Shown here: positions 1 to 38,571 of the stretch, piece after piece
How the letters are laid out: every line of letters begins with the position of its first letter
Numbering within the stretch: position 1 is the stretch's first letter
Assembly: GCA_022844005.1 (NCBI GenBank)
Contig: JALHMN010000024.1
Span: 1 to 38,571, forward strand
DNA: 38,571 bases
From: a bacterium
Lineage (GTDB): Bacteria > Pseudomonadota > Alphaproteobacteria > Ferrovibrionales > Ferrovibrionaceae
Direction of reading: 5' to 3'
Program-made: the position numbers and the translations under genes
The notes under the pieces: generated by a model
What the model was told of the DNA's origin: nothing
Seen by the model: the letters and a program-made list of their open reading frames with translations, nothing else
Databases searched by the model: none

Positions 1-554
1 GGCGCCTGCACGACCTGCGCTTGGTAGAGGACGATTGGGAAAACCCGACGCTCGGCGCCTGGGGCTTGGGATGGGAAGTCTGGTGCGACGGGATGGAGGT
101 GAGCCAGTTCACCTACTTCCAGCAGGTCGGCGGCTTCGACTGCAATCCGGTCGCGGGCGAAATCACCTACGGCCTCGAACGCATCTGCATGTACCTGCAG
201 GGCAAGGATTCGATCTACGACCTCGACTGGAACGGCCAGGGCTACACCTATGGCCAGGTCTACCGGCAGAACGAGGTGGAGTTCTCCGCCTACAACTTCG
301 AGCATGCGGATGTCGGCCAGCTGTTCCGACACTTCGAGGATGCAGAGAAGGAATGCGCCGCGCTGTTGGGTAAGGCGATCGCGCTGCCGGCCTATGACCA
401 GTGCATCAAGGCGAGCCACGCCTTCAATCTGCTGGACGCGCGCGGCGTGATCTCGGTCTCCGAGCGGGCCGCCTATATCGGGCGCGTGCGCAACCTGGCC
501 AAGGCCTGCTGCGAAGGCTGGCTGAGGAGCCAGGGCGAGATGCCCGATGCCTGA
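1..554 (+). CDS. glyQ: Glycyl-tRNA synthetase alpha subunit, 5' truncated by the window edge
   Basis: This is the C-terminal part of the alpha chain of the bacterial tetrameric (alpha2beta2) glycyl-tRNA synthetase, which binds glycine and ATP and charges tRNA-Gly in the cytoplasm. The reading frame is already open at base 3 and enters at a stretch containing [20 protein letters not shown], a hallmark of GlyQ. It is followed by [20 protein letters not shown] and [14 protein letters not shown], also typical. The alpha chain is normally about 300 residues, so roughly the first 110-120 residues lie outside the window. The stop codon at 552-554 overlaps the glyS start at 547 by 8 bases, which is the usual translational coupling of the two subunits. 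Identification is secure; the true start is not visible. Confidence 0.96.
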
Positions 555-2604
555 ACTGCTGCTCGAGCTCCTGAGCGAAGAGATCCCGGCGCGCATGCAG
601 GTGCGGGCGGGCGCGGATCTGAAGCGCCTCGTCACCGAGAAGCTCGCCGCCGCCGGCCTGAAGCCGGGCGAGGCGCGCGTCTACACCACGCCGCGCCGCC
701 TGGCGCTGGTTATCGACGGCTTGCCGGCCCGGCAGGCCGATGTCGCCGACGAGGTGAAGGGCCCGCGCGAGGGGTCGCCCGACGCCGCCATCGCCGGCTT
801 CCTGAAGAATGCCGGCCTCGCCGATCTTTCCGGGGCCGAGCTCCGCGAAACGCCGAAGGGCAAGGTGTGGTTCGCGGTGAAGCGCCGCGCCGGCCGGCCC
901 GCGCCGGAAGTGCTGGCCGAGATCCTGCCCGAGGCGATCCTGGCGCTGCCCTGGCCGAAGTCGATGCGCTGGGCCGACAAGCCGATGCGCTGGGTGCGGC
1001 CGCTGCATCGCGTGCTCTGCCTGTTCGACGGCCAGGTGGTGCCGATCAAGGTCGGCCACGTCACCGCGGGCGACGTGACCGTGGGTCATCGCTTCCTGGG
1101 GCCCGATCCCTTCAGTGTGACCGGCGCCGACGACTACCTGGCCAAGCTGTCGATCGCCTGCGTCCGCCTCTCCCACGAGGATCGCCGCGATTTCATCCTG
1201 GCCGAAGCGCGCCGGCTCGCCGAGGCGGAAGGCCTGCGTCTGGTCGAGGATGCGGGCCTGGCCGAGGAAGTAGCCGGGCTGGTCGAATGGCCCGTCGTGC
1301 TGCTGGGCGGATTCGATGCCGAGTTCCTGTCGGTGCCGCGCGAGGTGCTGTCCACCGCGATGCGCACGCATCAGAAGTATTTCAGCCTGGAGACGGCGGG
1401 CGGCGCGCTGGCGCATCGCTTCGTCATCGTCGCCAATATGCTGACCCAGGACGGCGGCGCCACGGTGATCGGCGGCAACGAGCGCGTGCTGCGGGCCCGC
1501 CTCGCCGATGCGCGCTTCTTCTGGGACCAGGACAGGAAGGAAAAACTCGATACGCGCGTGGCCGCGCTCGGGCAGATCGTCTTCCATGCCAAGCTCGGCA
1601 GCATCGGCGACAAGGTGGCGAGGATCGAAAAGCTCGCCCGCGTCATAGCGGTGCAGATCGGTGCCGATGCCGATCTGGCCGGCCGCGCGGCGTATCTCGC
1701 CAAGGCCGATCTCGTCACCGGCATGGTGGGTGAGTTTCCGGAACTCCAGGGCGTGATCGGGCGTTACTACGCCCGACACGACGGAGAAGCGCCTGACGTG
1801 GCCGAAGCCATTGCCGAACATTACGCACCGCTCGGTCCCTCCGATCGCTGTCCCACCGCCCCCGTATCCGTCGCCGTCGCCTTGGCCGACAAGATCGACA
1901 CTCTGGTCGGCTTCTTCGGCGTCGGCGAGAAGCCGACGGGATCGAAGGACCCCTTCGCGCTGCGCCGCGCCGCGCTCGGCGTGATCCGGCTGGTGCTGGA
2001 GAACGATCTTCGCCTTCCGTTGCGCGACGTGTTCGGCGCCGCCTGGTCGGCGCATGCAGCAGGGGGCAGCGATCCGACATCCGACCTCGCCGACTTCTTC
2101 ACCGACCGCGTCACCGTGCGCCTGCGCGACCAGGGTGTTCGGCACGATTTGGTTGCGGCGGTCTTCGCGCTCGGGGCCGAAGATGACTTGGTGCGCCTGC
2201 GTGCGCGTGTCGACGCCCTGAGCGCGCTGCTCGCGAGCGAGGACGGACGCAATCTGCTGGTGGCCTATCGACGCGCGGCGAACATCCTGCGCATCGAAGA
2301 GAAGAAAGACGGCATCGCCTATGACGATGCCGTCGATGCGACGCTGCTCATGCAGGCCGAAGAAAAGGCCCTGTGGACGGCGATCGCTGCAGCGAAGCCT
2401 GGTGCCGAGGCTGCCTTGGCGAAGGAGGATTTCACCGGTGCGTGTCGCGCGCTCGCGCAACTGCGTTATCCGGTCGATTCGTTCTTCGACAAGGTGACGG
2501 TGAACGCAGACGACAAGAATCTGCGTGTTAATCGTTTACGGCTTCTTTCATCAATCCGTGGCGTGCTGGATCGCGTTGCGGAGTTCTCAAGAATAGAAGG
2601 ATGA
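547..2604 (+). CDS. glyS: Glycyl-tRNA synthetase beta subunit
   Basis: This is the beta chain of the alpha2beta2 glycyl-tRNA synthetase, which contributes tRNA recognition and the anticodon-binding part of the complex. The product is 685 aa, the normal size for the family. It begins [18 protein letters not shown], which is the classic GlyS N-terminus. Other family landmarks are [19 protein letters not shown] near residue 140, MRTHQKYF near residue 275, and [18 protein letters not shown] near residue 400. The C-terminal part matches the DALR-like anticodon-binding region. The gene overlaps glyQ by 8 bases and its stop codon overlaps the next ATG in an ATGA arrangement, so it sits in the middle of a compact operon. 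Nothing looks broken. Confidence 0.97.
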
Positions 2605-2606
2605 CC

Positions 2607-2834
2607 ATGATGGCGAAGAAGACCACTGCCAAAGCGAAGGCGAAGCCCGCCGCCAAGAAGGCGGCCGTGAAGAAGGTTGCCGCGAAGAAGCCGGCAGCCA
2701 AGAAGGTCGTGGCGAAGAAGGTTGCCGCGAAGAAGCCGGCGGCCAAGAAGGTCGCCGTGAAGAAGGTTGCGGCGAAGAAGCCCGCAGCCAAGAAGGTTGC
2801 CGCCAAGAAGCCGGCCGCCAAGAAGCGTTCTTGA
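2607..2834 (+). CDS. Small Lys/Ala-rich histone H1-like basic protein
   Basis: This is a tiny, extremely basic protein of about 75 aa made almost only of lysine, alanine, proline and valine, with no acidic residue. Three in-frame ATGs lie at 2601, 2607 and 2610. The AGAAGG at 2595-2600 sits too close to the first and suits 2607 or 2610. After a lead-in beginning MAKKTTAKAKAKPAAKK it is built from a 15-residue repeat (KKVAAKKPAAKKVVA and variants) repeated three times plus a partial unit. Low-complexity AAKK proteins of this kind resemble bacterial H1-like DNA-binding proteins and AlgP-type tails, so non-specific nucleic-acid binding is plausible but unproven. It is wedged between glyS (4-base overlap if 2601 is used) and ppdK (17-base gap). 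The N-terminus closely resembles the tail of the dikinase encoded just downstream. Confidence 0.75.
   Translation: MMAKKTTAKAKAKPAAKKAAVKKVAAKKPAAKKVVAKKVAAKKPAAKKVAVKKVAAKKPAAKKVAAKKPAAKKRS
2670..2825 (+). repeat. In-frame 45-bp tandem repeat encoding a 15-aa AAKK unit
   Basis: Three 45-bp units (2670-2714, 2715-2759, 2760-2804) and a partial fourth (2805-2825) encode KKVAAKKPAAKK followed by VVA, VAV or VAA. The units are very similar at the DNA level. The array could therefore expand or contract in whole units without breaking the frame. This is seen directly in the sequence; length variation between strains is inference. Confidence 0.8.
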
Positions 2835-2851
2835 GTTCAAGGGGCAGTCAG

Positions 2852-5833
2852 ATGGCGAAGAAGGTCACCGCGAAGACCAGAGCGAAGCCCGCCGCCAAGA
2901 AGCCCGCACCGAAGAAGGTGCCGGCTTCCGGATCGGCACCGGCTGCGAAGACGGTTGCGAAGGCCAAGCTCGCCATCAAGAAGCCTGCCCCGAGGAAGTC
3001 CGCTCCCCAAGCCAAGGCGGTTGTTAAGAAGCCGGCCGCCAAGGTTGCGGGGAAGCCAGTTGCGAAGGCTTCCGTGAAGTCTATCGCCAAGGCCGCCCCG
3101 AAAGGGGCGGCCAAGGCATATTCGAAGACCAAGGCGCCTGCGAAACCCAGGCAGCCGAAATGGGTCTACAGTTTCGGCGACGGCAAGGCCGAGGGCAGCG
3201 CGGGCATGCGCAACCTCCTCGGCGGCAAGGGCGCCAACCTGGCGGAGATGTCCAATCTCGGCCTTCCGGTACCGCCCGGCTTCACCATTTCCACCGACCT
3301 CTGCACCTACTACTACGCCAACAGCCAGACCTATCCTTCGAGTCTGAAGGAACAGGTGGAGCGCGCGCTGGAGAAGGTGGAGGCGTCGGTCGGCGCCGAA
3401 TTCGGCGACAGCGACAACCCGCTCCTCGTCTCCGTCCGCTCCGGCGCCCGCGCCTCGATGCCGGGGATGATGGACACGGTGCTGAACCTCGGCCTGAACG
3501 ACGTGACCGTCGAGGGCCTCGCCAAGCAGTCGGGCGACGCCCGCTTCGCCTATGACAGCTATCGCCGCTTCATCCAGATGTATTCCGACGTCGTGCTGGG
3601 CGTGGACCACGATCATTTCGAGGAGCTGCTCGAGATCCACAAGGAGGATCGCGGCGTCCACCTCGACACCGATCTCGAAGCGGCCGACTGGAAGAGCCTC
3701 GTCACCGCCTTCAAGGCCAAGGTTCAGGAGAAGCTCGGCCGGCCCTTCCCGCAGGATCCGAACGAGCAGCTGTGGGGCGCCATCGCCGCCGTCTTCGGTT
3801 CGTGGATGAACGACCGCGCCATCACCTATCGAGCGATCCACGGCATTCCCGCCGATTGGGGCACGGCCGTGAACGTGCAGGCGATGGTGTTCGGCAACAT
3901 GGGCGACACCTCGGCGACCGGCGTCGCCTTCACGCGCAACCCCTCCACCGGCGAGAAGCTGTTCTACGGCGAGTATCTGGTGAACGCGCAAGGGGAGGAT
4001 GTCGTCGCCGGCATCCGCACGCCCCAGCACATCACCATCGCCGAGAAGAAGCAGACCGGCTCGAAGCTTCCGGCGATGGAAGAATCGATGCCCAAGACCT
4101 ATGCCGAGCTGACGCGGATCTACAAGCGCCTCGAGGCGCATTACCGCGACATGCAGGACATCGAGTTCACCGTGCAGCGCGGCAAGCTGTGGATGCTGCA
4201 GACCCGGTCGGGCAAGCGCACCGCCAAGGCCGCGATCCGCATCGCCGTCGAGATGGTGAAGGAAGGGCTGATCAAGAAGGCGGAGGCGATCTCCCGCATC
4301 GAGCCCTCCTCGCTCGACCAGCTGCTGCATCCCACGCCCGATCCCAAGGCGCCGAAGACGGTCATCGCCCGCGGTCTCGCCGCCTCGCCCGGCGCCGCCA
4401 GCGGCAAGGTGGTGTTCGATGCGAGCGAGGCGCAGGCCGATGCCGCGCGCGGCGAGGCGGTGATCCTGGTGCGTATCGAGACCAGCCCGGAAGACATTCA
4501 CGGCATGCACGCGGCCAAGGGCATCCTGACCGCCCGGGGCGGCACCACCAGCCACGCCGCCGTGGTGGCGCGCGGCATGGGGCGGCCCTGCGTTTCCGGC
4601 GCCGGGGCGCTGCGGATCGACTATCGCGCCCAGCAGATGAGCATCGGCAACCAGATCGTGCGCAAGGGCGACGTCATCACCATCGACGGTTCGACCGGCG
4701 AGGTGATCCTGGGCACGGTGCCGACCATCGAGCCCGAGATGTCGGGGGAGTTCGGCACGCTGATGCAATGGGCCGACGAGATCCGCCGCCTCAAGGTGCG
4801 CACCAATGCCGAGACGCCGCTGGATGCGGAAACCGCGCGCAAGTTCGGCGCGGAAGGCATCGGCCTCTGCCGGACCGAGCACATGTTCTTCGAGGCATCG
4901 CGGATCGCCGCGGTGCGCGAGATGATCCTGGCTTCCGACAAGACCGGGCGCGAGAAGGCGCTGGCCAAGATCCTGCCGATGCAGCGGCAGGACTTCGTCG
5001 AACTGTTCCGCATCATGGCCGGCCTGCCGGTCACCATCCGCTTCCTCGATCCGCCGCTGCACGAATTCCTGCCCAAGACGGAAGCCGACTTCCAGGCGGT
5101 GGCGCAGGCGACAGGCGTCGATATCGGCACGCTCAGGCATCGCGAGCGCCAGCTCGAGGAATCGAACCCGATGCTGGGACACCGCGGCTGCCGGCTCGGC
5201 ATCACCTTCCCGGAGATCTACGCCATGCAGGCACGCGCCGTCTTCGAGGCGGCGACCGAGGTGGCGCGCGAGACCGGCAAGCCGGTGACGCCCGAGATCA
5301 TGATCCCGCTGGTCGCCACCCGGCGTGAGTTCGACCTGATGAAGGCCGTGGTCGACGAGACGGCGAAGGCCGTCGCCGCCGAGACGAACAAGAAGGTCGC
5401 CTATCTGGTCGGCACGATGATCGAACTGCCGCGCGCGGCGCTGCGGGCCGGCGACATCGCCCAGGCGGCCGAGTTCTTCTCCTTCGGGACCAACGATCTC
5501 ACCCAGACCACGCTCGGCATCAGCCGCGACGACGCGGCCTCCTTCCTCGACGATTATGTCGCCCAGGGGATATTCGCCACCGACCCCTTCGCCAGCCTGG
5601 ACCGCGAAGGCGTCGGCGAGCTGATGCAGATCGCCAAGGAACGCGGTCGCAAGACCCGTCCCTCGCTCAAGCTCGGCATCTGCGGCGAGCACGGCGGCGA
5701 TCCGGCCTCGGTCTCCTTCTGCGAGGAGATCGGCCTCGACTACGTTTCCTGCTCGCCCTATCGCGTGCCGATCGCCCGGCTGGCGGCGGCGCAGGCGGCG
5801 ATCAGCACCAAGCGGGCGCCCAGCGAGGCCTGA
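2852..5833 (+). CDS. ppdK: Pyruvate phosphate dikinase with an N-terminal Lys/Ala-rich tail
   Basis: The enzyme interconverts pyruvate, ATP and phosphate with PEP, AMP and pyrophosphate in the cytoplasm. The ATG at 2852 is chosen because AAGGGGC lies about 7 bases before it; an upstream in-frame TTG at 2831 is poorly placed. The product is 993 aa against roughly 880-900 for ordinary PPDK. The excess is a tail of about 102 residues holding about 27 Lys and 30 Ala and no Asp or Glu. The enzyme then starts at KWVYSFGDG and runs through the ATP-grasp region (GGKGANLAEM, SVRSGARASMPGMMDT), the phosphohistidine loop GGTTSHAAVVARG (His about residue 568), and the PEP/pyruvate barrel ending with LGICGEHGGDP (Cys about residue 944). 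The catalytic residues look intact. The glyQS-ppdK linkage is common in alphaproteobacteria; the tail is the unusual part. It starts MAKKVTAKTRAKPAAKK, matching the protein encoded just upstream. Confidence 0.97.
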   Translation: MAKKVTAKTRAKPAAKKPAPKKVPASGSAPAAKTVAKAKLAIKKPAPRKSAPQAKAVVKKPAAKVAGKPVAKASVKSIAKAAPKGAAKAYSKTKAPAKPRQPKWVYSFGDGKAEGSAGMRNLLGGKGANLAEMSNLGLPVPPGFTISTDLCTYYYANSQTYPSSLKEQVERALEKVEASVGAEFGDSDNPLLVSVRSGARASMPGMMDTVLNLGLNDVTVEGLAKQSGDARFAYDSYRRFIQMYSDVVLGVDHDHFEELLEIHKEDRGVHLDTDLEAADWKSLVTAFKAKVQEKLGRPFPQDPNEQLWGAIAAVFGSWMNDRAITYRAIHGIPADWGTAVNVQAMVFGNMGDTSATGVAFTRNPSTGEKLFYGEYLVNAQGEDVVAGIRTPQHITIAEKKQTGSKLPAMEESMPKTYAELTRIYKRLEAHYRDMQDIEFTVQRGKLWMLQTRSGKRTAKAAIRIAVEMVKEGLIKKAEAISRIEPSSLDQLLHPTPDPKAPKTVIARGLAASPGAASGKVVFDASEAQADAARGEAVILVRIETSPEDIHGMHAAKGILTARGGTTSHAAVVARGMGRPCVSGAGALRIDYRAQQMSIGNQIVRKGDVITIDGSTGEVILGTVPTIEPEMSGEFGTLMQWADEIRRLKVRTNAETPLDAETARKFGAEGIGLCRTEHMFFEASRIAAVREMILASDKTGREKALAKILPMQRQDFVELFRIMAGLPVTIRFLDPPLHEFLPKTEADFQAVAQATGVDIGTLRHRERQLEESNPMLGHRGCRLGITFPEIYAMQARAVFEAATEVARETGKPVTPEIMIPLVATRREFDLMKAVVDETAKAVAAETNKKVAYLVGTMIELPRAALRAGDIAQAAEFFSFGTNDLTQTTLGISRDDAASFLDDYVAQGIFATDPFASLDREGVGELMQIAKERGRKTRPSLKLGICGEHGGDPASVSFCEEIGLDYVSCSPYRVPIARLAAAQAAISTKRAPSEA

Positions 5834-5850
5834 GCCCTTTCGGCGCAAAG

Positions 5851-5887
5851 AAAAGCCCCGCGGTCTGGCGACCGCGGGGCTTTTTTT
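5851..5887. terminator. Strong, probably bidirectional intrinsic terminator
   Basis: A perfect 15-bp stem (5851-5865 with 5870-5884) closes on a TGGC loop and is followed on the plus strand by a run of seven T (5881-5887). On the minus strand the stem is followed by a T-rich tract complementary to 5847-5854. It lies between the convergent ppdK and TRAP permease genes and probably ends both transcripts. Confidence 0.93.
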
Positions 5888-5906
5888 GTCCGGAAAGGAG
5901 GACGCC

Positions 5907-7907
5907 CTATGCGCGCGCCGTGGCCGATGAGCGGCCGATGAGGAGGCGAGCGCTGAACATCGTCGGTATCAGGATCGCGAGGCCGATCCCCTCCATCATG
6001 CCGGTCGGCACCCCGGTCAGGCCACCGCCCGGTGTCGCCAGGACGAAGCCGCCGACGATCAGTGCGATCCGGAGCGGCCATTCCATGCCGCCGGTGCGCG
6101 CGAGGTTGCCCGCCCAGACCTGATATCCCTGCAACCCGCCGCAGATGGCGATGATGCCGAGGCCCGTGGTGAGTGTGAGGTAGATCGATTCCCAGAGCGG
6201 ACCTTCCAACACGAAGGCCGGATTCAGGACGAAGAAGAACGGGATGAAGTAGATGATGCTGCCCACCCACATCGATTCCCAGCTCGTCTTCATGGCCGGC
6301 GCGCCGGCGATCGAGGCCGCCGCGAAGGAAGCGATGGCCACCGGCGGGGTGATCGACGACAGCATGCCCCAGTAGAAGATGAACATGTGAACGGCCATCT
6401 GGTTCAGGCCGGCTTTCTCCAGCGCCGGCGCGAGCAGGATGGCGAGGAAGATGTAGCAGGGGGTGGTCGTCAGGCCGAGGCCGAGAATGAAGCTGGTGAT
6501 CGCACCCAGCATCAGCAGGACCAGGACATTGCCCCCGGCCAGGAGCAGGATTTCGTTGGTCAGGGTCGAGGTCAGGCCGGTGATCGAGAAGGCGCCGATC
6601 AGCAGGCCGACGCCGGCCAGGATGCCGACCAGTTCGACGAACAGCCGCCCGTTCATCTCCAGAAACGCATAGAGCTCGCGCAGGCCCCAGCGCTTGTCCG
6701 AGAACAGCTGGTTGAGGACGAGCAGCAGCGCGGTGGCATAGAACGGCGCATGGCTCTCGCGCTTCATGATCAGCAGCATGAAGACCAGCAGGATGATGAC
6801 GAAGATGAAGTACCAGCCGCGCTTCATCACGGCGCCGATCTGCGGGATCTCCTCGGGGGGAAGCCCCTTCATGCCCCGGCGGGCGGCATAGGAATCGACC
6901 TGCATGAACAGGCCGAAATAATAGAGGCCGGCGGGAATTGCCGCGGCCAGTGCCACTTGCGCATAGCTGACGCCCAGGAACTGGGCCATGACGAAGGCGG
7001 TCGCTCCCATGACCGGCGGTGCCAGCACGGCGCCGGTCGAGGCGCAGGCTTCGATGGCACCGGAATAGGAGGCGGGGAAGCCCGATTTCTTCATCGCCGG
7101 GATCGTCATCGTTCCGGCGGTCAGCACGTTGCCGATGATGCTGCCCGACATCATGCCGAGCATGCCGGAGGCGAAGATGCAGGTCTTCGCGGCACCGCCA
7201 CGGAAGCGGCCGGTGAGTGCGAAGGCGAGTTCGATGAAGAAGCGGCCGGCACCACTGAACTGCAGCGCGGCACCGAAGACGAGGAAGCCGATCACGACCT
7301 CGGCGAATGACTGCAGCGCGATGCCGAGCAGGCTTTCCGAGGACAGCATGTGGAAGGCGGCCGTCTCGTCGATCGGGGCATCCGCGCCCGTGAAGGGTCG
7401 CGGCATGGAGCCGGCGAAGATGGGATAGAGCGAGAAGGGAAGAATGCAGAGCATCAACGCCGTGCCGCCGGTGCGGCGCAGCGTCTCCATCAGGAGCGCC
7501 CACATCGCATAACAGGCCCAGACCAGCGGGGTGGGAGCGCCGAAACGCTCCCACCCCATGGCCGCGGCTTCGCGCACATGCGCCATGATGTAGAGGCCGA
7601 GCGCGGTGGTCAGCACCAGCAGCGCGATGTCGTACCAGGGAACCCGGTGCAGATCGGCCTTCGGACTCGCCGGAAACATGATGAAGACGAGCGGCAGCAG
7701 CAGGGCGATCAGGATGTAGTAGTACTCGGTGTTCAGGAAGGTGAACCCGACGAAGAACCGCAGGTTGAACTGCTGATTGATGCAGAGCAGCAGCGTCACC
7801 ACGCTCCAGGTGACGAGCAAGGCCTTCCACCCGCCGGTCAGTGTGCGGATGCGCATGGTCTCGGCTTCGGCCGGAGCTGCCTCCGGCCGAAGCTCGTCGG
7901 ATTTCAT
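5907..7907 (-). CDS. TRAP transporter fused 4TM/12TM permease
   Basis: This is a secondary-active permease that imports an organic solute using an ion gradient and a TAXI-type periplasmic receptor. The product is about 666 aa and very hydrophobic, the size expected when the small (DctQ-like) and large (DctM-like) TRAP membrane subunits are fused. Typical DctM-like stretches include FIELAFALTGRFRGGAAKT, GMMSGSIIGNVLTAGTMTIP and FYWGMLSSITPPVAIASFAA. The ATG at 7907 has GAAG five bases upstream; a GTG two codons earlier (7913) is also possible. It lies 40 bases (34 from the GTG) after the stop of a TAXI receptor gene on the same strand, so permease and receptor are probably co-transcribed. The substrate cannot be read from the sequence. 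Confidence 0.93.
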   Translation of the reverse strand: MKSDELRPEAAPAEAETMRIRTLTGGWKALLVTWSVVTLLLCINQQFNLRFFVGFTFLNTEYYYILIALLLPLVFIMFPASPKADLHRVPWYDIALLVLTTALGLYIMAHVREAAAMGWERFGAPTPLVWACYAMWALLMETLRRTGGTALMLCILPFSLYPIFAGSMPRPFTGADAPIDETAAFHMLSSESLLGIALQSFAEVVIGFLVFGAALQFSGAGRFFIELAFALTGRFRGGAAKTCIFASGMLGMMSGSIIGNVLTAGTMTIPAMKKSGFPASYSGAIEACASTGAVLAPPVMGATAFVMAQFLGVSYAQVALAAAIPAGLYYFGLFMQVDSYAARRGMKGLPPEEIPQIGAVMKRGWYFIFVIILLVFMLLIMKRESHAPFYATALLLVLNQLFSDKRWGLRELYAFLEMNGRLFVELVGILAGVGLLIGAFSITGLTSTLTNEILLLAGGNVLVLLMLGAITSFILGLGLTTTPCYIFLAILLAPALEKAGLNQMAVHMFIFYWGMLSSITPPVAIASFAAASIAGAPAMKTSWESMWVGSIIYFIPFFFVLNPAFVLEGPLWESIYLTLTTGLGIIAICGGLQGYQVWAGNLARTGGMEWPLRIALIVGGFVLATPGGGLTGVPTGMMEGIGLAILIPTMFSARLLIGRSSATARA

Positions 7908-7947
7908 GGTCACTTCAACGCCTGCCCTGTCTGTTTTGTTTGATTTC

Positions 7948-9090
7948 TTACTCGAAAATCACGTCCATGCCAGCGGCCTTGAGCGCGGCCGCGCGTGCCT
8001 TCAGCCAGCCTTCGCCGAAGCCGGCCTCGGCCGGATTGCTGCCCATATAGGCCTTCCAGGCCGCCGCCAGCGTCGCCTGGCGCTTCAGGAGACCCTGGTT
8101 GTGCTTCTCGGCTTCATCCGTCCAGGCACCAACCTCCTTCAGCGCCTTGACCGTGCCGGAATGATAGGGCACCGCCCATTGCAGGTCCTGGCGCTTCACC
8201 TCGAGACCGTCGGCACCCGGCGCGCCGGTCTTATAGGCGTCGTAGGTGACGATCATGCCCTTGCTCACGCCATAGACGACGTCCTCGGGCTGCGAGGCAT
8301 AGGCCATGAAGATCGGATAGGGATAGACCGGGATCTCGACCGAATTGTCCTTGCTGAGACCGCCGGCGCCGCAGGTGGCGACATGCGGCTTGAAGAACGG
8401 CCCGACCTTCTTCAGCCGTTCCCAGCCGGCGGTGTCGGATTTCGGGGTCGGCGGCCAGTAGATGCCGCGCGGCGAGGTTTCCATCTCCTTGGACTGACCG
8501 GAGATGGTCGAGGTGAAGGCGGCGTCCACCTCGTTGTTGATCATCCCCTTCCACATCGCGTTGTTGGAGGAGAATTCGACGATCTTCACGTCCTTGGGCG
8601 TCAGGCCGCCGAAGGCGAGAATGGCATAGGCGTTCTGGGTCAGCGCGGGCGAGCCGACCACGGCGGCGACACGCTTGCCTCTGAGATCCTTGATCTCCTT
8701 CACGCCGGCGTCCTTGGCGACGCCGAGGGTGAGGCCGTTGCACGAGGTGGCGGAAAGGAGCAGCTGGACCGGCTGGGGCCCCCATTCCTTGGTGCCGAAC
8801 TCGAACACGCCCTCCTGGGAGAAGTAGACGCCGACGCCCATGGCGGAAACCGCGGCGCGGCCGGCGCGCAGCGGCGCCAGGCGGGCGGTGTCGTTGCCGG
8901 CGGCGAGAACGCGGACGTCGCTTCCGTATTGCTTGAACTGCTGGCCGACGGCGACGGCGATATTGAAGCCCGACGAGCCCGTGTCATAGGCCGTCCAGGA
9001 CATCTGCGGCGGGACCTTGACCTCCTGGGCCGATGCGGATGCCGACAGGCCGACGAATACGGCCGCGGCGGCGAAAGCGATGCGCTGCAT
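7948..9090 (-). CDS. TAXI-family TRAP transporter solute receptor (copy 1)
   Basis: This is a periplasmic solute-binding protein of the TAXI family, which delivers a ligand to the fused TRAP permease. It is 380 aa and starts with a clear signal peptide (MQRIAFAAAAVFVGLSASASAQEV, cut after ASA). The mature part opens with LSWTAYDTGSSGF-type sequence (here MSWTAYDTGSSGFN) and continues with VLAAGNDTARLAPLRAGRA and KGKRVAAVVGSPALTQNA-like stretches (here RGKRVAAVVGSPALTQNAY). All three are shared with the two receptors upstream. GGAGGAG lies a few bases before the ATG. It is nearest to the permease gene and most likely its main partner. The ligand is unknown. Confidence 0.92.
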   Translation of the reverse strand: MQRIAFAAAAVFVGLSASASAQEVKVPPQMSWTAYDTGSSGFNIAVAVGQQFKQYGSDVRVLAAGNDTARLAPLRAGRAAVSAMGVGVYFSQEGVFEFGTKEWGPQPVQLLLSATSCNGLTLGVAKDAGVKEIKDLRGKRVAAVVGSPALTQNAYAILAFGGLTPKDVKIVEFSSNNAMWKGMINNEVDAAFTSTISGQSKEMETSPRGIYWPPTPKSDTAGWERLKKVGPFFKPHVATCGAGGLSKDNSVEIPVYPYPIFMAYASQPEDVVYGVSKGMIVTYDAYKTGAPGADGLEVKRQDLQWAVPYHSGTVKALKEVGAWTDEAEKHNQGLLKRQATLAAAWKAYMGSNPAEAGFGEGWLKARAAALKAAGMDVIFE

Positions 9091-9122
9091 GGAACTCCTC
9101 CCTCATCCTAACGAGCGTGGAC

Positions 9123-9165
9123 AACCTAAGAATTCCAGGCGCGCCGTCAATTAAGTCTTAATTGA
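9123..9165 (-). promoter_or_regulatory. Candidate promoter of TAXI copy 1 with a dyad over the -35
   Basis: On the minus strand TTGACG (9145-9150) is followed 16 bases later by TAGGTT (9123-9128). An 8-bp perfect inverted repeat, TCAATTAA with a 3-base centre (9147-9165), covers the upstream side of the -35 element, where a regulator could act. The -10 match is weak. Confidence 0.4.
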
Positions 9166-9192
9166 ATGATAAATTGCACGCGTCAGACATAG

Positions 9193-9220
9193 ACCGGCCC
9201 GCCCTCGCGGGCGGGCCGGT
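9193..9220 (-). terminator. GC-rich hairpin after TAXI copy 2
   Basis: A perfect 12-bp stem (9193-9204 with 9209-9220) has a TCGC loop. It starts 21 bases beyond the stop of the receptor gene at 9241-10383. There is no T run on the minus strand, so it may terminate weakly or protect the 3' end of the message. Confidence 0.5.
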
Positions 9221-9240
9221 ACCTCGGAACTTAGGCCGGT

Positions 9241-10383
9241 TCAGCCGGAAAGCGGATCGAATCCGGCCTTCTGCAGTGCCGCGCTGCGGGCTTTCATCCA
9301 GTTGCCAAGGAAGCCGTCATCGCTGGGCTTGCTGTCGATGAACGCCTTCCAGGCATCGCTCAAAACCTGCTGACGTTTGACCAGGCTCTGATTGTTCTTC
9401 TCGGCGGCTTCGGTCCAGACGCCGATCTCCTTCAGGGCCTTGACGGCGCCGGTATGGAAGGGGACCGCCCATACCACCGTCTGGGTCTTCGGGTTGAAGC
9501 CATCGGCACCCGGCGTCGCATCCTTGTAGTTCGGATATTCGACGATCATGGCCTTGGTCATCGCATAGATCAGATCCTCGGACTGGCTGCCGTAGGTCGA
9601 GACGATCGGATAGGCGAAGGTCGATCCGTCGAGCGGATTGTCCTTGCTCAGGCCCGCTGCGCCGCAGGTCACCTTATGCGCCGAATACCACGGCGCCACC
9701 TTCAGGAGCCGGTCCCATCCCGCCTTGTCGGCCGCAGGGGTCGGAATCCAGACGAGGCCCCTGGGCGAGGTTTCCACTTCCTTCGGCTGCGCGGAGATGG
9801 TGGAGGCGAAGGCCGCGTCGGCGTCGTTGTTCAGCACGCCCTTCCACATCGCGCCGTAGCTGGAGAATTCGACCAGCTTCACGTCCTTGGCCGTCAAGCC
9901 CCCGAAGGCCATGATGGCGAGGGCGTTCTGAGTGAGCGCGGGTGAGCCGACCACGACGCCGACCCGCTTGCCTTTCAGGTCCTTGGCTTCCTTGACGCCC
10001 GAATCCTTGGCCGCGCCGAGCGTGGCGCCGTTGCAGGAGATGGAGGTCATCATCAGCCGGATCGGTTGCGGCCCCCATTCGCGATTGCCGAATTCATAAA
10101 GGCCTTCCTGGGCGAAGAAGACGCCGGTGCCCATGGCCGAGGCGGCGGCGCGGCCGGCACGCAGCGGGGCGAGACGGGCGGTATCGTTACCCGCGGCCAG
10201 CACCCGCACATCGGCGCCGTACTTCTTGAACTGCTGGCCGATGGCAACGGCCATATTGAACCCCGACGAACCGGTGTCGTAGGCGGTCCAGGAGAGCTGA
10301 GCCGGAAGCTTTATGTCCTGCGCGAAAGCAGGCATGGAAAGGGCGACAGCCGCAGCCGTTGCCGCCAACAAGACTGAACGCAT
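9241..10383 (-). CDS. TAXI-family TRAP transporter solute receptor (copy 2)
   Basis: This is the second periplasmic TAXI receptor in the cluster, 380 aa. Its signal peptide is MRSVLLAATAAAVALSMPAFA followed by QDIKLPAQ. The mature protein shares the blocks LSWTAYDTGSSGFNMAVAIG, VRVLAAGNDTARLAPLRAGR and KGKRVGVVVGSPALTQNA with the other two copies, and ends in the same YPNYK...ADGF and AVPFHTGAVKALKEIGVW region. It has its own promoter and a downstream hairpin, so it can be expressed apart from the permease. Sequence differences from copies 1 and 3 are spread over the protein, so different ligand preferences are plausible but not shown. Confidence 0.92.
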   Translation of the reverse strand: MRSVLLAATAAAVALSMPAFAQDIKLPAQLSWTAYDTGSSGFNMAVAIGQQFKKYGADVRVLAAGNDTARLAPLRAGRAAASAMGTGVFFAQEGLYEFGNREWGPQPIRLMMTSISCNGATLGAAKDSGVKEAKDLKGKRVGVVVGSPALTQNALAIMAFGGLTAKDVKLVEFSSYGAMWKGVLNNDADAAFASTISAQPKEVETSPRGLVWIPTPAADKAGWDRLLKVAPWYSAHKVTCGAAGLSKDNPLDGSTFAYPIVSTYGSQSEDLIYAMTKAMIVEYPNYKDATPGADGFNPKTQTVVWAVPFHTGAVKALKEIGVWTEAAEKNNQSLVKRQQVLSDAWKAFIDSKPSDDGFLGNWMKARSAALQKAGFDPLSG

Positions 10384-10401
10384 GATTGATAATCCTCCCT
10401 G

Positions 10402-10463
10402 ACGGTCTACGCCGTATTGATATTGGCGGTCGGGATGCTAGTCCAATCCGATCGGCCCACCAA
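10402..10463 (-). promoter_or_regulatory. Promoter of TAXI copy 2 with a conserved leader dyad
   Basis: On the minus strand TTGGTG (10458-10463), a 17-base spacer and TAGCAT (10435-10440) form a sigma-70-type promoter. The same hexamers and spacer recur before TAXI copy 3. Just downstream, 10402-10418 holds AATACGGCGTAGACCGT (minus strand), which contains the dyad ACGG-N6-CCGT. The motif falls at or shortly after the expected start of transcription. A Shine-Dalgarno AGGGAGG follows. Confidence 0.65.
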
Positions 10464-10517
10464 GCAAGTCGCCGAGAGCGGCGACCGGAACTCCGCTCTC
10501 GATCATCGAACGCGGTC

Positions 10518-10544
10518 CGGGCGTGGCGAAAATCGCCACGCCCG
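10518..10544 (-). terminator. Hairpin after TAXI copy 3
   Basis: A perfect 12-bp stem (10518-10529 with 10533-10544) has a three-base loop. It lies just beyond the stop of the gene at 10553-11689. No T run follows on the minus strand, so its strength as a terminator is uncertain. Confidence 0.5.
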
Positions 10545-10552
10545 TGTGCCGG

Positions 10553-11689
10553 TCACATGATCGGATCGAAGCCGGCCTTGGTCAGGCCCTCGCGTCGAGC
10601 CTTCATCCAGTTGTCGGTGAACTTGTCGTCACCGGGCTTGGAATCCATGAAGGACTTCCACGCCGCTGCCAGCGCTTCCTGGCGCTTGATCAGAGCCTGG
10701 TTGTGCTTGTCGGCCTCATCCGTCCAGATGCCGGCCTCCTTCAAGGCCTTGACGGTGCCGGGGTGGTAGGGGATGGCACCCATCAGGTTCTGCCGCTTGG
10801 CCTCGAACCCGTCGGCGCCGGGAGCGGCGTCCTTGTAGTTCGGATATTCGGTGATCATGGCCTTCACGAGCGTGTGGATGACGTCCTCGGGCTGCGAGGC
10901 ATAGGCCATGAAGATCGGATAGGGATAGTTCGGCAGTTCGATCGGGTTCTCCTTCGACGCGCCGGAACCGCAGGTGGATTTGGTCGGTGCGTAGTAGGGC
11001 GTCACCTTCTGCACCCGGGCCCAGCCCGCCGTGTCCGACGCCGGGGTCGGCGGGAAGACGATGCCGCGCGGCGAGGATTCGACTTCCTTGACCTGACCCG
11101 AGATGTTGGAGGCGATCGCGGCGTCGACGTCGTTGTTGAGCATGCCCTTCCACATCGCGCCATAGGCCGAGAATTCGACCAGCTTGACGTCGGCCGCGGT
11201 GAGACCACCGAAGGCGAGCACGCCGAGCGCGTTCTGCGTCAACGCGGGCGAACCGACGACGATGCCGATCCGCTTGCCCTTCAGGTCCTTGATCTCCTTG
11301 ACCCCGGTATCCTTGGCGACGCCGAGCGAGATGGCGTTGCACGACGAGGAGGACAGCATGAGCTGCACCGCCTGCGGACCCCATTCCCGGGTGCCGAACT
11401 CAAATACGCCTTCCTGGGCGAAATAGGTGCCGATCCCCATGGCCGAGGCAACCGCCCGGCCGGCCCGCATCGGGGCGAGGCGCGCGGTGTCGTTGCCGGC
11501 GGCCAGCACGCGCACGTCGCTGCCGTACTTCTTCATCTGCTGGCCGATGGCCACCGCCATGTTGAAGCCGGAAGAGCCGGTGTCATAGGCCGTCCAGGAC
11601 ATCTGGGCCGGCAGCTTGCCCGTCTGCGCTGCAGCGGGCATCGAAATGGCGACGGCAAGCGCCGTCGCCGCAAGAAAAGCGGCTCGCAT
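10553..11689 (-). CDS. TAXI-family TRAP transporter solute receptor (copy 3)
   Basis: This is the third periplasmic TAXI receptor, 378 aa. The signal peptide MRAAFLAATALAVAISMPAAA is followed by QTGKLPAQMSWTAYDTGSSG. It shares with the other copies the VRVLAAGNDTARLAPMRAGR block, KGKRIGIVVGSPALTQNALG, and the IPYHPGTVKALKEAG region near the C-terminus. The central part (LPNYPYPIFMAYASQPEDV) is closest to copy 1, whereas the upstream control DNA is closest to copy 2, so the copies have exchanged or kept features unevenly. It is the receptor nearest to mrp but is separated from it by its own promoter. Confidence 0.92.
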   Translation of the reverse strand: MRAAFLAATALAVAISMPAAAQTGKLPAQMSWTAYDTGSSGFNMAVAIGQQMKKYGSDVRVLAAGNDTARLAPMRAGRAVASAMGIGTYFAQEGVFEFGTREWGPQAVQLMLSSSSCNAISLGVAKDTGVKEIKDLKGKRIGIVVGSPALTQNALGVLAFGGLTAADVKLVEFSAYGAMWKGMLNNDVDAAIASNISGQVKEVESSPRGIVFPPTPASDTAGWARVQKVTPYYAPTKSTCGSGASKENPIELPNYPYPIFMAYASQPEDVIHTLVKAMITEYPNYKDAAPGADGFEAKRQNLMGAIPYHPGTVKALKEAGIWTDEADKHNQALIKRQEALAAAWKSFMDSKPGDDKFTDNWMKARREGLTKAGFDPIM

Positions 11690-11705
11690 CGTGAAACCTC
11701 CTGAA

Positions 11706-11760
11706 ACGGTCTGCGCCGTATTTGCAGGAAGATGCTAACCCAGATGCGCCGGTCCACCAA
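11706..11760 (-). promoter_or_regulatory. Promoter of TAXI copy 3 with a conserved leader dyad
   Basis: TTGGTG (11755-11760), a 17-base spacer and TAGCAT (11732-11737), all minus strand, repeat the arrangement found before copy 2. The 17-base motif at 11706-11722 differs from the copy-2 motif at one base (AATACGGCGCAGACCGT) and keeps the ACGG-N6-CCGT dyad. It sits in the first bases of the expected transcript. Confidence 0.65.
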
Positions 11761-11802
11761 GCGCGACGCGACGGGGCCGGAGGTCCGCCTCGCCGCCGGA
11801 TG

Positions 11803-12963
11803 CTACTCGACGACGATCTTCGGTGCCCGGCGCTGCTGGCCGGCGAGCGCCGTCTCGATGCTGGCCGCCACCTTGCCGGCGATCTCGCGATAGACGGCTG
11901 CCATGGCCGAGTTGGGCTGGCTCGCCACGATCGGCTCGCCGGAATCCGATGTCTCGCGGATGGCCAGTTCCAGCGGAACTTCGCCCAGGAACGCACAGCC
12001 CAGTTCCGTCGCGGTGCGGCGCGCCCCGCCATGCGCGAAGATGTCGGTCCGGTGGCCGCAGTTCGGGCAGCAGAAGTAACTCATGTTCTCGATGATGCCG
12101 AGCACGGGCACGTCGACCCGCTTGAACATGGCGAGACCCTTGCGGGCATCGAGCAAGGCGATGTCCTGGGGGGTGGAGACGATGACGGCGCCGGCCAGCG
12201 GCACCCGCTGGGCCATGGTCAGCTGGGCGTCGCCGGTGCCCGGCGGCAGGTCGACGACCAGCACGTCGAGCTCGCCCCACTCCACCTCGCGCAGCATCTG
12301 CTCGAGCGCGCTCATCACCATCGGACCGCGCCAGATCATCGGCGTATCCTCGGCGATCAGAAAGCCGATCGACATGCAGACGATGCCCCAGTTGCGCATC
12401 GGCAGCAGCTTCTTGCCGTCGGGCGATTGCGGCCGGCCGGTGATGCCCAGCATGCGCGGGATCGACGGGCCGTAGATGTCGGCGTCCAGCAGGCCGACCT
12501 TCTTGCCCTGGTCCTTGAGCGCCAGCGCCAGATTCACCGCCGTCGTGGATTTGCCGACTCCGCCCTTGCCGGATGCCACCGCGATGATCGCCCGGACGCC
12601 GGGAAGCGCCGGCTTGGCGGCCTGTGGCTGCCCCTGCGCCGGTCCGTGGGCATGGCCATGGGCGTTGTCGTGTGTGGGCCGGGGGGCAGCCGGCTGTCGC
12701 CCGGACGGCGGCTGACGATGCGCGGTCAGCACGGCGGTGACGGAGACGACGCCTGGAATGCGGTCGACCGCCGCCTCGCAGGCCCGGCGCAGCGGTTCCT
12801 TCCGCTCGGCCTCCGCCGGGTCGACCTCGAGCGAGAAACCGACATTGCCGTTCTTCACGACGACACCGGAAATCATGCCGCTCGCCACCACGTCCTGGCC
12901 CTGGCCGGGATCGACCACACCGGCCAGCGCGGCCAGCACCTGTTCCCGCGTCACTTCACTCAT
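11803..12963 (-). CDS. apbC: Mrp/ApbC P-loop ATPase, iron-sulfur cluster carrier
   Basis: This is a cytoplasmic ATPase that carries iron-sulfur clusters to apo-proteins. The ATG at 12963 gives 386 aa. The open frame runs further upstream, but the extra residues look like untranslated intergenic DNA. Residues 1-80 form a MIP18/DUF59-type domain, followed by a linker with a His-rich patch (HGHAHG, about residues 102-107). The ATPase begins with the Walker A motif VASGKGGVGKST (about 129-140). DADIYGPSIPRMLG and VVDLPPGTGDAQLT follow, and the cluster-binding CxxC is C299-P-N-C302. All key residues are present. The Shine-Dalgarno is weak. The gene is divergent from hflK with about 200 bases between them. 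Confidence 0.95.
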   Translation of the reverse strand: MSEVTREQVLAALAGVVDPGQGQDVVASGMISGVVVKNGNVGFSLEVDPAEAERKEPLRRACEAAVDRIPGVVSVTAVLTAHRQPPSGRQPAAPRPTHDNAHGHAHGPAQGQPQAAKPALPGVRAIIAVASGKGGVGKSTTAVNLALALKDQGKKVGLLDADIYGPSIPRMLGITGRPQSPDGKKLLPMRNWGIVCMSIGFLIAEDTPMIWRGPMVMSALEQMLREVEWGELDVLVVDLPPGTGDAQLTMAQRVPLAGAVIVSTPQDIALLDARKGLAMFKRVDVPVLGIIENMSYFCCPNCGHRTDIFAHGGARRTATELGCAFLGEVPLELAIRETSDSGEPIVASQPNSAMAAVYREIAGKVAASIETALAGQQRRAPKIVVE

Positions 12964-13162
12964 GCTTGAAAACCCGCCCTGCGGCCCAATATTGCGCTCG
13001 TCCCACGGGGCCATCGGTTTGTCCCGAGCGTCACCGTGCGATATAACGCGGCCCCGGTGCCGCGACAATGCGAAGTGCCGTAACGTCAGTTGAGCCGGTG
13101 ATCGGGCCGTTATCCGGTCGCTTTGGCCGCATAACATCAACAACAAGAGGTTTCGCGCGCCG

Positions 13163-14296
13163 ATGTCCTGGAACAATCAAGGCGGTGGCTGGCAGAGTGG
13201 CGGCAAGGGTCCCTGGGGCCAGGGACCGCGCGGTTCGGGCCCGCAGCCGCCTGATCTGGAAGAGTTGATCCGCAAGGGCCAGGATCGGCTCAAGAGCATC
13301 CTTCCTTCCGGCGGCGGTGGCGGCTGGGGCGCCAGGGGGATCGGCATTGTCGCGGTTCTTCTGATCGGCGTCTGGCTGTTCACCGGCTTCTATCGCGTGC
13401 AGCCGGACGAGCAGGGCGTGGTGCTGCGTTTCGGCCAGTGGGTGAAGACCACGCAGCCAGGCCTCAACTATCGCATCCCTTATCCGGTCGAGACGGTACT
13501 GACCCCCAAGGTCACCCGCGTCAATCGGATCGACGTGGGCTTTCGCGGCGACCTGACCGATCGATCCGGGCAGGCGCGCGACATCCCCGAGGAAAGCCTG
13601 ATGCTGACCGGCGACGAGAACATCGTCGACATCGACTTCTCGGTCTTTTGGCAGATCAAGGATGCCGGGCAGTTCCTGTTCAACATCTCGAACCCGGAAC
13701 CGACGGTGAAGGCGGTGGCGGAAAGCGCCATGCGCGAAGTGATCGGCAAGAACCCGATCCAACGAATCCTGACCGAAGGCCGGCAGCCGATCGAGGATGC
13801 GACGGTCGCCCTGATGCAGCAGGTGCTGGACAGCTACAACGCCGGCATCACCATCAGCAGGGCCAACCTGCAGAAGGTCGATCCGCCGAATGCCGTCATC
13901 GATGCCTTCCGCGACGTTCAGGCCGCCAAGGCCGACAAGGAGCGGGCGCAGAACGAGGCGGAGTCCTACCGCAACGACATCATCCCCCGTGCCCGAGGCG
14001 AGGCCGAACGCATCCTGCAAGGGGCGGAAGCCTACAAACAGCAGGTTGTCGCCACTGCCCAGGGTGAGGCGGCGCGCTTCCTGTCGGTCTACAACGCCTA
14101 TCAGCAGGCCAAGGAAGTGACCGCAAAGAGGCTCTATCTGGAAACCATGGAAGAAATTCTGCGCGGGACGAACAAGATCATCCTCGACACCAAGGACGGC
14201 GGGGTGGTGCCCTATCTGCCGCTTCCCGAGCTGCAACGCCGGTCGGGGGCCGCGCCCACAGCGCCGGCCGCCCAGCCTCAGGGAGGCACCCGATGA
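13163..14296 (+). CDS. hflK: HflK, subunit of the HflKC membrane complex
   Basis: This SPFH/prohibitin-family membrane protein forms, with HflC, a large cage around the FtsH protease and tunes membrane-protein turnover. The product is 377 aa. A Gly-rich, disordered cytoplasmic N-terminus (residues 1-57) leads to one membrane segment at about 59-77. The SPFH domain follows, opening with QPDEQGVVLRFGQWVKTTQP-type sequence. A charged helical region rich in Glu, Ala and Arg follows near 255-300 and a Pro/Ala-rich tail ends the protein. The stop overlaps the hflC start by four bases (ATGA), so the pair is translationally coupled. The intergenic DNA upstream is shared with the divergent apbC gene. 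Confidence 0.96.
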   Translation: MSWNNQGGGWQSGGKGPWGQGPRGSGPQPPDLEELIRKGQDRLKSILPSGGGGGWGARGIGIVAVLLIGVWLFTGFYRVQPDEQGVVLRFGQWVKTTQPGLNYRIPYPVETVLTPKVTRVNRIDVGFRGDLTDRSGQARDIPEESLMLTGDENIVDIDFSVFWQIKDAGQFLFNISNPEPTVKAVAESAMREVIGKNPIQRILTEGRQPIEDATVALMQQVLDSYNAGITISRANLQKVDPPNAVIDAFRDVQAAKADKERAQNEAESYRNDIIPRARGEAERILQGAEAYKQQVVATAQGEAARFLSVYNAYQQAKEVTAKRLYLETMEEILRGTNKIILDTKDGGVVPYLPLPELQRRSGAAPTAPAAQPQGGTR

Positions 14297-15201
14297 ACCG
14301 CCAGGGTCCCATCATCGCAGTCATCGTCATCCTGGCCTTGCTGGCCGTCATCATCGGCGGATCGATGTTCGTGGTCGACCAGCGCCAGCAGGCTCTCGTC
14401 GTGCGCCTCGGCGATCCGCAGCGGGTGATCAACCAGCCAGGCCTGAACTTCAAGATCCCGCTGATCGAGGAAGTCACCTACTTCGACAAGCGCATCCTGC
14501 CGCTGGAAGGTCAGACCGAGGAAATCATCGCCTCGGACCAGAAGCGGCTACAGGTCGACAGCTTCGTGCGCTTTCGCATCGTCGATCCGCTACGCTTCTT
14601 CCAGGCGGTGGGCACCGAGCCGGTCGCCAGATTGAGGCTCACGCCGCTGCTCAATTCCGCGCTGCGCCAAGTTCTGGGCAATGTGGAGTTTCAGGCGGCC
14701 GTGTCTTCCGAGCGCTCCTTGCTCATGGGACAGATCCGCGACATCCTGAACCGCGAAGCGACGCCGCTCGGGATGGAGATCGTGGACGTGCGTATCCGGC
14801 GCACCGATCTGCCGGAGGCGAACAGCCAGGCGGTCTACCGGCGGATGCAGACCGAACGCGAGCGCGAGGCACGCGAGAATCGCGCGCAGGGTGCCGAGAT
14901 CGCCGATCGCATTCGCGGCGATGCCGAGCGTCAGCGCACCATCATCCTGGCCGAAGCGCAGCGCACCTCGGAGATCCTCCGCGGTGAGGGCGAAGGCACC
15001 CGCGTCAAGGTCTTTGCCGACGCGGCAGGGCAGGATCCCGAATTCTATGCCTTCTATCGGTCGCTGCAGGCCTATAGCCGGGCGCTGACCGACAACACTA
15101 CATCGCTCGTGCTGTCGCCCGATTCGGAGTTCTTCCGCTATTTCAATAGTGTGATCGGATCGGGGGCAGGGAGCAGTGAAACCGGGGCGGGACGGAGATA
15201 G
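14293..15201 (+). CDS. hflC: HflC, subunit of the HflKC membrane complex
   Basis: This is the partner of HflK in the FtsH-associated SPFH complex, 302 aa. It starts with a short leader and a membrane segment (residues about 6-26). The typical MFVVDQRQQALVVRLGDP entry to the SPFH domain follows, then FKIPLIEEVTYFDKRIL and REATPLGMEIVDVRIRRTDL. A helical region contains the family's REREARENRAQGAEIADRIR-like stretch. The C-terminus (FYAFYRSLQAYS, then SPDSEFFRYF) is characteristic of HflC. It overlaps hflK by four bases and is followed 46 bases later by a Do-type protease, an order often seen in alphaproteobacteria. Confidence 0.96.
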   Translation: MNRQGPIIAVIVILALLAVIIGGSMFVVDQRQQALVVRLGDPQRVINQPGLNFKIPLIEEVTYFDKRILPLEGQTEEIIASDQKRLQVDSFVRFRIVDPLRFFQAVGTEPVARLRLTPLLNSALRQVLGNVEFQAAVSSERSLLMGQIRDILNREATPLGMEIVDVRIRRTDLPEANSQAVYRRMQTEREREARENRAQGAEIADRIRGDAERQRTIILAEAQRTSEILRGEGEGTRVKVFADAAGQDPEFYAFYRSLQAYSRALTDNTTSLVLSPDSEFFRYFNSVIGSGAGSSETGAGRR

Positions 15202-15247
15202 GCTTGTCGCTCGCTTGGCGGCGGCGATTTAGGAGGCTGGAGGCCGA

Positions 15248-16714
15248 ATGTTGACGTTCTGCAAGCGTGCTGTGGGTGCCCTGGCGGTCGCGGGAATGCT
15301 GACGCTGGGCGGCGTGCCGGAGGCCGCCGCCCGCTCGGCGCCCGAGTCCTTCGCCGACCTGGTCGAGAAGCTGATGCCCTCGGTGGTCAATATCGCGACC
15401 ACCCAGAAGATGCCGGAGCGCCGGCAGATGGAAGTTCCGCGTCTGCCGCCGGGATCGCCCTTCGAGGAATTCTTCAAGGATTTCTTCGAACGCCAGCAGC
15501 GCGGTGGCACGCCGCAACAGCAGCAGCGCCGGCCCGTCACGTCGCTCGGCTCGGGTTTCGTCATCGACGCCGCCGGCTTCATCGTGACGAACAACCACGT
15601 GATCGACGGGGCGGAGGAGATCAAGGTCATCCTGCAGAACGGGACGGAGATCCCGGCCAAGCTGATCGGAACCGATCAGCAGACCGATATCGCCGTGCTG
15701 CAGGTGGAGACCAAGGAAAAGCTGGTGCCTATCGTCTGGGGCGACAGCGACAAGGCCCGGGTCGGCGACTGGGTGCTGGCGATCGGCAATCCCTTCGGTC
15801 TCGGCGGTTCGGTGACCGCGGGCATCATTTCCGCCCGCGGCCGCGACATCGGCGCCGGCCGCTACGACGACTTCATCCAGACCGACGCCTCGATCAACAA
15901 GGGCAATTCCGGCGGCCCGCTGTTCAATACCGACGGCCAGGTCGTTGGCGTCAACACCGCGATCTACTCGCAATCGGGGGGGTCGGTCGGCATCGGGTTT
16001 TCGGTGCCTGCGGTGATCGCCCAGCGCGTCGCCTCGCAGATCCGTGAGTTCGGCAAGACCAAGCGGGGCTGGCTCGGCGTGCGCATCCAGGCGGTGACCG
16101 ACGAGATCGCCGAGAACCTCGGACTCGACAAAGCGCGCGGGGCGATGGTTGCCGGCGTGACCGAGGGCGGGCCGGCCGACAAGGCGAAGCTCGAGGCCGG
16201 CGACGTCATTCTTTCCTTTGACGGCAAGCCCGTGGCCGATATGCGGGCGCTGCCGCGCATCGTCGCCGATTCCGCGATCGGCAGGTCGGTTCCGGTGGAA
16301 GTGTGGCGGAAGGGCAAGACCCAGACGCTGCGCGCCGAGGTCGGCGAGCTGAACGAGGAAGAGGTGGCGATGGCCGCGCAGCCGAACCAGGGCGGCGGGA
16401 CGGCGCGGGCTGTCGATATCGACGCGCTCGGCCTCACGCTCGCGCGCCTCACCCCCGAACTGCGCCAGAAGTTCGAATTGAAGCCTGATGCCAAGGGCGT
16501 GGTGGTGACAGAAGTGAAGTCGGAAGGGGCGGCGGCGGCGAAGGATCTGCGTGTCGGCGACCTCATTCTCGACGTCCACGGCTCTGAGGTGGAAACGCCC
16601 GAGGATGTGCGCGAGAAGGTGAAGCAGGCCCAGGCCGAAAAGAAGCGATCCGTCCTGCTGCGCATCCAGCGGGGTGCCGATACGCGCTTCGTCCCGCTGG
16701 CGCTGAAAGGGTAG
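15248..16714 (+). CDS. Do/HtrA-family periplasmic serine endoprotease
   Basis: This is a periplasmic protease and chaperone of the DegP/DegQ/MucD type that degrades misfolded envelope proteins. The product is 488 aa. A signal peptide ending near VPEAAA is followed by the trypsin-like domain with an intact triad: His117 in VTNNHVIDGA, Asp147 in QTDIAVL and Ser221 in GNSGGPL. Two PDZ domains follow, one starting near KRGWLGVRIQAV and one near the C-terminus (GVVVTEVKSEGAAAAKDLRVGD). AGGAGG lies before the ATG. The 46-base gap from hflC suggests one quality-control operon. Which named Do paralogue it matches (degP, degQ or mucD) cannot be settled without a phylogeny. Confidence 0.95.
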   Translation: MLTFCKRAVGALAVAGMLTLGGVPEAAARSAPESFADLVEKLMPSVVNIATTQKMPERRQMEVPRLPPGSPFEEFFKDFFERQQRGGTPQQQQRRPVTSLGSGFVIDAAGFIVTNNHVIDGAEEIKVILQNGTEIPAKLIGTDQQTDIAVLQVETKEKLVPIVWGDSDKARVGDWVLAIGNPFGLGGSVTAGIISARGRDIGAGRYDDFIQTDASINKGNSGGPLFNTDGQVVGVNTAIYSQSGGSVGIGFSVPAVIAQRVASQIREFGKTKRGWLGVRIQAVTDEIAENLGLDKARGAMVAGVTEGGPADKAKLEAGDVILSFDGKPVADMRALPRIVADSAIGRSVPVEVWRKGKTQTLRAEVGELNEEEVAMAAQPNQGGGTARAVDIDALGLTLARLTPELRQKFELKPDAKGVVVTEVKSEGAAAAKDLRVGDLILDVHGSEVETPEDVREKVKQAQAEKKRSVLLRIQRGADTRFVPLALKG

Positions 16715-16824
16715 TGGCGATGGCTGCTGGAAAATGTGCCGCTGCTGCAAGTGGCGCATTGCGTTTGACGCGCCGGTTCGCTAAGACCGGCCACAACCAC
16801 TAAACGGGGGCTGGCGATCGCAGG

Positions 16825-16852
16825 TCACGCCTCCATCAATAGGGAGGCGTGA
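16825..16852. terminator. Hairpin between the Do protease and livG
   Basis: A perfect 10-bp stem (16825-16834 with 16843-16852) has an 8-base loop and no T run. It stands between two plus-strand genes in an otherwise unremarkable 175-base gap. It may be a weak terminator for the protease operon or a leader element for the liv genes. Confidence 0.4.
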
Positions 16853-16889
16853 TGCGGGAAGCTCTGCACCCGCGGGCCGGCGGGGTCCG

Positions 16890-17666
16890 ATGGGCATGAA
16901 CGGGACGCCGCTGTTGAGCGTGCAGGGCGTCTCGGTCCGCTTCGGCGGAATCGTTGCCCTGGATAAGGTCGGTTTCGACGTCGAGAAGAGCAGGATCGTC
17001 GGCCTCATCGGGCCGAACGGCGCCGGAAAGACGACGTTGTTCAACTGCCTGTCTCGCCTCTATGAGTTCCAGGAAGGCGACATACTTTACGAGGGCAAGT
17101 CGCTGATCGACGTGCCGAAGCACGGCATTGCCGGGCTCGGCATCGGCCGCACCTTCCAGAACCTCGCTTTGTTCCGCACCATGTCGGTGGTCGAGAACGT
17201 CATGGTGGGCGGCCATTGCCGCACCAATACCGGATATGTGGCCAATCTGCTGCGGCTACCGTCCGTGCGTTCGGAAGAGGCCGGGCTGCGAGCGAGGGCG
17301 GAGGAGATCGTCCGCTTCCTGCATCTCGAAGAGGTGGCCCATGTGCCCGTGGGCGGCCTGCCTTTCGGTTTCCAGAAGCGAGTGGAACTCGCGCGCGCGC
17401 TCATCACGGAACCGAAGCTTCTGCTGCTGGACGAGCCGGCGGCGGGCCTCAATCACGAGGAACTCGACACCCTCGGCAGAACCATCCGGGAGATTCGCGA
17501 CCGGCTCGGGGTCACGGTGCTGCTCGTCGAGCATCACATGAGCCTCGTGATGAGCATCTCGGAGAAGGTGGTCGTGCTGAATTTCGGCCGCAAGATTGCC
17601 GACGGCACGCCGGCCGACGTGCAGAAGGATCCTGAAGTGATCCGCGCGTATCTGGGGACCAGCTGA
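16890..17666 (+). CDS. livG: Branched-chain amino acid-type ABC importer ATPase LivG
   Basis: This is one of the two ATPases that power a Liv-type ABC importer at the inner membrane. It is 258 aa. Walker A is GPNGAGKTT (residues about 41-49), and Walker B is LLLLDEPAAGLNHEE. The signature is the degenerate LPFGFQKRVELARAL-type sequence normal for LivG. The GIGRTFQNLALFRTMSVVENVM region is also typical. Starts at 16890 and 16896 are both possible. The stop shares one base with the livF start. The transported solute may be a branched-chain amino acid or another small organic acid or amide; Liv-type systems are broad and the sequence does not decide. Confidence 0.94.
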   Translation: MGMNGTPLLSVQGVSVRFGGIVALDKVGFDVEKSRIVGLIGPNGAGKTTLFNCLSRLYEFQEGDILYEGKSLIDVPKHGIAGLGIGRTFQNLALFRTMSVVENVMVGGHCRTNTGYVANLLRLPSVRSEEAGLRARAEEIVRFLHLEEVAHVPVGGLPFGFQKRVELARALITEPKLLLLDEPAAGLNHEELDTLGRTIREIRDRLGVTVLLVEHHMSLVMSISEKVVVLNFGRKIADGTPADVQKDPEVIRAYLGTS

Positions 17667-18379
17667 TGGCGAAGCTTCTGGAAGTGAAGGGGCTCCGAGC
17701 GGGCTACGGGCCGACGGAAGTGCTGCACGGCCTCGATTTCGAGATCGAGGAAGGAGGCATCACCACGATCCTCGGCGCCAACGGCGCCGGCAAGACGACG
17801 ACGCTCAGGGCCATCTGCGGCATGGTCCGCGTCTCCGGGCAGGTCTCGCTCGGTGGCCAGGCGATCGCCGGCAAGGCCACGGAGGACATCGTCCGCCTGG
17901 GTGTGGCGCATGTGCCCGACGGGCGCGGCACCTTCGTTCAGCTGACCACCGAGGAGAACATCCGCCTCGGCGCCTACGTGCGCTCCGACAAGGCGGCGGT
18001 GGCCGCCGACATGGAGCGGATCTACGGATACTTCCCGCGCCTGAAGGAGCGGCGTGAGCAGCAGGCGGGGACGCTTTCCGGGGGCGAGCAACAGATGCTG
18101 GCGATCAGCCGGGCATTGATGCTTAGCCCGAGGCTGCTGTTGCTGGACGAGCCTTCCTTCGGTCTGGCGCCGCTGATCGTGCAGGAGATCTACCGGATCC
18201 TGCGCGAGATCAACCGCAAGGAGAGGGTGAGCATGCTGCTGGTCGAGCAGAACGCCGCCCTCGCCCTCGACGTGGCCGACCACGCCTACCTTCTCGAAAC
18301 CGGCAACGTCGTCGTATCCGGCACCTCGGACGTCATCAAGAACGATGAAACCGTCCGTCGCTCCTATCTCGGCTATTGA
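17666..18379 (+). CDS. livF: Branched-chain amino acid-type ABC importer ATPase LivF
   Basis: This is the second ATPase of the importer, 237 aa. It has Walker A GANGAGKTTT, Walker B LLLLDEPSFGLAP, and a clean signature LSGGEQQMLAISRALM. Short length and the VAHVPDGRGTFVQLTTEENI stretch are LivF traits. The start overlaps the livG stop by one base. livH starts 12 bases after its stop, so the four transporter genes form one operon. Confidence 0.94.
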   Translation: MAKLLEVKGLRAGYGPTEVLHGLDFEIEEGGITTILGANGAGKTTTLRAICGMVRVSGQVSLGGQAIAGKATEDIVRLGVAHVPDGRGTFVQLTTEENIRLGAYVRSDKAAVAADMERIYGYFPRLKERREQQAGTLSGGEQQMLAISRALMLSPRLLLLDEPSFGLAPLIVQEIYRILREINRKERVSMLLVEQNAALALDVADHAYLLETGNVVVSGTSDVIKNDETVRRSYLGY

Positions 18380-18391
18380 GGAAGACCCGCC

Positions 18392-19267
18392 ATGGAAGCC
18401 TTCCTGCACCAGATCTTCTCGGGCCTCGCCGCCGGCGGCATCTATGCCTCGGTCGCGCTCGCCCTGGTCATGATCTATACCGCCACCCATCACATCAACT
18501 TCGCCCAGGGCGAGATGGCGATGTTCGCCACCTATATCGGCTGGGCCCTGATCGAGCAGGTGGGGCTGCCCTACTGGGTGGCCTTCTTCCTCACCATCGC
18601 GATCGCCTTCGTCGCCGGCTTCACGATCGAGCGGATCGTGCTCAGGCCCCTGGCCGACAAGCCTGTGCTGTCGATCATCATCGCCTTCATCGGCCTGCTG
18701 GTGATCTTCAACGCGCTGGCGGGCTTCTTCTTCAGCTATACGATCAAGGCCTTCCCTTCGCCCTTCCCGACCTCGCCGCCCTTCGGCAACAAGTTCCTGT
18801 CCTGGCATGACCTCGGCACCGTCGGCATCACGGTGATGGTGTTGCTGCTGCTGTTCGGCTTCTTCCGGTTCACCCCGCTCGGCCTCGCCATGCGTGCCGC
18901 CGCTTTCAATCCGGAATCGGCGCGGCTGGTCGGGATCCGGGTCGGGTTGATGCTGGCGCTGGGATGGGGGCTCGCGGCGTCCATCGGCGGGATTGCCGGC
19001 ATGCTGGTCGCGCATGTGGTGTATCTCGATCCCAACATGATGTCGGGCATCCTGCTCTATGGCTTCGCCTCGGCGCTTCTGGGCGGGATCGACAATCCCG
19101 GCGGCGCCGTCGTCGGCGGCTTCATCGTCGGCGTGGCCGAGAATCTGCTCGGCGCCTATGTGATCGGCACCGAACTGAAGCTCTCGGTCGCCCTGGTGCT
19201 GATCATCGGCGTGCTGCTGGTGCGGCCGGCGGGCCTGTTCGGCCGGCGTCTCGTGACACGCGTGTAG
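18392..19267 (+). CDS. livH: Liv-type ABC importer permease LivH
   Basis: This is an inner-membrane permease subunit of the Liv-type importer. It is 291 aa with about eight hydrophobic segments. Family landmarks are GLAAGGIYASVALALVMIY near the N-terminus, HHINFAQGEMAMFATYIGW, and the C-terminal block GFASALLGGIDNPGGAVVGG. It lies 12 bases after livF and 18 bases before livM. Confidence 0.94.
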   Translation: MEAFLHQIFSGLAAGGIYASVALALVMIYTATHHINFAQGEMAMFATYIGWALIEQVGLPYWVAFFLTIAIAFVAGFTIERIVLRPLADKPVLSIIIAFIGLLVIFNALAGFFFSYTIKAFPSPFPTSPPFGNKFLSWHDLGTVGITVMVLLLLFGFFRFTPLGLAMRAAAFNPESARLVGIRVGLMLALGWGLAASIGGIAGMLVAHVVYLDPNMMSGILLYGFASALLGGIDNPGGAVVGGFIVGVAENLLGAYVIGTELKLSVALVLIIGVLLVRPAGLFGRRLVTRV

Positions 19268-19285
19268 CGGAGCGGAGGCAAAGAC

Positions 19286-20308
19286 ATGACCAGCAACCAG
19301 GCCGCCGCCCCGCTTGCCACGCCCTTGGCCAAACCCGCGACCAGCTGGGTCACGACCGGGATATTCATCGCCGTCCTGTTCGCCTTGCCTTACCTGCTTC
19401 CGGTCGTATTGCCGGAGCTCGAGGGAATCATCACCCTCAAGGCGAATTTCATGATCTTCCAGTTCACCCTGGTGATCATCTACGCGATCGCGATCCTGGG
19501 GCTGAACATCGTCACCGGATACAGCGGCCAGATCTCGCTCGGCCACGGCGCCTTCTATGCGATCGGCGCCTATACGGCCGCGGTCCTCATGGACAAGCTC
19601 GACGTGCCCTATTGGGCGACCGTGCCGGTATCGGGGGCACTCTGCATGGTCGTGGGCTTCCTGTTCGGCCTGCCGGCGCTGCGGCTGACCGGCCACTACC
19701 TCGCGCTCGCCACCTTCGCGCTCGCGCTCGCGGTGCCGCAGCTGCTGAAATACAAGCACATCGAATGGCTGACCGGCGGCGTGCAGGGCATCGTCATCCT
19801 GAAGCCGGATGCGCCTTTCGGCATCAAGTTCATGAACGCCGACCAGTGGCTCTACTACTTCTGCCTCTTCGTCGCCTGCATCATGTTCTGGCTCGCCATG
19901 AACCTGATCCGCGGACGTTTCGGCCGGGCGATGATCGCCATCCGCGACCATCCGATCGCCGCCGAGGCGATGGGCGTGAACAACGCCATGGTGAAGTCGA
20001 TGGCCTTCGGCATCTCCGCCGCCTATACGGGCGTCGCCGGGGCGCTGGGCGCGATCGCGATCGCCTTCGTCGCGCCCGACAGTTTCACCGTCTTCCTGTC
20101 GATCTCCTTCCTGGTCGGCCTGGTGATCGGGGGGCTGGCGTCGATCTCGGGCGCGATCTTCGGGGCGATCTTCATCCAGTTCGTGCCGAACATCGCCGAC
20201 AGCATCTCCAAGGCCGCGCCCTGGGCGATCTACGGCATGTTCCTGATCGCGGCGGTGTACGTCATGCCGACCGGCGCGGCCGGACTGGTACGTCGCCTGC
20301 GGGGGTGA
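19286..20308 (+). CDS. livM: Liv-type ABC importer permease LivM
   Basis: This is the second permease subunit, 340 aa, multi-spanning. It contains the LivM hallmark GLNIVTGYSGQISLGHGAFY near residue 72, LRLTGHYLALATFALALAV, and FGRAMIAIRDHPIAAEAMGV. The N-terminus is a short Ala-rich cytoplasmic stretch. It closes the membrane-component operon: a terminator hairpin lies about 70 bases downstream, before the binding-protein genes. Confidence 0.94.
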   Translation: MTSNQAAAPLATPLAKPATSWVTTGIFIAVLFALPYLLPVVLPELEGIITLKANFMIFQFTLVIIYAIAILGLNIVTGYSGQISLGHGAFYAIGAYTAAVLMDKLDVPYWATVPVSGALCMVVGFLFGLPALRLTGHYLALATFALALAVPQLLKYKHIEWLTGGVQGIVILKPDAPFGIKFMNADQWLYYFCLFVACIMFWLAMNLIRGRFGRAMIAIRDHPIAAEAMGVNNAMVKSMAFGISAAYTGVAGALGAIAIAFVAPDSFTVFLSISFLVGLVIGGLASISGAIFGAIFIQFVPNIADSISKAAPWAIYGMFLIAAVYVMPTGAAGLVRRLRG

Positions 20309-20375
20309 ACAGCCAGGGTCCGGACGGCACAAGTTGATCAATCTATAAATAGACCTTGAGACTTCCGATAGAGAC

Positions 20376-20410
20376 AGGGCCGCCGCGGTAGTTCCCGGCG
20401 GCCCTTTCTT
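20376..20410 (+). terminator. Intrinsic terminator after livM
   Basis: A 10-bp stem (20376-20385 with 20396-20405) is followed by TTTCTT. It separates livGFHM from the binding-protein gene, which has its own promoter immediately downstream. Confidence 0.8.
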
Positions 20411-20424
20411 TGCCGGCATCGGCG

Positions 20425-20457
20425 TTGTCTCGCTCTAATTATCGTACTATAATTAGA
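20425..20457 (+). promoter_or_regulatory. Strong sigma-70-type promoter overlapped by a perfect dyad
   Basis: TTGTCT (20425-20430), a 17-base spacer and a perfect TATAAT (20448-20453) form a promoter for the binding-protein gene at 20559. A 9-bp perfect inverted repeat, TCTAATTAT and ATAATTAGA with a 6-base centre (20434-20457), covers the spacer and the -10 box. A repressor bound here would block the polymerase. The expected transcript has a leader of about 100 bases. Confidence 0.7.
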
Positions 20458-20558
20458 ACTATCCGGCGGAGATCGCCGCAAAATCGCCGCACAGCCGCGG
20501 AAATCTGGGCGATGACTTTCAACGGGGCGTCAAGCCCGATCAAAGGGAGAAGCGTAGA

Positions 20559-21770
20559 ATGTTGATTTCGCGTCGAGTTATGATTGCTTCCGTCGCCACG
20601 GCGGCAGCCGCGCATGCGCTGCCGGCCATGGCACAGAAGAAGTACGACACAGGTGCCTCGGACAAGGAAATCGTGTTCGGCCATACCGGCCCCTATTCCG
20701 GCCCGGCCTCGGCCTACGGCACCATCGGTAAGGCGATCCAGGCCTATGTCGCCAAGGTGAACGACGACGGCGGCGTCAACGGCCGCAAGCTGAAGATGAT
20801 CACCTATGACGACGGCTACAGCCCGCCGAAGATGGTGGAGATGGTCCGCCGCCTGGTCGAGCAGGACGAGGTGCTGTTCCTGTTCAATACGCTGGGAACG
20901 CCGACCAATACCGCCATCCACAAGTATGTGAACGCCAAGAAGGTGCCGCACCTGTTCGTCGCCACCGGCGCCACCAAGTGGGGCGATCCGAAGAACTTCC
21001 CCTGGACCATGGGCTGGCAGCCCAACTACCAGACCGAGGGGAAGATCTACGCCCAGTACATCCTGGACAACAAGCCGGACGCCAAGATCGGAATCCTCTA
21101 CCAGAACGACGACTACGGTAAGGATTACCTGCACGGCTTCGAGGAGGGCCTGGGCGAGAAGGGCCGCAAGCTGATCGTTTCCAAGCTCTCCTACGAGGTG
21201 ACCGATCCGACGATCGACAGCCAGATCGTCAGCCTGAAGGGTTCGGGTGCCGACACCTTCTTCAACATCACGACGCCGAAATTCGCAGCGCAGGCGATCC
21301 GCAAGTCGGCGGATATCGAGTGGAAGCCGCTGCACTTCCTGAACAACGTCTCGGCTTCCGTCGGCTCGGTGCTGACGCCCGCGGGTCTCGACAAGTCGGT
21401 CGGCATCATCACGGCGCTCTACGCCAAGGACCCGACCGACCCGCAATGGGCGAACGACAAGGGCTATCAGGACTGGCTCGCCTGGATGAACAAGTACTAT
21501 CCCGAGGGCGACAAGAAGGACACGTTCAACGTGTTCGGCTACAACGTGGCCTATACGCTGGTCGCGGCCCTGAAGCAGGCGGGCGACAACCTGACGCGCG
21601 AGAACGTCATGAAGCAGGCCGCCAGCCTGAAGAACCTCGAAGTGCCGATGCTGCTGCCCGGCATCAAGGTTTCCACCAGCGCGACCGACTTCTATCCGAT
21701 CGAGCAGGAGCAGCTGGCCAAGTTCAACGGCAAGGTGTTCGAGCTGTTCGGCAAGGTCTACGGCAATTGA
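20559..21770 (+). CDS. Liv-type ABC transporter periplasmic binding protein (copy 1)
   Basis: This is the periplasmic receptor for the importer encoded just upstream, type I periplasmic-binding fold. It is 403 aa with signal peptide MLISRRVMIASVATAAAAHA ending at PAMA. The mature protein begins QKKYDTGASDKEIVFGHTGP and has the family blocks YSGPASAYGTIGKAIQAY, YDDGYSPPKMVEMVRRLVEQ and LYQNDDYGKDYLHGF. There is no lipobox. GGGAGAAG lies before the ATG. It is expressed from its own promoter, which fits the usual need for more receptor than permease. Several groups in this family bind compounds other than branched-chain amino acids, including aromatics, so the ligand should be treated as open. 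Confidence 0.93.
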   Translation: MLISRRVMIASVATAAAAHALPAMAQKKYDTGASDKEIVFGHTGPYSGPASAYGTIGKAIQAYVAKVNDDGGVNGRKLKMITYDDGYSPPKMVEMVRRLVEQDEVLFLFNTLGTPTNTAIHKYVNAKKVPHLFVATGATKWGDPKNFPWTMGWQPNYQTEGKIYAQYILDNKPDAKIGILYQNDDYGKDYLHGFEEGLGEKGRKLIVSKLSYEVTDPTIDSQIVSLKGSGADTFFNITTPKFAAQAIRKSADIEWKPLHFLNNVSASVGSVLTPAGLDKSVGIITALYAKDPTDPQWANDKGYQDWLAWMNKYYPEGDKKDTFNVFGYNVAYTLVAALKQAGDNLTRENVMKQAASLKNLEVPMLLPGIKVSTSATDFYPIEQEQLAKFNGKVFELFGKVYGN

Positions 21771-21830
21771 TCGATCGATCATGATGATCGAGTAATCAGA
21801 AACAAAAATATCGAACGATAAATAATACTG

Positions 21831-21865
21831 GGCCGTCGACAGAAATGTCGGCGGCCTTTTCTTTT
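21831..21865 (+). terminator. Intrinsic terminator after binding protein copy 1
   Basis: An 11-bp stem with one G-T pair (21831-21841 with 21846-21856) closes on a GAAA loop and is followed by TTTTCTTTT. It ends the first receptor message. Confidence 0.85.
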
Positions 21866-21892
21866 GTGCGAGCGAAGTAATCGCGTTATAAG
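21864..21892 (+). promoter_or_regulatory. Possible promoter for binding protein copy 2
   Basis: TTGTGC (21864-21869), a 17-base spacer and TATAAG (21887-21892) lie directly after the terminator T run. If used, the leader of the second receptor message would be about 340 bases long. The -10 is good, the -35 poor. Confidence 0.35.
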
Positions 21893-22241
21893 GCGGGCAG
21901 GGCTTCACGACATCGCGGTACAGCGATGCGACATCACGACCGCGCTGACCGGTGCCGCGAGGCGACGGTCGAGCAGGGAGAACCGGGTGAACAGGGAGAA
22001 GCGATCGCATGCTTCGATCACCTCGATGACCGCCGCGCTCCCGCGCGGCGAGGGAGGCCATGCGCCTCCGGTCGAGTTCAACGGCACGAGCCGGGGGCGC
22101 CGCGACGTTCTCCCGGGCAGCAGGAGGCGCTGAACCCATGATCTCACGGGGGGCGCCCGCGCGCGCGTTCCGGAGCCCGCGGGTCGGAACCACCAGGGCA
22201 GCGAATGCCCGATCAGTTTCACCAGGGAAAGGAAACGAAAG
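21893..22241 (+). other. Long non-coding gap before binding protein copy 2
   Basis: This stretch of about 350 bases is GC-rich. I see no convincing gene, tRNA or repeat in it; short open frames are on both strands but none has a Shine-Dalgarno and a protein-like composition. AGGGAAAGGA just before the ATG at 22242 serves the downstream gene. Confidence 0.5.
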
Positions 22242-23456
22242 ATGTCGCTTACGCGTCGCACTCTGATCGCAGCAGCAGCCACTGCGCCGGCCCTCAGTTG
22301 GCCCGCGATGGCCCAGAAGAAATACGACACCGGGGCATCGGACAAGGAGATCGTGTTCGGCCACACCAACCCCTATTCCGGCCCGGCATCGGCCTATGGC
22401 ACGATCGGCAAGGCGATCCAGGCCTATTGGAAGAAGGTCAACGAGGAGGGCGGCGTCAATGGCCGCATGCTCCGGATGATTTCCTACGACGACGGCTACA
22501 GCCCGCCGAAGACGGTCGAGATGGTCCGCAAGCTGGTCGAGCAGGACGAGGTGCTGTTCCTGTTCAACACGCTCGGCACACCGCCGAACTCGGCCATCCA
22601 CAAGTACATGAACGCCAAGAAGGTGCCGCAGCTGTTCGTGGCCACCGGCGCCACCAAGTGGAACGATCCGAAGAACTATCCCTGGACCATGGGCTGGCAG
22701 CCCAACTACCAGATCGAGGGGCAGATCTACGCCAAACACGCGCTGAAGGAGAAGCCGAACGCCAAGATCGCGCTGCTCTACCAGAACGACGATTACGGCA
22801 AGGACTACCTGAAGGGCTTCAAGGACGGCCTGGGGCCGGCCAATCAGAAGCTGATCGTCAAGGAACTGTCCTACGAAGTCACCGACCCGACGATCGATTC
22901 CCAGATCATCGAGATGAAGGGTTCCGGGGCCGATGTCTTCTTCAACATCACGACGCCGAAGTTCGCCGCCCAGGCGATCCGCAAGGCGCATGACATCGGC
23001 TGGAAGCCGCTGCACTTCCTGAACAACGTGTCGGCCTCGGTCGGCTCGGTGCTGGTGCCGGCCGGTCTCGAGAAGGCGGTCGACATCGTCTCGACCCAGT
23101 ACCTGAAGGACCCGACCGACCCGCAATGGGCGAACGACAAGGGCTACCAGGACTGGCTCGCCTGGATGAACAAGTATTATCCCGAGGGCGACAAGAAGGA
23201 TGCCTCCAACGTCTTCGGCTACAACGTGGCCCAGGGCCTGGTGGTGGTGCTGAAGCAGTGCGGCGACAACCTCACGCGTGAGAACATCATGAAGGAGGCC
23301 GCCAACCTGAAGGACGTGGTGCTGCCGATGCTGCTGCCCGGCATCAAGATCAACACCTCGCCCACCCATTTCGCGCCGATCTCCCAGGAACAGCTGATCC
23401 GGTTCGACGGCAAGGAATGGAAGCGGTTCGGCGAAATCCTGGGCGGCGGCGCCTGA
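22242..23456 (+). CDS. Liv-type ABC transporter periplasmic binding protein (copy 2)
   Basis: This is a 404-aa periplasmic receptor and close paralogue of the gene at 20559. The signal peptide MSLTRRTLIAAAATAPALSW ends at PAMA and the mature start QKKYDTGASDKEIVFGHTNP differs by one residue from copy 1. Most of the chain aligns without gaps, and a 93-base stretch differs at two positions. The last third differs more (for example VVLPMLLPGIKINTSPTHFA against the LEVPMLLPGIKVSTSATDFY region). The two receptors most likely feed the same LivGFHM importer. Shared or split ligand range is inference. Confidence 0.93.
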   Translation: MSLTRRTLIAAAATAPALSWPAMAQKKYDTGASDKEIVFGHTNPYSGPASAYGTIGKAIQAYWKKVNEEGGVNGRMLRMISYDDGYSPPKTVEMVRKLVEQDEVLFLFNTLGTPPNSAIHKYMNAKKVPQLFVATGATKWNDPKNYPWTMGWQPNYQIEGQIYAKHALKEKPNAKIALLYQNDDYGKDYLKGFKDGLGPANQKLIVKELSYEVTDPTIDSQIIEMKGSGADVFFNITTPKFAAQAIRKAHDIGWKPLHFLNNVSASVGSVLVPAGLEKAVDIVSTQYLKDPTDPQWANDKGYQDWLAWMNKYYPEGDKKDASNVFGYNVAQGLVVVLKQCGDNLTRENIMKEAANLKDVVLPMLLPGIKINTSPTHFAPISQEQLIRFDGKEWKRFGEILGGGA

Positions 23457-23492
23457 TCGTCCCATAAAGCGTCTCTCTCGGGGGGAGCCGCG

Positions 23493-23526
23493 GGGCCGCC
23501 GGAACCAACCGGCGGCCCTTCTTCTT
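23493..23526. terminator. Intrinsic terminator between convergent genes
   Basis: A perfect 10-bp stem (23493-23502 with 23509-23518) is followed by TTCTTCTTT. It ends the second receptor message and abuts the stop of the oppositely oriented oxidoreductase gene. Confidence 0.85.
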
Positions 23527-24528
23527 TCAGGCCACCTTGATCATGGTCTTGCCGGTATTGCCGCCGGCGAGCACGCGGATGAGGCCCTCGGGCGCCCGGT
23601 CGATGCCCTCCAGCACGTCCTCGACGTATTTCAGCCGGCCGGCGGCGACATGGCCGGCGAGCGCCTCCTCGGCCTCGTCGTAGCGGGCCTCGTAGTCGAG
23701 GACGATGAAGCCCTCCATGCGGATGCGCTTCACCACCAGGAGGCCCGGCACCCCGCGGGGGCCGGGCGCGGGCGTCGCGGTGTCGTACTGGCTGACATTG
23801 CCGCAGCAGACGATGCGGCCGAAATTCGCCATGCGGAAGAGAACGCTCTCCAGCATCGGGCCGCCGACATTGTCGAAATAGACGTCGACGCCCTTCACGC
23901 CGTGGCGCTTCAGCCCCTCGCCCACGCTCTCGGCCTTGTAGTCGATCGCCGCGTCGAAGCCGAGATCCTCGACCACATGCCGGCACTTCGCCTCGCCCCC
24001 GGCGATGCCGATGACCCGGGCGCCGGCGATCTTCGCCAGCTGGCCGGCGATCGATCCCACCGCGCCGGCCGCCGCCGAAACGACCACCGTCTCGGCCCTC
24101 TTCGGCCTGCCGATCTCCTCCAGGCCGAACCAGGCGGTCTTGCCGGTGATGCCGAGCACGGAGAGGTGCTGGGTGACCGGCTCGCGCCGCTTCAGCCGGC
24201 GCAAGCCCCTGGCCGGCAGCGCCGCGAAGCGCCGCCAGCCGGTGACGCCTTCGACGAGATCGCCCGGGGCGAAGCCCGCGGCATTCGAGGCGACCACCTC
24301 GCCCAGGCCGAAGCCCGGGAAGACGTCGCCCGGCTTCACCGGCGCCACATAGGTGGGCACCGGGCTCATCCAGGCGCGGTTGGCCGGATCGACCGACAGC
24401 CAGAGGATGCGGAGCAGCACCTCGCCCGCGCCGGCCACCGGCATGCCGGCGTCCTGCACGCGGAAATGGCCCGGCTCGAGATGGCCCTGCGGACGATCGG
24501 CCAGGACGACTTCGGTGTTCTCGGACAT
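23527..24528 (-). CDS. MDR-family NADP-dependent oxidoreductase
   Basis: This is a zinc-free medium-chain dehydrogenase/reductase of the type that reduces activated double bonds of enones, including curcumin/prostaglandin reductase-like enzymes (CurA/YncB group). The start at 24528 is supported by GGAGGA 7 bases upstream and by the family-like N-terminus; the open frame continues further but in non-protein-like sequence. The product is 333 aa. The nucleotide-binding turn is SAAAGAVGSIAGQLAKIAGA-type (AAGAVGS), followed by GFDAAIDYK and VYFDNVGGPMLESVL, all typical. It is last in a minus-strand run after aidB and ubiK. The physiological substrate is unknown. Confidence 0.92.
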   Translation of the reverse strand: MSENTEVVLADRPQGHLEPGHFRVQDAGMPVAGAGEVLLRILWLSVDPANRAWMSPVPTYVAPVKPGDVFPGFGLGEVVASNAAGFAPGDLVEGVTGWRRFAALPARGLRRLKRREPVTQHLSVLGITGKTAWFGLEEIGRPKRAETVVVSAAAGAVGSIAGQLAKIAGARVIGIAGGEAKCRHVVEDLGFDAAIDYKAESVGEGLKRHGVKGVDVYFDNVGGPMLESVLFRMANFGRIVCCGNVSQYDTATPAPGPRGVPGLLVVKRIRMEGFIVLDYEARYDEAEEALAGHVAAGRLKYVEDVLEGIDRAPEGLIRVLAGGNTGKTMIKVA

Positions 24529-24553
24529 CGGCTTTCCTCCCCTTCCTTTCGAG

Positions 24554-24579
24554 CCCTCCCCCGGCTGGCGCCGAGGGAG
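24554..24579. repeat. Dispersed palindromic repeat, short copy
   Basis: These 26 bases are identical except at one position to 26935-26960, the centre of a large hairpin 2.4 kb away. The unit is itself partly self-complementary. It lies in the 56-base gap between ubiK and the oxidoreductase gene, where it may also act as a hairpin at the mRNA level. Confidence 0.7.
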
Positions 24580-24584
24580 TAGTC

Positions 24585-24833
24585 CTACGGCGCGGGCTTC
24601 GCCTCCAGCGCCGCGATGCGTTCCTTCAGCTGCTCGTTCTCCTCCCGCGCGGCCGCCGCCATCGCCTTCACCACCTCGAACTCCTCGCGGGAGACGAGGT
24701 TCATGTCGGCGAGGATGCGCTCGAGGCGGGCGCGGAAGGCGCCTTCCACCTCGTGGCGGGCGCCCTGCAGCGTGCCGACGGCGGAGGCGGCGAGGCGGGC
24801 GATGTCGTCGATGATGCGGTTGTCGGTCTGCAT
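24585..24833 (-). CDS. ubiK: UbiK-type accessory factor (BMFP/YqiC family)
   Basis: This is a small 82-aa, mostly helical cytoplasmic protein. It starts MQTDNRIIDDIARLAASAVG, holds EGAFRARLERILADMNLVSR in the middle, and ends with a coiled coil (VVKAMAAAAREENEQLKERI). This is the pattern of the BMFP family, whose enterobacterial member UbiK helps assemble the ubiquinone biosynthesis complex under aerobic conditions. It begins 14 bases after the aidB stop and is probably co-transcribed with it. Family membership is clear; the role in ubiquinone synthesis here is inferred from the family. Confidence 0.88.
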   Translation of the reverse strand: MQTDNRIIDDIARLAASAVGTLQGARHEVEGAFRARLERILADMNLVSREEFEVVKAMAAAAREENEQLKERIAALEAKPAP

Positions 24834-24847
24834 GTCGGTCCCCGAAG

Positions 24848-26485
24848 TCAAAGCGGCAGCGGCGCGGCGCGGCGGATGATCTCGTCGACCTGAACGCCTT
24901 TCGGCAGCACGCCGAAATGCCCCGGCGCGCCGTTCTCGATACGCGAGGCGATGAAGGCATCCGACACGGCGGCCGGCGCATGCCGTAGCAGAAGCCCGGC
25001 CTGGAAGACCAGCATCAGCCGCTCGACCAGGTGCCGTGCCCGATGCTCGGCCTCGAGCGGATCGGAGAGTTCCTCCCCGAGCGCGGTCATGGCCTGGTCG
25101 AGCCGGCGGTCGCCGCCGCGCGCCTGATCCAGTTCGGCCCTGAGCGCCGCCGCCGTCTCGGGCGACCGCGAGAGGGCCCGGAGCACGTCGAGGCACATGA
25201 TGTTGCCGGAGCCTTCCCAGATCGAGTTCACCGGCATCTCGCGGTAGTAGCGGCCCATGATGCCTTCCTCGACATAGCCGTTGCCGCCCATCACCTCCAT
25301 CGCTTCGGCGGCGAGCGCCGGCCCGCGCTTGCAGATCCAGTATTTGGCGGCCGGCGTCATCAGGCGGCGGAACAGGCTCTCGCCGTCGTCGTTCTGCGCG
25401 TCGAAGGCGCGCGCCAGGCGGAGGTTGCAGGCCACCGCCGCCTCCACCTCGAGGGCGATATCGGCGAGCACGTTTCTCATGAGCGGTTGATCGATCAGCC
25501 GGCGCTGGAAGGCGCTCCTGTGCGCTGTGTGGTGCAGGCCCTGCGCCAGGCATCCTCGCATGATGCCGGCCGTCCCCAGCGCGCAGTCGAGCCGGGTATA
25601 GGTGCCCATCTCCAGGATGGTCGGGATGCCGCGCCCCTCCTCGCCCAGCAGCATGGCGAAGGCGGCGTGGAATTCGACCTCCGAGGAGGCGTTCGACTTG
25701 TTGCCGACCTTCTCCTTCAGCCGCTGGATGCGGATGGCGTTCAGGCTGCCGTCGGGGCGGAAGCGCGGCAGCAGGAAGCAGGAGAGGCCGCCCGGCGCCT
25801 GGGCCAGCACCAGGAAGGCATCGCACATCGGCGCCGAGAAGAACCACTTGTGGCCGGTGAGCGCCCAGGCGCCGTCGGCGGGTTCGGCGAGCGTGGCATT
25901 GGCGCGCACGTCCGACCCGCCCTGCTTCTCGGTCATGCCCATGCCGATCAGGGCGCCGTTCTTCTCGCCGATCGGCAGGAAGCGCCTGTCGTAGCGCGGC
26001 TGCAGCACTTTCTCGACGAAGGGCCGGGCGATGGCGGGGAAGCGCTTCAGCGCCGGGACGGAGCCGAAAGTCATGGTGAGCGGGCAGAGCGCGCCCTGTT
26101 CCACCTCGGCATAGAGCATGAAGGCGGCGGCGCGGGCCACATGCGCGCCCGGCTTCGGTTCGGCCCAGGGGCCGGAATGCAGGCCCTGGGCGCAGCCGAC
26201 TTCCATGAGGGCGTGCCAGGCGGGATGGAATTCCACCTCGTCGCGGCGGCGGCCCTTCAGGTCGAAGCTCTTCAGGACCGGCGTGTGCCGGTTGGCGAGA
26301 TGGCCGAGTTCGATCGTTTCGGGACGGCCGAGCAGGTCGCCGAAGGCCGAGAGCGAGCGGTCGGCCGCCTTGGCGCCCTCGCGCCGCACACCCTCGCGAA
26401 GCGCGATATGGCCGGCATAGAGGTTGTAGGCCTCGAGCGGGGGCGACTGGTTCACCACCTCGTGCGTCTCGAAGGGGGCGGGCAT
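24848..26485 (-). CDS. aidB: AidB-like acyl-CoA dehydrogenase family protein
   Basis: This flavoprotein of the acyl-CoA dehydrogenase superfamily is closest in character to E. coli AidB, a protein of the alkylation (Ada) response whose true substrate is not settled. The product is 545 aa, close to AidB. It begins with THEVVNQSPPLE-like sequence, as AidB does. It holds FHPAWHALM, LCPLTMTFGSVPALKRF, the flavin-domain motif GMGMTEKQGGSDVRANAT, GHKWFFSAPMCDAFLVLAQ, and the C-terminal REMPVNSIWEGSGNIMCLD. AidB can bind DNA and dampens alkylation damage in E. coli; whether this copy does so is inference. No Ada gene is nearby. Confidence 0.92.
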   Translation of the reverse strand: MPAPFETHEVVNQSPPLEAYNLYAGHIALREGVRREGAKAADRSLSAFGDLLGRPETIELGHLANRHTPVLKSFDLKGRRRDEVEFHPAWHALMEVGCAQGLHSGPWAEPKPGAHVARAAAFMLYAEVEQGALCPLTMTFGSVPALKRFPAIARPFVEKVLQPRYDRRFLPIGEKNGALIGMGMTEKQGGSDVRANATLAEPADGAWALTGHKWFFSAPMCDAFLVLAQAPGGLSCFLLPRFRPDGSLNAIRIQRLKEKVGNKSNASSEVEFHAAFAMLLGEEGRGIPTILEMGTYTRLDCALGTAGIMRGCLAQGLHHTAHRSAFQRRLIDQPLMRNVLADIALEVEAAVACNLRLARAFDAQNDDGESLFRRLMTPAAKYWICKRGPALAAEAMEVMGGNGYVEEGIMGRYYREMPVNSIWEGSGNIMCLDVLRALSRSPETAAALRAELDQARGGDRRLDQAMTALGEELSDPLEAEHRARHLVERLMLVFQAGLLLRHAPAAVSDAFIASRIENGAPGHFGVLPKGVQVDEIIRRAAPLPL

Positions 26486-26552
26486 TTTTTCCTCCGGGCG
26501 AACTCTCAGATGCGATCATAGGCCCTTTCGGTCCGGGGCTCGACGACGGGCG

Positions 26553-26570
26553 GCGGACAATTCTGTCCGC
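26553..26570. repeat. CGGACA palindrome, copy P1
   Basis: A 7-bp perfect inverted repeat, GCGGACA and TGTCCGC with a 4-base centre ATTC. The core CGGACAATTCTGTCCG fits the consensus CGGACAWWTCTGTCCG shared with two other copies. It lies in the gap upstream of aidB. Confidence 0.75.
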
Positions 26571-26729
26571 TCGCGAGGGCTGTGGCGGAGACGCCGTCCA
26601 GCCGGAAGGGGCGATGGCCGGGGTGCTCGCCGCCGGCGAGCCAGGAATTTTCGGAAGCGAAGATCGGCCTTTCCAGCAAATCGCTGATCGGGATGAGCTT
26701 TTCGGATTGGTGCCCATTCTGCGGGCAGC

Positions 26730-27431
26730 CTAAGTCAGCCAATTCGAGCCAATTCGAGCCAATTCGAGCCAGTTTGGTCCCGCGCGGTGCCCGCCACGGC
26801 CGGTTCGGGGCCTGATTCCGCCAGGTCTGGCCAGTCTCTCCCTCCCTCGCGCTGCGATAGCGGCGTGGGGAGGGCCGGGGTGGGGGTGGTGACGTAATTT
26901 TCTCGCGCGCTGCGGCGTCACCGCCCCCACCCTGCCCTCCCCCGGCTGTCGCCGAGGGAGGGCAGGGTGGGGGCGGACATTTCTGTCCGACGTCGTCCTG
27001 CGAGGGCGGTCGTGGCCCATGGCCTTGCCGATCTCGTGCTGGGCCGAGAGGGCGGTGTTCTCCCGGTCCTTGGCCAGGGCCCGGTCGCGGATCACCTCCA
27101 GCATGCGGATGTGATCGGAGAAGGAAGGCAGGTCGTCGGCGGACAAATCTGTCCGCCTGCCCTCCAGCACCGCCCGGCGTTCCGGGGTGTCGGCGCGGGG
27201 GGCTTCTGGCCAGCCGCGTCCCGGGTCGAGCCAGCCGGTCTCCTTCAGCTCGGCATAGGCGCGGCGCAGGCTGCGTTCGGTGAGGCCGATCAGGTGGCTC
27301 ATGTCTGAAGCCGAGGGGGTTTCCTCGCGGGAAGAGGCACCGGGCGCCTGATCGGCCATCACCCGCTTCACCAGGATGCGAATCGCCGGACCCAGCGCCT
27401 CGCCATCGGCCGGGGTTCGATGGGTCGCCAT
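26730..27431 (-). CDS. Helix-turn-helix protein with a repeat-encoded C-terminus
   Basis: I do not recognise the family. From the ATG at 27431 (AAGAAGGGA upstream; further ATGs at 27434 and 27476) the protein is 233 aa. Residues about 41-68 (SASDMSHLIGLTERSLRRAY and on) look like a winged helix-turn-helix, so DNA binding is likely. A charged helical part follows to about residue 148 (FSDHIRMLEVIRDRALAKDR). From about residue 149 the frame runs through the dispersed palindromes and a 10-bp tandem repeat. The result is a Pro/Arg/Gly-rich, low-quality tail that probably does not belong to the original gene. One CGGACA palindrome (P3) lies inside the conserved-looking coding part and P2 at the junction. 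Whether the protein binds these palindromes is speculation. Confidence 0.55.
   Translation of the reverse strand: MATHRTPADGEALGPAIRILVKRVMADQAPGASSREETPSASDMSHLIGLTERSLRRAYAELKETGWLDPGRGWPEAPRADTPERRAVLEGRRTDLSADDLPSFSDHIRMLEVIRDRALAKDRENTALSAQHEIGKAMGHDRPRRTTSDRNVRPHPALPRRQPGEGRVGAVTPQRARKLRHHPHPGPPHAAIAARGRERLARPGGIRPRTGRGGHRAGPNWLELARIGSNWLT
26738..26770. repeat. Short tandem repeat, 10-bp unit, 3.3 copies
   Basis: AATTCGAGCC is repeated three times without change at 26741-26770 and preceded by a partial unit GCC. It lies at the extreme 3' end of the open frame of the HTH gene. A 10-bp unit shifts the frame, so copy-number change would alter the C-terminus. Confidence 0.85.
26840..26976. 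repeat. Cluster of nested, mutually exclusive large hairpins
   Basis: Three inverted repeats follow one another. The first is a stem of about 8 bp (26840-26847 with 26867-26874). The second is 16 bp with one G-T pair (26879-26894 with 26916-26931). The third is a perfect 20-bp repeat (26921-26940 with 26957-26976), which can be extended inside. The right arm of the second overlaps the left arm of the third, so only one can form at a time. The core of the third recurs at 24554. This has the look of a dispersed non-coding repeat of the REP/MITE kind. Confidence 0.8.
26974..26989. repeat. CGGACA palindrome, copy P2
   Basis: CGGACA and TGTCCG with centre TTTC. It directly abuts (by 3 bases overlaps) the right arm of the 20-bp hairpin ending at 26976, so the large repeat element ends exactly at this palindrome. 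Confidence 0.75.
27138..27157. repeat. CGGACA palindrome, copy P3
   Basis: The best of the three copies: 8-bp arms GGCGGACA and TGTCCGCC with centre AATC. It lies within the coding part of the HTH gene, where it encodes RRTDLSAD on the minus strand. Confidence 0.75.
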
Positions 27432-27464
27432 CATCGGATAGGTCCCTTCTTCAATCGAAAGGAC

Positions 27465-27478
27465 ATATGTTAGCATAT
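27465..27478. promoter_or_regulatory. Small dyad upstream of the HTH gene
   Basis: ATATG-TTAG-CATAT is a 5-bp inverted repeat in AT-rich DNA, about 35 bases before the chosen HTH start. It could be an operator or part of the promoter. No convincing -35/-10 pair was found. Confidence 0.25.
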
Positions 27479-27579
27479 TGTTCTATTTGCATCAAGAAGC
27501 GGAATCGGCCAGTGGATCTGCTGCGCTGGCCGGAGACATGAAAAGGACAATGCCCCTGGTCTTGGTATATCTCGTCCAG

Positions 27580-27623
27580 TTTTAGTAAAAATCGCCGAAT
27601 GTTTCGATAAAGTTTTAGTAAAA
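27580..27623. promoter_or_regulatory. Two identical palindromes, likely upstream activator sites
   Basis: TTTTAGTAAAA, a perfect 5-bp dyad around a central G, occurs at 27580-27590 and 27613-27623. The centres are 33 bases apart, close to three helical turns. They lie about 110 and 140 bases upstream of the -24 element at 27727, the normal position for enhancer sites of a sigma-54 activator. The assignment to such an activator is inference. Confidence 0.55.
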
Positions 27624-27725
27624 TAAATCGTAAATTGACCAATCCATGTAATTAGGACTTCAGTAATGTTAGGTCGTTTTACAATGAAGTTGGATGTCTG
27701 GCCGAAAACCGAAGAAATCCGGGAC

Positions 27726-27741
27726 TGGCACGCTGCTTGCT
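27726..27741 (+). promoter_or_regulatory. Canonical sigma-54 (-24/-12) promoter
   Basis: TGGCACGCTGCTTGCT matches the RpoN consensus TGGCACG-N4-TTGCW at every defined position, with the right 10-base distance between the GG and the GC. It predicts transcription from about 27752, some 20 bases before the PEP-CTERM gene. Confidence 0.88.
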
Positions 27742-27770
27742 CTTGTCCGGACAGCCAGATGATTTAACGA

Positions 27771-28448
27771 ATGAAAGCACCGACCATGCGCAACATTCTC
27801 ACCGCCCTCGCCGCCGCCGCCGTTTTTGCCGCCGCTCCCGCTTCCGCCGGGATCCTGACCACGGTCGGCGGCACCGCCGTCGCCGGCGGCGGGCTGACCT
27901 CTGCGGTCGCCGGGGCTACGGTCAATACATTCGACGACATCGCCACCGGTTCGCAGAACTTCTCGACCAACGGCGTGCAGTATTCCGGTACCGGCGCGGT
28001 GGTGAACGGGTCGGCCAGCGGCCAGTACGCGGCGCCCCCCGGCGACACCTCGAACTACCTCACCGTCGCCTTCGGCTCCCCCTCGGGCAGCACAACCATC
28101 GAGTTCGACCGCGCCTATGCCTATTTCGGCCTCTATTGGGGGTCGGGCGACGGCTACAACACCATTGCCTTCTATCTCGGCGACATGCTGGTCGAGGATT
28201 TCACCGCCACCGACATGATCGGCAGCCGGGCCGATGGCAACCAGGGCCCGCCCGGCGCCGCCTACGTGAACTACTTCTTCACCGACGGCGAGGCCTACGA
28301 CCGCATCATCCTGACCAGCACCAGCTACGCCTTCGAATCCGACAATCACGCCTTCGGCGCGGCGGTGCCGGAGCCGGAGACCGTTCTGCTGCTGGGCGCC
28401 GGCCTGCTCGGCCTCGGCCTGCTGCGGCGCCGGCTGAAGCGCGACTGA
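27771..28448 (+). CDS. PEP-CTERM sorting domain protein
   Basis: This is a secreted protein of 225 aa (210-220 if the ATG at 27786 is used). It has an N-terminal signal peptide (RNILTALAAAAVFAAAPASA). The body is rich in Gly, Ser, Thr, Tyr and Asn with no Cys, and the C-terminal sorting signal is V199-P-E-P202, a hydrophobic stretch (about 203-218) and RRRLKR. In the PEP-CTERM system such proteins are recognised by an exosortase (EpsH/XrtA family) and end up in the envelope or extracellular matrix. No exosortase gene is in this window. The body has no domain I can name. It stands alone between its sigma-54 promoter and a strong terminator. Confidence 0.92.
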   Translation: MKAPTMRNILTALAAAAVFAAAPASAGILTTVGGTAVAGGGLTSAVAGATVNTFDDIATGSQNFSTNGVQYSGTGAVVNGSASGQYAAPPGDTSNYLTVAFGSPSGSTTIEFDRAYAYFGLYWGSGDGYNTIAFYLGDMLVEDFTATDMIGSRADGNQGPPGAAYVNYFFTDGEAYDRIILTSTSYAFESDNHAFGAAVPEPETVLLLGAGLLGLGLLRRRLKRD

Positions 28449-28506
28449 TCCCCGATCATCCGACGGCGCTCCCGAGCCGGGATTTCCGTTCCGCCACGGC
28501 GCCGCG

Positions 28507-28536
28507 AGGGGCCCTTCGATCGAAGGGCCCCTTTTT
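28507..28536 (+). terminator. Intrinsic terminator after the PEP-CTERM gene
   Basis: A perfectly self-complementary 26-base stretch (28507-28532) forms a stem of at least 10 bp with a CGATCG centre and is followed by TTTTT. It isolates the PEP-CTERM gene from the ABC pair downstream. Confidence 0.92.
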
Positions 28537-28615
28537 CGTGCGGCGCTTCGCGGCTTGACCGGTCCGGGGCAATAGGGCTCCATCCGCCGCCCGAGGTGGA
28601 GTACCCCTAGCCGGC

Positions 28616-29542
28616 ATGATCGATGTCCAGTCGCTGACCTACGACTATCCGGGCCTGCGCGCCCTCGACGGCGTCGTCTTTCGCATCGAGCGCGCCAGCA
28701 TCACCGCCCTCGTCGGCCCCAACGGCGCCGGCAAGAGCACACTGCTTCGCTGCATCAGTGCCCTCGACGAGCCGCATGAGGGCCGCGTCCTGATCGACGG
28801 CCGCGACGTGCATGACGATCCGCGGGCCAGCCACCGACTGCTCGGCTATTTGCCCGATACATTCGGACTCTATGGCGGGCTGACGGTGATGCAGTGCCTC
28901 AGGCACCGCGCCGGCACGCATGGCATCAGGGGCCCGGCGCAGGCGGAGGCGGCCCGCCGCGCGGCATCGCTGATGGAGATCGAAGACAAGCTCGCCGCCC
29001 AGGCCGAGGAACTGTCGCGGGGCCAGCGCCAGCGCGTCGCCATCGCCGAGGCGATCATCCACGACCCCCGCGTGCTGCTGCTGGACGAACCGGCCTCGGG
29101 CCTGGACCCCGAGGCGCGGGCGGGGTTGTCGGCAGTGCTGCGCAACCTCGCCGCCGGCGGCGTCACCATCCTGGTCTCCTCGCATATCCTGGCCGAGCTC
29201 GAGGACTATTCCACCCATCTCCTGGCGCTGGAGGGCGGTCGCGTGGCGGCGCATCGGCCGATCCACGCCGCGGCGGCCGGCGAAGACGTCACGGTGCAGA
29301 TCGCACTCGCCGTGGCGGACGACCGGCTGCCGGCCGTGCTGCAGACGGCGGGCGCCGACCTGATCGATGCCTCGTCCCAGGCCGCGCGGCTGCGCCTCGC
29401 CGCCGATCCCGCCATCCATGCCGCGCTGCTGCGCCGGCTGCTGGATGCGGGAATGCCCGTCAGCCATTTCGCGGTCGAGCAGGCCGATCTGCAGCGTCTT
29501 TACCTGGAAGTGCTGCGCGACACCCGCGGAGCGCGGCCGTGA
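28616..29542 (+). CDS. ABC transporter ATP-binding protein
   Basis: This is an ATPase of an ABC-2 (exporter-like) pair, 308 aa. Walker A is GPNGAGKST (residues about 34-42), the signature LSRGQRQRVAIAEAI, Walker B VLLLDEPASGLDPEARAGL. The H-loop region ILVSSHILAELEDY is also present. After the ATPase core there is a C-terminal extension of about 90 residues, as in many ABC-2 ATPases. The stop overlaps the permease start by four bases. The cargo cannot be told. Confidence 0.92.
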   Translation: MIDVQSLTYDYPGLRALDGVVFRIERASITALVGPNGAGKSTLLRCISALDEPHEGRVLIDGRDVHDDPRASHRLLGYLPDTFGLYGGLTVMQCLRHRAGTHGIRGPAQAEAARRAASLMEIEDKLAAQAEELSRGQRQRVAIAEAIIHDPRVLLLDEPASGLDPEARAGLSAVLRNLAAGGVTILVSSHILAELEDYSTHLLALEGGRVAAHRPIHAAAAGEDVTVQIALAVADDRLPAVLQTAGADLIDASSQAARLRLAADPAIHAALLRRLLDAGMPVSHFAVEQADLQRLYLEVLRDTRGARP

Positions 29543-31023
29543 ACCCGGAATTCCGCCGCAACCTCTGGCTCCAGCTCTCCTGGCCCAAGCTCGTCCTCAC
29601 CCCCGTCCTGATCGGCACGATCTTCGCGGTCATCGGTTCGACCCTCGGCATTCCCCTGGTCCAGGCGGTGGCCGGCTACGGGTTCTGGGCCGCCACCATC
29701 CTGTGGGGCACGCGCCGGGCGGCCGACAGCATCGCCGAGGAGGCGGCCGGCGGCACCTGGCACAGCCAGCGCATGTCCTCGCTCGGCGCCTGGGCGATGA
29801 CCTGGGGCAAGCTCTTCGGCGCGACGGCCTTTCCCTGGTACGTCGCCCTGATCTGCCTCGCCGTCCAGGAAGGGACCTGGAGCCTGGGAGGGACGGGTGT
29901 CTGCGGGCCTGCCCTGTTCGGCCGGGTGGCGCCGACCCTGGACACCGCAGCGTGCCTTGCGGCCTATGGGCGGATGTGGGCGGCGCCGGTCTGGATGATC
30001 GCCATCGCGCTCTCGGCCCAGGCGGTGGCGCTGGCCGTCGTGCTGGCGGCGCTTCGCCGCCAGCCGCTCGCGCTTCGGCTGCCGGTGACGCTGGCGCAAG
30101 GCGTCGCCATCCTCCTGCTCGCGTCGCTGAACCAGATATACCTGCCCGCCTCGGGCACCGGCGCGGTGGTCTCCCAGGGGCTCGACGGCATCCGCTCTCT
30201 CGTCCTGCGGCCGATGCGGTGGTACGGCGCCAGCGTCGACCCCCTGCTGTTCAGCCATGCCGCAATCGCCCTCCTGCTCGGCGTCACCCTCTTCGCGGCC
30301 TATCGGCTGATGCGCGTGGTGCTGCAGTATCGAAGCTGGCCCTGGGGCATCGTCGCCGGCACCGCCGCCCTGTCGATCCTGGTGGCGGGGTTTCCGCCCG
30401 TGTTCAGCAAGCCGGACGAGGCCTGGCGCTTCGCGCCGGACGCCCTGCTGTTGCTGACCTGGGCCGCCGTCTATGCCGGCCTCTTCACCGACCGCATCGA
30501 CTTCGCCCGGCTGCCGCGCCTGGCGGAGGCGGCGATGGACGGCGCGTTCGCGCGCATGCTGCGCCAAAGCCCGAGCTGGCTGGCCGCCTATGTCTTCGCC
30601 CTCGGTGTCGGCATCGGCGTGGCGGTCCTCGCGCCGGGGGGCCAGGAAATCCACCTTCCCGGCGCGCCATCGATGCTGCGCGACCTTCGGTTCGAACCCC
30701 TGGTGCCGGCCATCGCCGCGCAGCTTCTCTATGTCCTGCGCGACATCGCGATCGTGCTGTGGCTGCACCTGCTGCTCGGCCCGCGGCGTGCCGATCTCGC
30801 GGCCCTGGTCTCGCTGGCGGTGCTGTATCTGCTGCTGCCGTTCGTGGCCGATGCCGCGGGCCTGGGCGAACTCGTCCTGCGGCTGCGCACCGCCTTCGGC
30901 CCGGGTATCGCCATCGGCATCGCGGCGCTGCAGGCGGCCTTGGCCTGCGGGCTGTTCCTGCTGCGCTGGCGCGCGCTTCCGGCGCGGCCGGGCGCGGTGG
31001 AGGCCGGTCCATCACGGATGTGA
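29539..31023 (+). CDS. ABC-2-type transporter membrane protein
   Basis: This is an integral membrane protein, the likely partner of the ATPase at 28616. The GTG at 29539 overlaps the ATPase stop (GTGA); the open frame extends far upstream but in the wrong reading of the ATPase gene. The product is 494 aa with many hydrophobic segments, starting NPEFRRNLWLQLSWPKLVLT. No soluble domain stands out. It is larger than a usual ABC-2 permease, which suggests two bundles of membrane helices in one chain. I do not recognise a named family. Confidence 0.82.
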   Translation: MNPEFRRNLWLQLSWPKLVLTPVLIGTIFAVIGSTLGIPLVQAVAGYGFWAATILWGTRRAADSIAEEAAGGTWHSQRMSSLGAWAMTWGKLFGATAFPWYVALICLAVQEGTWSLGGTGVCGPALFGRVAPTLDTAACLAAYGRMWAAPVWMIAIALSAQAVALAVVLAALRRQPLALRLPVTLAQGVAILLLASLNQIYLPASGTGAVVSQGLDGIRSLVLRPMRWYGASVDPLLFSHAAIALLLGVTLFAAYRLMRVVLQYRSWPWGIVAGTAALSILVAGFPPVFSKPDEAWRFAPDALLLLTWAAVYAGLFTDRIDFARLPRLAEAAMDGAFARMLRQSPSWLAAYVFALGVGIGVAVLAPGGQEIHLPGAPSMLRDLRFEPLVPAIAAQLLYVLRDIAIVLWLHLLLGPRRADLAALVSLAVLYLLLPFVADAAGLGELVLRLRTAFGPGIAIGIAALQAALACGLFLLRWRALPARPGAVEAGPSRM

Positions 31024-31112
31024 AATAGTCATCCCACGTCTGTTGGGCCGTTGTGGCGGTCCATCCGCCGGCCCATCCTCCGGGCCACAAGAAACTCCGG
31101 AGGAAACAAGCA

Positions 31113-32066
31113 ATGTTCCGCAAGCTGGCATTGGCGCTGTCGTTGGCCGTCCTCGGCGGCGCGGCCCTGGCGCAGGACTATCCCACCAAGCCGATCAAGA
31201 TCGTGGTGCCTTTCGCGGCAGGGTCGGGCACCGACAACGTGGCCCGGCTGATCGGCAACGAGATCGCCCAGAAGACCGGTCAGCCGGTGATCGTCGAGAA
31301 CAAGCCCGGCGCCGACGGGCAGATCGCGGCCCGCATCGCGGCGGCCGGGGCCCCCGACGGCTACACGCTCTTCATCACCACGCAGACGACGCAGGCCTCC
31401 AACAGCTCCGTCCACAAGACGCTGCCCTACGACCCGGTGAAGAGCTTCGATCCGATCATCCTGATCCTGCGCAGCCCGCAGATGGTGATCGTGCGCAAGG
31501 ACCTGCCGGCGAATTCGATCCCCGAACTGATCGCACTGGCGAAGAAGGAGCCCGGCAAACTCAAGTTCGGCTCCGGCAACGGCTCCTCGCGCGGCGGGGG
31601 CGAACTGTTCAAGATCATGACCGGCACCGACATCACCCATATCGGCTACAAGTCCCAGCCGCAGGTGGTGAACGACGTGATGGGCGGGTTCATCGACCTC
31701 ACCTTCTCGGACTTCACCGCCGGGTCGCCGGCGGTGGACAGCGGCAAGGGCAAGCTGATCGCGGTGACGGCGAAGGCGCGCGTCGCCCGCTTCCCCGACA
31801 TCGCGACGGTGGCCGAGACGGTGCCCGACTACGAGATGTTCGCCTGGGTCGCGGCCTATGCGCCGGCCGGCACGCCCCGGCCGATCGTCGACAAGCTGAA
31901 CGGCCTGATCCGCGAAGCGCTGAAGATCGACTATTTCCAGAACCAGGTGCGCCAGAACGGCACCACATTGCTGCCCGGCACGCCCGAGGATCTCGCCGCC
32001 TATCAGAAGGCCGAGACGGCGAAATGGGCCGAGATCGTCAAGATCTCCGGCATGGCGGCGCAGTAG
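31113..32066 (+). CDS. TctC/Bug-family tripartite tricarboxylate receptor
   Basis: This is a periplasmic solute-binding protein of the TTT system, typically for carboxylates. The ATG at 31113 follows GGAGGA; an earlier in-frame ATG (31053) would add unlike sequence. The product is 317 aa with signal peptide MFRKLALALSLAVLGGAALA. The mature part opens QDYPTKPIKIVVPFAAGSGT and has PGADGQIAARIAAAGAPDGYT and LPYDPVKSFDPI-type blocks, all standard for this family. No TctA or TctB gene is present nearby. It is thus an orphan receptor, as is common in organisms with many Bug proteins. Confidence 0.93.
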   Translation: MFRKLALALSLAVLGGAALAQDYPTKPIKIVVPFAAGSGTDNVARLIGNEIAQKTGQPVIVENKPGADGQIAARIAAAGAPDGYTLFITTQTTQASNSSVHKTLPYDPVKSFDPIILILRSPQMVIVRKDLPANSIPELIALAKKEPGKLKFGSGNGSSRGGGELFKIMTGTDITHIGYKSQPQVVNDVMGGFIDLTFSDFTAGSPAVDSGKGKLIAVTAKARVARFPDIATVAETVPDYEMFAWVAAYAPAGTPRPIVDKLNGLIREALKIDYFQNQVRQNGTTLLPGTPEDLAAYQKAETAKWAEIVKISGMAAQ

Positions 32067-32100
32067 CCGCCTCTTCGCGCCCGGCCTACCCGAGCTCAAT

Positions 32101-32126
32101 CGCCCGGTGCCGATCGGCGCCGGGCG
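32101..32126 (+). terminator. Hairpin after the TctC-type gene
   Basis: An 11-bp stem with one G-T pair (32101-32111 with 32116-32126) closes on GATC. There is no T run. Its position just after the receptor gene fits a terminator or 3'-end stabiliser. Confidence 0.5.
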
Positions 32127-32171
32127 GTTATGCTGGGACCGTCCTTCCCTCCGGTCCCGATAAATCCCCGC

Positions 32172-33341
32172 ATGCCTTCCGGTCCCTTCGCGCCGCAGAC
32201 GCTCGCCACCGGTCTGCTGGCCGCCTTCGTCGGCTTCGCCAGTTCCTTCGCCGTGGTGGTGCAGGGCCTGACCGCGGTGGGGGCGAGCCGGGCGGAGGCC
32301 GCCTCCGGCCTGATGGCGCTGTCGATCGCCATGGGCGTCTGCGCCGTCATCCTGGCGCTCAGGTCGCGGATGCCGGTTTCGGTCGCCTGGTCGACGCCCG
32401 GTGCCGCGCTGCTGGCCACGACCGGCGCGGTGGAGGGCGGCTTCGCCGCCGCGGTCGGCGCCTTCCTCATCTGCGGCGCGCTGATCGTGATCGCCGGGTC
32501 GTGGAAGCCCCTCGGCCGGGCGGTGGCGGCCATTCCCGCCGCGCTCGCCAATGCCATGCTGGCGGGCGTCTTGCTCAGCCTGTGTCTGGCACCGGTGAAG
32601 GCCGTGGCCGCCGCACCGGCCATGGGCCTCGCCATCGTGGTGACCTGGGCTGCCGTCTGGCACTGGAAGCGGCTGTTCGCGGTCCCGGCCGCGGTGGCGG
32701 TGACCTTGGTGCTGATCGTGACGACGCAGAGCCTGCCGGAGGGCGGCCCGGGCGGGTTCTGGCCGGTGCCGGTGCTGGTAACGCCCTCCTTCGGCATCGG
32801 CGCCATCGCCGGCATCGCCGTGCCGCTGTTCATCGTCACCATGGCCTCGCAGAACATTCCCGGCATGGCGGTGCTGAACGTGAACGGCTATCGCCCGGCA
32901 CCCGGGCCGCTGTTCCGGGCGACCGGGCTGTTCAGCCTGCTGGCAGCGCCCTTCGGCGGGCACGCGGTCAACCTCGCCGCCATCACCGCGGCGCTGTGCG
33001 CCGGCGAGGAGGCGCATCCCGACCCGGCCCGGCGCTATGGCGCCGCGGTGGTGGCGGGGCTCGCCTATATCCTGTTCGGACTGGGTGCGGGGGCGGCCAC
33101 CGCCTTCCTCGGCGCCGCGCCGCCGATCCTGATCCAGGCGGTTGCCGGTCTGGCGCTGCTGGGGTCCTTCGGCGCGGCGCTGATGGGCGCCGTGCAGGCG
33201 CCCGAGGGGCGCGAGGCGGCGGTGATCACCTTCGTCGTCACCGCCTCGGGCCTCACCTTCCTCGGCATCTCCGGCGCCTTCTGGGGCCTGCTCGCCGGCG
33301 GGGCGATGCTGGCCCTCGGGCGGTGGCGCGGCGGAACCTGA
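32172..33341 (+). CDS. BenE-family benzoate/H+ symporter-like permease
   Basis: This is an inner-membrane permease of the BenE family, about 389 aa. An ATG at 32130 would give 403 aa, but it sits 4 bases after the hairpin at 32101-32126 and adds a poorly conserved-looking leader, so 32172 is preferred. Neither has a clear Shine-Dalgarno. The chain is hydrophobic throughout. It has the family-like SRMPVSVAWSTPGAALLATT, an NAMLAGVLLSLCLAPVKA region and VPLFIVTMASQNIPGMAVLN. BenE members import benzoate with protons, but no benzoate-degradation genes are visible here, so the substrate is uncertain. Confidence 0.88.
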   Translation: MPSGPFAPQTLATGLLAAFVGFASSFAVVVQGLTAVGASRAEAASGLMALSIAMGVCAVILALRSRMPVSVAWSTPGAALLATTGAVEGGFAAAVGAFLICGALIVIAGSWKPLGRAVAAIPAALANAMLAGVLLSLCLAPVKAVAAAPAMGLAIVVTWAAVWHWKRLFAVPAAVAVTLVLIVTTQSLPEGGPGGFWPVPVLVTPSFGIGAIAGIAVPLFIVTMASQNIPGMAVLNVNGYRPAPGPLFRATGLFSLLAAPFGGHAVNLAAITAALCAGEEAHPDPARRYGAAVVAGLAYILFGLGAGAATAFLGAAPPILIQAVAGLALLGSFGAALMGAVQAPEGREAAVITFVVTASGLTFLGISGAFWGLLAGGAMLALGRWRGGT

Positions 33342-33396
33342 CGGCCTCTCGCGCGTTCAATCGGCGGCGCAGGCGGATCTGCCGCCGGATCAGGGA

Positions 33397-34518
33397 ATGG
33401 AGACAATGGCCGGTCCACGCGCCGCGCTGCCGCGACGGGCGGAAGAAAAGCCTCGCCCGCGATCGACGCCGAAGGTGCCGCGCATCGGCTGGGGCCGCGC
33501 CACCGGGACCGCCACGATCGTCATCGCCCTCATCTCGGTGGGCTTCGTGCTGGACGCGGCTTCCGAGATCATCGTGCCCATCCTGGCGGCCTTCATGGTC
33601 GGGCTGACGCTCGGCCCGCTGGCCGACCGGCTGTCGAAGCTCGGCATCCCCGTGGTGGCGATGGCGGCCGTCCTCGTCTTCCTCGTCGGCCTCGTCTTCG
33701 CCGTCGCTTCGGTCGCGCTGTCGACGCCGCTCGCCGACTGGATCGACCGGGCGCCGCAAATCGGTGTCGCGCTGCAGGAGAAGCTCCTGTTCCTGCTGAA
33801 GCCGCTGCAGGCGGTCGAACGCCTGCAGGCGCTGCTGCGGGCCTATTTCAGTTCCGGGGACGGCGCGCTCGCCGTGGAAATGAAGGGCCCGCCGCTCGGC
33901 CAGTCGATCCTGACCGCGGTGTCGCCGGCGATCGGCCAGGTGCTGGTCTTCTTCGGCTCGCTGTTCTTCATGCTGGTAGGGCGCGACCGATTGCGGCGGA
34001 GCGTGGTCCTCGCCTTCGAGGACCGCGCCGACCGGCTGACGGCGCTGCGCGTGGTGGCCGGCATGCAGGCCGATCTCGGGCGCTACTTCGCCACCATCGC
34101 GCTGATCAACATGGTGCTGGGCGTGACCGTGGCCGTGACGGTGGGGGCGATCGGCCTGGAAAGCCCGTTGCTCTGGGGCGTCCTCGCCTTCCTGATGAAC
34201 TTCGTGCCCTTCCTGGGACCGATCGTGATGGCCGGCATCCTGTTCCTCGCCGGGGTGGTGAGTTTCGAGACGATCGCGATCGGCGTCGCCCCGGCGGCTC
34301 TGTATCTCCTCATCCACAATCTCGAGGCGCAGGTGCTCACGCCGCTGCTGCTGGGCAAGCGCTTCGAGGTGAACCCGCTGATCGTCTTCCTCAGCATCGT
34401 CTTCTGGGCTTGGCTCTGGGGGCCCGTGGGCGCGCTGCTGGCGGCGCCGATCCTGGTGGCGGGCACCAGCCTGTGGATGGAGATCAGGTCGACCGACCGG
34501 GTGCGCCTGCCGGACTGA
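33397..34518 (+). CDS. AI-2E-family transporter
   Basis: This is a multi-spanning membrane protein of the AI-2E (YdiK/PerM/TqsA) family, 373 aa from the ATG at 33397 (33406 is an alternative). A basic, Pro-rich cytoplasmic leader precedes the first helix. Family-like blocks are PILAAFMVGLTLGPLADRL near the N-terminus, LLWGVLAFLMNFVPFLGP, and the C-terminal LLLGKRFEVNPLIVFLSIVF. Members export various compounds or act as ion antiporters, and only some act on autoinducer 2, so function here is open. Its stop lies 3 bases from the stop of the convergent GST gene. Confidence 0.9.
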   Translation: METMAGPRAALPRRAEEKPRPRSTPKVPRIGWGRATGTATIVIALISVGFVLDAASEIIVPILAAFMVGLTLGPLADRLSKLGIPVVAMAAVLVFLVGLVFAVASVALSTPLADWIDRAPQIGVALQEKLLFLLKPLQAVERLQALLRAYFSSGDGALAVEMKGPPLGQSILTAVSPAIGQVLVFFGSLFFMLVGRDRLRRSVVLAFEDRADRLTALRVVAGMQADLGRYFATIALINMVLGVTVAVTVGAIGLESPLLWGVLAFLMNFVPFLGPIVMAGILFLAGVVSFETIAIGVAPAALYLLIHNLEAQVLTPLLLGKRFEVNPLIVFLSIVFWAWLWGPVGALLAAPILVAGTSLWMEIRSTDRVRLPD

Positions 34519-34521
34519 CGC

Positions 34522-35127
34522 CTATCCTCGCGTGATCGGGATATGCCCGGGTCGCGCCGCTACGCGGGCGAGCCAGCGGCCGAGGGCGGGGTAGGGGGCG
34601 AGGTCGATCCCCGCCTCGTCCGCCACATGGGTATAGGCGTAGAGGGCGATGTCGGCGATCGAGTAGCGCCCGCCTGCGAACCAGTCCTGCGCCGACAGAT
34701 GCGTCTCCATCACCGCGAGGGCCTGATGCCCGCGTTCGCGCCGCATCGGCAGTTCGGCCCGGCGGGGATGGTCGGCGGGCAGGTGGCGCATGATGTAGCG
34801 GGGCGTCGCCACATAGGGCTCGTGGCTGTACTGCTCGAAGAACATCCATTGCAGCGCCTGCGCCCGGCCGAGCCTGCCCTCGGGCAGGAAGGGCGTGCCT
34901 TCCGCCAGGTAGAACAGGATCGCGTCCGATTCGGAGAGGAAGGTGCCGTCCTCCAGTTCCAGCGTCGGCACCCGGCCGTTCGGATTCTTGCGCAGGAACG
35001 CCGCCGTGCGAGTCTCGCCCTTGTCGATGTCGAGTTCGACCCCCGTGTAGGGCAGCCCGAGCTGGTTCAGCAGCAGCCGTGCCTTGTAGCCGTTTCCGGA
35101 GTCGAGATAGTCGTAGAGCGTCAGCAT
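34522..35127 (-). CDS. Glutathione S-transferase family protein
   Basis: This is a cytoplasmic glutathione-dependent transferase, 201 aa. It has an N-terminal thioredoxin-like domain starting LTLYDYLDSGNGYKARLLL, the cis-Pro region NPNGRVPTLELEDGTF, the glutathione-contacting LSESDAILFYLAEG, and a C-terminal all-helical domain (SIADIALYAYTHVADEAGI). A Ser near residue 10 is in the position of the catalytic Ser/Tyr of bacterial GSTs. AGGAGG lies 7 bases before the ATG. It is divergent from a LysR regulator gene, which is often the regulator of its neighbour. Confidence 0.92.
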   Translation of the reverse strand: MLTLYDYLDSGNGYKARLLLNQLGLPYTGVELDIDKGETRTAAFLRKNPNGRVPTLELEDGTFLSESDAILFYLAEGTPFLPEGRLGRAQALQWMFFEQYSHEPYVATPRYIMRHLPADHPRRAELPMRRERGHQALAVMETHLSAQDWFAGGRYSIADIALYAYTHVADEAGIDLAPYPALGRWLARVAARPGHIPITRG

Positions 35128-35198
35128 CGGCGGGCCTCCTGTGCGCAGAAGCGATGCCGCGCGGCGGGCCTTCCCGCAAGCGGGACTTTGCCGTATCG

Positions 35199-35219
35199 AG
35201 GCTCAGGAAAACTGAGCCT
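35199..35219. promoter_or_regulatory. LysR-box-like dyad between gst and the LysR gene
   Basis: A perfect 8-bp inverted repeat AGGCTCAG and CTGAGCCT with centre GAAAA. It contains T-N11-A (T at 35203, A at 35215), the classic LysR pattern. It lies 9 bases before the regulator's ATG and about 70 bases before the GST start, so it could serve both autorepression and gst control. Confidence 0.6.
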
Positions 35220-35228
35220 GTCATCGCC

Positions 35229-36128
35229 ATGACCCGCCGCCTGCCGCCGCTCAACGCCCTCCGCGCCTTCGAGGCGGCCGCCCGCCTGGGCGGCTTCGCC
35301 GCCGCCGCGGGCGAACTCGGCGTCACGCCGGCCGCCGTCAGCGGGCAGGTGAAGGCGCTGGAGGCGCGGCTCGGCATCGGGCTGTTCCGCCGGCTGCCTC
35401 AGGGCCTCGTGCTTACCGCCGCCGGCCAGGCCTGTCTGCCGGCGCTCAGCGAGGGATTCGACCGGCTGGCGGAGGCGGCGGAGCGCGCCCGCGGGGGACA
35501 ACCCGCCGGCCTCGTCAGCGTCAGCACGCTGCCGGGCTTCGCCGCCGGGTGGCTGGTGCCACGGCTGGGGCAGTTCCGGGCGCTGCATCCCGAAATCGAC
35601 ATCCTGCTCCGGACCGAGCGGCGGGCGATCGACTTCGCCCGCGAGGAGGCCGATCTCGCCATCCGCTTCGGCACCGGCAACCATCGCGGGCTGGTGGTAC
35701 GCCACCTGATGGACGAGGACGTTTTCGCGGTGGCGAGCCCGGCGCTGGCGCATGGTCCGATGCCGCTGCGCCAGCCCGAGGATCTCGTCGGGCATGTGCT
35801 GCTGCATGACGTCGACGCGCATCCGCGCCAGCCCTGGATGCACTGGCCGGCCTGGTTCGCGGCCTTCGGCCTGCCGCCGGGCGAGGCGGCGCGGGGCATC
35901 CACTTCACCGATTCGATCGTGATGATCGCCGCCGCTGTCGCCGGGCAGGGCGTGGCGCTGGGGCGCGCGCCGCAGATCGGCGGGCATCTGAAGGCGGGCC
36001 GGCTGGTTAAGCTGTTCGACCGGGTCGAGCGCGCCGGCTGGGCCTATCACGTCATCGCCCCGGCGCCGCGGCTGGCCCGCCCGGCGGTGCGGAGCTTCGT
36101 CGACTGGCTGCTGGCTGTGAAGGAGTAG
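35229..36128 (+). CDS. LysR-family transcriptional regulator (GcvA-like)
   Basis: This is a DNA-binding regulator, 299 aa from the ATG at 35229; the open frame upstream overlaps the promoter region and is not protein-like. The N-terminal winged HTH reads LNALRAFEAAARLGGFAAAA and VTPAAVSGQVKALEARLGIG, typical of the GcvA group. The effector domain has the VSTLPGFAAGWLVPRLGQF and ADLAIRFGTGNHRG-type sequences. Neighbour and dyad position suggest it controls the divergent gst gene and itself. Its stop codon directly abuts the stop codon of the convergent CBS gene (TAG then CTA). Confidence 0.93.
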   Translation: MTRRLPPLNALRAFEAAARLGGFAAAAGELGVTPAAVSGQVKALEARLGIGLFRRLPQGLVLTAAGQACLPALSEGFDRLAEAAERARGGQPAGLVSVSTLPGFAAGWLVPRLGQFRALHPEIDILLRTERRAIDFAREEADLAIRFGTGNHRGLVVRHLMDEDVFAVASPALAHGPMPLRQPEDLVGHVLLHDVDAHPRQPWMHWPAWFAAFGLPPGEAARGIHFTDSIVMIAAAVAGQGVALGRAPQIGGHLKAGRLVKLFDRVERAGWAYHVIAPAPRLARPAVRSFVDWLLAVKE

Positions 36129-36560
36129 CTAGCCGGCGGCGATGTACTGGCGGAGCGACTCGGCTTCGGCGACCGTCTCGGCGATGCGGTTCTTCACCAC
36201 GTCGCCGATGGAGACGATGCCGATCACCCGGCCCTGGTCCATCACCGGCAGGTGCCGGAAGCGCCGCTGGGTCATTTCCGCCATCAGGGCGTCGATCGAA
36301 TCGGCCGGCTTGCAGAAGATGACATTCGCGGTCATCACCTCGGTCACCGGCAGCGCCACCGCCTCCATGCCGTGATTGGCGACGGCGCGGACGACGTCGC
36401 GCTCGGACAGGATGCCCGCGACCTTGCCCGCGGGGTCCATGATCAGAAGGGCGCCGATGCCCTCGGCCGCCAGCACGCCGGCCGCCTCGCCGACCCGCGC
36501 ATCGGCCGGCAGGGAGATGATGCGATTGCCTTTTTGCTTCAGGATCTGCGCCACGTTCAT
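36129..36560 (-). CDS. CBS-domain pair protein
   Basis: This small cytoplasmic protein of 143 aa consists of two CBS domains, which usually sense adenine nucleotides or other ligands. The ATG at 36560 has AGGAGG 9 bases upstream; the GTG seven codons earlier would put the ribosome site inside the gene. The first CBS ends LLIMDPAGKVAGILSERDVV, and the second contains RRFRHLPVMDQGRVIGIVSI, both standard. There is no catalytic domain, so it belongs to the large group of stand-alone CBS pairs with unknown partner. Confidence 0.93.
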   Translation of the reverse strand: MNVAQILKQKGNRIISLPADARVGEAAGVLAAEGIGALLIMDPAGKVAGILSERDVVRAVANHGMEAVALPVTEVMTANVIFCKPADSIDALMAEMTQRRFRHLPVMDQGRVIGIVSIGDVVKNRIAETVAEAESLRQYIAAG

Positions 36561-36744
36561 ACCGGTTTTCCTCCTCGACACCTGAGGGGCCCGGGCGGGC
36601 GGGTTGGACTACCGCTTCTCTCCCGGACATCCCTCCACGGGACCCGGAAAGACGATGACCTTCGGGTCGATCGGGAGGATGATGCGCCGGATCAGACTGC
36701 GACGCAACGCCGCGGATCGGCCGGAGGAGCGATACAGTGGCCGG

Positions 36745-38247
36745 TCAGTCGGCGGCGCTGACCAGGCTGGCGGAGAGGATCTGGCTGTCGGTCGCGCGGA
36801 TCGCCTCGCGGAAGCGCTGCAACTCCTTGCCTTCCAGCGCCCGGCCCGTCGGGAAGCGTACCGAGAGCGGGTTGATCTGCTTGCCCTCGCGGTGCACTTC
36901 GTAGTGCAGATGCGGGCCGGTCGACCGGCCGGTGGTGCCGACATAGCCGATGATCTGGCCCTGGCGCACCCGCTGGCCGGGCTTCAGGCCGGTGGCGAAA
37001 GTCGACATATGCGCATAGGCGGTGGCGAAGGTGCTGTTGTGCTTCAGGCGCACGTACTTGCCGTAGGCGCCGTTCCAGCCGGCCATCTCCACCATGCCGT
37101 CGCCGGCCGCCTGGATCGGCGTGCCGGTCGGGGCGCCGAAATCGACGCCCTTGTGCAACGTGGTGTAGCCCAGGATCGGGTGGCTGCGCATGCCGAAGCC
37201 CGAGGTCAGCCGCGCGCCGTCGATGGGCGTGCGCAGCAGGGCCTTGCGCATGCTCTGGCCCTTCTCGTTGAAGTATTCCGGCTCCTTGCTGTCGGAGGGC
37301 GCATAGCGCCAGTAGCGCAGCACCTGGCCCGACAGCGTCATCGAGGCATAGAGGATGTCACCCTCCCTGGCGGGCCGGCCCGCCGGATCGACCTTGCGGT
37401 CGAACATCACCTCGAAGGCGTCGCCGGTCTTGACCTCACGCTGAAAGTCGACGTCGTAGCTGAACAGTTTGATCAGCTCGGTCAGCACCGGCATCGGCAC
37501 GCCGGCCCGGCGGGCGGCCAGGAACAGGGAATCGTCGATGCTGCCGGAGGCCCTGGCGCGAACCGACTGCAGCGGCACCAGGACCTGCTCCGCCTTGAAC
37601 TCGCCCTCCGGCGTCCGCTTGACGGCGACGCTGCGCTCCACCGACGGCGCCAAGGCGAGCGAAGCGACCTTCACCCCGTCATCCTCGCGGGTGAAGGTGA
37701 GCGTCATCTCCTGGCCGAGCTGCATTTTGCGCGGGTCGTAGAGACGGTTCAGCGCGGTCACGATCTCCTGGCTCTCGCTGCGATCGACGCCGGCGCCGAT
37801 CAGCATCTTGATCAGGGTGTCGCCGCGGCCGACGGCCAGCTTGCGCAACAGCGCGTCGGCCTCGGTCCCCTCGATCCCACCGGTCTCGCCGCTCTCGGCC
37901 ACCTCTTCGCCGCCGGCATTGCCGTAGTCGAGGTTGGGTGCGGGGAGACTGGCCGTCTCCACGACACGCAGCTTCGCCTCGAAGCCGGCATAGTCGAAGA
38001 CGGGATGATGCTCGGTCCAGCGGGCATAGGCGGAAAATTCGTCGGCGAGGCCCTGCATCGCATCGTTGATGCGCGCCTGCACGGCGGCGGAGGGACGCAG
38101 CGCGCTCGGCTGCTGGGCGATCAGGGTGGCCAGCGCCACGCCGGCGAGCAGCGTGCTCGCGGCCATCACCGCGACACCGCGGCGGGCGACCGTCACCGCG
38201 CGGCTGCGCCGCGATTCGATGGCGATTGTGCGTTGGTAAGGCGGCAA
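36745..38247 (-). CDS. M23-family peptidase (LytM/MepM type) with LysM-like region
   Basis: This is an envelope protein that cuts or regulates peptidoglycan. The N-terminus is basic and then has one hydrophobic segment (VAVMAASTLLAGVALATLIA), so it is anchored in the inner membrane facing the periplasm. A LysM/OapA-like part (AVGRGDTLIKMLIGAGVDRS) precedes the M23 domain, which holds SGFGMRSHPILGYTTLHKGV, DFGAPTGTPI and GPHLHYEVHREGK. These supply the zinc ligands (H...D and HLH), so it looks active. No ATG fits. TTG at 38247 has AGGGGAA before it and a usable leader after the nearest promoter; TTG at 38289 is the longer alternative (514 aa). Confidence 0.92.
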   Translation of the reverse strand: MPPYQRTIAIESRRSRAVTVARRGVAVMAASTLLAGVALATLIAQQPSALRPSAAVQARINDAMQGLADEFSAYARWTEHHPVFDYAGFEAKLRVVETASLPAPNLDYGNAGGEEVAESGETGGIEGTEADALLRKLAVGRGDTLIKMLIGAGVDRSESQEIVTALNRLYDPRKMQLGQEMTLTFTREDDGVKVASLALAPSVERSVAVKRTPEGEFKAEQVLVPLQSVRARASGSIDDSLFLAARRAGVPMPVLTELIKLFSYDVDFQREVKTGDAFEVMFDRKVDPAGRPAREGDILYASMTLSGQVLRYWRYAPSDSKEPEYFNEKGQSMRKALLRTPIDGARLTSGFGMRSHPILGYTTLHKGVDFGAPTGTPIQAAGDGMVEMAGWNGAYGKYVRLKHNSTFATAYAHMSTFATGLKPGQRVRQGQIIGYVGTTGRSTGPHLHYEVHREGKQINPLSVRFPTGRALEGKELQRFREAIRATDSQILSASLVSAAD

Positions 38248-38308
38248 CAGGTTCCCCTGATCGGTGTTTTTGCGTCCCTTTGGCCCCAAAGCGGTTCCGG
38301 GCGACGCA

Positions 38309-38338
38309 ATCCTTGGTCGGCGGGGTCGGGCTTGTCAA
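38309..38338 (-). promoter_or_regulatory. Candidate promoter of the M23 peptidase gene
   Basis: TTGACA on the minus strand (38333-38338) is followed 18 bases later by AAGGAT (38309-38314). The -35 is perfect, the -10 poor. It would start transcription near 38302, too close to the TTG at 38289 for a ribosome site, which favours 38247 as the start. Confidence 0.4.
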
Positions 38339-38421
38339 CCTTAACGGCGCCGAGGCCGGCTCCTAACTCTCGGGTCGGGCTGGTTAAATCTTCGTTGTCG
38401 TAATTTTTTTATGAATCTTCG

Positions 38422-38451
38422 TTGACAGCCCCGAGCGAGCACGCCTATAAG
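38422..38451 (+). promoter_or_regulatory. Strong sigma-70-type promoter at the right edge
   Basis: TTGACA (38422-38427), an 18-base spacer and TATAAG (38446-38451) with a GC-rich discriminator are the pattern of highly expressed, growth-related promoters. A 7-bp hairpin (38461-38467 with 38471-38477) lies in the first bases of the leader. Confidence 0.7.
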
Positions 38452-38517
38452 CCGCGCCCTGCCCGGGACGCCTGGGCAACGGCCCGGAAACGGACCGGCC
38501 CCGCGAGGGGGGTGCTC

Positions 38518-38571
38518 ATGGACATTGTAGATAGACGGAAGGGGAGCGTGGCCGGCGGGTATTGTGAGTAC
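38518..38571 (+). CDS. Truncated gene at the right edge, unidentified
   Basis: The ATG at 38518 follows GAGGGGGG and a leader of about 60 bases from a strong promoter. Only 18 codons are visible (MDIVDRRKGSVAGGYCEY) and the frame is open at the edge. That is too little to name it. The promoter and ribosome site are the evidence that it is real. Confidence 0.45.
   Translation, partial: MDIVDRRKGSVAGGYCEY

Follow-up and report, generated by a model that had tools for sequence, protein, structure and literature searches.

Which sequence does the activator of a sigma-54 promoter recognise when a conspicuous pair of identical palindromes stands upstream of it? The question is raised by a PEP-CTERM gene in the stretch of DNA analysed here (the window, 38,571 nt, contig C24 in a draft assembly of 3.68 Mb and 73% completeness). 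The original prediction described a complete sigma-54 control region with the palindromes as PrsR-type sites; the promoter and the palindromes are real, but a known activator box, at 27667-27683, had been left out of it. Judging from the sequence, the region is very probably a sigma-54 promoter of the kind usual for the PEP-CTERM/XrtA regulon of Proteobacteria, with PrsR acting at TGTTAGGTCGTTTTACA and not at the palindromes. The features concerned are the following.

26730-27476, minus strand: divergent ORF, one of a multicopy HTH-like family (10 matches in its own genome, 12 in the congener)
27578-27590, no strand assigned: copy 1 of the direct repeat AGTTTTAGTAAAA, with palindrome TTTTAGTAAAA at 27580-27590; not a PrsR box by profile
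27611-27623, no strand assigned: copy 2 of the direct repeat AGTTTTAGTAAAA, with palindrome TTTTAGTAAAA at 27613-27623
27667-27683, plus strand: predicted PrsR-type activator box TGTTAGGTCGTTTTACA, motif 1 of Haft et al. 2006 (15.7 bits, profile made without the window gene)
27726-27740, plus strand: sigma-54 -24/-12 element TGGCACGCTGCTTGC, exact TGGCAC-N5-TTGC
27771-28448, plus strand: PEP-CTERM gene, Npun_F0296-family exosortase-dependent surface protein (NF050191, 2.4e-31; TIGR02595 and PF07589 above cut-offs)

The -24/-12 element had been said to fit the consensus completely, and it does: it is the sole zero-mismatch TGGCAC-N5-TTGC in the window, and a profile built from the congener alone ranks it first in the window for motif 2. 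It sits 30 bp before the PEP-CTERM gene. No sigma-70 or sigma-70-like promoter was found in the intergenic region, and a search for an IHF site between box and promoter gave only matches with two mismatches.

The assignment of the downstream gene also held. Its product (225 aa) contains the Npun_F0296 exosortase-dependent domain and scores 24.5 bits with TIGR02595 (cut-off 16) and 26.0 bits with PF07589 (cut-off 20.7). The C-terminal PEP motif, hydrophobic helix and basic end are present (TIGR02595), the protein terminus being VPEPETVLLLGAGLLGLGLLRRRLKRD, and the signal peptide is compatible with a start codon at 27786 (MRNILTAL...). Homologues from the family share only 41-50% identity with it in the aligned portion. 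The floc_PepA model gave 31.7 bits, below its cut-off of 80.

The regulatory genes that the sigma-54/PEP-CTERM link calls for, among them the xrtA, prsK and prsR proposed as a check, are all encoded in the genome above curated cut-offs: PrsR (667.9 bits, cut-off 502.6), PrsK (538.9, cut-off 300), PrsT (685.6, cut-off 312.2), XrtA (G000:C99, 307.5, cut-off 208) and RpoN (contig C60, 433.3, cut-off 277.35). PrsR, PrsK and PrsT lie in one locus on contig C13 together with a TIGR03013 sugar transferase, a partial XrtA-associated amidotransferase and a TIGR03088-like glycosyltransferase, the latter below its cut-off. EpsB2 is also encoded, and 18 PEP-CTERM hits are above the family cut-off.

A regulon of this kind, combining PEP-CTERM/EpsH (exosortase) with sigma-54 and PrsK/PrsR, was described by Haft et al. 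in 2006 (PMC1569441). Most proteobacterial PEP-CTERM genes carry a 17-nt motif 1 ending in TTTACA, followed by a sigma-54 site after 62.8 ± 10.6 nt (range 32-92); the two elements were found upstream of 99 of 167 such genes, and the arrangement matches the presence of PrsK, PrsR and PrsT (PMC1569441). The window locus is alike in the long region upstream of its PEP-CTERM gene, in its 17-nt box ending in TTTACA, in the sigma-54 site placed inside the 32-92 nt interval and in a genome with prsK, prsR, prsT and xrtA. It differs in its rather short gap (42, where the published mean is 62.8), in the T at position 4 of its box and in the palindrome pair, which lies outside the published motif. As read from its sequence, the locus fits a typical member of the regulon known since 2006, and sigma-54/PrsR control fits as well.

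An experimental parallel is the pepA gene of Aquincola tertiaricarbonis, also a PEP-CTERM gene with a -24/-12 element, whose transcription is RpoN1-dependent and whose start has been mapped (-24 TGGCAC, -12 CTGCTT), with a predicted enhancer upstream (PMC9850573). Its product belongs to another protein family than that of the window gene. In the literature found there is no direct demonstration of a role of PrsR in transcription, since a prsK-prsR plasmid failed to restore flocculation in a mutant at that locus (PMC9850573).

The box was located with a two-part profile trained on PEP-CTERM genes from G003, a genome of the same genus, the only seeds being the TTTACA of the literature and a generic sigma-54 element. 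The profile converged on.GTCAA...TTTTTACA plus TGGCACG....TTGC. With it, the window gene and most other PEP-CTERM genes of its genome outscored all or nearly all shuffled regions, and boxes such as TGTCAGATTTTGTTACA, TGTCACAAAATTTTACA and TGTCAGCAAGCTTTACA were found upstream of most of them. After retraining on 32 genes, the window gene being left out, a motif-1 scan of both strands of the window ranked 27667-27683 first at 15.7 bits, the next best match reaching 10.2. This 17-bp box, overlooked in the original prediction, ends 42 bp before the -24 element. If transcription starts, as expected, 12 nt beyond the GC of the -12 element, the box covers about -85 to -69. Its position 4 is T where 32 of the 32 training boxes have C, an invariance that is partly built in because these boxes were selected by score. 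Elsewhere (L188, in G016), the first PrsR box is preceded, at a distance of about 20 bp, by a second strong one in reverse orientation, TGTCAGATAGCTTTACA, which suggests that PrsR boxes can be inverted or doubled.

The distance between box and promoter follows a pattern. The gaps cluster near 42, 52, 62-64, 72-74 and 81-87 bp, in steps close to a helical turn (about 42, 52, 63, 74 and 84 bp), and the 42 bp of the window is one of the preferred steps and among the shortest. For the 33 confident pairs of the host's taxonomic family (gaps at 42, 50-54, 62-64, 74 and a few longer), R was 0.70 at a period of 10.5 bp, a value reached by 0 of 5000 jittered sets. Phasing was tight in the host genome (R = 0.92) and in its congener (R = 0.83), and weak in two other genera (R = 0.52 and 0.34). 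A separate test applied strict patterns to 398 Pseudomonadota genomes (gap 38-68) and then to 34 genomes (gap 66-96); the training family and one family's set of similar 43-44-bp hits were omitted, leaving 62 sites. These peak at 49-54, 59-66, 72-74 and 81-87, with none at 55-58 or 75-80. Their phasing is weaker but significant: at 10.5 bp R is 0.46, which 0 of 20000 jittered sets reached, and the best period is 11.05, on the understanding that some of them may be chance matches and that related sites inflate the count. Outside the main class the phasing was also seen (p = 0.0003).

The box thus probably stands at near-helical-turn steps across Pseudomonadota, and PrsR would then act by a short-range, face-of-helix contact and not through a free loop; in the simplest reading, PrsR and RNA polymerase must keep a fixed angular relation on the helix, with PrsR confined to one face. 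Helical phasing of the box-promoter gap is not mentioned in the literature found, and the published mean and standard deviation (62.8 and 10.6) hide it. It offers a simple, testable rule for PrsR action.

The sequence itself shows the elements and genes, the profile of the box and the pattern of spacing; from these we infer the following chain of binding, activation and processing. RpoN polymerase would bind TGGCACGCTGCTTGC; the PrsK kinase would activate the response regulator PrsR, which would then bind the 17-bp box TGTTAGGTCGTTTTACA and reach the polymerase over the 42-bp gap, the promoter being opened by ATP hydrolysis. XrtA would then process the secreted protein. The TTTTAGTAAAA pair, if functional, would serve another, gene-specific regulator.

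As originally described, the two palindromes are identical and their centres are separated by 33 bp; the distances to the -24 element downstream are 108 and 141 bp (about 110 and 140 had been given). Each is embedded in the 13-nt direct repeat AGTTTTAGTAAAA; when the intergenic region was dinucleotide-shuffled 2000 times, a direct repeat that long never arose. The proposal that the pair gives a searchable signature of the regulon fared badly. The palindromes are not such a signature, as far as the genomes searched tell, because the two copies at this locus are the only ones in the assembly, because none was found with at most one mismatch and a free centre base upstream of the other PEP-CTERM genes of this genome that were examined, and because TTTTAGTAAAA is absent from the complete genome G003, which has 34 PEP-CTERM hits. 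Because the assembly is an incomplete draft, it is chiefly the congener that carries these negative results; allowing one mismatch in the upstream regions of G003 yielded one single weak match. The absence of the pair before other PEP-CTERM genes is the very outcome that the original prediction had named as refuting it.

For the pair itself, the leading possibility, though somewhat short of an even chance, is that it is the operator of another regulator, which would provide a second, gene-specific input to the promoter. Two identical intergenic palindromes about three helical turns apart, the sole copies in the assembly and within a repeat longer than shuffling yields, would suit such an operator; against this, its cognate regulator was not found, and the homologues found lack such a pair, so conservation is not demonstrable. 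Only slightly less plausible is that the palindromes are non-functional, arising by chance or from a locally duplicated AT-rich segment. The region 27570-27700 is 67% A+T, and the palindrome pair occurs in at least 116 stretches of the genome collection, mostly, among the matches listed, from AT-rich genomes (the fetched stretches have a median of 35% G+C). The length of the repeat, however, exceeds that of any in the 2000 shuffles, and zero further copies are found in a G+C-rich genome. A PEP-CTERM pattern applied to seven of the 116 or more stretches, two of them from MAGs of an alphaproteobacterium and of a member of the Oxalobacteraceae, matched nothing nearby. Among the matches listed, many Flavobacteriaceae (L052-L167) have pairs whose total span is recurrently 53 bp; these are perhaps a conserved operator there, unrelated to the window locus. 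A search of titles and abstracts for TTTTAGTAAAA gave nothing evidently about bacterial regulation.

An operator of the divergent HTH gene is unlikely. The palindromes do lie between the divergent genes, 104-147 bp upstream of the most distal HTH start codon, but the gap is devoid of a sigma-70-like promoter, the repeat copies elsewhere in the genome (78-86% identical in DNA) end before the palindromes, at about 27497, and those copies whose upstream DNA was read have no such palindromes. The same boundary led us to reject the palindromes as part of the HTH repeat itself.

That the palindromes are the PrsR sites is very improbable: they stand at a normal enhancer distance, in a repeat that shuffling does not reproduce, and the congener-only profile gave reverse-strand matches overlapping them 12.1 and 9.9 bits (second and eighth in the window), as if they were inverted PrsR boxes, but under the broader 32-gene leave-one-out profile their scores were only 5.4 and 4.0 bits, which local shuffles equal readily (p = 0.42) and which are far from the 15.7 bits of 27667-27683. 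Neither the assembly nor the congener holds a further copy, and the other PEP-CTERM upstream regions of this genome that were examined have none within one mismatch.

With PrsR placed at TGTTAGGTCGTTTTACA, mutating the palindromes in a reporter, as had been proposed, would change the wrong bases. In place of the palindrome signature, the motif-1 box and its phased gap should be used: the derived box, YGTCRR-N5-TTTTACA-like, together with that gap is a usable signature of the PrsR regulon.

The divergent HTH-like ORF (weak HTH_36) is carried by a repeat family, here at 26550-27500, with several copies in the genome; relatives of its protein were found in this genus only, within the order searched. 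The repeat contains a long hairpin (26867-26976) and three GCGGACA-N3-TGTCCGC palindromes (26551-26570, 26971-26990 and 27137-27156).

The box signature also led to the promoters of two small membrane-protein ORFs. At L048:10261-10733 (minus strand), a PrsR box and a sigma-54 site with a gap of 62 precede an ORF of 96 aa that probably has a membrane helix, is not a PEP-CTERM hit and adjoins prsT/epsB2. At L243:2616-2960 (minus strand) the gap between PrsR box and sigma-54 site is 64; a hairpin resembling a terminator (-32 kcal/mol, z -1.64) comes next, with a single-helix ORF of 38 aa, and the stretch may represent a short RNA or a leader subject to attenuation.
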